Shown here: piece by piece, positions 1-64,000 of the stretch
How the letters are laid out: the number at the start of each line of letters is the position of its first letter
How positions within the stretch are numbered: the first letter of the stretch is position 1
Source: Ignavibacteriales bacterium
Lineage (GTDB): Bacteria; Bacteroidota; Ignavibacteria; UBA10030
Length of the DNA stretch: 64,000 nucleotides
NCBI GenBank assembly: GCA_026390595.1
Contig: JAPLFQ010000019.1
Span: 105,860 to 169,859, forward strand
Direction of reading: 5' to 3'
The notes under the pieces: generated by a model
The model's input: the letters and a program-made list of their open reading frames with translations, nothing else
What the model was told of the DNA's origin: nothing
Databases searched by the model: none
Made by a program: the position numbers and the translations under genes

Positions 1-2
1 CA

Positions 3-2045
3 TTTGCAGTAACCACCGGGACTTCGGGCAACACGGTGTTTGCCGGCACAGGGGCGGGCGTCTTCGTCTCGACAAACGATGGAATCAGTTGGTCATCTGC
101 AAGCTCAGGACTGACGAACACGACGGTCCTGGCACTCGCGACGATGCCTGCAAGCGGCAGTTCCGGCACAAACCTGTTCGCGGGCACCATGGGGGGCGTC
201 TTCATTTCCTCAAACAACGGCGCAACGTGGAATGCCGCGAATTCCGGTTTAGCAAGCCTCTCCGTTATGTGCCTTGCAGTGAGCGGCACGAACCTGTTCG
301 CTGGGACGTACGATGGTGGGGTCTTTCTTTCATCCGACCATGGCAGGAGTTGGGTGCCGACGAGTGTCGGGCTGCCGAACAAACCGATCAACGTGCTTGC
401 CGTTATTCCCAACAGTTCAGAGGGTGCGAACCTGTTTGCCGGAACTGAAGGGAGCGGCGTGTATCGCTCCACAAATAATGCCACGTCATGGTCAGCCGCC
501 GGGCTGGCTACACAACAAATTTGGGCATTTGGAGTGAGCGGAACGAACCTGTTCGTTGGGGATAATTTCGGGATTTGGTATACCACTGACAACGGCGCGG
601 TGTGGCGGACAGCCTCGACTGGACTCACGAATGTGAAGGTCATAAGCTTTGGCATAATAGGCTCGGACATCGTGACCGGGACAATAGGAGGCGGCGTATT
701 CCGCAGAGGTCTGTATGAAATGATCCCGCGCCCTTGTGCGTGGACCGCACAGATTTCGCCACTTGGATACACGGCTCTCGGTCAGATCCAATTCGTGAGT
801 CCAACAGAAGGTTGGGTCGTGATGGGTAACGGAAAACTGCTTCACACGACGAATTCCGGATCGGCTTGGTCAACCGTCAATGTGGCCGGGACAGATACTG
901 TTTGGTTCAACACCGACAACCTCAGAGCGTTGTCCCCTATGTCGTTTACCTCGCCCTCGACGGGTTGGGTGATTGGAACACTCGGGACATCGCAACAATC
1001 GCGCGGGCCGGTGCTCTTCAAGACGACCGATGGGGGATCGATTTGGGTAAAACAGTCCATTGCGGGATGGAGCACTGCATTTGGAACGCAGTTCGTTGAC
1101 GCGACACACGGGTGGGTCGAAGTGCTGACCGGGATTCAATCGAGTTTCACCTACGCGATCCTACGAACGACCGATGGGGGGAACCAGTGGACGACTGCTT
1201 ACACCTCGAATACCTCTTTGCTCGCACCCCATTTCATCGATGCAAATATCGGCTGGGGCATTGTTGGTATTCCTGGCGGCACCGGCTCTTCCATCGTTCG
1301 TACCTCGAATGGTGGGACAACTTGGACTGAGCAACGTTCTGACAATACGGCTGGCAGTCTCAATCGCGTACAATTTGTGGATGCTAACAATGGATGGGTC
1401 ATCGGCGATTCTGCCAAGATATTCAAGACCACGAACGGCGGGAACATGTGGACACAACTCACGAACGCCCCGATAGACCGTTCGACCAAGCTCAAGTCAA
1501 TGTACTTCCTGAACGCCAACTGCGGCTGGATCGCAGGCCAAGTTGCGTCGGGCGCGATTCCAACGTATTTGCTGCATACGACGAATGGCGGCGCCACTTG
1601 GACGATTGATGGCGGCAGCCTGTGGTCCCCGCCGAACAATCCACCGTTCGAAGCCAGTATAATGGGTCTTTGCTTTGTCGACGCAAACACCGGTTGGATG
1701 AGCACGTATCACGGCGATCTTGTGAAGACGACGTCGGGGGGTGTTATCACTTCCGTCCGGCTGGAATCAAAAACAGAGACTTCGCAATCCTTTGTGCTGG
1801 AGCAGAATTACCCGAATCCGTTCAATCCGAGTACGACAATTCGCTATGAACTCTCCGAGCCAACATATGTCTCGCTGAGCATCTATAATATGCTTGGACA
1901 GCTTGTCTCGACACTCGTGGATGAGAGAAAGGGGCCGGGCTGTTACCAAGTCCAGTGGACCACGAGAGTTCCGAGCGGCATCTATCTTTGCCAGCTTCGA
2001 GCTGGATGTCTCGTGGCGACAAAAAAGATGATTGTGGTCAAGTAG
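3..2045 (+). CDS. T9SS-secreted BNR/YCF48-type beta-propeller protein (5' end outside window)
   Basis: The reading frame is open to the left edge of the window and the residues before the first GTG at 36 already fit the repeat, so the gene is 5'-truncated here. The first 225 or so residues are repeats of the form NLFAGTxGGVFxSTNxGxSW, the Asp-box-like repeat of BNR/sortilin propellers. Residues about 245-560 switch to a YCF48-like repeat (GWVxG...LxKTTDGGxxW). The last 80 residues are a T9SS type A sorting domain with NYPNPFNPSTTIRYEL, NMLGQ and a final KKMIVVK. Such proteins are exported by Sec, then carried over the outer membrane by T9SS and anchored or released. The biological role is unknown. 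A paralogue follows 30 bp downstream, which suggests tandem duplication. Confidence 0.85.
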   Translation, partial: FAVTTGTSGNTVFAGTGAGVFVSTNDGISWSSASSGLTNTTVLALATMPASGSSGTNLFAGTMGGVFISSNNGATWNAANSGLASLSVMCLAVSGTNLFAGTYDGGVFLSSDHGRSWVPTSVGLPNKPINVLAVIPNSSEGANLFAGTEGSGVYRSTNNATSWSAAGLATQQIWAFGVSGTNLFVGDNFGIWYTTDNGAVWRTASTGLTNVKVISFGIIGSDIVTGTIGGGVFRRGLYEMIPRPCAWTAQISPLGYTALGQIQFVSPTEGWVVMGNGKLLHTTNSGSAWSTVNVAGTDTVWFNTDNLRALSPMSFTSPSTGWVIGTLGTSQQSRGPVLFKTTDGGSIWVKQSIAGWSTAFGTQFVDATHGWVEVLTGIQSSFTYAILRTTDGGNQWTTAYTSNTSLLAPHFIDANIGWGIVGIPGGTGSSIVRTSNGGTTWTEQRSDNTAGSLNRVQFVDANNGWVIGDSAKIFKTTNGGNMWTQLTNAPIDRSTKLKSMYFLNANCGWIAGQVASGAIPTYLLHTTNGGATWTIDGGSLWSPPNNPPFEASIMGLCFVDANTGWMSTYHGDLVKTTSGGVITSVRLESKTETSQSFVLEQNYPNPFNPSTTIRYELSEPTYVSLSIYNMLGQLVSTLVDERKGPGCYQVQWTTRVPSGIYLCQLRAGCLVATKKMIVVK

Positions 2046-2075
2046 ATCGATCAGCACTTCGGAAGGAGAACGAGC

Positions 2076-4187
2076 GTGAAACAATTATCATACCTTCTCG
2101 CCGTGATGGTTTCCATCTTGATCAGCAGAGACTCAACGTTCGCACAATGGGTTCGAACCAACCAACTCTGTGGTGGTTACTTCACGTCTTTTGCCGCTTC
2201 CGGTGCAGCGGTGTTCGCTGGTGCCTACGGCGGCGGGATCTTCCTCTCAACAAATGACGGGGCCAATTGGAAGAAGCTCAATCTCGCTGACGGAACCTGG
2301 ACTAACGGGCTCGTGGCTGCGCTTGACGGATCAGGGGGGACAGATATCTTCGTTGCCGCCACTTGGGGGGCGGTCGGTGAACCCTGCGGCGTCATACGCT
2401 CTACCGACTTCGGCCAAACATGGTTTGAGGTAAATTCAGGACTGACCAATCTCTTTCTGACCTCGCTGGCAGTGTCCGTCGGCGATGACGGAAGCAAGAA
2501 CCTCTTTGCAGGGACATGGGGAGGCGGCGTCTTTAGGTCAACAAACAACGGGGCAAGGTGGAATCCAGTCAATACTGGTCTACATGGACTGAATGTGAAG
2601 GCGCTTGCGGTGGCTGGCTCTACTCTTCTTGCGGGTACCGATCATGGTGCATTTTTGTCGGTGAACAACGGTTCACTGTGGACTCAAGTGAATTCGGGTT
2701 TGCCAGACACCAATTTGTCCTGTGCAGCAATCTCTTCAGTCGAAACCGGCGGTAAGATTCTGTTCGTAGGCTCGTACAAATCAGGTGCCTTCAGGTCGTC
2801 TGACACAGGCGCAAGTTGGGTGCCAGCCAATGACGGCCTGAACAACCTCCATGTGTATGCTCTCACCCCTTCACCGGTGGGGACAGGAAATCCATGCATA
2901 CTCGCCGGCACAAATGGCGGCGGAATCTATCGTTCCACAAACAATGGTGTTGGCTGGGTGCCCGTGAATACGGGACTGACATTTCCCTATATCCAGGGAC
3001 TTGCGATTATAGCGGACGGCAATGGAGGACGCAAGTTCTTTGCCGGCACGTGGGGAAGCGGAGTCTTCGTCTCTTCTGATGAGGGGTCCAGCTGGACGAT
3101 TGCAAACTCGGGACTGGTGTGCAGGTCCGTGAATGCCCTTGCAGCGTTTGATTCAAAGGTCTTTGCCGGTACGAATGGTTGCGGGGCTTTTCTCTCGACA
3201 GACGGCGGCGCAACATGGAATCAGAACAACGTCGGCATGAAATTCCCCAACGTGTACGCTCTTGCGGTCGTGGCAAATGAACAAGGGGGGACACACCTCG
3301 TGGCCGGTGCGGGGGGCATCTACATCTCCAGCAACGGCGGCGCAACATGGAAGGCCGCGAATATGGCTGTGGGGGACGTGCACGCGTTCGCTGTCTCGCA
3401 AGTCGGTAATGAATCGCCTACAATCTTTGCGGGAAATAATGCACTGGACTTGCATCAGGTGCAGGTGATCGCATCGACGGACAGAGGAATGACCTGGAGG
3501 CAGCAAGGGACAAACATCAATGCATCCCGCCTGAACGCGCTGGTCACATACGAAGCGAACCTCCTTGTCGGAACAGACAACCGGGGGGTTCTTCTCACGA
3601 CCGACGGCGGAATGACTTGGATCCCTCGAAACAACGGACTGATGGATTCTTCTGTCAGCGCTCTTACGATCTCGACCGGCTCAGCAGGCGCTGTCAATGT
3701 CATCGCCGCTACAGGTCATGGGCTGTTTCGTTCTACAGATTTCGGGATGCAATGGACTTTGGTCAGCGGCGATGCCGTGAGCACTCAAATCCAGGCTCTC
3801 GCGGTTAGCAGACAGAACATGTTCGCAGGGGTCTCTTCAACGGTCTGGAAACGTCCGCTCTCCGAAGTCGTCACAGCTGTCGAGGACATCCGCGCGGGCG
3901 ATCTGAAATCGTTTTCACTGAGTCAGAACTATCCGAACCCCTTCAATCCGGCAACTAGGATTCCCTACCAACTTGGCTCGAATAGCCAGGTCGTGCTCAA
4001 GATCTACGATATGTTAGGAAGGGTAGTGGCAACATTCGTGAACGGGATTGAGCACTCCGGAACTCACGCAGTATGTTGGGATGCGTCAACAATGCCTACC
4101 GGGGTGTATTTCTATCGCTTCGAAGCTTACCCGACAAACGGGAACAGCGCTGTTGTCGAGACGAAACGAATGGTGTTGCTCAGATGA
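2076..4187 (+). CDS. T9SS-secreted BNR-repeat beta-propeller protein
   Basis: This 703-residue protein starts at a GTG preceded by GGAAGGAG. It opens with a Sec signal peptide ending near TFAQW. The body consists of about a dozen repeats with LFAGTWGGGVFRSTNNGxxW-type units, as in sortilin/BNR propellers, alternating with NSGL turn motifs. The last 85 residues are a T9SS type A sorting domain (QNYPNPFNPATRIPY, DMLGRVVATF, final KRMVLLR). It closely resembles the preceding gene in its first repeat class but lacks the YCF48-like half. No catalytic residues are recognisable, and an adhesion or carbohydrate-binding role would be a guess. Confidence 0.87.
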   Translation: MKQLSYLLAVMVSILISRDSTFAQWVRTNQLCGGYFTSFAASGAAVFAGAYGGGIFLSTNDGANWKKLNLADGTWTNGLVAALDGSGGTDIFVAATWGAVGEPCGVIRSTDFGQTWFEVNSGLTNLFLTSLAVSVGDDGSKNLFAGTWGGGVFRSTNNGARWNPVNTGLHGLNVKALAVAGSTLLAGTDHGAFLSVNNGSLWTQVNSGLPDTNLSCAAISSVETGGKILFVGSYKSGAFRSSDTGASWVPANDGLNNLHVYALTPSPVGTGNPCILAGTNGGGIYRSTNNGVGWVPVNTGLTFPYIQGLAIIADGNGGRKFFAGTWGSGVFVSSDEGSSWTIANSGLVCRSVNALAAFDSKVFAGTNGCGAFLSTDGGATWNQNNVGMKFPNVYALAVVANEQGGTHLVAGAGGIYISSNGGATWKAANMAVGDVHAFAVSQVGNESPTIFAGNNALDLHQVQVIASTDRGMTWRQQGTNINASRLNALVTYEANLLVGTDNRGVLLTTDGGMTWIPRNNGLMDSSVSALTISTGSAGAVNVIAATGHGLFRSTDFGMQWTLVSGDAVSTQIQALAVSRQNMFAGVSSTVWKRPLSEVVTAVEDIRAGDLKSFSLSQNYPNPFNPATRIPYQLGSNSQVVLKIYDMLGRVVATFVNGIEHSGTHAVCWDASTMPTGVYFYRFEAYPTNGNSAVVETKRMVLLR

Positions 4188-4227
4188 TACTCGACATGAT
4201 GGTTCATCGCTCTAGGAGAGACTCATA

Positions 4228-6690
4228 ATGACTCACAGGCTTATCGGGCGGTCGTTGTCACTCTTGCTGCCTCTTGTTCTGATATGCCCCAGGCTTTCAG
4301 GCCAAGGTAACTCATTCGACTACAAGAAGATTATTTTTGGAACGTCATCCACCCTCAACCTCACTGTCGAATCCGTCGATACGATTACCGGCGCCGCGAG
4401 AGTGAACGGTGTCGATAGTCAGGCGCCCACCACACCCTTTACGTGGAACTGGGGTGATGGAATGACGACGAGTGGCTTCTTCCCTCAAACACACACCTAC
4501 TCGAATGTTTCGAAGAATTACTTCCTCACGGTTACCGCCCATTATTCCGGCGGGAAGCAAGATTCATGCATTCTCCTCATGCGGTTCGTCGGACCGACGG
4601 TGTCGCCTATTGCGCTTTCGCCTGATATCGCTGTCCGGATTCCGGTCAATCCTGTCACACTCGGTACACGCTTGTACACGCCCCCTCGCCTTGGAGGATT
4701 CGCCGACAGATTCTTTACTACACTGTCGCGATCGACCGTCGAGTATATCGCTTCGGCTGTATCGTCCATCGAAAAGGATTTTGTAAACGACAACATCTAT
4801 CTGGTGGACTCAAAATTCGAACAGTTGATGCTCAGGGACTCCGCGTTCCAAGGTGCCTATAGCCTCTGGTACACGAATCCCGTCGCATTTGGTGTTGGCG
4901 ATGCCTTCATGCAAGGTCATATTGGGTGGACAGCGCTCTTTCATGAGATGGGCCACAACTACACCCTGAATTGTCCGGCCAATTATTACTATGGTGGACG
5001 CATCGACGGAAACGCGAATGCGATCTATTCTGAGACCATGGCACAGGTCTATGCATACGCCGCCGGTTATGAGCTTGTTAATCACTCTCGATTCTACGGC
5101 CTGAGCGATGACCTTGCGTGGGAGATTGGCGCCGATCTCACCGGTTTCATGATGTGGTCTCGCGACAACTACAACACCTACATCAGTGGAGGGAAGAAAT
5201 TCACGTCATGGAATGATCCGGTCACCCAGGAGGATGATGCTCTGCCCACCTTCAGCACGATCGCGTTTGAATTCTGCAGGCAAGCGGAGACTGAGGAAAA
5301 GGGATATCGAGTACCCCTCAAACGTATGACCGGGCTCCTTCAAGGCTTCAATCCATCGTGGTGGCAGAAGTTTGACCAGGGCCATAACACAGCAGCCGCT
5401 GATACTTTCCGGTCAACCCTTCTGGTGACGGCCATGTCGTATGGCTTCGCCAAAGACCTCCGTGCCGATTTCAGGAACCTGAAGTTTCCCATCAGCGACC
5501 AGATCTACAACGACTTATATGCGTCCGTTACCGGAGTCCCTTCGGCCCCCTTCTTGATTGGTCCCGCGGACCGTGCGCAAGGGATTTCCATTCCGGTGGC
5601 CCTCTCCTGGCAATCTGTTCCCGGTGCCGGATTGAACCATCTGCAGGTATCAGAAAGTCCTTTCTTCGCGACTCTCATCGTCAATGACTCCACCTTGGCG
5701 AACGCCTCAAAGCAGGTGGGGTTGCTTTCAGAAGGGGCGACGTACCACTGGCGCGTCAGAGCGAAGAATTCTTACGGCTTCGGCGGTTGGTCAGATGTGC
5801 GCTCCTTTGTGACACTCAAGGCCCAACCGATTCCTCCGTTATTGTCTCAACCTGCCAACGGGAGTGCCGGTGTTGCGATGACTCTCACATTCAGTTGGGG
5901 GGCGGTGACAGGCGCTTCGAAGTACCGTCTTCAAATCTCCCTTTCATCTCTCTTCAATCCTCTGGTGCTGGATGATTCGACGCTGATCGGGGTCTCACGT
6001 CAGGTTGGTCCTCTCCTGAACGGCGCCATGTACTATTGGAGAGTTTGCGGTTTCAACGCGAGTGGTTGGAGCCAGTTCTCGCCTGTCTGGAGTTTTACCA
6101 CGTTGGCCGCACCTTCGGCATCAACCTTGATCGAGCCTATCGACAGCGCACGAAATGTACCCATGAGTCCCACGCTGAGTTGGAGTCCCTGTGAAGGTGC
6201 GATCATCTACCAACTTCAGGTCTCCTCCAGGTTTACGTTCAGTGCCAATGTAATTGATGACACAACACTCACCACGACGACTCGGGTTGTCGGCCCTTTG
6301 AGTCCGGCAACAACGTATTACTGGAGAGTGCGTGGTCGGAACGCCGCTGGCTACGGCCCCTATAGCACGATAAGACACTTCATCACGGTTGTGTCGACAT
6401 CATTGGAGCAACTTGGTGGCGCAGTGCCAACAACGTTTGCCTTGCACCCGAACTTCCCGAACCCGTTCAATCCAAGCACCACGATTCGCTATCAAACTCC
6501 TCTCGACGGTCCAGTCCTTCTCAAGGTATACAACGTGCTAGGCGAAGAAATCGCAACCATTGTCTCAGGGATTCAAAAGGCTGGATTCTATCAGGTGCAG
6601 TGGACACCGCAATTGCCAAGCGGTGCGTATTTCTATCGGTTGCTGGCAGGGATCTACATCGAATCGCGGAAAATGATACTTGTGAAATAG
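4228..6690 (+). CDS. T9SS-secreted M60-like metallopeptidase with PKD and Fn3 modules
   Basis: The 820-residue product has a signal peptide (start ATG after AGGAGAG), then a PKD-like segment at about residues 60-115 with WNWGDG. A zincin motif HEMGH lies at residues 239-243, with a candidate third ligand Glu269 in YSETMAQ. The HExxH-25-E spacing fits the M60 (enhancin-like) gluzincin pattern. Three fibronectin-III-like repeats follow at about 435-725, each with a YxWRVR motif. The C-terminus is a T9SS sorting domain (NFPNPFNPSTTIRYQ...RKMILVK). M60-like enzymes act on glycoproteins such as mucins, but substrate specificity is not readable here. The peptidase family call is from the motif and domain order, not from a profile search. 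Confidence 0.78.
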   Translation: MTHRLIGRSLSLLLPLVLICPRLSGQGNSFDYKKIIFGTSSTLNLTVESVDTITGAARVNGVDSQAPTTPFTWNWGDGMTTSGFFPQTHTYSNVSKNYFLTVTAHYSGGKQDSCILLMRFVGPTVSPIALSPDIAVRIPVNPVTLGTRLYTPPRLGGFADRFFTTLSRSTVEYIASAVSSIEKDFVNDNIYLVDSKFEQLMLRDSAFQGAYSLWYTNPVAFGVGDAFMQGHIGWTALFHEMGHNYTLNCPANYYYGGRIDGNANAIYSETMAQVYAYAAGYELVNHSRFYGLSDDLAWEIGADLTGFMMWSRDNYNTYISGGKKFTSWNDPVTQEDDALPTFSTIAFEFCRQAETEEKGYRVPLKRMTGLLQGFNPSWWQKFDQGHNTAAADTFRSTLLVTAMSYGFAKDLRADFRNLKFPISDQIYNDLYASVTGVPSAPFLIGPADRAQGISIPVALSWQSVPGAGLNHLQVSESPFFATLIVNDSTLANASKQVGLLSEGATYHWRVRAKNSYGFGGWSDVRSFVTLKAQPIPPLLSQPANGSAGVAMTLTFSWGAVTGASKYRLQISLSSLFNPLVLDDSTLIGVSRQVGPLLNGAMYYWRVCGFNASGWSQFSPVWSFTTLAAPSASTLIEPIDSARNVPMSPTLSWSPCEGAIIYQLQVSSRFTFSANVIDDTTLTTTTRVVGPLSPATTYYWRVRGRNAAGYGPYSTIRHFITVVSTSLEQLGGAVPTTFALHPNFPNPFNPSTTIRYQTPLDGPVLLKVYNVLGEEIATIVSGIQKAGFYQVQWTPQLPSGAYFYRLLAGIYIESRKMILVK

Positions 6691-6726
6691 AACCAAAGGA
6701 ATAGTTGTTTCAGGTGTTCCAAGAGC

Positions 6727-6758
6727 GCGAGTCCCAATCCGGTAGGGTTGGGACTCGC
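6727..6758 (+). terminator. Hairpin terminator after the metallopeptidase gene
   Basis: An 11-bp perfect inverted repeat (GCGAGTCCCAA / TTGGGACTCGC) encloses a 10-nt loop, 37 nt after the stop codon. There is no T-tract, so it may act by another route or only protect the transcript end. Confidence 0.5.
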
Positions 6759-6854
6759 CGTCTATAATGTGGCGCCTGCTGACCAGGAAGGCCTTCTTGG
6801 AATTCCTCAATTTAACGGGGATTCCTGACATCCTACTTGACCCAAATTTCTTAT

Positions 6855-6883
6855 TTGACTTTCAAACACTGTATTCGTATAAT
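6855..6883 (+). promoter_or_regulatory. Near-consensus -35/-10 promoter upstream of sppA
   Basis: TTGACT at 6855-6860 and TATAAT at 6878-6883 are separated by exactly 17 bp, matching the classical sigma-70 consensus except for one base in the -35 box. It lies 85 bp upstream of the sppA start and downstream of the preceding terminator hairpin, so it probably drives the sppA-HU-TPR-mS38-like operon. Confidence 0.7.
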
Positions 6884-6968
6884 CTTAAGTATATCAATAA
6901 CTTATGCGACCCGACGTGGTGGGAGCTGTAGCCTCTAACTTCGGGGCGTAATCGAGATCCGCAGAGAG

Positions 6969-7871
6969 ATGTCAAACACGGCGAAGTGGATATTAGGCAT
7001 CACCGTATTCATCCTGGCAATGGGAGGTCTTTTTCTCATTTCCATCGTCACCCTCATTTTCAGCGCGCCGGATGATGAGTCTGCGAGCACGTCGGGTGAG
7101 CGCGTCGCCGTCGTGGAATTGGCAGAACCGATCATTGATTCGCAGGATATCGTCCGGCAGTTCAAAAAGTATCGCGAGAACCGGTCGGTGAAGGCCATCG
7201 TGTTCCGCGTAGATTCCCCCGGAGGCGGCGTTTCAGCGAGCCAGGAAATCTACGAAGAAGTGAAGAAAACACGCCAGTCCGGCAAGCCGGTTGTCGTTTC
7301 CATGGGTTCGGTCGCTGCAAGTGGCGGCTACTACGTGTCATGCGGAGCCACCAAGATCATGGCGAATCCCGGCACGCTGACAGGGAGTATCGGCGTGATA
7401 TTCCAATTCCTTCACTTCGGCGAGCTCATGAACAAGATCGGAGTCGATGCCTCCACGTTTAAGACGGGAAAGTTCAAGGACATCGGTTCTCCGTATCGCA
7501 AGACCACTGTAGACGAAAAGAAGTTCTTTGATCAGCTGCTGGCGGACGTGTATGATCAGTTTGTGACAGTCGTGGCCACTGAACGCAAACTGGACCGCAA
7601 GATCGTCCTCGGGTACGCTGACGGACGTGTCTTCACCGGACGCCAGGCGCGTGAATACGGACTTGTCGACACACTCGGAACCTACGAAGACGCCGTGAGT
7701 ATCGCCGCGAAACTTGGTGAGATCAAGGGAAAACCAAAAGTTGTGAAAGAGCGGAAGATCAGGTCGTTCATGGAAAGGTTGATGGGGGAGACAATATCGG
7801 AGCTGGCTTCCTTGAAACATGAACTCTTGAACCAACCCGTGCTGCAATACAAGTTTACGTCACCGTACTAA
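6969..7871 (+). CDS. sppA: Signal peptide peptidase SppA (short form)
   Basis: SppA is a membrane-bound serine protease that degrades signal peptides left in the membrane. This 300-residue protein has one N-terminal membrane segment (about 7-31), then the ClpP-like fold with DSPGGGVSAS. The nucleophile is Ser118 in AASGGYY and the general base is Lys170 in KFKDIGSP. The 52-residue spacing between them equals that of the Ser/Lys dyad in the Bacillus SppA type. The length fits the short (36K) family rather than the tandem-domain enterobacterial form. It heads a tight co-directional cluster, with HU starting 18 nt after its stop. Confidence 0.92.
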   Translation: MSNTAKWILGITVFILAMGGLFLISIVTLIFSAPDDESASTSGERVAVVELAEPIIDSQDIVRQFKKYRENRSVKAIVFRVDSPGGGVSASQEIYEEVKKTRQSGKPVVVSMGSVAASGGYYVSCGATKIMANPGTLTGSIGVIFQFLHFGELMNKIGVDASTFKTGKFKDIGSPYRKTTVDEKKFFDQLLADVYDQFVTVVATERKLDRKIVLGYADGRVFTGRQAREYGLVDTLGTYEDAVSIAAKLGEIKGKPKVVKERKIRSFMERLMGETISELASLKHELLNQPVLQYKFTSPY

Positions 7872-7889
7872 CAACTCACAGGAGGCACC

Positions 7890-8186
7890 TTGACAAAAGC
7901 TGATATCGTAGATGTCATTGCAGCAGCCACGGGCCTGACGAAGGTCGAAACTGAAGCTGTGGTCGACGGATTCATTTCCACCGTCATCGATGCAATGAAG
8001 GCGGGAAAGAACATCGAGATCCGCGGTTTTGGCAGCTTCAAAGTCAAGAAACGGAAGGGGAGAATGGCCCGCAACCCGAGAACCGGCGAACAGGTGAAGG
8101 TTGAGGAGCACTACGTCCCGATATTCAAGGTTTCCAAAGACTTGAAGCATGTGGTCGACGAAAATCTGAAGAAAACGTTAGGATAG
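7890..8186 (+). CDS. hup: HU/IHF-family DNA-binding protein
   Basis: This 98-residue protein is a histone-like HU-type DNA-bending protein. The diagnostic HU segment GFGSFKVKKRKGRMARNPRT, followed by GEQVKV, covers the beta-arm that inserts into the DNA minor groove. The start is a TTG placed five bases after GGAGG; no better ATG exists upstream. It is cotranscribed with sppA (18-nt gap) and the next gene begins 6 nt after its stop. Whether it is an HU homodimer or an IHF-like subunit cannot be told from sequence alone. Confidence 0.93.
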   Translation: MTKADIVDVIAAATGLTKVETEAVVDGFISTVIDAMKAGKNIEIRGFGSFKVKKRKGRMARNPRTGEQVKVEEHYVPIFKVSKDLKHVVDENLKKTLG

Positions 8187-8192
8187 CCGAAG

Positions 8193-9068
8193 ATGAAGCC
8201 AAGGATTTCATGCGGGGAATGCGGCAAGTGGATAAAATTGGGTGATCAGAACTGCCCGCATTGTGGCAAGGTCGTTGATTGGTCAACCGAGCCACCTACC
8301 GCTGAGGCAGGCGAAATGTCGGGTGGTGTAAGATCCTGCAAGAGATGCGGTTCGGAAAATGCGGCGGATGCGACTTTCTGCGGCACTTGCGGAGCAAAGC
8401 TGCAGGGGGCGAGAAGGCATCAGTCTCAGTCCTCACACCAGTCGGCCAGGCAGGAAAAAGACCGGGGTTCGAAGAAACGGGAATCCCAGGCCGGCTCGCT
8501 GTTCTCCTGGAAAGTGATTTTCGGCTTCCTCGGACTTCTTCTGATTGTTGTTGTTGGAGTCGAATTGTTCTCGAAGAAGGAACAAGTTGCAGTTCAGGAG
8601 CAGTCTGCAGTTCCCCAGATGCCGGCGGCGAACATCCAACTCGCCGGTCAGATCTCCGAGTTGGAGAAAGTGCTCGCAGCCAATCCTGCCGATATGCAGA
8701 CTCTGCTCAAGCTTGCGAATATGAGCCACGACGGCCGGTTCTTCGATAAGGCCATCACGTACTACAAGCGCTACGTCGAGAAGAATGTCAAGGATGCGAA
8801 CGCCCGGGTCGATCTCGGTATCTGTTATTTCGAGAATGGGGACTTGGATGAGGCGCAAAAACAGATGCAAACGGCTCTGAAATACGATCCGAAGCACTTG
8901 CAGGCGCATTTCAACCTGGGGATCGTGAATCTCCGGGCACGACGGTTTGAAGAAGCAAACGCCTGGTTCAAGAAGACTATAGCTCTTGCTCCACCCAACA
9001 GTGAAATTGGTCAGCAGGCCAAGCAGTTTCTCGAACAACACTCTAGTCCACTCATTCAGAACAAATAA
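8193..9068 (+). CDS. Double zinc-ribbon, single-pass membrane TPR protein
   Basis: The 291-residue product begins with two zinc-ribbon modules: CGECG...CPHCG at about residues 8-24 and CKRCG...CGTCG at about 50-70. A basic, Ser/Gln-rich linker follows, then a single hydrophobic segment at about 107-126 and a C-terminal helical region with at least three TPR-like repeats (YYKRYVEKN, LGICYFENGDLDEA, FNLGIVNLRARRFEEA). The architecture suggests a membrane-anchored protein-interaction scaffold, with the zinc ribbons and the TPRs on opposite sides of the membrane. No enzymatic role is visible. It sits between HU and the mS38-like gene in one operon. Confidence 0.8.
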   Translation: MKPRISCGECGKWIKLGDQNCPHCGKVVDWSTEPPTAEAGEMSGGVRSCKRCGSENAADATFCGTCGAKLQGARRHQSQSSHQSARQEKDRGSKKRESQAGSLFSWKVIFGFLGLLLIVVVGVELFSKKEQVAVQEQSAVPQMPAANIQLAGQISELEKVLAANPADMQTLLKLANMSHDGRFFDKAITYYKRYVEKNVKDANARVDLGICYFENGDLDEAQKQMQTALKYDPKHLQAHFNLGIVNLRARRFEEANAWFKKTIALAPPNSEIGQQAKQFLEQHSSPLIQNK

Positions 9069-9079
9069 CGGAGGGCGCT

Positions 9080-9175
9080 ATGCCAAGCGGTAAAAAGCGC
9101 AAACGCCACAAGATGGCAACGCACAAGCGCAAGAAGCGCTTGCGAAAGATGCGTCATAAGAAGAAAAAGCGTTAA
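9080..9175 (+). CDS. Tiny basic AURKAIP1/COX24-type (mS38-like) ribosome-associated protein
   Basis: A 31-codon gene encodes MPSGKKRKRHKMATHKRK followed by more Lys/Arg and ends in MRHKKKKR. GGAGG precedes the ATG with good spacing, 11 nt after the TPR gene stop. The sequence matches the short basic proteins of Bacteroidota and relatives that share the COX24/AURKAIP1 C-terminal motif; AURKAIP1 is mitochondrial ribosomal protein mS38. The likely role is a small-subunit ribosomal protein binding rRNA, by homology. It is easily missed because of its size. Confidence 0.82.
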   Translation: MPSGKKRKRHKMATHKRKKRLRKMRHKKKKR

Positions 9176-9179
9176 GTCC

Positions 9180-9231
9180 CATTTTGGCCGGAGTTAGCGA
9201 GCGAAGCGAAGCTAACTCCGTTGCCAAAATG
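9180..9231 (+). terminator. Long double-stem hairpin closing the sppA operon
   Basis: Outer arms CATTTTGGC (9180-9188) and GCCAAAATG (9223-9231) pair perfectly. Inner arms CGGAGTTAGC (9189-9198) and GCTAACTCCG (9211-9220) also pair perfectly, with a two-base bulge between them. It begins 5 nt after the stop of the mS38-like gene. There is no T-tract, so it may be a factor-dependent terminator or a repeat-derived hairpin. Confidence 0.55.
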
Positions 9232-9358
9232 AGGATCCCGACTCTTCTCGTCGGGATCTGATCCAGTGCCCAAATGGGATGCCGACTTCCTTCGTCGGGA
9301 TCTGATCCAGCGCTAACTAAAATGATGATCCTGCAATTCTTCCTGCGGGATCTGGGTC
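9224..9358. repeat. Three imperfect ~43-bp hairpin repeats
   Basis: Copies start near 9224, 9270 and 9313. Each runs from an AAAATGA-like start through a small stem-loop (CCGACTCTTCTCGTCGG in the first, CCGACTTCCTTCGTCGG in the second, CCTGCAATTCTTCCTGCGG in the third) to GGATCTGATCCAG or a variant. Loops keep a CTTC-like core while arms differ between copies. No coding potential is evident. Confidence 0.6.
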
Positions 9359-9934
9359 ATCTCAAAGTCAAGCAAATTGCCCTGTCCGGCTTCATCGGCA
9401 GGGCAGTGTTGTATATGGTACCCGGCAGTCTGTTCGAGATTCGATACGAGCTTTCTGCCGTCAGTGACCGCTGCGCACCGTGACTGATCCCAGATGCTTG
9501 CCGTAGATCCGAGAGCGCTCAATATCGTGGGTTTGGAACCCGTCACCCTGTCCTGAATTAGGACCGAAAATCGAGTTCTCACAAAAAGGATTCAGGAAAA
9601 TGCGTCTCGTTTTTGATCCAACCTGATTTTTCCTGACAAGAGATTTTTGGTTCTCCCGATTTCCTTGTTTATTTACCTCTTATTTTCTACTTTCTCTTGC
9701 GCTTTCGGTCTGGATCAAGTCGAAACGAAATCGATGGACAAAGGCAAGATCTTTCGGAAAGATTTCCCCGCCATAGAGAACCGTGTCGTTCAGGCGGGCG
9801 CTTGGCAGCGAAGAATTGGGGAAGGTTTTCTCGTAGCGTCCTTTGTTTAGCCCGAAGGAGTGCCGGGGCAACGTGGCACGAGTGTCTAGGTAGAGGGTTT
9901 CTCATCACGCCGAAAATTTCTCACGGAGGATCGT
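9359..9934. other. Non-coding stretch with scattered inverted repeats
   Basis: No convincing gene is seen. Inverted repeats include GTCCT/AGGAC near 9550 and TCAGGAAAA (9592-9600) with TTTTCCTGA (9628-9636) around a 27-nt loop. The last part before 9935 is T-rich and probably holds the promoter of the YtxH gene, whose GGAGG lies just before its ATG. I do not recognise a known RNA family. Confidence 0.45.
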
Positions 9935-10258
9935 ATGGCAGACGAAAACAATGAAGGAATGGCGAAAGGCTTGATCGTCGGCTTTATCGCAGGCAGCGTT
10001 GTTGGTGCCGTGATGGCACTTCTGTATGCACCGAAGAGCGGGAAAGAGCTGCGCCGCGACATCAAGGAAAAGACTGGTGAACTCGTCGACAAGGGCGAGG
10101 AATACCTCGCGAAGGCCCGGTCGAAGGCATCGGAAATCATGACCGAGGCAAAAAAAAAGTCTGACTCCCTGATCACGGATGCCCGGAAGCAGGCCAACAG
10201 TCTTATGGGGGATGCGGAGAGAATTCTCACCGACGCCCGCAGCAAGAAGGGGGAGTAG
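9935..10258 (+). CDS. YtxH domain-containing envelope protein
   Basis: This 107-residue protein has an N-terminal glycine-rich hydrophobic segment (GLIVGFIAGSVVGAVMALL), then the YtxH signature YAPKSGKELR and a long charged amphipathic helix rich in Lys, Glu and Ala. YtxH-domain proteins are small membrane-anchored stress-associated proteins of unclear mechanism. ACGGAGGATC precedes the ATG. Together with the DUF948-like gene downstream it resembles the common YtxH/DUF948 pairing in bacteria, which supports both calls. Confidence 0.85.
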   Translation: MADENNEGMAKGLIVGFIAGSVVGAVMALLYAPKSGKELRRDIKEKTGELVDKGEEYLAKARSKASEIMTEAKKKSDSLITDARKQANSLMGDAERILTDARSKKGE

Positions 10259-10280
10259 CCGGACAAAGCTCTGTAATGTT

Positions 10281-10349
10281 CGATTGACGATTGCCGAATG
10301 CCGATTGATGGATGTGGAACTCAATCGAAAATCGAAAACCGACGATCGA
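10281..10349. repeat. Inverted pair of heptamer tandem arrays
   Basis: Four heptamers at 10281-10308 read CGATTGA, CGATTGC, CGAATGC, CGATTGA. After a 13-bp spacer, four more at 10322-10349 read CAATCGA, AAATCGA, AAACCGA, CGATCGA. The two arrays are roughly inverted with respect to each other and could fold together. Confidence 0.7.
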
Positions 10350-10414
10350 CAGTAGGATTCGTGGTCATCGAACTGACTGATTGTTGTGTTTGTATTGATT
10401 GAGAGGAGCTTCAC

Positions 10415-10786
10415 GTGGAAACTGTTCTCCAACTCGTCCAGGTAGTTTCGCTGGTTAGCTTGACGGCACTCTGTGTCTATCTCATTGTGGCGCTCTCCGG
10501 TATCAGACGCGATCTGGCGGAATTTGTGCAGCGTTCCAAACCTGTGCTTGAAAATCTCGCATTTATTACCGAACGGTTGAAATCGACGGCACAGAAAATT
10601 GATGATCACGTCGACATTGTCAAAGGATCTCTTAACTCGCTGAAGAATGTGGCAGACAATGTCCTCTTGCTCGAGGAGCGCGTGCAGCAACAGCTCGAAG
10701 AACCCATCATGCAGGTAGCTTCTGTTCTTGGAGCCATCGTGAGCAGTATCGGAGGCTTGTTCGAACGATTCCGACCTCGTTCGTAA
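10415..10786 (+). CDS. DUF948-like membrane-anchored coiled-coil protein
   Basis: The 123-residue product starts at a GTG after GAGAGGAG. It has one N-terminal membrane segment (about 8-28, VVSLVSLTALCVYLIVAL), followed by long amphipathic helices with heptad-like hydrophobics (ENLAFITERLKSTAQKIDDH and onward). This matches the short DUF948-type proteins often encoded next to YtxH genes. Its function is unknown; a structural role at the inner membrane is inferred from topology only. Confidence 0.72.
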   Translation: METVLQLVQVVSLVSLTALCVYLIVALSGIRRDLAEFVQRSKPVLENLAFITERLKSTAQKIDDHVDIVKGSLNSLKNVADNVLLLEERVQQQLEEPIMQVASVLGAIVSSIGGLFERFRPRS

Positions 10787-10850
10787 CGGGCTTCACCTCG
10801 AGCAGTCCTCTCTTGTCCTAACTATCACCTAAGACCAATGAGGAGATACC

Positions 10851-12956
10851 GTGGCTATCGCGTCTTCGAAAGAATATACAAGTGACAAAATCCGCAACAT
10901 TGCATTCATAGGGCACGGTGGATCCGGCAAGACAACAATGTCGGAAGCCGCGCTCTTTACCTCCGGCACTTCAACACGTTTCGGACGAGTCGAAGACGGG
11001 AGCACCGTTTCCGACTATCATCCGGACGAAATCGAACGGAAGATTTCCATCAATACGTCGGTTCTTCATTGTGAGTGGGAAGGATGCAAGTTCAACATTC
11101 TTGATACGCCGGGGTACTCCGATTTTACCGGAGAAGTGATCTCCGCCCTGCGTGTCGCCGACATCGCCGTTGTGCTGCTGAAAGCCGTGGAAGGGACAGA
11201 AGTCGGTACGGAAATTGTCTGGAACTACACGAAACACTATCAAACTCCGACCGTCATCGTTGTCAACAAGATGGACAACGAAAACGCAGAGTTTGAGAAG
11301 TCGTTCGGTTCGGCGAAAACCCGCTTCGGCAATGATGTGACGCTGATCCAGTTCCCGGTCAACGAAGGTTTGACGTTCGACTCCGTCGTCGACGTGTTGA
11401 AAATGAGGATGTACAAGTTCAATCGTGACGGCAGCGGGAAGTTCACCGATTCCGACATTCCCGCCGAGCACAAAGAGCGGGCAGAAGCGCTTCACGAGGA
11501 ATTGATCGAAAAGATTGCGGAAACTGACGAAGGACTCATGAACAAGTTCTTCGAAGACGGGACGCTCCATGATGCGGATCTCCAGAAGGGACTTAAATTT
11601 GCTCTGTTGTCACGCAAGATCTTCCCGGTTTTCTGTTCCGCTGCGAGTATGAACATTGGACTTGGCTCGATCCTGAGCTTTCTCGTTCAATACGGTCCGT
11701 CGCCGCTGGAGCGCGGCAGTGTTACTGCCACGGATACACAGAAGAAACAGGAGATCCAGATCGCCCCGGATCCTGCGGGCCCGCCGTCTCTCTTCGCGTT
11801 CAAGACCATCTCCGAGCAGCACGTGGGCGAGTTGTCGTTCTTCCGCGTCTATTCCGGCGCGGTCGTCCCCGGTCTTGATTTGACAAACGTTTCAAATGGA
11901 AAGAGCGAGCGTCTCGGGCAGCTCTTCGTCATGAACGGCAAAGAGCGGCGCGATGTCGCGAAGCTCTTCGTTGGCGATATCGGCGCAGTCGTCAAGCTTA
12001 AAGACACCCACACAAACAATACGCTCAGCAGCAAGGGGTTCCCTGTGCTGTACCCGACAATCGCTTTTCCCGAGCCGGTGATCCGCATGGCGATTTCGGC
12101 AAAGTCGAAAGGTGACGAAGACAAAATCGGCACGGGCCTCCACTACTTGCATGAGGAAGATCCGACGTTCCTTGTCCAGGTCGACGGCGAGCTGAGCCAA
12201 ACTGTGATTGCAGGCCAGGGAGAACTCCATCTGTTGATCGTGACCAAGAGACTCAAAGAGAAGTACGGCGTGGAGGTCGATCTCAAGGAACCCAAGATAC
12301 CGTACAAGGAAGCGATCAAAGCAAGAGTGGATGAGGTTGAGTACAAGCACAAGAAACAGACCGGAGGACGCGGCCAGTTCGGTCACGTCTACCTCAAGAT
12401 CGAACCGTTGCCGCGCGGTACCGGGTTTGAGTTTGCCGACGAGATTGTCGGCGGCGTGGTGCCCGGCAGGTTTGTCCCCGCAGTTGAGAAGGGGGTCATC
12501 GAGACGATGCAGAGAGGTGTTCTCGCAGGTTATCAGATTGTCGATGTAAAAGTGACAATTTTCGACGGATCCTATCACTCAGTCGACTCGGACGAACATT
12601 CATTCAAGATTGCCGGCACGATGGCGTTCAAGAAGGGCTTCCTCGAGGCGAAGCCGGTACTTCTTGAGCCGATCAACGAAATCGAAGTGATCGTCCCCGA
12701 TGAATACATGGGCGATGTCATGGGTGACATATCTGGGCGTCGCGGAAAAATCTCGGGGATGGAATCCGAAGGACATTTCCAGAAGATCAAGGCCCTCGTC
12801 CCAATGTCCGAGATCCACAAGTACTCCACGATTCTCCGTTCCATGACACAGGGTCGGGGAGTCTACAGGACGAAGTTCGATCATTATGAAGAACTCCCGC
12901 GCGAGCTGGCGGAGAAGGTGATCGCGGCCAAGGAAAAGGAGAAGGAAGAAGACTAG
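10851..12956 (+). CDS. Elongation factor G-like GTPase (EF-G paralogue type)
   Basis: A 701-residue translational GTPase with the five-domain EF-G layout. The G1 loop GHGGSGKTT starts at residue 21, G3 is DTPGYSDF and G4 is NKMD. Later EF-G segments include GGRGQFGHVYLKIEP (domain IV) and GDISGRRGKISGME with RSMTQGRG (domain V). The P-loop differs from the AHIDAGKTT of canonical ribosomal EF-G and fits the EF-G-like group that occurs as a second copy in many bacteria. It is not next to rpsL/rpsG/tuf, which also argues for the paralogue. The start is GTG after GAGGAGAT. A strong terminator follows. Confidence 0.87.
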   Translation: MAIASSKEYTSDKIRNIAFIGHGGSGKTTMSEAALFTSGTSTRFGRVEDGSTVSDYHPDEIERKISINTSVLHCEWEGCKFNILDTPGYSDFTGEVISALRVADIAVVLLKAVEGTEVGTEIVWNYTKHYQTPTVIVVNKMDNENAEFEKSFGSAKTRFGNDVTLIQFPVNEGLTFDSVVDVLKMRMYKFNRDGSGKFTDSDIPAEHKERAEALHEELIEKIAETDEGLMNKFFEDGTLHDADLQKGLKFALLSRKIFPVFCSAASMNIGLGSILSFLVQYGPSPLERGSVTATDTQKKQEIQIAPDPAGPPSLFAFKTISEQHVGELSFFRVYSGAVVPGLDLTNVSNGKSERLGQLFVMNGKERRDVAKLFVGDIGAVVKLKDTHTNNTLSSKGFPVLYPTIAFPEPVIRMAISAKSKGDEDKIGTGLHYLHEEDPTFLVQVDGELSQTVIAGQGELHLLIVTKRLKEKYGVEVDLKEPKIPYKEAIKARVDEVEYKHKKQTGGRGQFGHVYLKIEPLPRGTGFEFADEIVGGVVPGRFVPAVEKGVIETMQRGVLAGYQIVDVKVTIFDGSYHSVDSDEHSFKIAGTMAFKKGFLEAKPVLLEPINEIEVIVPDEYMGDVMGDISGRRGKISGMESEGHFQKIKALVPMSEIHKYSTILRSMTQGRGVYRTKFDHYEELPRELAEKVIAAKEKEKEED

Positions 12957-12974
12957 TTCTGAGCGTACAACGAT

Positions 12975-13004
12975 CAAGCCCGCTGAGAGCGGGCTTGGTT
13001 TTTC
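12975..13004 (+). terminator. Rho-independent terminator after the EF-G-like gene
   Basis: Perfect 10-bp stem CAAGCCCGCT / AGCGGGCTTG with a 3-nt loop, followed by a run of six T residues (GGTTTTTTC). Confidence 0.9.
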
Positions 13005-13080
13005 ATGGGTGCGTCGCGCCCGACTTCGGCATACCGGGATCGGTGCTCGTTATTCCATCTTCACAGCGCCGTCCTGCTGG

Positions 13081-13122
13081 CGAAGATCGAAGATCGGACA
13101 AGGAATATCGAATCACGAAGTT
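13081..13122. repeat. Heptamer-period array upstream of the UDP-sugar dehydrogenase
   Basis: Six consecutive 7-mers read CGAAGAT, CGAAGAT, CGGACAA, GGAATAT, CGAATCA, CGAAGTT. The period is exactly seven although the units have diverged. It ends 32 bp before the next gene. Confidence 0.6.
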
Positions 13123-13154
13123 AACGCCAACAAGTAACTACATACGGGATATTC

Positions 13155-14477
13155 ATGCCTACCCTCGAAAACAAGATCAAACAGAAGAAAGCACGCATTG
13201 GTGTTGTAGGACTGGGATATGTCGGACTGCCGCTCGCGGTGGAATTTGCCGCGAAGGGGTTTGAAACCCTCGGTATCGAAGTGGATGAGAGGAAAGTGAA
13301 GGCCATCAACGAGGGGAAGAACTACATTGACGATGTCGACAACAAGGTCTTCGCCAAAGTCACCAGGAACGGCCTGCTCAAAGCCGCCGCGAACTATGAC
13401 GCGGTTTCAGATCTCGATGTGATCTTCATCTGCGTTCCGACCCCTTTTACGGCGAACAAGGAGCCCGATATTTCGTACATCGTCGCGTCGGCGAACGAGA
13501 TCGCTCCCCGGCTGCGCAAAGGACATCTTATCATCCTGAAAAGCACGACGTTTCCGAATACGACCGAAGGGTATGTACAGCCGATACTGGAGGCGACGGG
13601 CCTGAAAGTGGGGAAGGATTTCCACCTAGCATTTTCGCCCGAAAGAATCGATCCGGCGAACAAGAAATGGACGACGGCAAATACGCCGACGGTGGTGGGC
13701 GGTGTGACACCCGAGTGTACCCGGCTTGCGTGCCTGATTACGTCGCAGGCTGTCTCCGTCGTCGTCCCGGTCTCCAATCCGAAGGTAGCGGAGATGGAGA
13801 AGCTCCTGGAGAATATTTTCCGCAGCGTCAATATTGCGCTCGTCAACGAACTCGCCCAGCTCTGTGACAGGATGGGAGGCATCAACATGTGGGAAGTCGT
13901 TGCGGCCGCGGCGACCAAGCCGTTCGGGTTCATGCCGTTCTACCCGGGCCCGGGGATTGGCGGTCATTGTATCCTGATCGATCCATACTATCTCTCCTGG
14001 CTGGCCCGTGAGCATGATTTTCAGACCAATTTTATCACGCTTGCCGCTGAGACAAACGAGAACATGCCGTTCTATGTGATGAACATGGTCCAGCGCGAAA
14101 TCAGCATGATGCCGGTCGCATTTCCGCAGGCGAAGCTCCTGATTCTGGGAGTTGCCTTCAAGCGGGATGTTGACGACACTCGTCATTCGCCGGCCCTCAA
14201 AGTCATGGAACTGCTGCTCAAAGACGGGGCGCGGAATATCGTCTACAATGACCCGTTTGTACCAAAGGTCAAGGTCAACGGCAATTCGTATGAGTCAGTA
14301 CCCCTGACGAAAGAGCTGCTGGCGAGCGTGGATTGCGTGCTCATCACGACGGACCACAGCCAGTATGACTATGAAATGGTCGTGAAGAACGCGAAGCGCG
14401 TGATTGATACGCGCAACGCCACGAAGAACGTGAAGAAAGGGAGAGAAAAAATCGTGCTGCTGGGGGATGGGAAGTAG
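13155..14477 (+). CDS. UDP-N-acetylhexosamine 6-dehydrogenase (WbpA/WecC family)
   Basis: This 440-residue enzyme oxidises C6 of a UDP-N-acetylhexosamine to the uronate with two NAD+. The N-terminus has the Rossmann motif GVVGLGYVGLPLA. The central domain contains SPERIDPAN, and the catalytic Cys272 lies in GPGIGGHC. The C-terminal UDP-binding domain has GVAFKRDVDDTRHSP. The SPERIDPAN and GGHCILIDPYYL segments fit the UDP-GlcNAc (WbpA-like) branch better than UDP-glucose dehydrogenase, which is separately encoded at 17491. It opens the nucleotide-sugar cluster, so a role in capsule, O-antigen or exopolysaccharide precursors is inferred. Confidence 0.88.
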   Translation: MPTLENKIKQKKARIGVVGLGYVGLPLAVEFAAKGFETLGIEVDERKVKAINEGKNYIDDVDNKVFAKVTRNGLLKAAANYDAVSDLDVIFICVPTPFTANKEPDISYIVASANEIAPRLRKGHLIILKSTTFPNTTEGYVQPILEATGLKVGKDFHLAFSPERIDPANKKWTTANTPTVVGGVTPECTRLACLITSQAVSVVVPVSNPKVAEMEKLLENIFRSVNIALVNELAQLCDRMGGINMWEVVAAAATKPFGFMPFYPGPGIGGHCILIDPYYLSWLAREHDFQTNFITLAAETNENMPFYVMNMVQREISMMPVAFPQAKLLILGVAFKRDVDDTRHSPALKVMELLLKDGARNIVYNDPFVPKVKVNGNSYESVPLTKELLASVDCVLITTDHSQYDYEMVVKNAKRVIDTRNATKNVKKGREKIVLLGDGK

Positions 14478-14485
14478 GAATAACG

Positions 14486-14617
14486 GTGAGCCGTAAACAG
14501 TTGGAAATCTCGGTTCGGCTCGGGTATCTTGATCAGACGACGTTTGAGCCAACCGAAACGGATATCATCGAGACCCAGATGATGTTGAGTGGTCTTTCCC
14601 GGAGTATCCAACGCTAG
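14486..14617 (+). pseudogene. C-terminal remnant of a four-helix-bundle (23S rRNA IVP/Avd-like) protein
   Basis: A 43-codon reading frame encodes SRKQLEISVRLGYLDQTTFE and, further on, a segment ending MMLSGLSRSIQR. This resembles the last two helices of the short four-helix-bundle proteins (S23/intervening-sequence protein family), whose C-termini read LALRLGYIDEETY...LGGLIKSL-like. The first two helices are missing and no ribosome-binding site is seen. A four-unit heptamer array follows 17 bp downstream. A newly arisen short gene is the alternative. Confidence 0.55.
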
Positions 14618-14634
14618 GTCTAACCCCCAGTCCT

Positions 14635-14662
14635 GTTAACCGTTCACTGTTTACTGTTCACA
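14635..14662. repeat. Four-unit heptamer array
   Basis: Units are GTTAACC, GTTCACT, GTTTACT, GTTCACA in strict 7-bp register. The reverse complement (GTGAACA/GTAAACA) matches the array at 26704-26731. Confidence 0.7.
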
Positions 14663-14678
14663 CGAATCAGGAGTCAGC

Positions 14679-15182
14679 GTGAAACGTCTCTTCTCACCTT
14701 GGCGCTCAGCCTACATCGCATCCTTCAGGGGCACGAAGAAGAGCAAGGGATGTCTTTTCTGCCGCATTGCCAAGGAGAACCAGGATAAGAAGAACCTCGT
14801 CGTGTGGCGCGGCGAACACTGCTTCCTTGTGATGAACCTCTACCCGTACAACAGCGGACACCTCATGGTGGTGCCATACAAGCACACCGCCAACCTCGCT
14901 GCCTTGACGAAGGAAACATACGTCGAAATCATGGAAACCACCTTGCGTGGAATGAAGGCTCTTGGGAAGACGAGCGGCCCCCACGGATTCAACCTTGGGG
15001 CAAACATAGGCCGTATCGCCGGCGCCGGAATCGACAAACACATCCATTTTCACATTGTCCCGCGCTGGAGCGGCGACACGAACTTCATGCCAGTGCTCAC
15101 CGACGTGAAGCTCATTTCGGAAGATCTGGCGAACACCTGGGCCAGGTTGAGAACCGCGATGAATCGAAAAGGGAAGAACTGA
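14679..15182 (+). CDS. HIT-family nucleotide hydrolase/transferase
   Basis: The 167-residue protein has the histidine triad HIHFHI with His121, His123 and His125, preceded by [16 protein letters not shown]. Near the N-terminus [10 protein letters not shown] could bind zinc. HIT proteins of this branch hydrolyse or phosphorolyse dinucleoside polyphosphates such as Ap4A; the exact substrate is not determinable. The GTG start follows AATCAGGAG. Its TGA overlaps the ATG of gmd by one base (TGATG), indicating translational coupling with the GDP-sugar genes. Confidence 0.9.
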
Positions 15183-16342
15183 TGTCAAACATTGCGCTGA
15201 TCACGGGCATCACCGGCCAGGATGGCTCGTATCTTGCCGAACTTCTCCTTTCCAAAGGGTACGAAGTCCACGGCATCATCCGGCGGGCAAGCACGTTCAA
15301 TACTCACCGGATTGACCACATCTATGTCGACCCCCACGTGCCGCAGGCGAAGATCCATCTTCACTACGGGGATCTCTCCGATCCCGGGCTGATGACCGAA
15401 ATGATGTACAACATCAGGCCGGACGAAGTTTATCACCTCGGGGCGCAGAGCCACGTCAGGATCTCATTCGATATGCCCGAGTATACCGGCGACATCACAG
15501 CGCTTGGCACAACACGGTTGCTCGAAGCCATCCGGAGGAGCGGGATCAAGACACGGTTCTATCAGGCCTCCTCTTCTGAAATGTTTGGCGGGGCGCCGCC
15601 GCCGCAGAGCGAAAGCACCCCGTTCCAGCCGCGCAGCCCGTATGCGGTCGCAAAAGTCTATTCGTACTGGATTGTGGTCAACTACCGCGAAGCCTACAAT
15701 ATTCATGCCTCGAACGGGATTCTCTTCAATCACGAAAGTCCGCGCCGCGGCGAAGTGTTCGTGACCCGCAAGATCACCCGCGCGATCGCTGACATGCTCG
15801 CCGGCAACGGGAATAGGTTGTACCTCGGCTACCTCGATGCAAAACGGGACTGGGGATTCGCTCCGGAATACGTTCAGATGATGTGGCTCATGCTTCAGCA
15901 GGATAAGCCGGATGACTATGTCGTCGGGACCGGTGAATCTCATACCGTCCGGGAATTCCTGGAGCATGCGTTCGAATATGTAGGGATTGAGATCGAGTGG
16001 AAGGGGAGCGGTGTCAAGGAAAAAGCCAGGATCAGAAGCCTCCGGAAGGACTTTGTCGGCGGGCTCAAAATCGGCGATGTGGTTGTCGAGATCGATCCAA
16101 AGTACTTCCGGCCGACCGAGGTGAATGGGCTTCAGGCAGACATCCGCAAGGCAAAGCGAAAACTCGGCTGGAAACCCACCGTCCTTTTCGGCGATCTTGT
16201 CAAAGTCATGATCGATCATGACATGATGCGTGCAGGTTTGACCCCGCCGGGCAAGGGGATCAAAATCATGCAGAAGAAGGATTTTGGCTGGACGAATCAC
16301 TCTGTAACGCTTCAGGAGAACATAAAGGAAGGCGTTGGATAA
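15182..16342 (+). CDS. gmd: GDP-mannose 4,6-dehydratase
   Basis: Gmd converts GDP-D-mannose to GDP-4-keto-6-deoxymannose, the precursor of GDP-fucose and other deoxyhexoses. The 386-residue protein starts [20 protein letters not shown], with the NADP-binding GITGQDG. It has the catalytic SPYAVAK (Tyr157, Lys161), [20 protein letters not shown] and the C-terminal [10 protein letters not shown], all standard for Gmd. The frame stays open further upstream, but this start overlaps the HIT stop and gives the family N-terminus. The next gene overlaps its end by 8 nt. Confidence 0.95.
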
Positions 16343-17402
16343 GAACGCGAAAATATATGTCGCGGGCCACCGTGGACTGGTGGGTTCGGCGATTGTTCGA
16401 AGGCTTGAATCTCTCGGCTTCAACAATATCGTGGTGCGGGGGCAATCTTCGCTCGACCTGCGACGACGTGATGAAGTTGACCGGTTTTTCGCCGGGGAGC
16501 AGCCGGAGTATGTTTTTCTCGCGGCTGCAAAGGTCGGAGGAATCCTCGCCAACAGCACCTACAAAGCGGAATTCATTCATGACAACCTGGCCATCGCCCT
16601 GAACGTCATCGATGCGAGCCACCGGAATGGCGTAAAGAAACTGCTGAACCTCGGCTCGTCGTGCATCTATCCCAAACTTGCACCTCAGCCCCTGAAAGAA
16701 GAATACCTGCTCACCGGCCCTCTGGAACCGACCAACGAACCATACGCCATAGCGAAAATTGCAGCGATCAAGCTGTGCCGGTATTACAACGAGCAGTACG
16801 GATCGAATTTCCTTTCCGTGATGCCGACGAACCTGTTCGGCGTCGGAGACAATTTCAATCTCGAGACTTCCCACGTGCTTCCCGCGCTTATGAGGAAGTT
16901 CCACCTTGCAAAGCTGCTGAGCTTCGGACGATTTGCAGTGATACGCAACGACCTTCAGGCCACTCCACTCGGATTCGGTCTTGACCTCGGGACACTTGCG
17001 AGTGACGCGCAGATCGAGGAAGCGCTCAAGCGCTACGGAGTGTCGCGCTGTTCCCTTCAGCTCTGGGGGACCGGAACAGCGCTCCGCGAGTTTCTCTATT
17101 CAGACGATCTTGCTGACGCCGTCGTGTACTTGATGACGCGGTATGACGCGAAAGAGATCGGGGAATTGGTGAACATCGGCGTGGGAACAGATCTCAGCAT
17201 CAGGGACCTCGCGTATAAGATCAAGCATCTCGTTGGGTTCACCGGTGATATCCACTTTGATGCCTCGAAGCCCGACGGGACACCGCGCAAACTCCTCGAT
17301 GTTTCAAAGTTGGCATCGCTTGGCTGGGCTCCGGGTATAAGCCTCGACGATGGACTCAAGGCATTGTATGATTGGTACTGCACGGGAGCAAAGTCATGTT
17401 GA
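16335..17402 (+). CDS. fcl: GDP-L-fucose synthase (epimerase/reductase)
   Basis: Fcl completes GDP-L-fucose synthesis by 3,5-epimerisation and NADPH reduction of the Gmd product. The 355-residue protein has [30 protein letters not shown] and the catalytic Tyr137-x3-Lys141 (YAIAK). It ends with [13 protein letters not shown] and LGW, as in the family. Translation starts at TTG inside gmd with AAAGGAAGG upstream. A segment at about residues 190-245 ([20 protein letters not shown] and following) is longer than in E. coli Fcl, whose usual length is about 320 residues. Confidence 0.93.
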
Positions 17403-17490
17403 AGGATTACGCCCCGGAGGCTTTTTCCATTTCACTGTAGTGTTCTTGTGACACTCGACATCAAATCACCAAAATCCGAATGATAAGACT

Positions 17491-18789
17491 ATGAACCTTT
17501 CCGTAATTGGTACCGGATACGTCGGCCTCGTTCAGGGAGCATGTTTCGCCGACACCGGAAACAATGTCATTTGCATGGACATTGATGAAAAGAAAATCAA
17601 CAGCCTGAAAAAAGGAACAATCCCCATTTACGAGCCCGGACTTGAGGAGCTGGTTCGAAAGAACACTCAGGAGGGGCGTCTCGAGTTCACCACGTCCATC
17701 AAGACCGCAGTCCAGAAGAGCGATATCATTTTTCTCTGCCTGCCGACGCCTCCCTCGGAGGATGGCTCGGCAGATTTGACGCACGTTCTGAGTGTCACAA
17801 AGCAGATCGCAGAATTGGCGAACTCTGAAAAAATCGTTGTCAGCAAAAGCACGGTGCCGGTTGGGACAGTGGACAAGATCAAACAGCTGCTGAAGAAGAA
17901 ATCGAAGTACGCGATGGAAGTCGTGTCAAACCCGGAGTTCCTCAAAGAAGGATCCGCACTGCAGGATTCGCTCAAGCCGGACAGAGTCGTGATCGGCACC
18001 AGGAGCAAGAAGACGAGCGCAACGCTTCAGGAACTGTATGAGCCATTCGTCCGGACGGGGAACCCGATCATTGTGATGGACGAACGGAGCTCTGAGATGA
18101 CGAAGTACGCGGCGAATGCTTTTCTGGCGACGAAAATCTCGTTCATGAATGAACTGGCCAACCTGTGTGAGGAAGTCGGAGCGGACATCGATTCGATCAG
18201 AAGGGGGATCGGATCGGACCCGCGGATCGGAAAGCAGTTCCTGTTCCCGGGCGTGGGATATGGTGGATCGTGCTTCCCGAAGGATGTCAAAGCGCTGGTC
18301 AAGACTGCGGAGTCGTACGGGCGGGAGTTGACGATTCTCCGTTCCGTGGACGAGGTGAATGAAACCCAGAAAGCAGTTCTTTTCAAGAAACTGAAGCAGC
18401 ACTTCAAAGACAACCTGAAGGGGAAGACGGTAGCTCTTTGGGGGCTTTCGTTCAAACCTCAGACGGATGACATACGCGAAGCCCCCTCGCTTGTGATGAT
18501 TCGCGCACTTCTGAATGCCGGCGTAAGAGTGCGGGCTCATGATCCTATTTCGAACAGCATGGTCGAGCCTCTTTTCAAGGGAAAAGTGGAGTTCTGCGAG
18601 AGTTCCTATGACGCACTGAAAGATGCTGATGCCCTCCTCGTCGTGACTGAATGGAATGAATTCAGGCGTCCTGATTTCTCAAAAATGAAAAAAATGATGA
18701 AGAAGCCTGTCATTCTTGACGGGCGGAACATCTATGACCCCAAAGAGATGAAAGCAAAGGGGTTCACATACTACAGCATAGGACGCTGA
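17491..18789 (+). CDS. ugd: UDP-glucose 6-dehydrogenase
   Basis: Ugd oxidises UDP-glucose to UDP-glucuronate. The 432-residue enzyme starts with the Rossmann motif SVIGTGYVGLVQGACFAD, contains STVPVGT and SNPEFLKEGSA, and has the catalytic Cys261 in GVGYGGSCFPKDVKAL. The C-terminal half carries GLSFKPQTDDIREAPS. These features separate it from the UDP-HexNAc dehydrogenase at 13155. It is the last gene of the nucleotide-sugar cluster and is followed by a strong terminator. Confidence 0.95.
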   Translation: MNLSVIGTGYVGLVQGACFADTGNNVICMDIDEKKINSLKKGTIPIYEPGLEELVRKNTQEGRLEFTTSIKTAVQKSDIIFLCLPTPPSEDGSADLTHVLSVTKQIAELANSEKIVVSKSTVPVGTVDKIKQLLKKKSKYAMEVVSNPEFLKEGSALQDSLKPDRVVIGTRSKKTSATLQELYEPFVRTGNPIIVMDERSSEMTKYAANAFLATKISFMNELANLCEEVGADIDSIRRGIGSDPRIGKQFLFPGVGYGGSCFPKDVKALVKTAESYGRELTILRSVDEVNETQKAVLFKKLKQHFKDNLKGKTVALWGLSFKPQTDDIREAPSLVMIRALLNAGVRVRAHDPISNSMVEPLFKGKVEFCESSYDALKDADALLVVTEWNEFRRPDFSKMKKMMKKPVILDGRNIYDPKEMKAKGFTYYSIGR

Positions 18790-18807
18790 TTCTTCAGAAT
18801 CTGCAAG

Positions 18808-18847
18808 AAAGTCCCGGTTGGCGGTTGTCGGCCGGGACTTTTTGTTT
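18808..18847 (+). terminator. Rho-independent terminator after ugd
   Basis: Perfect 10-bp stem AAAGTCCCGG / CCGGGACTTT around a 14-nt loop, followed by TTTGTTTG. Confidence 0.9.
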
Positions 18848-18960
18848 GTATGGCATACTTTGTGCCGTTTTCTGCGCGTGGCATTGACCTGAACTGAAGG
18901 TCTCCTGGAAAGAGACCCGTCACAATTGAGCGAACCGACACGATCAATCAGGAGGAGTGG

Positions 18961-19887
18961 ATGGATAGACGAACCTTTTTCCGAAATTCGCTTGGAGTTT
19001 CCGCGCTGGCAGGTTCATATCTGACTCTCGGCGGACCGAAAGATCTTTTCGCGGGCGTTGCCCCTCGAACCGCCGCAGGCACCGTTGATCTCGTTGCAGT
19101 GCGCGGGGGCGAAGCTGCTCAGATGTTCCAAAAGGGAATTGAGGCTTTCGGCGGAATTGGTACGTTTGTGAAGAAGGGGCAGAAGGTTGTCATCAAACCG
19201 AATATCGGCTGGGATGTACTTCCCGAGCGCGGGGGAAACACGAATCCGAAATTGGTTGCAGAGATCATCAGGCATTGTCTGCAGGCCGGTGCAAAGGAAG
19301 TCGTTGTATTCGACCATACGTGCGACGAATGGCAGCGCTGCTACAAGAACAGCGGCATCGAAGCTGCAGTGAAGGATGCGGGAGGGAGAATCGCGCCGGG
19401 CCACACCGAAGGATATTATCACGAAGTCGCCATCCCGAAAGGAAAGGTCCTCAAGCAATCCAAGGAGCACGAACTGGTGCTCGCTGCAGATGTGTTCATT
19501 AATGTTCCCGTTCTCAAGCACCACAGTTCCAGCCGCATCACGTGTGCGCTGAAGAACCTCATGGGAAATGTGTGGGATCGCGGCTACTGGCATGGGAACG
19601 ATCTTCACCAATGCATCGCGGACTTTGGCACATTCCGAAATCCGACCCTCAATGTGGTCGATGCGTATTATGTCATGAAACGCAACGGACCGAGAGGCGT
19701 ATCCGCAGAAGATGTCGTGACAATGAAGGCGCAGCTCCTCTCGACAGACATCGTTGCGATCGATACCGCTGCGGTGAAGATGTTCGGTTCGGAACCGAAG
19801 GATGTCCGGCACATACAGATCGCTGCAGAACAAGGTGTTGGCCGGATGGACCTTGAGAACCTCACCATCAAGCGCATCACGCTCTGA
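18961..19887 (+). CDS. Tat-exported DUF362-family protein
   Basis: The 308-residue product starts after CAGGAGGAGTGG and begins MDRRTFFRNSLGVSALAG, a twin-arginine signal. The mature part carries DUF362 features: VVIKPNIGWD, an H-T-C-D-containing VVFDHTCDEW, VFINVPVLKHHSSSRITCAL and NLMGNVW. DUF362 proteins are usually linked to iron-sulfur proteins and are of poorly defined function. It is encoded 9 nt before a membrane polyferredoxin. A joint role in an exported redox system is inferred from this pairing and the Tat signal. Confidence 0.87.
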   Translation: MDRRTFFRNSLGVSALAGSYLTLGGPKDLFAGVAPRTAAGTVDLVAVRGGEAAQMFQKGIEAFGGIGTFVKKGQKVVIKPNIGWDVLPERGGNTNPKLVAEIIRHCLQAGAKEVVVFDHTCDEWQRCYKNSGIEAAVKDAGGRIAPGHTEGYYHEVAIPKGKVLKQSKEHELVLAADVFINVPVLKHHSSSRITCALKNLMGNVWDRGYWHGNDLHQCIADFGTFRNPTLNVVDAYYVMKRNGPRGVSAEDVVTMKAQLLSTDIVAIDTAAVKMFGSEPKDVRHIQIAAEQGVGRMDLENLTIKRITL

Positions 19888-19896
19888 GGCAGATCC

Positions 19897-21456
19897 TTGC
19901 ATCCACTGAAGAAGATCAGGGTCACGATTGCTGTGGTGGTGTTTGTTCTCGTGTCGGCCGTTTTTCTGGACTTCACGGGCCGGGTTCCAACCTGGTTGAT
20001 GACGGTCCTCGGCTCGCTGCAGCTCATCCCATCGCTTACCCGGCTTGTCTCCGGACTCACAGTTGCATCGTTGGGTCTGCTCGGTGTACTTCTTCTCACC
20101 GTTGCCTTCGGGCGGGTCTATTGCTCCACGATCTGTCCACTCGGCACTCTTCAGGACATTGTCATCCGGCTTTCAGGTCGCATGCGTCGCCGGCGATGGT
20201 ACCGCTACAAGCCGGCTCCCATCGTTGTCCACTATGCGCTCCTCGCAGTGTCGGCAGTTTTCGCCGTTGCCGGAAGCATGATCCTCGTCGATCTCCTCGA
20301 GCCATTCAGCAACTTTGGGCGCATCGCGACCAATCTGGGTGACCCGGTTCTCGTTTCGTTCAACAACGCGGCTGCGTTTGTTCTGAGCCGGTTGGGGATC
20401 TTCCTGCTGTTTAACATTCCGCTCCTCCATATCACGGCTGTTGCGGTTCTTCTCACCTTCGCATTTCTCGGCCTTGTGGTCTACCTCTCATACTATCATG
20501 GCAGGTTGTTCTGCAATCTGTTGTGCCCGGCGGGTGCTCTGCTTGGATTGATCTCACGCTTCTCGTTGTTCAGAATTTCGATTGTGACAGAGCGGTGCAC
20601 CGACTGCGGTTTCTGTGAGATGGTTTGTAAGGCGAATTGCCTCGACAGCGGGTCGAAAAGGATCGACGTGCACGCGTGTGTCGGCTGTTTCAACTGTATC
20701 GATTCGTGTCCGACCGTGGCGTTGAAGTTTGAGGGGTGGGGGAGAAAGACAAAGGCACCTGAGGAGAGGGTGGTTGATTCGCCCCGACGGGCTTTTCTGG
20801 GCGCGCTTGTGGCGACAGGATCTGCCATGGTGTTTCCCGGACAAGGCCCCGCAGGAGATCCGTCCGCATCGACTGCTACCTACGACGCGAGCAGAGGGAT
20901 GCCGGTGACGCCGCCGGGTTCACAGAGCAGCGACCGGTTTTCGAATCTCTGCACGGCGTGTCATTTGTGTATCAGCGTTTGCCCGCCGCAGGTTCTTTCA
21001 CCGTCGCTGTTCGAGTATGGCCTGGCAGGCATCATGCAGCCGAAAATGAACTATAATGCGAGCTACTGCAACTACGAGTGCGTTCTCTGTTCACAGGTGT
21101 GTCCGACAGGGGCGATCCTTCCTCTCGATGTCGCTGCCAAGAAAGAAATCCAGCTGGGCAGGGCGAGTTTTGTCAAAGACGATTGTATCGTCGTGGCGAA
21201 GAAGAAGGATTGCGGTGCATGTTCTGAGCATTGCCCGACGAAGGCTGTCAAAATGGTTCCGTACGAACAGAAACTCGTGATCCCTGAGTTGAATAACGAA
21301 ATCTGCGTCGGCTGCGGCGCCTGCGAACACGCCTGCCCGACAACGCCCCGGAAAGCCATCTATGTTGTCGCAAACGCGGTGCACCAGAAGGCGAAGAAAC
21401 CGCAAGAGCAAAAACTGGAAAAACTGATCGATAGCCAGAAGGATTTCCCCTTCTGA
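19897..21456 (+). CDS. Membrane polyferredoxin, NapH-like with C-terminal ferredoxin domains
   Basis: This 519-residue protein starts at TTG after GAGG. The N-terminal half has several membrane segments and the twin CxxxCP motifs of the NapH/NosR/CcoG group (CSTICPLG and CNLLCPAGALLG). Two 4Fe-4S sets follow from residue 234 (CTDCGFCEMVCKANC) and CVGCFNCIDSCP. Arg297-Arg298 open a Tat-like stretch RRAFLGALVATGSAMVF. The C-terminal part has further sets: CTACHLCISVCP, CNYECVLCSQVCP, CGACSEHCP and CVGCGACEHACP. It probably carries electrons between the quinone pool or cytoplasm and an exported partner, perhaps the DUF362 protein. The donor and acceptor are unknown. Confidence 0.85.
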   Translation: MHPLKKIRVTIAVVVFVLVSAVFLDFTGRVPTWLMTVLGSLQLIPSLTRLVSGLTVASLGLLGVLLLTVAFGRVYCSTICPLGTLQDIVIRLSGRMRRRRWYRYKPAPIVVHYALLAVSAVFAVAGSMILVDLLEPFSNFGRIATNLGDPVLVSFNNAAAFVLSRLGIFLLFNIPLLHITAVAVLLTFAFLGLVVYLSYYHGRLFCNLLCPAGALLGLISRFSLFRISIVTERCTDCGFCEMVCKANCLDSGSKRIDVHACVGCFNCIDSCPTVALKFEGWGRKTKAPEERVVDSPRRAFLGALVATGSAMVFPGQGPAGDPSASTATYDASRGMPVTPPGSQSSDRFSNLCTACHLCISVCPPQVLSPSLFEYGLAGIMQPKMNYNASYCNYECVLCSQVCPTGAILPLDVAAKKEIQLGRASFVKDDCIVVAKKKDCGACSEHCPTKAVKMVPYEQKLVIPELNNEICVGCGACEHACPTTPRKAIYVVANAVHQKAKKPQEQKLEKLIDSQKDFPF

Positions 21457-21465
21457 TTCCTCCGC

Positions 21466-21476
21466 CAAACGGTTTG
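21466..21476. promoter_or_regulatory. Candidate small palindromic operator upstream of the mutarotase gene
   Basis: CAAAC-G-GTTTG lies 79 bp before the lipoprotein mutarotase start, at the head of the arabinose locus. LacI-family operators are short palindromes with a central CG. I found no second copy by eye, so this is weak. Confidence 0.22.
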
Positions 21477-21554
21477 CTCTGGACAATCATCCCGCGTTAT
21501 GGCATATTCATATCGGATTCGCGAGACGCCTACCTTCACGAGAGGAACACTCAT

Positions 21555-22697
21555 ATGAAGCCATTCCCCGTCACCTTAATCCTTGGGCTATTTCTTCTTG
21601 CTCTCCTTGCTTCATGCACCGGGAAACAACAGGAGTCGACCACGATGGAAAAAATCTCATTCGGAAAGACCAACGAAGGGACAGAGGTGTTCCTCTACAC
21701 TCTTCACAACAAGAATGGAATGGAAGCCCGGATCACGAACTACGGGGGGATCGTCGTATCCCTGGTCGTGCCGGACCGAGACGGCAAGCGGGCTGATATC
21801 GTTCTTGGATTTGATTCCCTGGCGAGCTATCTCAAAGACACACCGTATTTCGGCTCACTGATTGGGCGCTACGGTAACAGGATCGGAAGAGGAAAGTTCG
21901 CATTGAACGGAAACTCCTATACGCTTGCGGCTAATAATGGGTTGAACCATCTCCACGGCGGTTTGAAGGGATTCGATAAGGTCGTATGGAGCGTGGATGA
22001 AAAGGAAACCATGCCGGGCAAATCCCTGGCGCTGAACTATGTCAGCAAGGATGGGGAAGAAGGATATCCGGGGACGCTCGCCGTCAGAGTCGTGTACTCG
22101 GTGACCGAGAACAATGAATTGAAGATCGAATACTCAGCGACGACCGACAAGCAGACCGTGGTGAATCTGACCCATCACTCGTATTTCAACCTGGCCGGAG
22201 CAGGAAGCGGAGCCATCCTCGATCATGAACTGTTCATTGATGCAGAACGGTTCACGCCAGTCGACACCGGGTTGATTCCGACGGGTGAGTTGAGAAGCGT
22301 GAAGGGAACGCCGATGGACTTCACTGTTCCGACCGCCATTGGAGCCCGCATCAATGAGCCGTACGAACAGCTGAAGAGCGGTGGAGGATACGACCATAAC
22401 TGGGTCCTGAACAAAGCTGAGAACTCCATGAGCCTGGCCGCGAGAGTGTACGAGAAGACATCGGGTCGGGTGATGGAGGTGCTGACGACCGAACCCGGTA
22501 TGCAGTTCTATTCCGGCAATTTTCTTAACGGCACGCATGTCGGAAAGGGAGGAAAGAAATACGAGCATCGCTATGGGTTCTGCCTTGAGACCCAGCATTT
22601 CCCTGACTCGCCAAACAAGCCGGAGTTCCCGACGACGACTCTAAAGCCCGGCCAGACGCTGGTGTCAGCGACGGTCTACAAATTCTCGGTCCGATAG
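21555..22697 (+). CDS. galM: Exported lipoprotein aldose 1-epimerase (mutarotase)
   Basis: GalM interconverts alpha and beta anomers of aldoses. The chosen ATG follows GAGAGGAACACTCAT and gives a lipoprotein signal ending LLALLASC, so the 380-residue enzyme is probably lipid-anchored in the envelope. An earlier in-frame start at 21474 would hide the signal peptide. Family motifs are present: FGSLIGRYGNRI, NHLHGG, the catalytic-His region LTHHSYFNL, and LETQHFPDSPN, whose Glu is the expected base. It heads the arabinose/arabinan locus, where it could equilibrate released sugar before uptake. Confidence 0.9.
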   Translation: MKPFPVTLILGLFLLALLASCTGKQQESTTMEKISFGKTNEGTEVFLYTLHNKNGMEARITNYGGIVVSLVVPDRDGKRADIVLGFDSLASYLKDTPYFGSLIGRYGNRIGRGKFALNGNSYTLAANNGLNHLHGGLKGFDKVVWSVDEKETMPGKSLALNYVSKDGEEGYPGTLAVRVVYSVTENNELKIEYSATTDKQTVVNLTHHSYFNLAGAGSGAILDHELFIDAERFTPVDTGLIPTGELRSVKGTPMDFTVPTAIGARINEPYEQLKSGGGYDHNWVLNKAENSMSLAARVYEKTSGRVMEVLTTEPGMQFYSGNFLNGTHVGKGGKKYEHRYGFCLETQHFPDSPNKPEFPTTTLKPGQTLVSATVYKFSVR

Positions 22698-22925
22698 CAG
22701 CAGTGGCTGACGGTTACCCGGTGCCATGGCGTCTGGGTGACGGCGATCTGCTTCAGAATTCCCTTGCTTTTGCGTGTGCGTTACCGCAACTTCTAGCGCA
22801 GCGTTTCCGGAGATCCGCTTTCCGTCAGGCAGAGCAACGTGCACCGATGCATGATGTGCTGCGGGAAGGCTCGTTTCTCAAGTCTCCGGGGCCGGACAAC
22901 AATCACTTCGCTTCCCTCCTGTTCT

Positions 22926-24413
22926 ATGGCTCATCTCCTCGAAGTCAGGCAGATCTCCAAGAGCTTTGGATCAACCCAGGCGCTTCGCCGCGCGTCCTTC
23001 ACGCTGGCTGCCGGTGAAATCCATGCACTCGTCGGAGAAAACGGAGCCGGCAAATCCACCTTGATGAAGATCCTCTCCGGTGTCCACCAGAAGGAAGAAG
23101 GGCAGATTCTCCTTGACGGGAGAGAGGTGAATCCGCAGTCCCCGCAGGAGGCGAGGAGCCTCGGCGTTGGGACTGTGTTTCAGGAGCTGAGCCTCTGCAA
23201 CAACCTCTCCGTGGCCGAGAACATTTTCGCGAACCGTGAGCCGGGATCATTCGGCCTCGTCAATCACCGGCTTCTGAACAAGCTCAGCGATGATCATCTC
23301 CGCGAATTTTCTTTTTCGATACCCGCTGACACCCTCGTCGGCGAACTGAATCTCGCCAGGAAACAGGTCGTCGAGGTTCTGAAAGCGATCGCTCTCAGAG
23401 CCAAAATCCTGATCCTCGATGAACCGACCTCCGCACTCGAACGCAGTGATGTCGAGCGCCTCTTCGAGCTTCTTGCCCGGCTGAAGGACCAGGGCACTGG
23501 GATCATTTTCATCTCCCATAAACTCGATGAAGTGTTTCGCATCGGGGACAGAATCACCGTCTTCCGCGATGGCGAACATATCGTGACCCTGAACAGCGGC
23601 GATACTAATCGGGATGCGATCATCCAATACATGGTGGGCAGAGAAATCCACCAGATCTATCCGCCGAAAGGCGATGGGACGGGAAGAAAGAGACTTCAGG
23701 TAACGGACTTCTGTCTCCGGGACACGTTCAACGGCATTACGTTTGATGTCCGGGAGGGCGAAGTGCTCGGAGTCGCCGGATTGACAGGCTCCGGCCGCAG
23801 CGAAGTAATGCAATCGATTTTCGCGTATCGGCAGAAGGACTCAGGAACGATCGACCTGGAAGAAATACCCCTCGATCTTGACGCCCCGTCGACGGCAATT
23901 GAGCGGGGCATAGTCTACTCGCCGGAGGACAGGAAAGAGCAGGGGCTCTTCCTGAGCCATAGCGTCGCAATGAACATCACCTCAGCATGCCTTGAAGAAT
24001 GCAGCACGTCGATCCTACTCTCGCCGGCAAAAGTATCTGGCGTCGCATCAAGGATGGTGAAGGATTTGGCGATCAAGGTCAACTCCATCGATCAGGAGGT
24101 CGGGTCGCTGAGCGGGGGCAATCAGCAGAAGGTTCTTCTTGCGAAGTGCCTGGCGTGCAAACCAAAGGTGCTGATTGTGGACGAGCCGACACGCGGAATT
24201 GATATCGGCTCGAAGATTGAGATCTACGCTCTTCTCCGGGAGTTCACCTCACGTGGCGGATCTGTCATCCTGGTTTCGTCTGAGCTGCAGGAGGTCATCG
24301 GGTTGAGCGATCGTGTGATAGTCTTCAAAGATGGAAGAATCGTGGGGGAACTAAAATCAGATCTCACCGAACAGAGCCTCATGGAATTGATGTTTCACCG
24401 CACTGCACGCTAA
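22926..24413 (+). CDS. Sugar ABC transporter ATPase, tandem-domain (RbsA/AraG type)
   Basis: The start was set at the ATG giving MAHLLEVRQISKSFGS, because the upstream extension is Cys-rich junk and the 495-residue result matches the family. The first nucleotide-binding domain has Walker A GENGAGKST from residue 37 and Walker B ILILDEPTSAL. The second has the usual degenerate P-loop GLTGSGRSE, a signature LSGGNQQK and LIVDEPTRGIDIGS. The gene ends MFHRTAR. A second copy of the coding DNA for MFHRTA lies 280 bp downstream, where an insertion separates it from the permease gene. It powers import of a monosaccharide, here most likely L-arabinose. Confidence 0.92.
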   Translation: MAHLLEVRQISKSFGSTQALRRASFTLAAGEIHALVGENGAGKSTLMKILSGVHQKEEGQILLDGREVNPQSPQEARSLGVGTVFQELSLCNNLSVAENIFANREPGSFGLVNHRLLNKLSDDHLREFSFSIPADTLVGELNLARKQVVEVLKAIALRAKILILDEPTSALERSDVERLFELLARLKDQGTGIIFISHKLDEVFRIGDRITVFRDGEHIVTLNSGDTNRDAIIQYMVGREIHQIYPPKGDGTGRKRLQVTDFCLRDTFNGITFDVREGEVLGVAGLTGSGRSEVMQSIFAYRQKDSGTIDLEEIPLDLDAPSTAIERGIVYSPEDRKEQGLFLSHSVAMNITSACLEECSTSILLSPAKVSGVASRMVKDLAIKVNSIDQEVGSLSGGNQQKVLLAKCLACKPKVLIVDEPTRGIDIGSKIEIYALLREFTSRGGSVILVSSELQEVIGLSDRVIVFKDGRIVGELKSDLTEQSLMELMFHRTAR

Positions 24414-24427
24414 CGGCGCGCCTGCTG

Positions 24428-24490
24428 TTCTTCGACAGCCCGCCTGCCCCAAAAAGCATGGTTTGGCGGGCAGGTTGCACTGTCGAAGAA
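24428..24490. repeat. Large hairpin within the insertion
   Basis: Arms TTCTTCGACAG (24428-24438) and CTGTCGAAGAA (24480-24490) are perfectly complementary. Inner segments CCGCCTGCCCCAAA and TTTGGCGGGCAGG extend the pairing imperfectly. Confidence 0.7.
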
Positions 24491-24498
24491 GGCCCATG

Positions 24499-24515
24499 CT
24501 GGAGTTAAACTCCAG
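24499..24515. repeat. Palindrome with AGTNNAACT core, copy 1
   Basis: CTGGAGTTAAACTCCAG, arms of 7-8 bp self-complementary around the core AGTTAAACT. Confidence 0.7.
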
Positions 24516-24605
24516 GAGTTCTAATGAGGTTGTCGAGTGGCCGTTCGCGGCGCAATCATGTGCGCAAATGTTGTGCTTGAAAAGAACGAAGCACCATGCA
24601 AGATC

Positions 24606-24622
24606 CGAGAGTAAAACTCTCG
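24606..24622. repeat. Palindrome with AGTNNAACT core, copy 2
   Basis: CGAGAGTAAAACTCTCG, 7-bp arms around AAA; the core reads AGTAAAACT. Arm bases differ from copy 1 but remain complementary. Confidence 0.7.
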
Positions 24623-24633
24623 CTTGATTCGAG

Positions 24634-24654
24634 TCCGACAGTCCAACTGTCGGA
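24634..24654. repeat. Palindrome with AGTNNAACT core, copy 3
   Basis: A 21-bp palindrome with arms TCCGACAGT and ACTGTCGGA around CCA; the core reads AGTCCAACT. It lies 12 bp after copy 2. Confidence 0.7.
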
Positions 24655-24705
24655 CAGCCGGGAGAAAAAATGTTACACCGCACTGCACAAGAACGACCAT
24701 AGACT

Positions 24706-26694
24706 ATGAAAAGAATCCTGAAGATTCGGGAGTTTGTCATCCTGCTTGCGGTGATCGTGACCGCCCTCGTGTTTTATGCGGCGCAGCCGGGTGAAGGTAA
24801 CCGTTTTCTCTCGCTGTCAAATCTCGAAGCCGTGCTGATGGGGATCTCGCTTGACGGGCTGATTGCCATAGGGATGACGTTTGTCATTATCACGGGAGGT
24901 TTCGATCTCTCTGTCGGCTCGACGTTTGCGTTCGGCGGCCTGATCGTCGGGGTGCTGCTGCAGAGCGGCTTTTCGACGCCGGTCGCCTTCTTCGGGGCAA
25001 TACTCGCCGGGTGTGCTGTCGGTCTGTTCAACGGATTCTTCATCACGAAAGTCAAGGTCAATCCATTTGTCACGACGCTTGGTTCGATGACGATCGTACG
25101 CGGAATTGTCCTTGTTGCCACACAGGGAAACTCCATCACCGGCTTTCCGTCCGGATTCCTCGCCATCGGCCAAGAGAAGCTGTTCGGAGTCTTCCTGCCG
25201 ATCCTGATCATGCTCGTGTTCCTTGTTCTCTCCGACTTCCTGCTGAGAAAATCGCGATTTCTGCGCAAGACATACTACATCGGGGGCAACGAAGAAGCGG
25301 CCCGCCTTTCCGGAATCGATGTCGATAACCTCAAAGTCTGGATGTATGTCATCACCGGGGCACTCTCCGCCTTTGCCGGGGTCATCGCGACCGCGAAAAC
25401 CGGAGCGACATCGCCGGTGGCAGGGACCGGTGCAGAGCTGCGGATTATTGCTGCTGTCGTGGTCGGCGGCGCCAGCCTCTCTGGCGGGCGGGGAACAATC
25501 TTTGGTACATTCCTCGGGCTGATGCTCACAAGCATCATCACCAACGGTTTGGGGTTCCTCCGCATTTCTTTCTATGCGGAAGGAATCGTATCCGGCACAA
25601 TCCTCATCATCGCTGTCATGCTCGATCAACTGACACGAGAACGCATACGGCTATTCATTCGCTTTCTGACAACCACAAGGAACAAACGCATGGAACGAGC
25701 AATCAATGTTGCCCTGGCTTGCATCGTGGTGTTGCTGTTTGTTTTCAGGCCCTGGGGATCTGTTTCAACGACCACTGAAAGCAAGAAAGCTGCGTCGAGC
25801 AACGAAGAGTACGTGTTCATCGGCGTTTCCGTCGGGAATCCGTACTGGGTTGACGCGCGGCTGGGGATGGAAGACAAAGCGAAAATGCTGGGGGTCAAAT
25901 CCGAATTGCGCGGCCCTACCGGCAACGATCCGAATCAGCAGGTGAAGGAGTTCGAACAACTCATCGCCCGCCGGCCGGCCGGAATCCTTATTGCGCCTGC
26001 ATCGAACGTCATGACGCCAAGCATCAATCGCGCCATCGATCTTGGAATCCCGGTCATCTGCATCGATACGGATGACCCGAACAGCAAGCGCTACGCGTAC
26101 ATCGGAACGGACAACTACAATGCGGGCCGGCAGACCGGATTGATGCTTGCGCGTGCGATTGGGGGAAAAGGAGAGGTCGCGCTGCTCATGATCCCTGGGC
26201 AGCTGAATCACGAAGAGCGGGCACGCGGGTGCAAGGAAGTCCTCGCGACATATCCCGATATCAGGATCGTGAAGATCGGCAATGACCAGGCCCTTGCGAC
26301 AGAAGCAGAAAAGGTTGCCCGTTCGATATTGCAGGCCTATCCAAACCTCGCCGGATTTGGCTGTGTCAACGCGGCCGGGGGAGAAGGGTGCGCCGTCGCC
26401 GTGAAGGAAGCCGGAAAGGTCGGAAAGGTGAAGATCATCGCTATGGACCGGAACGAAACGACGCTCGAGTTCATCGAGCAGGGCATTATCGAAGCCTCGA
26501 TTGCACAGCGAACGTACACGATGGCATATATGGGCCTCGAGCTACTCTACGATCTTAATCACAACAACATGCAACTCGTCAACAACTGGAGGGAAGCTAA
26601 AATCATCCCTCTCCCGCGGAGCATCGATACCGGTACGATTGTGATCGACAAAACGAATGTGAGTGCGTTTCGGCGAAGCGGGAAGAACATGTGA
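24706..26694 (+). CDS. Sugar ABC permease fused to its periplasmic binding protein (RbsC-RbsB type)
   Basis: The 662-residue protein joins two usually separate subunits. Residues 1 to about 320 are an RbsC-type permease with many membrane segments, including GGFDLSVGSTFAFGGL, LGSMTIVRGI and VVVGGASLSGGRGTIFGT. An extra membrane segment at about 333-348 (NVALACIVVLLFVFRP) is followed by a periplasmic-binding-protein domain to the C-terminus: FIGVSVGNPYW, GNDPNQQVKEFEQLIARRPAGILI, and DTDDPNSKRYAYIGTDN. The binding protein would therefore stay tethered to the pore. It partners with the ATPase upstream. L-arabinose is the inferred substrate from araB/araD nearby; ribose, galactose or oligosaccharides are alternatives. 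Confidence 0.9.
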   Translation: MKRILKIREFVILLAVIVTALVFYAAQPGEGNRFLSLSNLEAVLMGISLDGLIAIGMTFVIITGGFDLSVGSTFAFGGLIVGVLLQSGFSTPVAFFGAILAGCAVGLFNGFFITKVKVNPFVTTLGSMTIVRGIVLVATQGNSITGFPSGFLAIGQEKLFGVFLPILIMLVFLVLSDFLLRKSRFLRKTYYIGGNEEAARLSGIDVDNLKVWMYVITGALSAFAGVIATAKTGATSPVAGTGAELRIIAAVVVGGASLSGGRGTIFGTFLGLMLTSIITNGLGFLRISFYAEGIVSGTILIIAVMLDQLTRERIRLFIRFLTTTRNKRMERAINVALACIVVLLFVFRPWGSVSTTTESKKAASSNEEYVFIGVSVGNPYWVDARLGMEDKAKMLGVKSELRGPTGNDPNQQVKEFEQLIARRPAGILIAPASNVMTPSINRAIDLGIPVICIDTDDPNSKRYAYIGTDNYNAGRQTGLMLARAIGGKGEVALLMIPGQLNHEERARGCKEVLATYPDIRIVKIGNDQALATEAEKVARSILQAYPNLAGFGCVNAAGGEGCAVAVKEAGKVGKVKIIAMDRNETTLEFIEQGIIEASIAQRTYTMAYMGLELLYDLNHNNMQLVNNWREAKIIPLPRSIDTGTIVIDKTNVSAFRRSGKNM

Positions 26695-26703
26695 GTGGGA
26701 AAA

Positions 26704-26731
26704 GGTGAAGAGTAAACAGTGAACAGTAAAC
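26704..26731. repeat. Four-unit heptamer array abutting the regulator start
   Basis: Units are GGTGAAG, AGTAAAC, AGTGAAC, AGTAAAC in 7-bp register, ending 10 bp before the TTG start of the LacI-family gene. The sequence is the reverse-complement class of the array at 14635. Confidence 0.65.
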
Positions 26732-26741
26732 AGAAACTGAT

Positions 26742-27851
26742 TTGCCATCGATAAAAGACATAGCCGCCCGCGCACAGGTTTCCATCGGTACCGTCGATCG
26801 CGTTCTCCACAACAGGGGACGTGTCTCTGCGGAAACCAAGGCACGCGTCGAGCAGATCATCCGAAAGCTCGGCTACCGGCCGAATATCCATGCCCGCAAT
26901 CTGTCCCTCGATAAGGCGTATAGGTTCGGCATCGTGCTTCCCCGGCTTTCGCAGGACAGCGGGTATTGGAACATACCGATGATGGGAATCGAGAGGGCCG
27001 GACGCGAACTGCAAGTATACAAGGTGCACCTGCGTTCACACTACTTCGACCGGTATTCCGAACGATCATTCGAACGCGCCCTTCGCGACGCGCTGGGGGC
27101 GAAACCCGACGGACTGCTCATCGCTCCGGTCCTTCCGCAAATCGCGCAAAAGCTCATACCTGCGATTCCGGGAGGAATTCCGTTTGTCTTCATCGATTCT
27201 ATGATTCCGGGAACGGAGTGCCTCTCGTTCATCGGCCAGGACCCTTACCAGAGCGGTCTTCTGGCAGCGGGGTTGATGCTTAAGTCGGTGCGGAACGGCA
27301 GGTCGGTTGCGATTGTCAAGGTTATGCCTGAGGATTTCCACATCACGGAAAGAATTCGCGGGTTTCTCTCAGGTCTGCGCGACAGTCCCCAGCAAGGGGC
27401 GCGAGTGTATGAGGTTGACAGCCATAAGGGCGAGAAGGCGTTCGCCGGAGTTGTTGAGCTCATGCTGCGGGAGAACAAGAACCTGGGCGGCGTGTTTGTT
27501 TCGAACGCCTGGACACACTCAGTTGCTCGGCTGGTCAATGCACTCCCGGACCGGGAAAGAGTCTCCCTCATCGGTTACGACCTCGTCGAGAAGAATCTCA
27601 GAGCGCTCGAAAGAAACGCCGTTGACTTCTTGATCAGTCAAAGACCCGAAATGCAGGGGTACGAAGGAGTCTACTGTCTGTACGAACACGTGGTTCTCCG
27701 TGAGCCTGTCAAGCGAAAGATCATGGTTCCCATCGACATCCTCACAAGAGACAACGTCCAATACTATCAGGATTACACACGCGAGGAATTATGGACACCA
27801 AGCGTTTCGTCATCGGAGTTGACTACGGGACTGATTCAGTCCGCACTCTGA
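26742..27851 (+). CDS. LacI-family transcriptional regulator of the arabinose locus
   Basis: The N-terminus is a LacI helix-turn-helix, SIKDIAARAQVSIGTVDRVL, followed by the hinge region and a periplasmic-binding-protein-like sensor domain with DGLLIAPV and FIDSMIPG. The start is TTG with no visible Shine-Dalgarno, directly after a heptamer array. The 3' end overlaps araB by 61 nt, and the last 18 or so residues look like run-on beyond a normal LacI C-terminus. It is embedded between transporter and catabolic genes, so it likely senses arabinose or a phosphorylated product and represses or activates this locus. Confidence 0.87.
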   Translation: MPSIKDIAARAQVSIGTVDRVLHNRGRVSAETKARVEQIIRKLGYRPNIHARNLSLDKAYRFGIVLPRLSQDSGYWNIPMMGIERAGRELQVYKVHLRSHYFDRYSERSFERALRDALGAKPDGLLIAPVLPQIAQKLIPAIPGGIPFVFIDSMIPGTECLSFIGQDPYQSGLLAAGLMLKSVRNGRSVAIVKVMPEDFHITERIRGFLSGLRDSPQQGARVYEVDSHKGEKAFAGVVELMLRENKNLGGVFVSNAWTHSVARLVNALPDRERVSLIGYDLVEKNLRALERNAVDFLISQRPEMQGYEGVYCLYEHVVLREPVKRKIMVPIDILTRDNVQYYQDYTREELWTPSVSSSELTTGLIQSAL

Positions 27852-29485
27852 TTGTTGACGCGGCGGACGGTACTGAGGTTTCCAGCGCGGTATTTCACTA
27901 TCCGCGTTGGCGGGATGGGAAGTATTGCGACCCGGCCCGCAATCAGTTTCGGCAGCATCCTCTCGACTATATCGAGGGGCTTGAGTGCACAGTCCGACAG
28001 GCACTGCTCGAGGCGCCTGTGGGGACAGCGGAGAAAATTGCCGGCCTGTCGGTGGATACCACCGGCTCGACCCCCGTGGCCGTTGACAGGCAAGGGACGC
28101 CTCTCGCACTGCTCGCCGAGTTTGCAGAGAATCCGAACGCGATGTTCGTCCTCTGGAAAGACCATACAGCGGTCGATGAAGCGGGCGAAATTAATACGCT
28201 CGCGCGATCATGGGGAGGCATTGACTATACTCAATATGAGGGAGGCATTTATTCCTCTGAGTGGTTTTGGGCGAAACTGCTTCACATCCTTCGCGAAGAT
28301 CCTGCCGTTCGCAAAGCTGCATTTTCATGGGTCGAGCACTGCGATTGGATACCTGCGATGCTGACAGGGCAGACCGATCCGTTGACCATAAAGCGGAGTC
28401 GATGTGCAGCCGGCCACAAGGCAATGTGGCACGAATCGTATGGCGGGCTTCCGTCAGAAGAATTCCTTGGAATACTCGATCCTCTCCTGGCCGGACTGCG
28501 CGGCAGACTGTTCGAGAAGACATACACAAGCGACATCAGCGTCGGGACACTGACGGCTGACTGGGCCCGACGGCTCGGCCTTTATGCGGGGGTGCAGATT
28601 GGCGTTGGAGCATTTGATGCGCACATGGGAGCTGTCGGAGGCGAGATTACTCCGTATGTTTTGCTCAAGATCATGGGCACGTCAACGTGTGACATGCTCG
28701 TCGCCCCGCCCCGAGAACTCGGCAATCGGCTCGTGAAGGGTATATGCGGCCAGGTCGATGGATCAATCATACCGGGAATGATCGGACTCGAAGCGGGACA
28801 ATCGGCATTCGGAGACGTCTATGCATGGTTCCGTGACCTGCTGTTATGGCCGATCGGGAACGTCGTCGCCCGGAGCGAGTTGCTCGATGAGCGAACCAAA
28901 ACGAAGGTCATCGAAGAAGCGACTGAGCGCATGATTACGACGCTCTCCATGGAGGCGGCCCGGCTTCCGGTTGATGAGTCCGGGATTCTGGCGCTCGACT
29001 GGATGAACGGGCGAAGGACTCCTGATGCAAATCAGCTGTTGAAAGGAGCTATCACGGGGCTCACGCTTGGAAGCGATGCTCCCCGAATGTTCCGCGCGCT
29101 CGTTGAATCGACGGCATTCGGAGCGAGGAAAATCGTCGAACGCTTCCGCAGCGAGGGGGTACGGATCGAAGGCGTGATTGCTATCGGCGGTGTTGCGAAG
29201 AAATCCCCGTTCATCATGCAGGTCGTTGCCGATGTGCTGGACATGCCCATCAAAGTACCCCGGTCTGAGCAAACCTGCGCACTGGGTGCATCGATGTGCG
29301 CTGCGGTCGCGGCCGGGATTTATCAATCCGTCGAGGAAGCGAAACAAGGAATGGGGAGCGGAATCGAACAGGAGTACCGCCCCGACCCCGTGCGTGCGAA
29401 ACAATACGACACGCTCTACAATCGCTATGGCAAGCTGGGAGAATATGTGGAACAGGAAATCCAGAGCATGAGGAGGCAGCGATGA
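27791..29485 (+). CDS. araB: L-ribulokinase
   Basis: AraB phosphorylates L-ribulose to L-ribulose 5-phosphate. The 564-residue FGGY-family kinase begins RFVIGVDYGTDSVRTLIVDA, then YPRW...CDPARNQFRQHPLDY, strongly matching AraB (E. coli has YPRW and NQFRHHPRDY at the same place). Further markers are SVDTTGSTP, WKDHTA, and IIPGMIGLEAGQSAFGD near the active site. GAGGAA precedes the ATG, which lies inside the end of the regulator gene. Its TGA overlaps the araD ATG in ATGA. Confidence 0.96.
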   Translation: MDTKRFVIGVDYGTDSVRTLIVDAADGTEVSSAVFHYPRWRDGKYCDPARNQFRQHPLDYIEGLECTVRQALLEAPVGTAEKIAGLSVDTTGSTPVAVDRQGTPLALLAEFAENPNAMFVLWKDHTAVDEAGEINTLARSWGGIDYTQYEGGIYSSEWFWAKLLHILREDPAVRKAAFSWVEHCDWIPAMLTGQTDPLTIKRSRCAAGHKAMWHESYGGLPSEEFLGILDPLLAGLRGRLFEKTYTSDISVGTLTADWARRLGLYAGVQIGVGAFDAHMGAVGGEITPYVLLKIMGTSTCDMLVAPPRELGNRLVKGICGQVDGSIIPGMIGLEAGQSAFGDVYAWFRDLLLWPIGNVVARSELLDERTKTKVIEEATERMITTLSMEAARLPVDESGILALDWMNGRRTPDANQLLKGAITGLTLGSDAPRMFRALVESTAFGARKIVERFRSEGVRIEGVIAIGGVAKKSPFIMQVVADVLDMPIKVPRSEQTCALGASMCAAVAAGIYQSVEEAKQGMGSGIEQEYRPDPVRAKQYDTLYNRYGKLGEYVEQEIQSMRRQR

Positions 29486-30177
29486 GCTCAATCAGCGGAC
29501 TTAAGCAGCGTGTGTGGAAGGCGAACAGGGAATTGCCGCACATGGGACTCGTTGTGCAGGCGTTTGGCAACGTCAGCGGGATCGACCGCGCTGAGGGCCT
29601 GGTGGCGATCAAGCCGAGCGGTGTGCCGTACCACGATCTCAAAGTGGATGACATTGTCGTGGTCGACCTGGAAAACAAGATTGTTGAGGGAAGGCTCCGG
29701 CCGTCTTCGGACACGAAGACCCATACGCATTTGTACCGGAGCTTTCCGGAGATAGGCGGCATTGTCCACACTCATTCGACGTATGCGGTAGCGTGGGCGC
29801 AGGCCCTGAAACCGATACCGATACTCGGAACGACGCACGCGGACTTCCTGCCGGGCGAGATCCCCTGCACCGAGGTCATGAGCGATGAGATGATCCAAGG
29901 CGACTATGAGGAGGAAACAGGAAAGCAGATTGTGAACGCGTTCGGCGCTCGTTCATACAGAGACACTCAAATGGTGCTCGTCGGTGGTCATGGACCGTTC
30001 GCATGGGGGGACTCTCCGGAGCAGGCCTTGCATCATAGTCAGATACTCGAAGGACTGGCGAAAATGGCATATCTGACGCTGCAAATTAATCCGGCGGCGA
30101 TGCCGCTGAAGAGAACGTTGATCAATAAACACTACCTGAGAAAGCATGGTCCTGATGCATACTACGGGCAGAAATAG
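29482..30177 (+). CDS. araD: L-ribulose-5-phosphate 4-epimerase
   Basis: AraD converts L-ribulose 5-phosphate to D-xylulose 5-phosphate, linking arabinose to the pentose phosphate pathway. The 231-residue product has the same length as E. coli AraD. Class II aldolase/epimerase motifs include GNVSGID, KPSGVPY, PSSDTKTH, the zinc-binding VHTHS, GTTHADFLPG, GHGPFAWG and the C-terminal NKHYLRKHG...YYGQ. The start was chosen at the ATGA overlap with araB, which has AGGAGG upstream; the frame extends further but into araB. Confidence 0.97.
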   Translation: MSSISGLKQRVWKANRELPHMGLVVQAFGNVSGIDRAEGLVAIKPSGVPYHDLKVDDIVVVDLENKIVEGRLRPSSDTKTHTHLYRSFPEIGGIVHTHSTYAVAWAQALKPIPILGTTHADFLPGEIPCTEVMSDEMIQGDYEEETGKQIVNAFGARSYRDTQMVLVGGHGPFAWGDSPEQALHHSQILEGLAKMAYLTLQINPAAMPLKRTLINKHYLRKHGPDAYYGQK

Positions 30178-30201
30178 AATGACTTTGAAAGGAGAGATCG
30201 T

Positions 30202-31680
30202 ATGAAGAATATTCCGACGGTGACAATGGGTGTGCTGGCAGTAAGCAGGGATTGCTTCCTGGCTGAACTCTCGAGAAAACGGCGGGCAAAAGTCGTTGAG
30301 GAATGTAAAGCCAGGAACATCCACGTTGTCGAACTACAGACCATCGTTGAAAACGAAAACGACGTTCTGAAGGCTCTCGATGAACTCAGGGAAAAGAAGA
30401 TCAATGCTCTCGTCTTGTATCTGGGCAATTTCGGTCCGGAAGGGCCGACCACGCTTCTCGCTCAGAAATTCCAGGGACCCGTCATGCTCGCCGCCGCTGC
30501 GGAGGAGACAGGAAAGGACCTCTACGACGGAAGGGGAGACGCCTACTGCGGACTCCTGAGCGCGTCGTACAACGTCGGGTTGCGGAATCTCAACGTCCAC
30601 ATCCCGCGTAACCCGGTCGGGTCTGGAGCCGATGTCGCCGAGATGATACGGGAGTTCATGCCCGTCGCGAGAATATGCATTGGCCTGAAGCAGTTGAAGA
30701 TCTTCTCGTTCGGTCCGCGCCCATTTGATTTCCTCACCTGTCATGCTCCGATCAAGCCGCTCTTTGATATTGGTGTCGAGATCATGGAAAACAGCGAGCT
30801 GGATATGTACGACATCTTCCTTTCGAAAAAGGGAGACCCGCGGATCAAGTCGGTTGCTGCAGACATGGCGAAAGAACTTGGGAAAGGGAACATGTATCCC
30901 GATCTGCTGGAACCGCTCGCGCAGTTTGAAATCGCACTCCTGGATTTCATGGAGAAGAACCTCGGCGCGTCGAAGTACGCCGTGTTTGCGAACAAGTGCT
31001 GGCCTTCCTTCGAGAAGTACTTCGGGTTTGTGCCGTGCTTCATCAATTCCAGGCTCGCGACGCACGGAATACCAATTTCGTGTGAATCAGACATCTATGG
31101 TGCATTGAGCGAGTACATTGCGACGTGCGCAACAGAGATGCCGGCAGCAATTCTCGACATCAACAACACCGTTCCGCAGGATATGTATGAGGAGTCCCGG
31201 CCAACCGTCGGGCAGTACACGAACAATGATCTTTTTATGGGATTCCATTGCGGCAACACGTCTTCATCCTGCATGGCCACGTTCGAAATGAAGTACCAGC
31301 TTATCATGCACCGACTGATGGAACCGGGAAAGGATCCGAAGATCACGCGCGGCACGCTGGAAGGGCAGATACGGCCGGGAACAATGACGTTGTTCAGACT
31401 TCAGTCGACTGCGGACGCCGAGTTGAAGGCTTACGTCGCAGAGGGGGAGATCCTCAACATCAATCCGAAATCGTTTGGATGCATTGCGGTGTTTGCGGTG
31501 CGTGAGATGGGGAGATTCTACCGCCACGTGCTCCTTGACAAGAGATTCCCGCACCATACGGCGGTGGCATTCGACCACTCCGGGCGCTCACTCTGGGATG
31601 CCATGCGGCTGATGGGAATCAAGGACCTTTCGTTCAATCGCCCGGCAGGTGTGCTGTATGAAGGCGAGAGTATGTTCTAA
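30202..31680 (+). CDS. L-fucose/L-arabinose isomerase-family protein, probable arabinose isomerase
   Basis: The 492-residue protein resembles the fucose-isomerase superfamily, with an alternating alpha/beta N-terminal part (LVLYLGNFGPEGPTT), a central CHAPIKPLFDIGVEIMENSE and a C-terminal MGFHCGNTSSS. It lacks the FWFxxGSQxLYG opening of classical AraA. Its place immediately after araB and araD, with AGGAGAG before the ATG, makes L-arabinose to L-ribulose isomerisation the likely reaction. L-fucose, D-arabinose or another aldose is possible. Metal ligands cannot be assigned safely by eye. Confidence 0.75.
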   Translation: MKNIPTVTMGVLAVSRDCFLAELSRKRRAKVVEECKARNIHVVELQTIVENENDVLKALDELREKKINALVLYLGNFGPEGPTTLLAQKFQGPVMLAAAAEETGKDLYDGRGDAYCGLLSASYNVGLRNLNVHIPRNPVGSGADVAEMIREFMPVARICIGLKQLKIFSFGPRPFDFLTCHAPIKPLFDIGVEIMENSELDMYDIFLSKKGDPRIKSVAADMAKELGKGNMYPDLLEPLAQFEIALLDFMEKNLGASKYAVFANKCWPSFEKYFGFVPCFINSRLATHGIPISCESDIYGALSEYIATCATEMPAAILDINNTVPQDMYEESRPTVGQYTNNDLFMGFHCGNTSSSCMATFEMKYQLIMHRLMEPGKDPKITRGTLEGQIRPGTMTLFRLQSTADAELKAYVAEGEILNINPKSFGCIAVFAVREMGRFYRHVLLDKRFPHHTAVAFDHSGRSLWDAMRLMGIKDLSFNRPAGVLYEGESMF

Positions 31681-31752
31681 TCCGGAATTCGCCGAGGGAC
31701 TTCAGCCCTTTCGTATCCAGTGTCCGATAGGCCAAACGAAGGAAATTTAATC

Positions 31753-32805
31753 ATGGCCATGACCGGTGTACGACTCCACGCTCCGCGAGAAATGAAAGTG
31801 GAGCAGCTATCTGATCCGAAACCTCCAGCGAAAGGCGAGGTGCTCATTCGCGTGGGAGCTGCCGGCATCTGTGGCAGCGATCTTCACACGTATCTTGATG
31901 CACAGATAGGCGATACCAAGCTGAGGGGCCCTCTCGTCCTTGGGCATGAGTTCGCCGGTACGGTGGAACAGGTCGGCGACGATGCGTTCACCGAGGACCT
32001 GACCGGTTTGCAGCCGGGAATGCGCGTGGCGGTGGATCCGGCTCAGCCATGCGGTCTGTGCGAGTTGTGTCTCCGCGGTCATCCGAATCTTTGCACGAGT
32101 CTGCATTTCTGCGGCCTGTACCCGGACGGAGGATGTTTCTGTGAACGCATCGTGATGCCTGCCCGGTCCTGTTTCCCTCTTCCTGACGCAGTGGACCTGG
32201 AGTCCGGGGCATTGCTCGAACCATTGGGTGTTGCACTTCACGCTGTCGATCTCGCCAAGCCAACCTCAGATGAATCAGCGGTCATTGTCGGCGCAGGTCC
32301 GATCGGGCTCCTGATTCTCCAGGCCGCAACCCTTGCCGGCATGAAGCCGGTCTATGTCGTGGAGCAGCTTCCGTGGCGACTTTCGCTCGTCGAGAAGTTC
32401 GGCGGTATCCCGATCGACTCGGCCAGAACGAATGCGCGGGAAAAACTGATGATCCAGACGCTCGGGCGCGGCGTCGATGTCGCTTTCGAAGCCGCGTGGG
32501 CTGACTCGACGATTCAGCTCGCGGCGGAAATGACGCGCCACGGAGGTTGTCTCGTCCTGGTGGGAATTCCGCGCGAAGACCAGCTCACCCTGCAGCATTC
32601 GACGGCACGCCGCAAGGGGCTTACGATTCTGCTGTCGAGGCGCATGAAACACACGTATCCACGCGCCATCGATCTTGTGGCAAAAGGGCTCATCGACGTC
32701 AAAAGCCTAGTCAGTCACCGCTTCCCGCTGACACAAGTGCCCCAGGCCTTCTCGTTGAATGCGGATTACCGCGACCACGTTGTCAAAGTCATGATAACGT
32801 ACTAA
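31753..32805 (+). CDS. Zinc-dependent MDR-family alcohol/polyol dehydrogenase
   Basis: The 350-residue product shows the medium-chain dehydrogenase pattern. Catalytic-zinc residues are in [13 protein letters not shown] and [12 protein letters not shown]; the structural-zinc cluster is [15 protein letters not shown]; the NAD(P) Rossmann motif is VGAGPIGLL. The start at MAMTG has AAGGAAAT upstream; a GTG at 31720 is possible but less likely. Relatives include sorbitol, threonine and L-arabinitol-type dehydrogenases. In this locus it may oxidise arabinose-derived polyols or another sugar, but the substrate is unknown. Confidence 0.85.
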
Positions 32806-32816
32806 CTGAGGAATCC

Positions 32817-35183
32817 ATGAAATCCGTTCTGGTAGCATGCTGCCTCCTCACATCGCTGTCGTATACGCACGCGTCGGAGCCAAAGGAGAAACCGGGCGCC
32901 AGGAAACTGGCCCTGACTGCGCAAGTGCAGTTCAAGGCGCGTCCCTTTGATCTGAAACAGGTCAGGCTGCTTTCCGGACCCCTCAAGGAACTCCTCGATC
33001 GAAACAGAATGTACCTTCTCAGTCTCTCCGTCGATCGGCTTGTCCACAATTTCCGCGTCAACGCTGGACTCCCGTCAAAGGCGGAGCCGCTCGGCGGATG
33101 GGAAGCTCCGAATTGCGAGCTCCGCGGACATTTCACCGGTCACTTCATGTCGGCTTGTGCTTTGATGTATTCCGCGACAGGTGACGAGCGAGTGAAGCAA
33201 AGGGGGATGGAGGTCGTCACTGCGTTGGCATCTTGTCAGAAGGCGCTTGGTTCATCCGGATATATCAGCGCCTATCCGGAAGAATTGATAGATCGGGTTG
33301 AAAGTGGCAAGCGTGTGTGGGCGCCATATTATACACTGCACAAGATCATGGCTGGGTTGCTCGATATGTACGCGATGTGCGACGATCAGCAGGCGCTCAC
33401 GGTCGTCACGAACATGGCTGGCTGGGTGAAGTCGCGCACCGACCGGCTCGATGAGAAGCAGATGCAAACGATGTTGAAGGTCGAGTTTGGTGGCATGGCG
33501 GAAACCCTCTCTGATCTCTATGCCGTCACGGGAGATCAGGCTCATCGTGCTTTGGCGCGGAGATTTGAAAAGCGGTCATTCCTCGATCCGCTCATCGAGC
33601 GGAGGGATGAGCTGAAGGGACTGCATGTGAACACACACATTCCACAGGTTATCGGTGCTGCGCGCAGGTATGAACTGACCGGTGAGAAATCGTACTTCGA
33701 TGCGGCATCGTACTTCTGGAATGAAGTCGTGGATGTCCGTTCGTATGTCACTGGCGGCACGAGCAACTTTGAACACTGGCGTGAAGACCCGCATCATCTC
33801 TCGGACCAGTTGAGCCAGGAATCGCACGAGAACTGCTGCACCTACAACATGCTCAAGCTCACCGATCACCTGTTTTCCTGGTCTGCGGATTCCCGGTTCG
33901 CCGACTACTATGAGCGCGCCCTCTTCAGCGCCATCCTTCCTACACATCACCCAGATGTCGGCGGGGCGATCATGTACTATGTGCCGTTGAGATCGGGACT
34001 GTTCAAGATGTTCGGCATTCCTGACTCCTCGTATTTCTGCTGCAACGGATCGGGCATCGAGTCGTTCGCCAAGCTGGGCAGCGGTATCTACTACCATAGC
34101 GACGATGAGCTTTTTGTGAACCTGTTTGTTTCTTCTGAAGTGCGATGGGTTGAGAAAGGAGCAACCATCCGACAGGAAACCATGTTCCCGGATCAGGAGT
34201 CATCTGAGATCAGCATGAAGCTTCGGTCCGTCACGGAGCTCACACTTCTTATTCGCATGCCTTCCTGGACCACGAAGGGTTTTGAAGTCAGGGTCAACGG
34301 AAAGGTTCAGACGGTCAAACCTAGTGCCAGGGGATATGTCGAACTTCGTCGAAAATGGAATACAGGGGATGTGATACTAATCAGTCTGCCGATGGAGCTG
34401 AGACTATCGCGGTTCCAGGATGATCGGACGCTGGGCGCAATTCTCTATGGCCCGGTCGTTCTTGCCGGAGCATTGGGGACTGAAGTGATGACGAAGGAAA
34501 TGCAGAATGGATTGGGGCTGCCGGATGTCGATCGCATGGTTTCTCAGGGGGCGGCTATTCCAGTTCCCTCCCTGGTCGTTTCGAACCCGGATCCAAACAG
34601 CTGGATCAGGCAAGTGCCGGGCAAGCCCTTGACTTTTCGGACTGTCGGAGTCGGAGAGCCGAATGACGTGACGCTGATTCCCTTCTACAGAACATTCGGA
34701 CAACGATACGCCGTCTATTGGAACATGTACGCTCCGTATGAATGGCAGGCGCGTCAGAAATCGCGTCCTCACCTGGCCCCGGGAATCGTTGACCATGTGC
34801 TCGTGGGGGATTCGGAGTCGGATCGCGATCATAATTTCCAGGCCTGGCGGTTTGAAAAAGGGGAGAGGCGGGGACGAAAATGGGTGCAATCACCTCTGTC
34901 GTTCCGCTATGATGTCGCCGTCCGCCCCGGCCGTGCCAACGACCTCGTGTGCGTATTCGGTGAAGGGGAGAAGGAATCCGCTTTCGACATTCTCGTCGAT
35001 GGTGTAAAGATCGCCGCCCAGGCGATAGGTGCCGCGACAGGGGCCGAATTCGTTGAGAAGAAGTATGCGATTCCGGAGGAGCTGCTCAGCGGCAAGAACA
35101 GAGTGGCTGTCACGTTCCGAGCGCGGGATAACAAAACAACTGCCCAGTTGTACGACTGTTTGATATCGGTTAAAAAAGACTGA
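32817..35183 (+). CDS. Exported GH127/GH146-type beta-L-arabinofuranosidase
   Basis: The 788-residue enzyme has a Sec signal (KSVLVACCLLTSLSYTHAS) and an alpha/alpha-barrel of the DUF1680 type. The active-site residues known from GH127 can be seen: Glu338 and Cys340 in ESHENCCTYN, and Cys408-Cys409 in YFCCNGSG. These would bind zinc and supply the cysteine nucleophile. The C-terminal IPFYRTFGQRYAVYWNMY segment and following beta-rich domain suggest the GH146 side of the family. The frame extends upstream into the dehydrogenase gene, but the ATG at 32817 with GAGGAAT gives the signal peptide. It probably removes beta-L-arabinofuranose from plant polymers. Confidence 0.87.
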   Translation: MKSVLVACCLLTSLSYTHASEPKEKPGARKLALTAQVQFKARPFDLKQVRLLSGPLKELLDRNRMYLLSLSVDRLVHNFRVNAGLPSKAEPLGGWEAPNCELRGHFTGHFMSACALMYSATGDERVKQRGMEVVTALASCQKALGSSGYISAYPEELIDRVESGKRVWAPYYTLHKIMAGLLDMYAMCDDQQALTVVTNMAGWVKSRTDRLDEKQMQTMLKVEFGGMAETLSDLYAVTGDQAHRALARRFEKRSFLDPLIERRDELKGLHVNTHIPQVIGAARRYELTGEKSYFDAASYFWNEVVDVRSYVTGGTSNFEHWREDPHHLSDQLSQESHENCCTYNMLKLTDHLFSWSADSRFADYYERALFSAILPTHHPDVGGAIMYYVPLRSGLFKMFGIPDSSYFCCNGSGIESFAKLGSGIYYHSDDELFVNLFVSSEVRWVEKGATIRQETMFPDQESSEISMKLRSVTELTLLIRMPSWTTKGFEVRVNGKVQTVKPSARGYVELRRKWNTGDVILISLPMELRLSRFQDDRTLGAILYGPVVLAGALGTEVMTKEMQNGLGLPDVDRMVSQGAAIPVPSLVVSNPDPNSWIRQVPGKPLTFRTVGVGEPNDVTLIPFYRTFGQRYAVYWNMYAPYEWQARQKSRPHLAPGIVDHVLVGDSESDRDHNFQAWRFEKGERRGRKWVQSPLSFRYDVAVRPGRANDLVCVFGEGEKESAFDILVDGVKIAAQAIGAATGAEFVEKKYAIPEELLSGKNRVAVTFRARDNKTTAQLYDCLISVKKD

Positions 35184-35209
35184 TCCAAGAACCCGGAGGC
35201 GTATCTGCA

Positions 35210-37621
35210 ATGAAATCCATTCAATCGACGTTCCTTGCTCTCGCTGCGCTCGCCATCGCTTCGACAGTTGTGGCTCCCGGACAAGGGGCGAAAGACTATC
35301 CGATCAAACCTGTGCCGTTCACACAGGTTCATATCAAGGACAGTTTCTGGTCTCAACGGCTCGAGATCAATAGAACCGTCACGCTTCCGCACAACTTCAA
35401 GGAATGCGAAATAACCGGCCGCGTGGACAACTTCGCAAAGGCCGCGGGCCTGAAGGCTGGAAGGTACAAAGGGTATCAGTTCAACGATTCCGATGTCTTC
35501 AAGGCGATCGAAGGAGCCTCCTATTCGCTTGCGATCCATCCGGATGAGCAGCTGTCTCATTACCTCGATAGCCTCATTACAATCATCGCGGCTGCGCAGG
35601 AAGAGGACGGGTACCTCTATACGCCTCGGAAACTCATGGATTCGTCGTACGCGCCGCCTGGCGGAAAGAACAGGTGGGTTGGCGAGAAAGACGGCAGTCA
35701 CGAGCTCTACAATGTCGGCCACTTGTATGAGGCGGCTGTCGCCCATTATCTCGCAACGGGAAAACGGAACCTGCTCGATGTCGCGCTCAAGAACGCAAAC
35801 CTTATCTGCAGCACGTTCGGCCCGGCGGGAAGGCATGAAGTCCCCGGACATCAGGTCATTGAGATCGGATTGTGCAAACTCTACCGCGTCACGGGCGATG
35901 AAAAGTATTTGAAAACGGCCAAGTTCTTTCTTGACGAACGGGGAGATTCGAAGGGACACGAACTGATAGGCGAATATGCGCAGGACCATATCCCGGTGCT
36001 TGAGCAGGACAGCGCGGTGGGGCACTCCGTGCGTGCGGCCTACATGTACGCAGGTATGGCCGACGTTGCTGCGTTGACCGGAGACCCGAGCTATATCAAG
36101 GCCATTGACAGGATTTGGAACGATGTCGTGAGCACGAAGATGTACCTTACAGGAGGTATTGGTGCGACGGGTGGGAATGAAGGCTTCAGCCATTCGTACG
36201 CCCTGCCAAACATGAGCGCTTACTGCGAAACATGTGCTGCCATCGCGAATGCGTTCTGGAACCACCGGATGTTTCTCCTCCACGGCGACAGCAAATATAT
36301 CGACGTGCTGGAAAGAATCATCTACAATGGTTTTCTCTCGGGAGTGTCGATGGAAGGGAATCGGTTTTTCTATCCGAACCCGCTCGAATCGTTCCGCGGC
36401 GCAACCCGCGCAGCATGGTTCGAGTGTGCCTGCTGCCCGACAAATGTTGTCCGGTTTGTTCCGTCAATCGCAGGCTACATCTATGCTGAAGACGGCAGCG
36501 ATATCTATGTGAATCTCTTTATCGGCGGCGAATCCACGATCAAACTCGGTCAGCGGGCGGTCACGATGACGCAGTCTACGCTGTATCCATGGGACGGCGC
36601 CGTCACCTTGTCCGTCGCACCGAACACGCCGGCTGAATTCGCCTTGAAGTTCCGGATGCCCGGTTGGGCACAGAACCGGCCGGTGCCGAGTGATCTCTAC
36701 CGGTATACGGATCAATCGAACGCGCCGATCACGCTCAAGGTCAATGGTCAGGCAATCGCTTATTCGGCGGCAAATGGGTACGCAATCGTGAAACGCATGT
36801 GGAAAAAGGGGGACGTCGTGGAGATCAACTTCCCCATGCCGGTCCGGCGGGTGGCGGCACATGACAAGCTCCTCGAAAACACGGGGCGTGTTGCGCTCGA
36901 ACGAGGACCTGTGCTGTTTTGTGCCGAATGGCCCGACAACAAGGACGGAAATGTCACGAACCTCGTCTTGTCTGAGAAGACGCCATTGACGACTGAATTC
37001 AGAAAAGATCTGCTCAACGGCGTTCAACTGGTCAAAGCCGTGTCGGTTCCTGTGAGGAGGACGCTCGAGCGGACCGTGGTTTCGGATCCTCCCCAGGAAT
37101 TTACCGCCATCCCCTACTATGCCTGGGCACACCGCGGACTTGGCCAGATGATTGTATGGCTCGCACGGGATGCCTCCGCTGCGCGGCCCCTGCCGGCGCC
37201 GACGATTGCATACACGAGCAAGGTGACCGCCTCGGATAAACGGCGCGCGGATGCGATCAATGACCAACTTGAGCCGCAGAACTCCATCGATCATTCTATA
37301 CCGTTCCTCCATTGGTGGCCTCGCAAAGGAACCGCCGAGTGGGTCCAGTATGATTTCAACAAGGAGCAGACTGTCTCACGGATCGAAGTGTATTGGTTCG
37401 ACGATACCGGAATCGGCGAGTGCCGCCTTCCGAAATCGTGGCGGGCTCTTTATAAAGACGGGGACACATGGAAGCCAGTCGACTCCAGCGCACCGTACAT
37501 CGTGGAAAAGGACAAGTTTTGCGTCGTCTCATTCAAGCCGGTACGGACCACAGCCGTGCGTCTCGAGGTCCAGTCGATTCCTGATTTCTCGGCGGGAATG
37601 TACGAATGGAAGGTCGAATAA
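35210..37621 (+). CDS. Exported GH127 beta-L-arabinofuranosidase with C-terminal beta-sandwich
   Basis: The 803-residue product has a signal peptide (ATG after CCGGAGGCG) and GH127 motifs: DSFWSQRLEINR, GHELYN-like HELYNVGHLYEAAVAHY and GGIGATGGNEGF. The zinc/nucleophile set is Glu340 and Cys342 in YCETCAA and Cys408-Cys409 in ECACCPTN. Residues after about 665 (AEWVQYDFNKEQTVSRIEVYW) form an F5/8-type-C-like sandwich that may bind carbohydrate. It diverges strongly from the GH127-type enzyme immediately upstream, so the pair represents different subfamilies rather than a recent duplication. Beta-L-arabinofuranosyl linkages are the expected target. Confidence 0.9.
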   Translation: MKSIQSTFLALAALAIASTVVAPGQGAKDYPIKPVPFTQVHIKDSFWSQRLEINRTVTLPHNFKECEITGRVDNFAKAAGLKAGRYKGYQFNDSDVFKAIEGASYSLAIHPDEQLSHYLDSLITIIAAAQEEDGYLYTPRKLMDSSYAPPGGKNRWVGEKDGSHELYNVGHLYEAAVAHYLATGKRNLLDVALKNANLICSTFGPAGRHEVPGHQVIEIGLCKLYRVTGDEKYLKTAKFFLDERGDSKGHELIGEYAQDHIPVLEQDSAVGHSVRAAYMYAGMADVAALTGDPSYIKAIDRIWNDVVSTKMYLTGGIGATGGNEGFSHSYALPNMSAYCETCAAIANAFWNHRMFLLHGDSKYIDVLERIIYNGFLSGVSMEGNRFFYPNPLESFRGATRAAWFECACCPTNVVRFVPSIAGYIYAEDGSDIYVNLFIGGESTIKLGQRAVTMTQSTLYPWDGAVTLSVAPNTPAEFALKFRMPGWAQNRPVPSDLYRYTDQSNAPITLKVNGQAIAYSAANGYAIVKRMWKKGDVVEINFPMPVRRVAAHDKLLENTGRVALERGPVLFCAEWPDNKDGNVTNLVLSEKTPLTTEFRKDLLNGVQLVKAVSVPVRRTLERTVVSDPPQEFTAIPYYAWAHRGLGQMIVWLARDASAARPLPAPTIAYTSKVTASDKRRADAINDQLEPQNSIDHSIPFLHWWPRKGTAEWVQYDFNKEQTVSRIEVYWFDDTGIGECRLPKSWRALYKDGDTWKPVDSSAPYIVEKDKFCVVSFKPVRTTAVRLEVQSIPDFSAGMYEWKVE

Positions 37622-37752
37622 CGAGGCAGAGCGGCCTGGGGCCTTGACCGCGTCGGCGTTTTGCTTTTGTCAGTATTGTCTTCCATCTTGGAAATGCACG
37701 TTTCCCGGTTTGCCCTTCCCGGGTTCTGTTCATAACATCCATACTCCGGAGA

Positions 37753-39999
37753 ATGATCATGAATCTAAAGACTCTTTTTCTCCTCCCTCTAGCCATTCTT
37801 CTGTTGCACATCCAATCTGCTGACGCTCAATGGAAAATCGCTGCGGGGGCTCCGCTCCTCACACGATGGGCGAAGGACGTAGCGCCGGCGAATCCGCTCC
37901 CCGAATACCCGCGTCCTCAGATGGTTCGCGAGAACTGGCTAAACCTGAACGGACTGTGGGAGTTCGCAGTAGGGAAAGTCGGTGAGGACGCACCCATCGA
38001 CAGGGAGCTCAAAGAGAAGATCCTGGTACCGTATCCGATTGAGTCCGCACTTTCCGGCGTCATGAAACACGCAGATCGTGTGTGGTACCGGCGAACCGTC
38101 ACGCTGCCGAAAAAGTGGGGAGGCCGGAACGTGGTGCTTCATTTCGGCGCTGTGGATTGGGAAGCGACGGTTTTTGTGAACGGGATCATGGTCGGAAAGC
38201 ATCAGGGAGGATACGACCCGTTCTCGTTCGACATTACCTCGGCCTTGAAGAAGGAAGGAACTCAGGATATCATCGTTGGGGTCTTTGATCCCAGCGATCA
38301 GGGTGATCAGCCGCGTGGAAAACAGGTGTTGAAGCCGGGCGGAATCTGGTATACGCCGGCAACAGGCATCTGGCAGACGGTATGGCTTGAACCAGTCAGC
38401 GCTGATCACATCGCAGATCTCCTGATTGTCCCTGACGTGGATGAGAAGAAGGTACGGGTAACGGTCAGAAGCACCGGGGACGCCGCCGCTCAGAAAGTCC
38501 GTCTCCTGGTGCTCAATGAGGGAAAACAGGCCGTAGAAACCGAAGGTAATGTCGGAGAGGAAATCCTTCTCCCGATCAAATCTCCCAAGCTCTGGTCACC
38601 GTCGCATCCGTTTTTGTATGACCTGAAGGTCGAGCTGATTCAACACGGACACACGGTCGATGCCGTGAAGAGCTATTTTGGAATGAGGAAAATCGAAATT
38701 GCGCCGGACAGCCATGGCGTCAACCGGATAATGCTGAATGGCGAGTTTGTCATGCAGGTTGGACCCTTGGACCAGGGATTTTGGCCCGACGGAATCTACA
38801 CTGCACCTACCGACAAAGCCCTTCGCTATGATATTGAGATGACGAAGAAACTCGGATTCAACATGGCGCGGAAGCACGTCAAGGTGGAACCCGACCGTTG
38901 GTACTACTGGGCCGACAAACTCGGTCTGATCGTGTGGCAGGATATGCCGAGCGGAAACAACAAGACCGACGAGTCGAAAAAGCAGTTCGAGCTTGAGCTG
39001 GAGAAACTCATACAGACTCATTGCAATCATCCCTCGATCGTCATGTGGGTTGTTTTCAACGAAGGATGGGGACAATATGACACAGAGCGGTTGTCCGCCT
39101 GGGTCAAACAGCTGGATCCATCACGACTTGTAAACAACGCAAGCGGATGGACGGACAAGAATGCCGGAGACGTGCTTGATATTCATAACTACCCAACGCC
39201 GCAATCGCCCAAGCCTGACCCAAAGCGCGCGATCGTCCTGGGTGAATTCGGGGGGCTCGGCCTTGCGGTTGATGGACACACGTGGAAAAAAGAACACTGG
39301 GGATATCAGGGTATGGCAAACGCGGAACAGCTCACATCCCGTTACGAGAGGTTCATGAAGCAGGTGTACGCGTTCAAAGATTCGCCCGGTCTTTCCGCCG
39401 CAATCTATACTCAGACGACCGATGTCGAAGTAGAATGCAATGGCCTGATGACCTATGACAGGGCGATCGTGAAGCCGGACCTCCAACGGGTGGCCGCAGT
39501 GAATAAGGGGGATTTCAGCAGAATCCCTCCGCCTCCAATCGTGAAAGTGCTCGTGCCGACGTCAGAGCAGGAGGGGCGGGCATGGAAGTACACAATGGAC
39601 AAGCCGGCTGAGAGCTGGTCCAAGTCGGATTTCGACGACAACGGATGGAAGTCCGGCGTCGGTGGATTCGGAACGAAAGAAACGCCAGGGGCAATTGTGC
39701 GGACCGAATGGAAGACGCCTGATATCTGGCTGCGAACCGAGATCTCAATGCCTGCCGCGAAGGCAACGAGCCTTCATTTCAGGATTCATCACGATGAGGA
39801 TGCCGAGATCTTTATCAATGGCGTGCCCGCGGGCAGCGCAGGTGGATTCTCGATGGAATATGAAGAGATGCCGATTGCACCTGCGGGAATCAAAGCACTG
39901 AAATCGGGGAAGAATACCATCGCCGTTCACTGCAGGCAAACCAAAGGCGGACAGTATATTGATCTCGGCATTGTTGATTTTCTGCCTGCAAAGCGATAG
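37753..39999 (+). CDS. Exported GH2-family glycosidase
   Basis: This 748-residue protein has a signal peptide ending SADAQW and the three-domain GH2 core: an N-terminal jelly roll (NLNGLWEFAV, WYRRTVTLP, VNGxxVGKHQGGYDPF), an Ig-like domain and a TIM barrel. The acid/base is Glu437 in FNEGWG and the nucleophile is probably Glu498 in LGEFGG. A further beta-domain follows at about 600-748. Activity is likely beta-galactosidase or alpha-L-arabinopyranosidase-like given the arabinogalactan context; beta-glucuronidase or mannosidase cannot be excluded. Either Met1 or Met3 could be the start. Confidence 0.88.
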   Translation: MIMNLKTLFLLPLAILLLHIQSADAQWKIAAGAPLLTRWAKDVAPANPLPEYPRPQMVRENWLNLNGLWEFAVGKVGEDAPIDRELKEKILVPYPIESALSGVMKHADRVWYRRTVTLPKKWGGRNVVLHFGAVDWEATVFVNGIMVGKHQGGYDPFSFDITSALKKEGTQDIIVGVFDPSDQGDQPRGKQVLKPGGIWYTPATGIWQTVWLEPVSADHIADLLIVPDVDEKKVRVTVRSTGDAAAQKVRLLVLNEGKQAVETEGNVGEEILLPIKSPKLWSPSHPFLYDLKVELIQHGHTVDAVKSYFGMRKIEIAPDSHGVNRIMLNGEFVMQVGPLDQGFWPDGIYTAPTDKALRYDIEMTKKLGFNMARKHVKVEPDRWYYWADKLGLIVWQDMPSGNNKTDESKKQFELELEKLIQTHCNHPSIVMWVVFNEGWGQYDTERLSAWVKQLDPSRLVNNASGWTDKNAGDVLDIHNYPTPQSPKPDPKRAIVLGEFGGLGLAVDGHTWKKEHWGYQGMANAEQLTSRYERFMKQVYAFKDSPGLSAAIYTQTTDVEVECNGLMTYDRAIVKPDLQRVAAVNKGDFSRIPPPPIVKVLVPTSEQEGRAWKYTMDKPAESWSKSDFDDNGWKSGVGGFGTKETPGAIVRTEWKTPDIWLRTEISMPAAKATSLHFRIHHDEDAEIFINGVPAGSAGGFSMEYEEMPIAPAGIKALKSGKNTIAVHCRQTKGGQYIDLGIVDFLPAKR

Positions 40000-40059
40000 G
40001 ACTATTGCGTGCGCGGCCTTTATCGGCAGACTCTCATTACCAATTTCCGAACATCATTC

Positions 40060-42168
40060 ATGAATCGACGCCATAGCAGGCTTCTCTTTGCTCTCATCAC
40101 GGTCTCCCTCTCCGTTGCGTTTTCGCGGCCGCAGGAGGTTGCTGCGCCTCCCAACTCTCCCGGGTCGGTTGAGATCAAAAACGACGCAATCACAATCCGG
40201 TACGACGGACAGATTCTCTTCTCCGGAACGATGACCGGTGGAGGCGCGGATATTCATCAGCGCACGCAGGTCTACCAGGATGGACGGAAAATTCAGCAAA
40301 TCGTCCTCCTGACGACGATGGATTGGAACAAGAAGATCAGGATCAGCGGAACCGTCGTCGGCAGCGAGGAAGCATTTCCGTGCGAGGCGGACCGCCCGAC
40401 GGAGAGGGGAAACCAGGGTCCTTTAATTGTCCGGCATGCGTCCGGGATCGGACGCAATCTGCGGAATCGAGCGGTCTATGACAGGAAGCGGGACTGGGCT
40501 TTCTCCGTTGACGCGAATCCGAAGTTCGCCATTGCGCCAATGGAGCTGCGGGAGGACCGGCACTCCTTCTCAGTTGACATCGAAGGATATGAGATCGTCC
40601 TTCGTTTCAGACCGCGCTTCTATCAGAATCATCGCGGGTTGGAATTCTTTGAACCGTGGACATACAAGCCGTGGACACAGTCCGTGGCAGGATGGATTTC
40701 CTGGTTCGCGTTTTTCGACAAGGTGTCCGAAAAAGACATGATCGAAACGGCGGACGTTTTCTCCGATGCGCTCCGTCCTTTTGGGTATGAGTATTTTCAA
40801 ATGGACGACGGTTATCAGCGCGGCAACGGTGGTCCGGACATGTGGCTCAATCCGAACGACAAGTTCCCGCACGGTCTCAAGTACCTCGCCGAGTACATCA
40901 GGGGTAAGGGGCTGAAACCGGGACTCTGGATGGGCGTCGGTATCTTTGACGACACCCTCGCACGAAAGCACCCCAATTGGTTTCTTCGAGATGCGAAGGG
41001 GATGCCCGTCCAGGGAAACTGGATCCAGTATCCGCTCGATGCTTCGAATCCTGAAGCATTACAGAACGTCGTCCGCCCCATCTTCAAGGGATTCCGTGAT
41101 CAGGGCTGGGAGTACTTCAAGGTTGACGGATTGCGGCATCTCCGGTACGAAGGATACAACGCCAACCGTGACTATTTCGACCGCAAGAAGGTCGATCTTG
41201 TTGATGCCTACCGGAAGTATGCAAAAACCGTCCGCGGAGAAATCGGAAGAGACCATTTCATGCTCGGATGCTGGGGAATCCGCCCCGAACTCATCGGGAT
41301 CATCGATGGCTGCCGCATCGGCGACGACGGGTTCTCCTACGCCGGACTCGCACAATACAACTCCTTCAACAACATCGTCTGGCGCAATGACCCGGACCAT
41401 ATCGAGTTGAACGAGGATGCCTACAAATCGACGATGGTAACCTCGCTGACCGGTTCCCTCTTGATGCTGACGGACAAGCCGGCGGTCTATAAGACGCCTG
41501 TCATCGAACCCGCCAGGAGGGCGGCCCCGGTCCTCTTTACGCAACCCGGACAACTGTACGATGTCGACGCGTCCCGTTCCGATAACCTCCACCGTGTCAA
41601 CGAGGAGGTGAGCGGCTCGGGACCACGCGTGTTTGATGCGGGGTATGTTCCTCTGTGCCATCTGTACTCGCTTGAGGTCAACAGGTCATTCGGCTCGTGG
41701 CTCGTCCTGGGAAGAACCGGGGGAGAGTTCCATGAGATTCGTTTCTCGGATTTGGGTCTGCCGCCCGATCGGGAGTACCTCGTGTTCGAGTATTGGACCA
41801 GGTCTTTGAAGGGGGCGTTTGCCGAAGCGTTTGACCCGGGGGAAATCAGTTCCAAATACAACTGCCAGCTTTTCTGTATCAGGGAACGGGAGAACCATCC
41901 ACAACTTGTTGCGACAAGCCGCCATATATCCTGTGGCGGATACGAACTTCGCGATGTATCTTGGGATGGCCATGCTCTGGCAGGAACGAGCGATGTTGTG
42001 TCCGCTGATCCGTACACGATCTTTGTCTATGAGCCGGTTGGATCTCAGTATCAAGGGACGGAGTGCGAGGGGGCTGCGGTTGTTGCTGTTTCCAAGCGTG
42101 GATTGATGCGAGAAGTGACGCTCAAGTCCGAAGATTCGAAAACCGTCAGGTGGCGGATAAAATTCTGA
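40060..42168 (+). CDS. Exported GH27/GH36-type alpha-galactosidase or beta-L-arabinopyranosidase
   Basis: The chosen ATG gives a 702-residue protein with signal MNRRHSRLLFALITVSLSVA; an upstream GTG at 40009 with ATAGGA is the alternative. A beta-sandwich precedes a TIM barrel with QMDDGYQ, KPGLWMGVG and the nucleophile Asp356 in YFKVDGL. The acid/base is Asp422 or Asp423 in CRIGDDGF. These are clan GH-D features. The clan includes alpha-galactosidases and beta-L-arabinopyranosidases, both reasonable for arabinogalactan breakdown here. The GH27 versus GH36 assignment needs a profile search. Confidence 0.8.
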   Translation: MNRRHSRLLFALITVSLSVAFSRPQEVAAPPNSPGSVEIKNDAITIRYDGQILFSGTMTGGGADIHQRTQVYQDGRKIQQIVLLTTMDWNKKIRISGTVVGSEEAFPCEADRPTERGNQGPLIVRHASGIGRNLRNRAVYDRKRDWAFSVDANPKFAIAPMELREDRHSFSVDIEGYEIVLRFRPRFYQNHRGLEFFEPWTYKPWTQSVAGWISWFAFFDKVSEKDMIETADVFSDALRPFGYEYFQMDDGYQRGNGGPDMWLNPNDKFPHGLKYLAEYIRGKGLKPGLWMGVGIFDDTLARKHPNWFLRDAKGMPVQGNWIQYPLDASNPEALQNVVRPIFKGFRDQGWEYFKVDGLRHLRYEGYNANRDYFDRKKVDLVDAYRKYAKTVRGEIGRDHFMLGCWGIRPELIGIIDGCRIGDDGFSYAGLAQYNSFNNIVWRNDPDHIELNEDAYKSTMVTSLTGSLLMLTDKPAVYKTPVIEPARRAAPVLFTQPGQLYDVDASRSDNLHRVNEEVSGSGPRVFDAGYVPLCHLYSLEVNRSFGSWLVLGRTGGEFHEIRFSDLGLPPDREYLVFEYWTRSLKGAFAEAFDPGEISSKYNCQLFCIRERENHPQLVATSRHISCGGYELRDVSWDGHALAGTSDVVSADPYTIFVYEPVGSQYQGTECEGAAVVAVSKRGLMREVTLKSEDSKTVRWRIKF

Positions 42169-42206
42169 ACATCCCTTCAGTTGGTACGTTGCAGGAAAAG
42201 TCGAGT

Positions 42207-44147
42207 ATGAATTCTGCGGGAAGTCTCTTGAACACACAATCAGCCTGGAAGCGTGCTGTTCTGGTTAGTGGGCTTCTATGCGCTCTGATGATCTGCCGTG
42301 CTGTCGGTCAGACAGGTCCGACTGCGTCGCTTCTGGTGCACGCTGACAAACCAGGCCCGCAGATCAGCCCGACGCTCTATGGAATTTTCTTTGAGGAAAT
42401 CAATTGTGCGGGTGACGGCGGGCTCTATGGTGAGCTCATCCGCAACAGGTCATTCGAAGAACCCGGCACCCTTGCACACTGGAAGATCATCAAAGAAGGA
42501 ATGGTCGATGCCGAGGTTACCGTTGACTCGATGTACTCGATGACCGAGAAAAACGAGCACTATCTCAAAATCAAGGTGCTTCTGGCGCTCGAAGGATATG
42601 TCGGCATAGCGAACAGCGGATACTGGGGAATCCCGGTGACGAAAGGCGCATCGTATGATCTTTCGTTGAACGCGATGGCTCTCGATGGTATCAATGACAC
42701 GCTCCTCGTTGTCCTGGAGAGCCCGGAAGAAGAAATCCTTGCCTCGACGTTGGTGAGGGGTGTGGGATCGGACTGGAAGCGATTCACTGCCACGCTTGTC
42801 GCAGGAAAGAGCTGCCCCGATGCGCGGATGGTCATCAGGATCCGGGAGCCCGGACAGGTGTTCCTCGACATGGTCTCTCTTTTTCCGAAAGCCACGTTCA
42901 AGAACCGCTCCAACGGACTTCGATCGGATTTGGCGACGATGCTTCTGGATATGAAGCCTGCATTCGTTCGGTTTCCTGGAGGATGCTGGGTCGAGGGTGA
43001 CAACCTCCGTTTGTCGTACCGATGGAAGCAGACAATCGGCGATGTCGCAGACCGGCGCTATCAATATAACATTTGGCAGTACTTTTCAACGAACGGATTA
43101 GGGTTCCACGAGTATCTCCAGATGTGTGAAGACCTCGGCACGGAGCCGCTGTTCGTGATCAACTGCGGCATGTCGCACACGGAAACCGTGCCGCTCAGGG
43201 ATATGAAACCGTGGGTTCAGGATGCGCTCGACGCTCTGGAATATGCGAACGGTTCAGTGGACTCTCGCTGGGGTTCGCTGCGTGCCAAGAACGGCCACCC
43301 GGTTCCTTTCAAACTGAAATACATGGAAATCGGCAATGAAAATGGAGGGGAGCCTTATGCTGAACGATTTGCCCTCTTCTATGATGCCATCAAAGCTCAG
43401 TACCCGGACGTTCACCTGATCACAAATGTTTGGGGAGGCTATCCCAAGAACCGCCCCAGCGAACTGATCGACGAACATTATTACTCCTCGCCCAGATTTT
43501 TCATCAGCAACGCCGATCGTTATGACAGCTACGACCGCAAGGGGCCGATTATCTACGTCGGCGAGTACGCGGTGACGCAAGGATGCGGTAACGGCAACCT
43601 TCGCGCTGCCGTGGCGGAAGCGGCGTTTATGACTGGGATGGAGCGCAACGCAGACGTCGTCACGCTGAGTTCCTTTGCTCCGCTGTTCGCGAATGTTCAG
43701 TACAAGAAATGGAACCCCGACCTCATCAATTTCAACGCTGCATCGGCGTACGGGACCCCATCGTACTACGTCCAACAGATGTTCAGCAGCAACCGCGGCG
43801 ACGTGGTTCTGCAAAGCGAGTGGGAGACTCAGGACCTGATCCAAGAACCTCTGCCGCCGCGCAACGGCAAGATCGGACTCGGCACGTGGAATACGCAGTC
43901 AGAGTTCAAGGATGTGAAGGTCGTACGAGGAGGGAAGACTCTTTATCAAAGTGATTTCGAGACGAATGCCAAGGGATGGCTGCCTTTGGGGGGCGAATGG
44001 AAGCTGGTCAACGACGCGATGAGGCAGTCGGAAGGCGGCTCGAAGCGCATGGCGCTGTTTGGTGATTCAACATGGACTGATTATACCTATACGTTGAAGG
44101 CGCGTAAAATCGGCGGGGCTGAGGGATTCCTGATTCTCTTTTATTGA
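42207..44147 (+). CDS. Exported GH51 alpha-L-arabinofuranosidase, 3'-truncated by frameshift/deletion
   Basis: The 646-residue product starts after GCAGGAAAAG and has an N-terminal hydrophobic signal (AVLVSGLLCALMICRAVGQ). GH51 hallmarks follow: ISPTLYGIFFEEIN, GDGGLYGELIRNRSFE, FVRFPGGCWVEGD, the acid/base Glu378 in EIGNENGG and the nucleophile Glu453 in VGEYAVTQG. After the barrel comes a laminin-G-like insertion that stops abruptly at EGFLILFY. The missing part of that insertion and the GH51 C-terminal domain appear in another frame from 44144. Catalytic residues are intact, but the lost C-terminal strands would probably destabilise the barrel. Confidence 0.85.
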   Translation: MNSAGSLLNTQSAWKRAVLVSGLLCALMICRAVGQTGPTASLLVHADKPGPQISPTLYGIFFEEINCAGDGGLYGELIRNRSFEEPGTLAHWKIIKEGMVDAEVTVDSMYSMTEKNEHYLKIKVLLALEGYVGIANSGYWGIPVTKGASYDLSLNAMALDGINDTLLVVLESPEEEILASTLVRGVGSDWKRFTATLVAGKSCPDARMVIRIREPGQVFLDMVSLFPKATFKNRSNGLRSDLATMLLDMKPAFVRFPGGCWVEGDNLRLSYRWKQTIGDVADRRYQYNIWQYFSTNGLGFHEYLQMCEDLGTEPLFVINCGMSHTETVPLRDMKPWVQDALDALEYANGSVDSRWGSLRAKNGHPVPFKLKYMEIGNENGGEPYAERFALFYDAIKAQYPDVHLITNVWGGYPKNRPSELIDEHYYSSPRFFISNADRYDSYDRKGPIIYVGEYAVTQGCGNGNLRAAVAEAAFMTGMERNADVVTLSSFAPLFANVQYKKWNPDLINFNAASAYGTPSYYVQQMFSSNRGDVVLQSEWETQDLIQEPLPPRNGKIGLGTWNTQSEFKDVKVVRGGKTLYQSDFETNAKGWLPLGGEWKLVNDAMRQSEGGSKRMALFGDSTWTDYTYTLKARKIGGAEGFLILFY

Positions 44148-44515
44148 ACGGAGAGCACGTTAAGTGTTTTCTTGACGGCCAGCTTGTCCATGACTTCACC
44201 TATGATCTTGCTCATCTGAAGCCGCTCCACGCCGTTGTCAGCCGAGTGACGGCATCGGGCGACATTATCATGAAAGTCGCAAACGTGTCGAGCCAATCGA
44301 TTGATACACGGATTTCGATCGATGGCGCATCGTTAGTCGGATCGAATTGCGAAGTCTCCATCCTGACATCTGCCAATCCACGGGACGAGAACTCCATCGA
44401 GGCACCAATGAAGGTTGTGCCAAGATCAAAGGTGGTCCAGGGGGTCGGCAGGATCTTCCGGTACACGTTTGATCCAAACTCCGTCACGGTCATAAGACTC
44501 AAAGCTTCGCAGTGA
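44144..44515 (+). pseudogene. Out-of-frame 3' fragment of the GH51 gene
   Basis: This frame overlaps the GH51 stop and encodes LNGEHVKCFLDGQLVHDF, the end of the laminin-G-like insertion, then ASGDIIMKVANVSSQS and a final beta-domain ending in FRYTFDPNSVTVIRLK, the usual GH51 C-terminus. About 50 residues that normally lie between LILF and the NGEHVKCFLDG part are absent. The first codon is a TTG without its own ribosome-binding site, so independent translation is unlikely. Confidence 0.75.
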
Positions 44516-44585
44516 CGCTGATAACAGGGATGTGAGCCGAATCTTCTTTCTTTAATTCAACCTCCACTTTCAAAAGGAGTCTGGC

Positions 44586-46958
44586 ATGCAATTCTCCGAT
44601 ACCGTGCGACGCATACTCGCTACTGCGATAGGAATGCTCATTCTCTCCTCTGCAGGTCTGGCGTTCCAGGCGAAGAAGGGAAATCGGATCACCTCCACCG
44701 ATCCGGCGCTGAGGCTGAAGGGATTTGAACAATACCAGGAGATGAAAAAGAAATCCCCATTCAAAGATTTGAAATGGCAGTTTGCCGGTCCTACGAATGT
44801 GGGAGGGCGGTGCGTTGATGTTGCCGTCGTGTCACCGAAGGGGAAGAACTATACGATCTATGTCGCTTCCGCATCGGGCGGCATATGGAAAACCGAGAAC
44901 GAGGGAACGACGTGGGATCCGGTTTTCGAACAGGCGGCTTCGACTTCGTTCGGTGACATCGCAGTGGCACCCTCAGACCCGAACATCGTTTGGGTCGGAA
45001 CCGGTGAGGCAAACATCTTCCGGAGTTCACAGGCCGGAATCGGTGTGTTCAAATCGACAGACGCAGGGAAAACATGGCTGCACATGGGGTTGCCCGACAC
45101 CTACACGATTCCCCGCATTGTGATTCATCCCAAAAACCCGGACGTCGTTTACGTCGCCGCAACCGGCCATGAATGGACCACGAACAGCGAACGAGGCGTT
45201 TACAAGACTACCGACGGAGGCAAAACGTGGCAGAAAATCCTGTTTGTGAATGACCAGACAGGCGCCATCGATCTTGTCATGGATCCGAATAACCCGGAGA
45301 CCTTGTATGCCGCGACGTGGCAGCGCACAAGAGTGAGATGGAACGATCCCTGCAACAAGCCTGACTACACCGGGAGCGGAATTCACAAGACCACGGACGG
45401 CGGAAAGACCTGGGAACAGATCAATAAAGGGCTTCCCGAAGCACAATTTCGCGGTCGCATTGGGATCGATATCGCACGGTCAAATCCGAACGTCTTATAC
45501 GCTTTTGTCGATAACTATCAGCAATCAGCAACCATTGACAGTGGTGCCGTGGACTCCTATGGCCGGCCATCGTCAGGAGCCATTCGCGGAGCAACAGTAT
45601 TCCGCACGGATGACGCGGGAGAATCGTGGAAGCAGACCAGCGGACAGGTTGATTCCACGCGAAAATACATGGAACGGCATTCGTCTACATACGGCTGGGT
45701 GTTTGGGCAGCTCCGCGTTGACCCGAACGATGAGAACACGGTGTATACGATGGGCCTTGGACTGAATGTCTCGACCGACGGCGGCAAGACTTTCAAGCCG
45801 TTACGAGGGATGCATGGCGACCACCATGGTCTTTGGATCGATCCCGAAAACTCGAAGTATCTCATGAACGTAAACGATGGAGGCGCATATGTCTCCTATG
45901 ACAAGGGGAAGAACTGGCGAAGTTTCACAGACAAGATTCCAGCGACCCAGTTCTTCAACATCGCGTTTGACATGGATACGCCGTTCAAAGTCTACGGTTC
46001 AGTCCAGGATTACGGCAGCTTCAAGGGGGTCATAGATCTGAGCCGTGGTCGTGACAATATTCCTGCGGTAAAATTCGATCCCGCCCCCGGGGGTGAAGGT
46101 TCGACGCATGTGATCGATCCGACGAATCCCGCAATCGTGTATTCGGCCGGATTCTATGGCACGATTACTCGCTCGGATGTCGTCAAAGGGACCTCAAAGC
46201 GCTTACTCCCGAGAACATTCGATGACGAGCCAAAGATGCGCGGAGAATGGGTGGCGCCCTTTACGCTTTCTCCGCACAATTCCAACATCCTCTACCACGG
46301 TATGCAGTACGTGCTGAAATCGCTTGACCAGGGGAATACGTGGGAGCAGATCAGCCCCGATCTCACCTACAACATGGCCTCGGAGATGGGGGATATTTCG
46401 TATCACACGTTGACCTCGATTTCGGAATCGCCATTGAAGTTCGGCCTGATCTACGCGGGGACGGACGATGGCAGAGTCCATATGACCCGGGATGGCGGCG
46501 AGCACTGGCAGGAAATTATGGAAGGACTGCCGTATCAGAAATGGGTCTCGCGCATCGTGGCTTCTGCCTATGATCTCGGAACCGTCTATATGACCCAAAC
46601 CGGGAAGCGCGATGACGACTTCACGCCATACATTTGGAAGTCGACAAACTTTGGGAAAACGTGGGTCGATATTTCGAAGGGGATCCCTCTCGGTCCCATC
46701 AACGTAATCCGCGAAGATCCGCGGAGCAAAGATATTCTCTACGTTGGAACCGACTGCGGAGTCTATGTGACGAAGGATGGTGTCAAGACCTGGGAAGCTC
46801 TGGGCACTGGACTACCCATGACCTACGTGCTCGACCTTGCATACCACCCGCGTGAAAATGTGATCATTATCGGGACGCATGGAAGAGGCGTCTGGGTGCT
46901 TGATGCCAGCTCTATCTTCAAGACTCGCTCCAGGCGGTTCATACAGGAGGAAGACTAG
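44586..46958 (+). CDS. Exported sortilin/VPS10-like BNR-repeat glycosyl hydrolase-type protein
   Basis: This 790-residue protein has AAAAGGAG before its ATG and a signal peptide ending SAGLAFQ. Many Asp-box units such as GVYKTTDGGKTWQKI, GIHKTTDGGKTWEQI and VGTDCGVYVTKDG indicate a multi-bladed beta-propeller of the type annotated as BNR glycosyl hydrolase or sortilin-like. The opening FAGPTNVGGRCVDVAV is conserved in this group. There is no T9SS sorting domain, so it probably stays in the periplasm or is released otherwise. No catalytic function is established. It is the first gene after the arabinan hydrolases. Confidence 0.83.
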   Translation: MQFSDTVRRILATAIGMLILSSAGLAFQAKKGNRITSTDPALRLKGFEQYQEMKKKSPFKDLKWQFAGPTNVGGRCVDVAVVSPKGKNYTIYVASASGGIWKTENEGTTWDPVFEQAASTSFGDIAVAPSDPNIVWVGTGEANIFRSSQAGIGVFKSTDAGKTWLHMGLPDTYTIPRIVIHPKNPDVVYVAATGHEWTTNSERGVYKTTDGGKTWQKILFVNDQTGAIDLVMDPNNPETLYAATWQRTRVRWNDPCNKPDYTGSGIHKTTDGGKTWEQINKGLPEAQFRGRIGIDIARSNPNVLYAFVDNYQQSATIDSGAVDSYGRPSSGAIRGATVFRTDDAGESWKQTSGQVDSTRKYMERHSSTYGWVFGQLRVDPNDENTVYTMGLGLNVSTDGGKTFKPLRGMHGDHHGLWIDPENSKYLMNVNDGGAYVSYDKGKNWRSFTDKIPATQFFNIAFDMDTPFKVYGSVQDYGSFKGVIDLSRGRDNIPAVKFDPAPGGEGSTHVIDPTNPAIVYSAGFYGTITRSDVVKGTSKRLLPRTFDDEPKMRGEWVAPFTLSPHNSNILYHGMQYVLKSLDQGNTWEQISPDLTYNMASEMGDISYHTLTSISESPLKFGLIYAGTDDGRVHMTRDGGEHWQEIMEGLPYQKWVSRIVASAYDLGTVYMTQTGKRDDDFTPYIWKSTNFGKTWVDISKGIPLGPINVIREDPRSKDILYVGTDCGVYVTKDGVKTWEALGTGLPMTYVLDLAYHPRENVIIIGTHGRGVWVLDASSIFKTRSRRFIQEED

Positions 46959-47010
46959 CAGGTAGCCTGTAGATTCCCGAGCCGCGAGATCGGATTTTAC
47001 CATACTTTCA

Positions 47011-47045
47011 TTTCTCCCGGGGATGTCGGCACTCCCCGGGAGAAA
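47011..47045. terminator. Strong hairpin after the BNR gene
   Basis: A perfect 13-bp inverted repeat, TTTCTCCCGGGGA / TCCCCGGGAGAAA, with a 9-nt loop, 52 nt after the stop. It has no T-tract on the + strand beyond ATGTTGTT. Confidence 0.7.
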
Positions 47046-47075
47046 TGTTGTTCACCCACATCATGATGATCTCAG

Positions 47076-48515
47076 TTGAAACAGCTCCTCCTTCTCATCT
47101 TCGCTCTCTCTGCAGGACTTCTTCCTGCTCAAACCAGATTTGGCAGCGGTCTTCGCGATAATTTCCCCGCCGATCTTCCGCTGCCTACAATCTCTGCGCT
47201 GAACAACCCGTCCGACGGATACATGTTCGCAGCTGTGCCGTATTGGGGAACGGGCGGATCGTATCTGGTGATGTACAACAACCAGGGGCGTCCTGTGTTC
47301 TACCGCAAAACCCCCACAACGTGTTCAGATTTCAGATTGCACGGCAATGGCTTGCTCACATATTTCGATTATGCCTCGAGCAAGTTCTTTGCCATGGATT
47401 CCACGCTCGCTCTCGTCGACAGCTTCTGGGTGCAGAACGGATTCACGACCGACGAGCACGACATCAAAATCCTCGCAAACGGCAACGTCCTGCTCATCGG
47501 CAATGGCTTCAGGTTCTTTGACATGAGTCAGCTTGTCCCCGGCGGAGATCGCAACGCCAGCGTCGTTGTGAATGTGGTGCAGGAAATCGACAAGAAGAGG
47601 AATGTAGTCTTTGAATGGAAAGCGTATGAACACTACAAATTGACGGACGTCGGGCCGGAAGTCAATCTCCTTGACCCGTCGTTCATTCACTCGCACATCA
47701 ATTCGATCGATTTCGACCTCGACAGTAACCTCGTTCTGTCGAGCAGGAACCTGGAAGAGATCACGAAGATCGACCGGAAGAACGGGAACATTGTGTGGCG
47801 GTTGGGAGGAAAGAACAACCAGTTCAGGTTCGTCAATGATTCTGTCGGTTTTAGCGCTCAGCACGCAGCCAGCATCCTCTCGAACGGGAATCTGGTTCTC
47901 TTCGATAACGGCGTTTACCACAAACCCCATGTTTCCCGCGCTCTTGAGTACAAGCTGGACGAAGTCAACAAGACCGCAACGCTTGTCTGGTCGTACCGGA
48001 ATACACCTGATGTTGCGAGCATTTTCTGGGGGAATGTGCAGAGGCTGAAGAACGGGAACACATTCATCAGTTGGGGCAAAAGTCAGCTTGGGGCGACAGA
48101 AGTCAATGCGAGAGGCGAGAAGGTTTTTGAGATGTCCTTCCCGGCGGATGTCTTCAGTTACAGGATATTCCGGTTTCCGTTGAATCTACAGAGTGTCACC
48201 TCTATCGTCGAAAACACTCCCGTCGCAAGCGAGATACGTCTGGAGCGGAACTTCCCGAATCCGTTTAATTCCACGACGGCCATCAGCTATGTGCTGCCTG
48301 CCCTGAGCGGAGTCGAAGGGTCGGCTAATGGCTTCGCCTCACTCAAGGTCTTTGACGTGCTCGGAAGACAGGTGGCCACTCTCGTGAACGAACAGCAGGC
48401 GCCCGGGACGCACAAAGCGTTCTTCGCGCCGGACAATCTGCCAAGCGGATTGTATCTTTTCGGATTGCAGGTTGGGAATGTCTCAAAAGTGGGGAAGATG
48501 CTCTATCTGAAATAA
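47076..48515 (+). CDS. T9SS-secreted arylsulfotransferase-like (ASST) protein
   Basis: The 479-residue product starts at TTG (KQLLLLIFALSAGLLPAQ signal) without an obvious Shine-Dalgarno. The body is a beta-propeller of the arylsulfotransferase (PF14269-like) type: TTDEHDIKILANGNVLL, HSHINSIDFDLDSNLVLSSR and KNGNIVWRLGGKNNQF. ASST enzymes transfer sulfate between phenols, but the catalytic His of the enterobacterial enzyme cannot be mapped confidently. The C-terminus is a T9SS sorting domain (NFPNPFNSTTAISY...). It carries an unusual insertion LSGVEGSA encoded by a repeat at 48301-48320. It converges with a larger paralogue on the other strand. Confidence 0.85.
   Translation: MKQLLLLIFALSAGLLPAQTRFGSGLRDNFPADLPLPTISALNNPSDGYMFAAVPYWGTGGSYLVMYNNQGRPVFYRKTPTTCSDFRLHGNGLLTYFDYASSKFFAMDSTLALVDSFWVQNGFTTDEHDIKILANGNVLLIGNGFRFFDMSQLVPGGDRNASVVVNVVQEIDKKRNVVFEWKAYEHYKLTDVGPEVNLLDPSFIHSHINSIDFDLDSNLVLSSRNLEEITKIDRKNGNIVWRLGGKNNQFRFVNDSVGFSAQHAASILSNGNLVLFDNGVYHKPHVSRALEYKLDEVNKTATLVWSYRNTPDVASIFWGNVQRLKNGNTFISWGKSQLGATEVNARGEKVFEMSFPADVFSYRIFRFPLNLQSVTSIVENTPVASEIRLERNFPNPFNSTTAISYVLPALSGVEGSANGFASLKVFDVLGRQVATLVNEQQAPGTHKAFFAPDNLPSGLYLFGLQVGNVSKVGKMLYLK
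48301..48320. repeat. 20-bp repeat-type sequence inside a T9SS sorting-domain coding region
   Basis: CCCTGAGCGGAGTCGAAGGG encodes LSGVEG within the sorting domain of the ASST-like gene, just where other sorting domains read LP(A/E)NxFVSL. The sequence looks like a dispersed intergenic repeat carried in frame. Confidence 0.5.
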
Positions 48516-48528
48516 GCTCGCCGGCAAA

Positions 48529-48542
48529 AACGCTTTGGCGTT
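48529..48542. terminator. Small hairpin between convergent genes
   Basis: AACGC-TTTG-GCGTT, flanked by an A-run on the left, in the 60-bp gap between convergent stops. It could serve as a weak bidirectional terminator. Confidence 0.35.
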
Positions 48543-48575
48543 AGACTTGCTTCCGGATGAATTTCTGACCTGTCT

Positions 48576-51482
48576 CTATTTAGCGTAGACCATTTTCTTC
48601 GTTGCTACGAATCCCCCCGCCTCGCCCCTGCCCGTGAGTTGAGCATTCAAGCGATAGAAGTACACTCCACTTGGAAACGCTGAGGCATCCCACGTGATGA
48701 GGTACGTACCAGCTTGTTGGATATTGTTCGCGAGCGTGGAGATCTCCCTCCCCAGCACATCGAACACAACGAGTCTCACGAAGCTATCAGCCAATAGCTG
48801 ATAGCTAATAGCTGTTCTTGGATTAAACGGGTTAGGATAATTCTGCGACAACGCGAATTCACCTGCGACCTGATCACGGGCCTCAACTCCCGTCGAACCT
48901 GAAATCACCGAGAACATGCCCGCGCTCGTGCTGAACAGCGAACTATCCGCGACGCTCGTAACCCTGATCCTGTATGTTGTATCTGGGGCGAGCGACGACG
49001 GGATCGTCCAGGCATAGGCACCCAGATTCGTCACAGAGTCCTTCACCGTGCTCTGCTTGCCGGAGCCTCTGTAAAGGTCAATTCTCACTCTGTCGTTGAT
49101 GTTGCCAACCCACTTGACGAAAAACTGCTGTCCACGTTGCCACACCTCGCGGCCGTTCGGCGACAGGATGGCGATATAGGGCGCGGTGGCGCTGAATCTC
49201 CTGAAGGCCGACCAGGCGCTCGTCTGTCCGTAGTTGCGTGAGCGGACCCTCCAGTAGTACTTCGTTCCGCTGGAAATCCCTTTGAGCGTGTCCGCCGGAG
49301 AGGTGAGGAGCGAATCGTTCAGCACGAGAGTCCTGAAGAGCGAATCGAGGGCCACCTGAACATGAAAGCCCGTCACATATCCCTTGGGGTCCCAGACCAA
49401 CGCGAGCGGAAGTTTCTGATTCACACTGTCTCTTTCGGCGGGCGAGACGAGGATGGGAGCGCTCGCCAGCGTATCGTTGTCGCCCCAGCAGAAAATAAAT
49501 TCTCCAAGCTTCGACGTAGTTGCCACGATCTCGTTTCTGACGGTGTTGTAGGAAGTCGAAAGAGGCGAGAACGTCCCCGTCCCGATAGTCTCCCGCTGGA
49601 AGACCGTGACGCGGTCAGGAGCAGGAATCCCGGGAATCATCGCGGCGTCGAAGGAGATATCTGCATTCAAGGTGGAAATACCGAACTGCGCAATCGTCAC
49701 GCGCTGCGATGCCATCCAGGGGGATCTACCGGCAAACTGCGGCTTTGCCGGCGCGACGGAGAATCTCTGCACCATCGCGCTGTTGTAGGGTATCGTCGAC
49801 ATCTCGTTGAACTTCAGCCGGACACCCGTGCGGCCGGAGGGAGTTGTGTCGTTGAACGAATAGGTGTTCCCCTGGAGAAGTTCGTAGCGCGTGTACGTCG
49901 CCGCTGGTGTCATCGATTTCCAGGAAAGCCGATATACGCGCATGCTTCGGTATCCGGCGGGAAGCGAGAGCTCAAATGCCACGGTGTTGTCTGAACGGAT
50001 TTCCGTTATGGCAGTCTGTCCCTGCAGGCTTGCATCTCCCCAACCGATCAACGTGTTTCCATTTGCAAACCTCTGCACCGATCCCTGTGCCGATGCGTAG
50101 ATATCAGGCGTGTGTCGGTACTCCCAGGCCAGCGTAGCGATCTTGTTTGTCTCGTCCAACCGGTACTCCACCACACGCGAGTATTTTGTCTTGCGCTGAT
50201 TTCCGTTGTCGAACATGATGATGTTGCCGTTCGCGAGACGCTGTATGTGATGCGGATAAGAGAAGTAGAGCGGGCTGTTCTCGGAATGCTCGTTGAGGAA
50301 GGTAAACTGGTTCCGCTTCCCGCCCAGCCGCCAGATGATCTCGCCTGTATTCCTGTCGACCTTAGTGACCTCGGACATGTGCCTGTTGGAGAGCAGCATA
50401 TTCCCGTCCTGGTCGAGCGAGAGAGTGTTCGCATGCGAATAGTCGAATGAGGCCGCAAGTGTATCTTCGTATGTGTCGGTGATCGGTAGGTAGTCGAAAC
50501 TGCTCCATTGAAAGACGACATTCTTGTTGATGTCAAATTCCTGGATGAGGTTGCCCATGACACTCGCTGCGGGATGCCCTCCCTGCACGATCTTGCTCAT
50601 GTCGATGGTCTTGACGTCGAAATACAGCACGAGAGCGTGTCCGTTTGGGAGAAGCAGGAAATCTGCATGGCTCGCGGTGGCAGGATTTCCTCTGGGGTAG
50701 GTATCGACCTGCGCGAATGTGCTGTCGACGATCCTGATGTTCGTGGCTGTAGGAGTCCGGTCGATATATGAGTAGAGACCGGTCGGATCGGCCTTGAACA
50801 TATAGGCAAACGGGTTCACGAGAGTCCCAATTCTCTTGTATGCGAGAGGTTTTCCTCTGTTGTCCGCAACGATCAGATAGTTCGCATAGGTTGAGGCACC
50901 GCCTATGCCGCTGAACACCCCGAGAAAGAGCTCGCCCGACGCAGGATTGTTGACCGTGTCGACTCTGAGCGGGGGAAAATCCGCGGGAATCGAATCCCCT
51001 GCCGTGACAAAGGTCCGTTGATCTGTGCGACCGTCCCGGATGCCCGTTGCAGGAGGTTGTTGTTCGTCCGCGACAGTTGGAGCAGAAGGGGGAGCGATCG
51101 AAGTGGCGAACCGGAAAGATACACCGCCGATCGTTGACCCGTCTGTCCCCCGTAGTCCGGCTGTGACATCGACGCTCACACGTTCATTCTCGACAAACGG
51201 TTCCCGCGGGTTGAAAACCATTGTTCTCTGATCATCGGAAAGGATCATCGTACCGCGATGGAGACCGCTCTGAGAACCTTTGACGCTGATCAGCGATGCT
51301 GAAACCGAAGATCGTTCGATTTCCCTGCCCGGCCTGAGGATGATGATTGCTTCCGTTGATACGTACCGGGAGTCGGGTTTTGGGAACACGTATTGATAGC
51401 GCGTCAGCTGTTGTCCCGCGCTGCTCTGGACCAGGAGGACAATGGCGCAAACGATTGTGAGTACTCTGCCGTAGAAGTTCAT
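48576..51482 (-). CDS. T9SS-secreted multidomain arylsulfotransferase-like protein
   Basis: The chosen start gives MNFYGRVLTIVCAIVLLVQS as signal peptide with AGAGCAAGGA upstream; the frame stays open 174 nt further. The 968-residue product has an N-terminal SbsA-type Ig-like domain (about 30-135). An ASST beta-propeller follows (SHADFLLLPNGHALVL, YSHANTLSLDQDGNMLLSNR, TGEIIWRLGGKRNQF). Next come a long beta-region, an Fn3-like domain with YYWRVRSRNYG, an Ig-like LSPNGREVW module and a T9SS sorting domain (QNYPNPFNPRTAISYQ, final KKMVYAK). It is a longer paralogue of the convergent gene at 47076. Part of its sorting domain is encoded by a heptamer array at 48784-48811. Confidence 0.86.
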   Translation of the reverse strand: MNFYGRVLTIVCAIVLLVQSSAGQQLTRYQYVFPKPDSRYVSTEAIIILRPGREIERSSVSASLISVKGSQSGLHRGTMILSDDQRTMVFNPREPFVENERVSVDVTAGLRGTDGSTIGGVSFRFATSIAPPSAPTVADEQQPPATGIRDGRTDQRTFVTAGDSIPADFPPLRVDTVNNPASGELFLGVFSGIGGASTYANYLIVADNRGKPLAYKRIGTLVNPFAYMFKADPTGLYSYIDRTPTATNIRIVDSTFAQVDTYPRGNPATASHADFLLLPNGHALVLYFDVKTIDMSKIVQGGHPAASVMGNLIQEFDINKNVVFQWSSFDYLPITDTYEDTLAASFDYSHANTLSLDQDGNMLLSNRHMSEVTKVDRNTGEIIWRLGGKRNQFTFLNEHSENSPLYFSYPHHIQRLANGNIIMFDNGNQRKTKYSRVVEYRLDETNKIATLAWEYRHTPDIYASAQGSVQRFANGNTLIGWGDASLQGQTAITEIRSDNTVAFELSLPAGYRSMRVYRLSWKSMTPAATYTRYELLQGNTYSFNDTTPSGRTGVRLKFNEMSTIPYNSAMVQRFSVAPAKPQFAGRSPWMASQRVTIAQFGISTLNADISFDAAMIPGIPAPDRVTVFQRETIGTGTFSPLSTSYNTVRNEIVATTSKLGEFIFCWGDNDTLASAPILVSPAERDSVNQKLPLALVWDPKGYVTGFHVQVALDSLFRTLVLNDSLLTSPADTLKGISSGTKYYWRVRSRNYGQTSAWSAFRRFSATAPYIAILSPNGREVWQRGQQFFVKWVGNINDRVRIDLYRGSGKQSTVKDSVTNLGAYAWTIPSSLAPDTTYRIRVTSVADSSLFSTSAGMFSVISGSTGVEARDQVAGEFALSQNYPNPFNPRTAISYQLLADSFVRLVVFDVLGREISTLANNIQQAGTYLITWDASAFPSGVYFYRLNAQLTGRGEAGGFVATKKMVYAK
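48784..48811. repeat. Four-unit heptamer array within a coding region
   Basis: On the + strand the units are CTATCAG, CCAATAG, CTGATAG, CTAATAG in strict register. On the minus strand they encode part of AISYQLLADS in the T9SS sorting domain of the ASST-like protein. Confidence 0.7.
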
Positions 51483-52102
51483 TCCTTGCTCTTCAATTTG
51501 GTGGGCGGTGCAGGTCACATACATTGCCCAGGACAGTCTCCGGACCTGACCGGAGTCAATATCATTGATGGTGGCCATACGTTCAACAGGCAGCGTCTGC
51601 CGCCTGTACTCGTTAGTGTACCATATTTTGCGTTCTCTTTCCAGATCAGTACTCATTGTTGCCCGGAAGGACCTGCGAGGCTAACAGCTGCTTGTCCAGA
51701 ATTCCCCTTTTTTCCTTCGACCAGATTCCTTGTCGTCAACGAAGTCGCCGCGGAGTGGGATGTTCACCTGGTCGTGAACCGTAATGAGACGCGATGGAAT
51801 CTGGTATGCATCATCGGCGAATAGGCCTTGACTGAGAACGAAAAGGTGCATAGCTTCATCCGAACAAGCCAGCACCGAAGTTGTCTCGAATAATTACGGA
51901 CATTATTTGGCAACATCCCGGAGGCATGTCCGGCATCATTCCCAGTATTCACAACGATCAATCATATCGCCGGAAGCATGCAGGGAATTACTCCGCTCTT
52001 GGATGACCTTCCGTGGACTTTTATGTCGCACCGGCGCAATTCCACCGCGCAAGACAAATGCTCTTCAAGGATTCCCCACATCACCAATCGCTGGAGGCTG
52101 CA
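51483..52102. other. Divergent intergenic region
   Basis: This 620-bp stretch separates two divergently transcribed T9SS cargo genes. I see no convincing gene. A short inverted repeat CTCCGG/CCGGAG lies near 51540. The last bases contain CTGGAGGCTG, the ribosome-binding site of the next gene. Promoters for both flanking genes must lie here, but none matches a consensus well enough to mark. Confidence 0.4.
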
Positions 52103-55100
52103 ATGAGAACTTCGTTACGAGGGATGCTTTTTCTCAGCGTAATCATGCTGGGCATCGCGCAGCAGAATGCCGCTGCTCAAACGATTACGTCAACAGTCAC
52201 CGGGGGCCGGTGGAACAGCGGAGGCGCCTGGATTGGCGGGGTTGTCCCATCTTCTGGCAGTGATGTTGTCATCGCGGGAACCGTTGCATTTGAAAACGGA
52301 GACGGCTCATGCAGAAACCTGACTGTCAACGCTGGCGGTACACTGAACAATACGACCGACTACTACGCCAATGAGAGAATACTGATTGTGAATGGGAATG
52401 TAACGAATAATGGCTCTATCGCGAGTTATGGCAATCAGCCGCTTGTGTTGAGAGTCAAGGGCAATATCACAAACAATGGAACGTGGACACCCCGCAGAGT
52501 TGAGCTGAACGGGACCGGAACCCAGACATTGACCGCTGGGGCAGCAAACAGGTACAGCTGCGTTATCACCGTTGATACGACCTCCAAACCAAGTGTTGCC
52601 GCCGGGTCGAATCTGACGTTCACGTCCACTGTAGACCTCGGGAAGAGGACCCTCGACATGAAGTCGTTCAGCCTCACATTTGTGGGCGAGGGTACACTCC
52701 TTACCAATGGTACCGTGCTATCTGCAAAGGACATCACCGGGCTGCCCGGATATAATCAGTATGGTACCGCCAATTATTCCGCTATGTACAACGTAACGTA
52801 CAGCGGTGCCGTCAATATCCGCGGAAGAATCCAGATCAACCATACCGTCACGTTCATCGGAAACACGACCATCACCGATACAATAGAGAGCATATCGGAC
52901 TACTACTCAAACGAGCGCCTCCTGAAGATTACAGGTAATCTGACGAACAATGGTATTATCAGATGGGGTGGCAGGAATCCCATGGCTTTGAATGTGTCGG
53001 GGGACATCACGAACAATGGGAAATGGATTCATAACCGGACCGATCTGAGTGGGACCGGCAATCAGGTGATCACGCTCGGCCCGGGCAAGAGGTTTGAATC
53101 GCCGTTCAGGGTAACAGATTCTCTCGGAATGATCGTCGCCGCCAGCGATGTAGTCTTCACAGGCAGCTTCAATTTGAACAAGACTGTCATGGACATGAAG
53201 AATTACAGCATCACGTTGGTCAGTGAGGCGGCCGGGTTCACCAATGGGATTGTGATCAATACAAGAGACATCATAGGATCCCCGGGGTACAACATCTATG
53301 GGACGCCAAACTATCCGATGATGAACAATATTACCTATGATGGTGCGATTTACCTCAAAGGACGTCTGCAGATAAACACATTGGTGACGATGAGAGGCAG
53401 CGTCACAGTCGTCGACACGGTCGAGAGTATTTCTGAGTACTATTCTAACCCGCGGACTCTTGCCGTCGTTGGAAACATCACCAACAACGGTATCATGCGA
53501 TATACTGGCAGAAATCCTTTCATCGTGAGTGTGACAGGCAATCTCCTGGCGAACAAGCCGATCACCAACCAGGGTGTTCAACTTGCGGGCACGGGCAACA
53601 GAACAATTGTTGACCGGCTCAGTACGGCGCCCTATTCTTCTATCGGGGAGAAAGTGGTGTTGGTGGGTGACAACTACCTGCCTAATCTGACAGTTGCTGC
53701 CAACTCGAAGTGCCTGCTCGCAAATGGTGCAACAATCTTTACCGCCAACGGGACTCTCGATCCTGCGCTCGACAATTGGAGCTGCATAACGACAACAAGG
53801 AAGTTCACGGGAATCGCAGACTATTCGTTCTTCAAGTCCCGAATCAAAGTCCTGCCAAACGTCGCCATCGACTCGGTGCGAATTCTATCCTACGGCCATC
53901 AGGTCCCTTCGACGTATGCAGGCGCAGTCAAATGCTACTGGCGCGTCAGGACGTTTGCGTCGAATCCGAGACAGTCTTTTTCATCCATGACATTCCTCTA
54001 TGACGATGTTCTGCTCGGAACGAATACTGAATCGGCCCTTCAGGTCTATCAATCTCAGGACAGCGGGATGACGTGGAAGCAGGTCTCAACGACCGCCAAC
54101 CTCACTCGCGATCTGAATGGCAATTCCATCACTCTTGCTGACGCTCCTGGATTCGGAGACTATGTCATCTCTTCGACAGCCGATCCATCATCCGTCAGGC
54201 CGTCGATAGTTGTGTCGATCTCGGGCAGGAATCAGATCAGGATCGGCGGTGCCCCGAACCGGTATACGATTAATTACTACAACAACTCGGATTCCCCGAC
54301 GCTCGATTTCCTTCTGCCCGTCATGACAGAGAAATTCGTCCATATCAAGAGCGCTGAGATTACCCAGCTGGATGGACGAAAAGACATCTTCCCGGCAGAC
54401 AGCATCTGCTATGATGGGGACGATTCGTCGGCTGTCTTCTGGGTCGCTCCGATGAATCCCCGCGAAGCGCGAGCGTTCGACATTATTCTGACATCTGATT
54501 CTCCGCCGGTGAGCAAATTGTCAGGTGCGAGTCCACTTCGCCTGGGCAAGGACTCAGAGATTCTGATAGAACCGCTCACAACCGCGGCAGCCGCGGCAGT
54601 GACATACGTCGTTACGAAGTATGGCGCAAAGATTGTTGCTTCGGGGATAGACTACCTCGGTAAGAAAGCAGAGGAAGCCACAACGCTTCCTCCGGATAAG
54701 ATGGATAAGGCGAAAATAATATTCGCCAACACGGGTGATATATACTTGCCTCAGGCCAAGAAAGAGAACATTGGCTCGGAACCTGTGAAGAAAGTCGGTG
54801 AGAAACTGTCGAAGATTCTGATTACCAAAGCAATGAATATTACGGGAGGTGCCTATGATATCGCTGCATCAACTATTGGCGCCGTCAAAAGAGTCGTGCC
54901 GAATCTCAGGGCGAGGTTGTGGGTTTGGCTCATGGATGACGTGGGGTACTTTGGAGTAACGGAAACGACGGATGTGGAAATCTCTTCGAAAAGCCTGAAG
55001 AAGACAAATCCGGTGAGGTCATTTGACCCGAACGAAAAAGTGGGACCGACCGGGTTCGGGACGCAGAACTACATCACCTCAGCTGGAAAGATGAACTACC

Positions 55101-56038
55101 GGATTCTCTTCGAGAACAAGAAAGAAGCCACAGCTCCGGCATGGAAGATTACGATTGTTGATACGCTGCGCGCAGAGTTCGATCCAGAGTCATTCGAATT
55201 CGGTGCCACGAGTCATGATTCTGCACAGTATGTCTGGAAGAAGACGCGAACCGGGAACATGGTACGGTGGGAGATCGAGGGAATTGATCTACCGCCGAAC
55301 GTTACACCGCCGCAAGGCGAAGGCTGGGTGGCCTTTAGTGTTAATGCGAAACCGAATCTAACTTCCGGCACGACCATCAAGAACCGCGCGACGATCGTCT
55401 TTGATATGAACGCGCCGATCGCGACAAATGAATTTGTGAATACGCTTGATTTCTCTCCGCCAAAAACGACGATGAAAGGAATCCCGACCAGAATGACCGC
55501 ATCGAGGTTGGTCGTTCGCTGGTCTGGAGCTGATGACCTTAATGGGTCCGGTGTGGAGTCATACACAGTGTATGCCGCGAAGGATAGTGGCACATACCAG
55601 GCAATCGGCTCGACGACGGCTGATTCGATGGTTGTGAACCTCGACATGTACACGCACAAGTACTCATTCTACGCCCTTTCCAAAGACAACGTCGGCAATG
55701 TTGAAACAGCCAGACCGACGCCTATTAGCTCAGACATTACAAATGGTGTAGGTGAATCGGACAGAGTTACTCCGGTCGAATTCGCACTCGATCAGAACTA
55801 CCCAAATCCGTTCAACCCGTCGACTACGATTGCCTATACGCTGGCATCAGAAGTTCGGGCCTCGCTCAAGATCTACGACGTGCTCGGAAGGGAAGTGGCA
55901 GGTCTGCTTGACGAGGAACAGACTCCCGGGAAACACAGTGTCATCTGGGATGCCACAAGATTGTCTTCCGGCATCTACTTCTATCGTCTGACTGCGGGGG
56001 ATTTCATCCAAACCCGCAAGCTCGTTCTGCTTAAGTAG
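52103..56038 (+). CDS. Large T9SS-secreted repeat protein with beta-helix-like and DUF11-like regions
   Basis: The start at MRTSLRGML follows CTGGAGGCTG and gives a 1311-residue protein with signal ending NAAAQ. Residues about 25-560 contain repeats built on NVTNNGSI, NITNNGTW, NLTNNGII and NITNNGKW, alternating with YNQYGTANYSAMYNVTYSGA and IYGTPNYPMMNNITYDGA. These look like stacked beta-solenoid turns. After about 650 comes a beta-sandwich, then an unexpected Ala/Lys-rich helical stretch (about 820-950). A SFDPNEKxGP...RILFENKKEA domain typical of large FCB secreted proteins follows, then an Fn3-like module and the T9SS sorting domain (QNYPNPFNPSTTIAYT). The role is unknown; adhesion or surface-layer function is plausible. 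Confidence 0.83.
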   Translation: MRTSLRGMLFLSVIMLGIAQQNAAAQTITSTVTGGRWNSGGAWIGGVVPSSGSDVVIAGTVAFENGDGSCRNLTVNAGGTLNNTTDYYANERILIVNGNVTNNGSIASYGNQPLVLRVKGNITNNGTWTPRRVELNGTGTQTLTAGAANRYSCVITVDTTSKPSVAAGSNLTFTSTVDLGKRTLDMKSFSLTFVGEGTLLTNGTVLSAKDITGLPGYNQYGTANYSAMYNVTYSGAVNIRGRIQINHTVTFIGNTTITDTIESISDYYSNERLLKITGNLTNNGIIRWGGRNPMALNVSGDITNNGKWIHNRTDLSGTGNQVITLGPGKRFESPFRVTDSLGMIVAASDVVFTGSFNLNKTVMDMKNYSITLVSEAAGFTNGIVINTRDIIGSPGYNIYGTPNYPMMNNITYDGAIYLKGRLQINTLVTMRGSVTVVDTVESISEYYSNPRTLAVVGNITNNGIMRYTGRNPFIVSVTGNLLANKPITNQGVQLAGTGNRTIVDRLSTAPYSSIGEKVVLVGDNYLPNLTVAANSKCLLANGATIFTANGTLDPALDNWSCITTTRKFTGIADYSFFKSRIKVLPNVAIDSVRILSYGHQVPSTYAGAVKCYWRVRTFASNPRQSFSSMTFLYDDVLLGTNTESALQVYQSQDSGMTWKQVSTTANLTRDLNGNSITLADAPGFGDYVISSTADPSSVRPSIVVSISGRNQIRIGGAPNRYTINYYNNSDSPTLDFLLPVMTEKFVHIKSAEITQLDGRKDIFPADSICYDGDDSSAVFWVAPMNPREARAFDIILTSDSPPVSKLSGASPLRLGKDSEILIEPLTTAAAAAVTYVVTKYGAKIVASGIDYLGKKAEEATTLPPDKMDKAKIIFANTGDIYLPQAKKENIGSEPVKKVGEKLSKILITKAMNITGGAYDIAASTIGAVKRVVPNLRARLWVWLMDDVGYFGVTETTDVEISSKSLKKTNPVRSFDPNEKVGPTGFGTQNYITSAGKMNYRILFENKKEATAPAWKITIVDTLRAEFDPESFEFGATSHDSAQYVWKKTRTGNMVRWEIEGIDLPPNVTPPQGEGWVAFSVNAKPNLTSGTTIKNRATIVFDMNAPIATNEFVNTLDFSPPKTTMKGIPTRMTASRLVVRWSGADDLNGSGVESYTVYAAKDSGTYQAIGSTTADSMVVNLDMYTHKYSFYALSKDNVGNVETARPTPISSDITNGVGESDRVTPVEFALDQNYPNPFNPSTTIAYTLASEVRASLKIYDVLGREVAGLLDEEQTPGKHSVIWDATRLSSGIYFYRLTAGDFIQTRKLVLLK

Positions 56039-56075
56039 GTGCCTGTGTTGCGCTTGCTGTTGCTCTCATGAAAAG

Positions 56076-56106
56076 GGGCCCCGCGTATGGGGCCCTATTT
56101 CTTTTT
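56076..56106 (+). terminator. Rho-independent terminator after the large repeat protein
   Basis: GC-only 7-bp stem GGGCCCC / GGGGCCC with a 6-nt loop, followed by TATTTCTTTTT, 37 nt after the stop. Confidence 0.9.
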
Positions 56107-56777
56107 GTCGAGCGGCTGGGATTCATTGTGGAAAAAATGAACTCGGGGAAACGATGCACGCATGGGGGAGAGAATTGAGAAGATTCCGATAAATGCGCGG
56201 CGGGCGAGCGAGGAAGAAAGCGAAAGAACTTGTTCCCAATCTGTCTCGAAATGGGACGACTGGCGATTGGCAACACTGTTTCCTCTGACAAATATTACCA
56301 TGCTGGTAATCGTTTTTCTAGTTTGAGAAATGGCACGCAGAGAGATTGGCCTCACCGAGTTGCCGGGATGGACTTATGAAATTCCGGTTGCCACGGGCAG
56401 ATGTCTTGTCCCGCATGTCTGCATGATCCGACAGGTGAGTCCATGCGAATTCCAGGGATTTTCTTGTGGGGCGTGATTGATTATCACGAAAAGTTTTTGA
56501 TTCTTTCCAGTGCACCGATGATCGCTCCCCAAGGCGGGGGTCGATTTTTCCCCCCTGATTACATATTAGCAATGGCACCTGTTTTCGTCTCAACTGACAG
56601 TGTGTTCTTTGTATAACTCTATCCTGATGATTCTGCGCGTGAAGTCTCGGTCACGTTTGCTGTCGTGGAGGTGTGTCCACACCTGTCCGATCTGGAGTAG
56701 TCGATGTGACCATTCGGCAAACTGAATTATTGTCTTACAAGGGTCTCCATTCCCGATCCATTCATAAGGAGGTTGTC
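56107..56777. other. Long 5' region of the VWA/cohesin gene without a gene
   Basis: No credible coding region is seen. Structured parts include the hairpin at 56294-56316 and G/C blocks at about 56526-56555 (CCCC...GGGG and GGGGG...CCCCCC). The stretch 56360-56410 has imperfect inverted repeats (GTTGCCGGGATGG ... TTCCGGTTGCC). The final AAGGAGGTTGTC is a strong ribosome-binding site. A long structured leader is possible, but I do not recognise a known riboswitch. Confidence 0.4.
56294..56316. terminator. Hairpin with T-tract in the intergenic region
   Basis: ATTACCA-TGC-TGGTAAT is a perfect 7-bp stem followed by CGTTTTT. It resembles a small terminator or attenuator on the + strand, or alternatively an operator palindrome. 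Confidence 0.45.
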
Positions 56778-59700
56778 ATGAACTTTAAACAAACAGTTCT
56801 TTTGTTTGTGTGCATGGTACTGGCCGTGCTGATACCTGTGTCAGCATTCGCACAGAGTCTTCACTCGACGCCGCGCGAAGGTGGGTTGGAAAAGCAGAAG
56901 GGGGCGGGGTTCATTGGAACGACCTCGAATGCTGGGAACAAGTACATCAAAGTTGCCATGAGCACGAGTGATGGACGTTTTACAATCGGGACGGCCGACG
57001 GTCGCAGGCTGCTTTATGGTTTCCCTACTGAGGGATCCACGAGTTGGTCAACTGTTCGTATCGATTCAACCTACTACAACACCCGGAACACCACTTCAAG
57101 CGGGTACGTCTCTGGTGCGACCGGATTTCCCACTGGAACCGCATCGATAGATGCGTCGGACAGCTCGCTCGTAATGAAATGGACTTTGCCGAACTCGATT
57201 GAAGTAACGCAGAGGTTGACACCGGTTATCGGTGATTCTTCCGGTGCGATTTGGATCCAATACACAATCAAGAACAACGACACGAAAAGCCATGGCGCTG
57301 GCTTGCTCATGATGTTTGACACGCAGGTCAACACGAACGATGCTGCATTGCTCCAAACGAGCACTACCGGTGTCGTGCCACGGGATACGGTGTTTGTTGC
57401 ACCGGGCATTCCGTCCTACTGGCAGGCATTCGAAGGGACGCCGTCCAACCCCGGATTAGTCAGCCGTGCAACGCTCACCGGGTCTGGCGTTGTCACGCCC
57501 GACAAGCTTTCGATCGGGTCGTGGGGCACATTCAGTGGAATTCTCTGGGACTACACGCGCACCGGCAGTTCGTACGGTGATAGCGCAGTGCTGATGCAAT
57601 GGGCGCTCCGCACAATCGCTCCGGGTGCCTCGATAACAATCGCAACGATGTATGGAACCGGCTCTGTGTCTGTCTCTCAGGGCACTCTCTCCATGAACTT
57701 GGCCGGCCCGTCATCTCTGAGCGCCGTCGGAACATCGCTCTCACCCAATCCGTTCGACATCATCCTCAACGTCCAAAACACCGGCACGGCTACAGCGAGT
57801 AACGTTTCCGCTACGCTGAATCTTCCCCTGGGATTGGCGCTTGCTTCGGGCTCTGCCACGAAGAGTGTGAGTCCGTCTACACTTGCTCAGAATGCTTCCG
57901 GCGTCGTAACGTGGTCTGTCCAGGCATCGAATGCCGTGAAGACTGCAGGAGATACGCTGGCGTACAGCGTCTCGTCCACAGCAACGGGATTGCAAACGTA
58001 TTCGCTGTCCCGAAAGGTCTTCATCCCTTATATCGGGGGTTCTTCGTCGACAATGAGCCTTATCTATAATCAGGTTGACGCCAGCGCTTTTCCGGTGATC
58101 AAATCGTACGTCAGCGCCAACACGCTTGCGGGTGTGTCGATCCCCGGACTCACGACGAGCAACTTCGTCGTAAAAGAAGATGGGACGACGGAAAGCCCGT
58201 TTACCGTTGTGCCGGTTGGAAGCGGCGGCTCGAGTGTCTCCGTGATGCTCACGATCGACAAGAGCGGAAGCATGGCCGGAACGCCCCTCACCGACGCCAA
58301 AACGGCATCGGCTACCTTTGTCAGTATGCTGCAGACAGGCGATAAGGCTGCACTGATCTCTTTTGACGACGTCGTGACCGTCGTCCAGGGTTTCACATCG
58401 GATAAGACCGTGTTGACGAACGCGATTAATGCAGTCGTCTCCGGAAACAACACCGCAATCTACGACGCTTTGTACGAATCGGTGAACCAGACGAGGCTGC
58501 AGTCGGGACGGAAAGCGATCATCCTGATGTCCGACGGGCAGAACAACTCCGGCACACATACACTGACAGAAGCGATCGCGTATGCCAACCAATACAGCAT
58601 CCCGGTGTTTTCGATCGGGCTCGGCTCAAGCTCCGACCAAACGCTTCAGCAGATTGCCACGCAGACCGGAGGAGCCTACTACGCGGCTCCAACTTCCGCG
58701 GACTTGTCGCGCATCTACCAAAGCATCTCTCAGCAGCTTGCGAATCAGTACCTGATTACGTACACAACGCACAACTCCTCCCGCAACGGGACTGTCCGAA
58801 GCGTGAACATTGCTGTGAACTACAACGGGACGACGGACAACAAATCCAAATCGTACACTGCGCCGAATACATCGACCATCTCAAGCATTATCCCCGTGGG
58901 CCCGGCGACTGCCTCAACGGGAATACCATTCTACATCGATGTGAAGGTGGGTGATCCGACTGCTGTGTCGGATCTCTACAGCATCGTCTTCAAGTTGAGT
59001 GCCAGCGCTGTATTATGCTCCTATGTCAACGGCAGCGCTGTGGCGGGAAGCTTCCTTGGAACGAGTCCTGTGACGGCATTCCAGATGGTAGACGCCCAAA
59101 CGGTGAGCATCGGCGTGACGAAGTCAGCGGCTCCCGGTGTCAACGGAAGCGGCGTTGTTGCGCGAGCGCAATTCCTGGTACCGACTTCGGTTACAACATC
59201 CTTCGGTCTCACGTTCTCGCTGTACGATGTCATCGCGACGAACTCGTTCGGAGGTCCGGTGCAGTTCTCTCCGACGGCTCTGAGCGTGACGATCACTCCG
59301 GGAACCTCCGGTGGCAACGCGGCAGTGTGGCCGGGTGACTGCGACAACAATGGCACCGCCAATGCGTCCGATATCTTGCCTCTCGGTGTGTACTACGGCC
59401 AGTCCCGGCCGGGTGCGAACAGCCCCGGCAACCAATGGTCAGCATACACGCGTACGTATTGGGCGAGCGAGCCTCCGGGAAAGAAGGTGTATGCCGACGC
59501 CGATGGGAGCGGTATTATCGATGCGGCGGACCTCCTGCCGATCGGGCTCAACTACGGCAAGACACACACTGTCACGACGAACAGCATCGAACCGGTTGTG
59601 GTTGCCGCGGGTGGAGATCGGCAGACAGATGCCGCGCTCCAGATTGGCGCCGTGACGCGGCGCCCCGGCACGAGCCGCGTGCGTGTCCCTGTCATCCTCA

Positions 59701-60356
59701 GGACGGTGCGGACGGTGTATGGCATCGCATTCACGCTGAAGTACAGCACGGATCAATCTGCGATGCGTTATGTGTCGACCGAAACGGCAGGATCTGTCCT
59801 CGGTGACGCTCTGATTGTGAGCAACGCGCTCGATAAGGAAGGGACCGCTCAGGTCGGCATGACGCAGACACGTGGAACCGGATTCAGTGGCTCCGGAGAA
59901 CTCGCAACAATTTCGCTCGACCTGGTCGATCGGAATCCAGGGGCGCTCTCTCTCGAAATCGTCGAGATCCACGCGAACGATGCCGATGGCAATCCTCTTG
60001 TTGTTTCAGGCGGTTCATACAAGGGAGTTCTGACTTCTGCTCAGGCCGAGATTCAGCTCCCCACACAATATCGGCTCACGCAGAACTATCCAAATCCGTT
60101 CAATCCCACCACAACGATTTCGTTCAGCATCCCCGAAGAGTCACGCGTGAAGCTGGCCGTTTTCGACATGCTCGGACGTGAAATCAGGTCTCTCACAGAA
60201 GGCGTGCGCTCCCCTGGGACATACAGCGTCATGTGGGATGGAAAGAACACGGAAGGACTTGTGATGGAGAGCGGAGTATACTTCTACCGGATGACAGCAA
60301 CGACGGGTTCCGGCAAATCGACGACCGAAACTCAGCGCATGATCCTCATGAAGTAA
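56778..60356 (+). CDS. T9SS-secreted VWA protein with cohesin-like and dockerin-like modules
   Basis: The start follows AAGGAGGTTGTC and yields 1192 residues with signal ending SAFAQ. An N-terminal beta-rich region and a DUF11-like domain lead to a von Willebrand A domain at about 488-665, with MIDAS DKSGS at 494-498 and LMSDGQ. A cohesin-like domain follows (about 700-845). A dockerin-like pair of calcium loops starts at 854 (DCDNNGTANASD) and 907 (DADGSGIIDAAD). A second cohesin-like domain spans about 945-1095. The C-terminus is a T9SS sorting domain (QNYPNPFNPTTTISF, final RMILMK) with a FlgD-like turn. The combination suggests calcium-dependent protein-protein adhesion on the cell surface. 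Cohesin calls are from sequence pattern only. Confidence 0.82.
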   Translation: MNFKQTVLLFVCMVLAVLIPVSAFAQSLHSTPREGGLEKQKGAGFIGTTSNAGNKYIKVAMSTSDGRFTIGTADGRRLLYGFPTEGSTSWSTVRIDSTYYNTRNTTSSGYVSGATGFPTGTASIDASDSSLVMKWTLPNSIEVTQRLTPVIGDSSGAIWIQYTIKNNDTKSHGAGLLMMFDTQVNTNDAALLQTSTTGVVPRDTVFVAPGIPSYWQAFEGTPSNPGLVSRATLTGSGVVTPDKLSIGSWGTFSGILWDYTRTGSSYGDSAVLMQWALRTIAPGASITIATMYGTGSVSVSQGTLSMNLAGPSSLSAVGTSLSPNPFDIILNVQNTGTATASNVSATLNLPLGLALASGSATKSVSPSTLAQNASGVVTWSVQASNAVKTAGDTLAYSVSSTATGLQTYSLSRKVFIPYIGGSSSTMSLIYNQVDASAFPVIKSYVSANTLAGVSIPGLTTSNFVVKEDGTTESPFTVVPVGSGGSSVSVMLTIDKSGSMAGTPLTDAKTASATFVSMLQTGDKAALISFDDVVTVVQGFTSDKTVLTNAINAVVSGNNTAIYDALYESVNQTRLQSGRKAIILMSDGQNNSGTHTLTEAIAYANQYSIPVFSIGLGSSSDQTLQQIATQTGGAYYAAPTSADLSRIYQSISQQLANQYLITYTTHNSSRNGTVRSVNIAVNYNGTTDNKSKSYTAPNTSTISSIIPVGPATASTGIPFYIDVKVGDPTAVSDLYSIVFKLSASAVLCSYVNGSAVAGSFLGTSPVTAFQMVDAQTVSIGVTKSAAPGVNGSGVVARAQFLVPTSVTTSFGLTFSLYDVIATNSFGGPVQFSPTALSVTITPGTSGGNAAVWPGDCDNNGTANASDILPLGVYYGQSRPGANSPGNQWSAYTRTYWASEPPGKKVYADADGSGIIDAADLLPIGLNYGKTHTVTTNSIEPVVVAAGGDRQTDAALQIGAVTRRPGTSRVRVPVILRTVRTVYGIAFTLKYSTDQSAMRYVSTETAGSVLGDALIVSNALDKEGTAQVGMTQTRGTGFSGSGELATISLDLVDRNPGALSLEIVEIHANDADGNPLVVSGGSYKGVLTSAQAEIQLPTQYRLTQNYPNPFNPTTTISFSIPEESRVKLAVFDMLGREIRSLTEGVRSPGTYSVMWDGKNTEGLVMESGVYFYRMTATTGSGKSTTETQRMILMK

Positions 60357-60373
60357 TCCAAAGTTGACCGGCG

Positions 60374-60415
60374 GTGGGGGATGCACTGTGACGAATCGCT
60401 CACAGCTTCCCCCAC
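60374..60415 (+). terminator. Two-part hairpin after the VWA/cohesin gene
   Basis: Outer arms GTGGGGGA and TTCCCCCAC enclose inner arms CTGTGA and TCACAG around an 8-nt loop. It lies 17 nt after the stop codon and lacks a T-tract. Confidence 0.55.
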
Positions 60416-60487
60416 GGTCCTTTGGCTCGGGGCGGGGCGTGAATAACCGACCTGCCATCGCTGTCGAACCATGGAGGAGTAGAATTT

Positions 60488-62641
60488 ATGATCATCACAA
60501 CGATGAGAACGAACTTTCCGGAGATCCCCGGGTTGATGCTCGTGAAATCGCTTGGCCACGTCGTGGTGCTTGCGCTCATGCTGACTGTCGGTAATCTGGC
60601 AGCTCAGACCACGGTTACAAGCACATTTGATACGAACACCGATGGGTGGATAGTCGAGGGGCTTGCAGGCGGCCCGACCTACATGGCAGCCGGAGGAAAT
60701 CCTGGGGGATACATTTACGGTGAAGACGCCGGAGGCGATGATTGGTACTTCAAGGCTCCAACAAAATTCCTGGGGAACCAGTCATTCTCGTATGGAGGAA
60801 GTCTCAGCTTTGACCTCAGGCAGTACTACACGAGCAGCCAGTATGACATTGAAGACATCATCATAGAGGGGGGTGGGTTGCGGCTTGTGTTCGACACTCC
60901 GAACAATCCCGCCACCACGTGGACGCATTACCAGGTATCGTTGCTCGAAACCGCCGGATGGAAGAAAACTTCGCTGTCCGGAACTGCGCCAACTGCGGCT
61001 GAGCTTAAAACCGTGCTCGGTTCAATCACCAGACTTCTGATACGCGGCGAGTATCAGAATGGTACCGACAAGTGCGACCTCGACAATGTCATTCTCGCTT
61101 CGGGGTCGACGTCAGGTTCCGGGAAAGCCTCGCTGAAACCTTCAGTGGCCGGCTATGTGCAGGCTGGAAAGCCGTTCTGGGTGGAGGTCCGTGTCGGAGA
61201 TCCCGTCACGGTTTCGGGTCTCTACGGACTCGCACTGAAGCTTCAGAGCGACAAGGCGACGTGCACGTATGTTGATGCGTCAGGTGCCGCAGGAAGTTTT
61301 CTCGGATCGAGCCCGCTTACCTTCTTCAGAAAAGTGAATGCTCAAACCGTTGACCTGGGAGTTACGAAGACCGCAAGTCCCGGTGTGAACGGAACAGGCT
61401 CAGTAGCGAGAGCACAGTTTGTATCGTCTGTTACCGGATTGGTTCGGTTCTCTATGTCGGATGTGACGGGTGTAGACCAGGCCGGCGCTGCCGTTCTTTT
61501 TGATACTGCGAGTACTCCTGTGACAGTTGGCGGCGCAATGGTGGTACCGATGAGCAGCGGTCCATATCAGATTGGACAGCCTTTTTCCGTTGAAGTGTAC
61601 GCCAGCGGGATGAACGTCGGAACCGGACTGTATGGGATTTCCTTCAAACTGAAATGCGACAAATCATCCTGCACCTATGTCGATGGCAGCGGAGCTGCCG
61701 GAACGTTTCTTGGTTCGAGTCCGCTGACGTTTTTCCAGAAAGTAAACAGCCAGATGGTCGATATGGGCGTGACGAAAACATCAGCCCCGGGTGCTACCGG
61801 CACAGGTCCGGTCGCGAAAGCGCAGTTTGTCTCCACAGCATCAGGACTGATCCGGTTCACGCTCTCAGACGTTATCGCTGTCGACCAGTATGGTGCCCGC
61901 ATCACTGTCGATACCTTGAGCCTTTCGATAATTATCGGCGGTCCCTCTGTGAAACCGGTCGGAATCGGGCCGTACCAAATCTACAAGCCGTTCACCGTGA
62001 CGGTTCAGGCGAGTGATTTCACGTCGAACCCGGCCTTGTACGGGATCGCATTCAAATTACGGAGCGATGTGCCGTCGTGCACATATGTGGATGGAAGCGC
62101 CGCTGCCGGCTCGTTTATGTCGACGACTGCGATCTCCTATTTCCGCACGATCGATGCGCAGACAGTTGATATGGGAGTGTCGAGAACGACGGTGCCTGGC
62201 TCAGTGGGCGCAGGTACGATCGCCTCGGCGCAGTTCGTTCCAACCTCAGGGACAAACGTCCAGTTCACGTTGTTTGACGTGACCGCCGTTGACCAGAATG
62301 GGGCGAGTATTCCTGTCAATGTGGAGTACTTCAGTGTCACCACGATCTCCGCAGTGGAGAGGGAGGGGACGGTGCCGACGGCGTTCAGCTTGTCTCAGAA
62401 CTATCCCAATCCGTTCAATCCTTCGACCACTATCCGATTCAGTCTTGTGCAGCAATCACCGGTTCGATTGAGCGTCTATGACGTTCTCGGCCGGCAGGTG
62501 GCCACGTTGATAGACCAGCGCATGGACATGGGCAGTTACTCAGTCGAATGGAATGCGGGGAATCATCCGAGCGGGTTGTATCTTTACGAATTGCGGGCGG
62601 GGAACTCGGCTCAAACCAGGAAAATGGTGTTGACGAAGTAA
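60488..62641 (+). CDS. T9SS-secreted protein with laminin-B-like domain and three cohesin-like repeats
   Basis: GGAGGAG precedes the ATG. The 717-residue product has a signal peptide ending GNLAAQ, then a laminin-B (domain IV)-like module at about 45-205 (FDTNTDGWIVEG, SYGGSLSFDLRQYY, LIRGEYQNGTD). Three tandem repeats at about 215-625 each carry FxVxVxxxD, LYGxxFKL, CTYVDxSGAAGSF and a VDxGVTKT-like motif. The same unit occurs in the preceding VWA protein. They have the length and strand pattern of cohesin domains. A T9SS sorting domain ends the protein. It could be a scaffold for dockerin-bearing partners; plain adhesion modules are the alternative. Confidence 0.82.
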   Translation: MIITTMRTNFPEIPGLMLVKSLGHVVVLALMLTVGNLAAQTTVTSTFDTNTDGWIVEGLAGGPTYMAAGGNPGGYIYGEDAGGDDWYFKAPTKFLGNQSFSYGGSLSFDLRQYYTSSQYDIEDIIIEGGGLRLVFDTPNNPATTWTHYQVSLLETAGWKKTSLSGTAPTAAELKTVLGSITRLLIRGEYQNGTDKCDLDNVILASGSTSGSGKASLKPSVAGYVQAGKPFWVEVRVGDPVTVSGLYGLALKLQSDKATCTYVDASGAAGSFLGSSPLTFFRKVNAQTVDLGVTKTASPGVNGTGSVARAQFVSSVTGLVRFSMSDVTGVDQAGAAVLFDTASTPVTVGGAMVVPMSSGPYQIGQPFSVEVYASGMNVGTGLYGISFKLKCDKSSCTYVDGSGAAGTFLGSSPLTFFQKVNSQMVDMGVTKTSAPGATGTGPVAKAQFVSTASGLIRFTLSDVIAVDQYGARITVDTLSLSIIIGGPSVKPVGIGPYQIYKPFTVTVQASDFTSNPALYGIAFKLRSDVPSCTYVDGSAAAGSFMSTTAISYFRTIDAQTVDMGVSRTTVPGSVGAGTIASAQFVPTSGTNVQFTLFDVTAVDQNGASIPVNVEYFSVTTISAVEREGTVPTAFSLSQNYPNPFNPSTTIRFSLVQQSPVRLSVYDVLGRQVATLIDQRMDMGSYSVEWNAGNHPSGLYLYELRAGNSAQTRKMVLTK

Positions 62642-62663
62642 CACGCAAGAGGGTCTGACCTTC

Positions 62664-62704
62664 AGAATCCCGATCGGCAGAGAGCCGGTCGGGATTCTCT
62701 TTTC
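62664..62704 (+). terminator. Rho-independent terminator after the triple-cohesin gene
   Basis: Perfect 10-bp stem AGAATCCCGA / TCGGGATTCT, extended by TCGGC/GCCGG-type pairing in the loop, followed by CTCTTTTCC. Confidence 0.85.
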
Positions 62705-62784
62705 CGGCCCCCGGGGAGAATAGCAGAGGGTTGGTCCGAGCTCCGGCCGCCGGCAACGGATCCCCCGCGGCGCACCGAATCCGC

Positions 62785-62812
62785 TTGACAGTGAAAGGAA
62801 ATCGTGTAATTT
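62785..62812 (+). promoter_or_regulatory. Candidate promoter for the M20 peptidase gene
   Basis: A perfect -35 TTGACA at 62785-62790 is followed after 16 bp by TAATTT at 62807-62812, 55 bp before the start codon. The -10 match is modest; TAATTTG also resembles the Bacteroidota -7 element. Confidence 0.45.
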
Positions 62813-62867
62813 GCGGAATAGATGTTTCGCTCCCCCAAGCACCTGAAACAATTCGTTCACCCCCACT

Positions 62868-63980
62868 ATGTCATCCGCTGAACAGGAACTTTTATCGCTT
62901 TTCCTGCGTCTCGCTCCGATCGAAGGCGTTTCGCATGCCGAGCGGGCAATCACGGACGAAGTCACAGCACTCCTCCGGCAGGGGGGCATTCGTGTCGTTG
63001 AAGACGATGCCGCCGGGATCGTCAAGGGGAACAGCGGCAACCTTCTCTGCTTTCCGCCCGCATTCGATGAACACGCCCCGGCAATTCTCCTCGAAGCCCA
63101 TCTCGACACGGTGCAGTCAACGGCAGCGCTCAAGGCAATTGTGAGGGATGACAGGGTCACATCCGACGGCACGACGATCCTCGGTGCAGATAACAGAATG
63201 GGTCTCTCGATACTCGTGGACCTCTTGCTGAGGGTGGCGAAGACGATAGCCCCGCATCGCAATTTCTTTGTCGCACTCACGGTGTGCGAGGAAACCGGCC
63301 TCTACGGAGCAGACGCTATTGATCTCGCCAGCCGCAACGTTTCTGCAGCGTACGTTTTTGATTGTTCGAAGCGGCCGGGAATTTACATCCGGGAATCGGT
63401 TGGGCTGTATGCGTTCACCGCGCAGTTCTTCGGCAAGGCCGCACATGCCGGCGTCGCGCCTGAAGAAGGTATCAGCGCAATCGCTCTCAGCGCGGCCGCG
63501 ATCAGCAAGCTCCGGTTCGGGAGGATTGATGCGGACACGACAGCCAACATCGGAAAGATCTACGGCGGAGAAGCGGTCAATGTCGTCCCGGACAAGGTTA
63601 CTATTGAGGGAGAAGTGCGCTCGTTCTATCCGGAAAGAATCAGCCGCCAACTCGACCTCATCCGCCAGACTTTTGAGAAGACTGTCCAGGGAACGGGGCG
63701 TGTGCAGTTTGATGCTCTCCCTGATTTTGAGCCGTACGTCCACAACCCCGACTCAGCCGCCGTCGTGACGCTCGAAGCCGCTCTGCGCGCTGCCGGACTT
63801 ACTCCGCAGCCCATCCGGTACATGGGAGGGAGCGATGCGAACAAATACAACGCAAAAGGGATTCCTGCTGTGAATATCGGTATCGGCGCCCAGAAGCCGC
63901 ATTCAGTTGACGAATTTTTCCTTCTCGAAGATCTCCACACATCATCCAGGATCGCACATGAACTTGTACAGAATCGCTAA
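62868..63980 (+). CDS. M20-family metallopeptidase, peptidase T-like
   Basis: The 370-residue protein has M20 zinc-site features: His78 and Asp80 in AHLDTV, bridging Asp108 in GADNRMG, and Glu141-Glu142 in VCEETGLYGA. A later Asp lies in VFDCSKRPG. The lid domain contains GKAAHAGVAPEEGISAI and NVVPDKVTIEGEVRS. The pattern and length fit PepT-like di/tripeptidases of the cytoplasm; no signal peptide is present. No Shine-Dalgarno is visible before the ATG. It stands alone between a terminator and the window edge. Confidence 0.9.
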   Translation: MSSAEQELLSLFLRLAPIEGVSHAERAITDEVTALLRQGGIRVVEDDAAGIVKGNSGNLLCFPPAFDEHAPAILLEAHLDTVQSTAALKAIVRDDRVTSDGTTILGADNRMGLSILVDLLLRVAKTIAPHRNFFVALTVCEETGLYGADAIDLASRNVSAAYVFDCSKRPGIYIRESVGLYAFTAQFFGKAAHAGVAPEEGISAIALSAAAISKLRFGRIDADTTANIGKIYGGEAVNVVPDKVTIEGEVRSFYPERISRQLDLIRQTFEKTVQGTGRVQFDALPDFEPYVHNPDSAAVVTLEAALRAAGLTPQPIRYMGGSDANKYNAKGIPAVNIGIGAQKPHSVDEFFLLEDLHTSSRIAHELVQNR

Positions 63981-64000
63981 CATCAGTTCCTCTCATTCAT

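Follow-up and report, generated by a model that had tools for sequence, protein, structure and literature searches.

Known REP-related systems and the present locus

Canonical REP, REPIN and BIME sequences, as found in E. coli, Pseudomonas and Stenotrophomonas, are short extragenic palindromes occurring as inverted pairs, in which arm changes between families are complementary and each REP family is associated with one REP-associated tyrosine transposase (RAYT). They bear a 5' GT[AG]G tetranucleotide at the foot of the hairpin, beside which the cognate RAYT cuts the single strand. Di Nocera et al. (2013, PMC3733652) described another arrangement, the TIRYTs or TIRtrons, in which a RAYT-like gene stands between 'double palindromic TIRs'. 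For TnpAREP subclass 2.6, equivalent to RAYT group 5, the available portion of Quentin et al. (2018, PMC6006769) describes hairpins that are weaker, were found by hand and are called 'atypical secondary structures'. Loop bases are known to matter for some TnpAREPs, and the enzymes of IS608 and ISDra2 contact a loop T (PMC8266576).

The locus described here resembles each of these systems in part. Its palindromes are short, extragenic, multicopy and arranged in inverted pairs, with complementary arm changes and one RAYT, as in canonical REPs; its long terminal inverted repeats, each holding a pair of self-complementary tracts of which some recur across the genome, recall the TIRYTs (PMC3733652); and its subterminal single-strand hairpins, together with a Y1 HUH enzyme, recall the IS200/IS605 elements IS608 and ISDra2, whose enzyme touches the loop T (PMC8266576). 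The differences are equally distinct. Unlike canonical REPs, the hairpins lack GT[AG]G at the foot and conserve the tip instead, two of them stand at each end, and the whole forms a defined unit of ~190-230 bp. In contrast to IS200/IS605 elements, the enzyme is a RAYT, and many non-autonomous copies accompany one enzyme gene. The GGGGWSAS motif of TIRYTs was not seen on inspection of an alignment of 13 hairpin doublets, and 20 of 26 TIRYTs fall in subclass 2.1, which is described as carrying C-terminal HTH domains, for which the 179-aa protein found here leaves little room. Taken with the evidence below, the palindromes very probably form the structured termini of a REP-like element that is non-autonomous and presumably spread by the genome's own RAYT.

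A four-hairpin element in a transporter operon

The window, that is, the whole stretch of 64,000 nucleotides analysed (C19:105860-169859), belongs to a genome of 36 contigs and 4.77 Mb. Within it, a four-hairpin element spanning 24428-24655, roughly 230 bp, separates two genes of a sugar-ABC-transporter operon, and the initial annotation had singled out three palindromes of this element. All three are present, at 24499-24515, at 24606-24622 and around 24634-24654, and constitute hairpins B, C and D of the element; the fourth, hairpin A, had escaped notice. Hairpin A (outer left, 24428-24490, plus strand, as are all features below unless stated otherwise) reads TTCTTCGACAG...CTGTCGAAGAA, its apex being split by a GC-rich hairpin nested in the loop (24439-24474, CCCGCCTGCC..GGCGGGCAGG), and copies of hairpin A that lack the nested hairpin occur elsewhere (TTCTTCGACAGTNNACTGTCGAAGAA). 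A linker, GGCCCATG (24491-24498), which is conserved in other copies, leads to hairpin B (inner left, 24499-24515), CTGGAGTTAAACTCCAG, with the composition CTGGAGT-TAA-ACTCCAG. The spacer between B and C (24516-24605) is conserved in length, and comparison of spacer copies revealed no conserved fold within it, only B, C and a weak 4-bp helix. Hairpin C (inner right, 24606-24622) is CGAGAGTAAAACTCTCG, or CGAGAGT-AAA-ACTCTCG, and hairpin D (outer right, 24633-24655) is GTCCGACAGTCCAACTGTCGGAC, or GTCCGACAGT-CCA-ACTGTCGGAC, with a length of 23 bp, of which the 21 bp originally reported form the inner part.

The left terminal repeat, doublet A+B (24427-24515, plus strand; 57.7 bits, E 2e-15), and the right terminal repeat, the inverted doublet D'+C' (24606-24658, minus strand; 71.3 bits, E 1.8e-19), both match one 53-nt covariance model, R1, whose E-values are rough; the element therefore has at either end an imperfect terminal inverted repeat of 53 bp that comprises two hairpins. 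In the surroundings, a periplasmic binding protein and a sugar ABC permease are apparently fused in a single open frame at 24706-26694, and the genes around it, judging from their translations, appear to form an arabinose-type operon with a LacI-type regulator, an FGGY kinase and an epimerase-like gene.

The shared core of the palindromes had been given as AGT-NNA-ACT. AGT and ACT are indeed fixed, but on the plus strand the loop reads NNA in C and D and TNN in A and B; on the inward-facing strands of the element the first loop base is mostly T, and the stems of 7-12 bp carry a tip AGY-TNN-RCT. The suggested covariation of the arms is borne out when the four hairpin classes, or different species, are compared, the changes there being complementary, but hardly within class B or class C, in which the arms scarcely vary, so that the changes represent few independent events. 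The alignment of 13 doublets contains 98.2% standard pairs, with four pairs altered on both sides; since these doublets had been chosen by pairing, the check was repeated with copies located by spacer sequence alone. Among 25 such copies, at least six of seven pairs were retained in 24 for hairpin B and in 23 for hairpin C, and one compensatory change, from CTGG/CCAG to CCGG/CCGG, was included, these being counts of related copies and not of independent events.

Sites of the form AGT-NNN-ACT with at least four further arm pairs are confined, in the window, to the three palindromes. The genome scan against shuffled sequence that had been proposed revealed enrichment: 634 kb of contiguous DNA from the same genome contained seven such sites, whereas 20 dinucleotide shuffles yielded 0-2 (about 0.5 on average), in agreement with the earlier judgement that the pattern is not due to chance. 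By short-arm count the inner triplet GAT is equally common (8 sites), but the arms of the GAT sites are unrelated. Chance palindromes, in whose favour only the shortness of the B and C stems can be cited, are hardly credible in view of these counts, and the same holds for an assembly artefact, as copies are present in independent assemblies of other species.

Genomic copies, the RAYT gene and related genomes

A BLAST search with the element returned 47 matches in the genome, and model R1 returned 52 at E<1e-3, many of which are the two strands of one palindromic site. B and C lie at a fixed spacing in 18 places, with a spacer of the same family in 17 of the 18 and, in most, with A and D outside. 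Three types of copy can be distinguished: the full element, with hairpin centres at 0/30/137/167 and, in non-autonomous form, a length of about 190-230 bp; a short A-D pair, 32 bp from centre to centre; and one array, at C22:81.9-83.7 kb, which encloses a RAYT gene. The elements are extragenic, 8 of 57 lying inside long open frames compared with 804 of 1140 random stretches. The short A-D pairs would represent a REPIN-like minimal form. At what is apparently the same site, G005 carries a full element (L079, 5469-5600) and G000 two tandem short A-D pairs (L175, 3325-3543), a comparison which hints that short pairs arise in place from full copies. The idea that the spacer is an internally deleted form of the RAYT element found no clear support, the likeness being limited to the first few bases beside B and C.

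In many copies, the tip of hairpin A or D is occupied precisely by a hairpin of a second, GC-rich family (CCCGCC..GGCGGGCAGG). Examples are the window copy, L187 (~3291), L198 (~2140), L199 (~3315) and the right flank of L171, and the family is also found upstream of the RAYT at L212. At L171, L187, L198 and L199 more hairpins are nested inside the GC-rich one, to three or more levels, and these hairpin loops appear to be preferred sites for the insertion of other small palindromes.

A regular target-site duplication is absent, most of 56 elements having no direct repeat; flanking direct repeats exceed the null at 6-8 of the 56, with lengths of about 18-80 bp and no constant value. The window copy is flanked by a direct repeat of 19-26 bp, the left copy of which (ATGTTTCACCGCACTGCAC, 24390-24408) lies within the 3' end of the ABC ATPase gene and the right copy (ATGTTACACCGCACTGCAC) at 24670-24688. 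Other elements flanked by direct repeats are those at L006 (around 10203-10262), L077, L180, L182 and L186.

The search for a REP-type (Y1 HUH) transposase that had been suggested identified one, a protein of 179 aa encoded in the C22 array, on a contig other than that of the window, between the A-B and C-D copies of the same hairpins. It scores 106.4 bits against NF047646 (cut-off 80) and above the cut-off for Y1_Tnp, and the HUH pair H60-x-H62 and Y140 are invariant among its relatives. A fold model built from an 84%-identical relative (pLDDT 92.6) has as its best solved match 4ER8, the E. coli TnpAREP-REP complex. The features by which a RAYT is defined are all present, namely a Y1 HUH domain with His-x-His and Tyr, a RAYT-type sequence, and flanking inverted palindromes that recur in the genome. 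The genome encodes a single such gene, and the original guess of a hairpin substrate for a REP-type Y1 HUH enzyme gains support from the genome-wide pattern and from the position of this gene between the same hairpins.

A Y1 enzyme and non-autonomous copies with inverted repeats at their ends would also fit remnants of an ordinary IS200/IS605-type insertion sequence or a MITE mobilised by a different transposase, and the genome holds eight other Y1_Tnp genes. This reading is very unlikely, because no AGT hairpins were found in the flanks of the eight other Y1_Tnp genes, the enclosed gene scores as a REP-associated transposase, and the one RAYT gene occupies the same chromosomal locus in G000, G004 and G005, which points to vertical inheritance, unlike that of an IS.

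The compared genomes are metagenome bins, and the named relatives are bins of Bacteroidetes and Ignavibacteria, including isolate UBA10030. In G004 and G005, of the same genus, 37 and 76 doublet matches were found, together with RAYTs that are 80-84% identical; the RAYT is enclosed by A-B and C-D in G000, G004 and G005, and similarly in L208, L209 and L222. Among 61 related genomes, doublets are present in 8 of the 10 with a close RAYT versus 11 of the 51 others (Fisher p=8e-4). In G020, G025 and G059, with 16, 4 and 12 doublet matches, no RAYT was detected, although MAGs are incomplete; a lost gene, an incomplete bin or another enzyme supplying the function are possible explanations. Neither doublets nor a RAYT were found in G002 and G003, also of the same genus, and their transporter junction corresponding to that of the window is a short intergenic stretch without the element. 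This empty site constitutes the only direct insertion polymorphism, and a search for more, comparing G004 and G005 copies with G000, turned up in most cases either an insertion present in both genomes or flanks that had diverged.

The orthologous operons of G002 and G003, which dispense with the hairpins, bear on two regulatory interpretations. According to one, the palindromes are RNA elements that control the transporter operon as terminators, attenuators or mRNA-stability hairpins, their link to a transposase being incidental; the position between two operon genes, the stable fold of the single strand (z -5.9) and the ability of canonical REPs to act as RNA elements (PMC3733652) would be in keeping with this. 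It is nonetheless unlikely, given the operons without hairpins, the lack of a T-run after the hairpins, and copies scattered over unrelated loci and beside the RAYT gene. The structured RNA envisaged at the outset likewise found no support, as no Rfam family matches, and no tRNA is present at the locus. A secondary effect of the element on the mRNA is possible. According to the other, the palindromes are operators for the LacI-type regulator encoded just downstream (26742-27851). LacI-type operators are palindromic, and a LacI-family-like gene does belong to the same sugar operon, but the arms of A/D, B and C differ, the same combination of hairpins turns up at dozens of loci as well as around the transposase, and the orthologous operons do without it, leaving this interpretation next to no credence. 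The ends of a presumably mobile REP-like element remain the preferred reading.

Hairpin tips and RAYT lineages

Hairpins that flank other RAYTs of the clade have varying arms but a constant tip, AGT-NNN-ACT or, through a complementary exchange, AGC-NNN-GCT, and arms differ between RAYT lineages. On a tree of 41 RAYTs, the AGY-NNN-RCT type lies on one side and requires one change, compared with a mean of 12.9 for shuffled assignments, the support of the AGY-side branch being moderate (76/59). In other RAYT clades, from the same order and from other phyla, hairpins of the types TTCCCAnGC-TCY, GTCAGGAC-NNNN, GAA-TCCT and GGTC-TCCT were observed (L136-L138, L140-L145, L147-L149, L153-L155, L213, L219, L224, L228 and L230), each of which clusters on the RAYT tree.

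The first loop base is T in 15 of 21 hairpins nearest upstream of a RAYT and in 5 of 24 nearest downstream (p=0.001), a bias and not an absolute rule, which is consistent with strand-specific reading. At the hairpin foot, GT[AG]G occurs within 8 nt in 1 of 250 hairpin strands, and the tag of CGTC-tagged REPs, CGTC, likewise in 1 of 250.

The motifs reported for subclass 2.6 in the available portion of PMC6006769, NH[LIV]H, WQ and YIH[QN]NP in a protein of about 179 aa, are matched by NHVH, WQ and YIHNNP in the RAYT of 179 aa, and the HuH-Y distance, which is comparatively large in that subclass, amounts to 77 residues between H62 and Y140, compared with a published median of 82. The absence of GT[AG]G from the flanking hairpins, their additional genomic copies and hosts of Bacteroidetes type also agree with that description. 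On the strength of the motifs, the length and the missing GTAG, the RAYT would fit subclass 2.6 (RAYT group 5), a placement made by the published motif table and not by a joint tree. Unlike the hairpins described in that portion of the source, those found here have strong stems, a defined tip and an arrangement of doublets as terminal inverted repeats; some AGY hairpins may already be listed in its Table S1.

The system is probably a REP/RAYT variant in which recognition of the tip (AGY and the first loop T) replaces that of the GTAG foot. The further proposal, that the specificity of the RAYT has moved from the GTAG foot to the tip, with AGY-TNN-RCT read on one strand and the arm sequence ignored, stands evenly balanced between acceptance and doubt. 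As single-stranded DNA, each inverted repeat of ~53 bp would give one outer hairpin and one inner hairpin, with AGT-TNN-ACT as the tip on the strand that faces inward. Under such a mechanism the RAYT, acting in trans, would recognise the hairpin tip with its AGY and first loop T on one strand, and would cut and join the element ends during replication, the element being moved, by analogy with IS200/IS605 relatives, most likely from the lagging-strand template. If the tip is what is recognised, any arms would be tolerated provided that they are complementary.

If this is true, one element can combine four hairpins with dissimilar arms, the arms can change freely from species to species, and the 'atypical' REPs of subclass 2.6 would obey one simple grammar. 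The question raised is whether a REP transposase can recognise its substrate by the tip alone, without a GTAG guide, as single-strand IS transposases partly do. The rule that hairpins match the RAYT lineage would also make subclass 2.6 REP-like sequences machine-searchable in genomes of Bacteroidota and Ignavibacteria.
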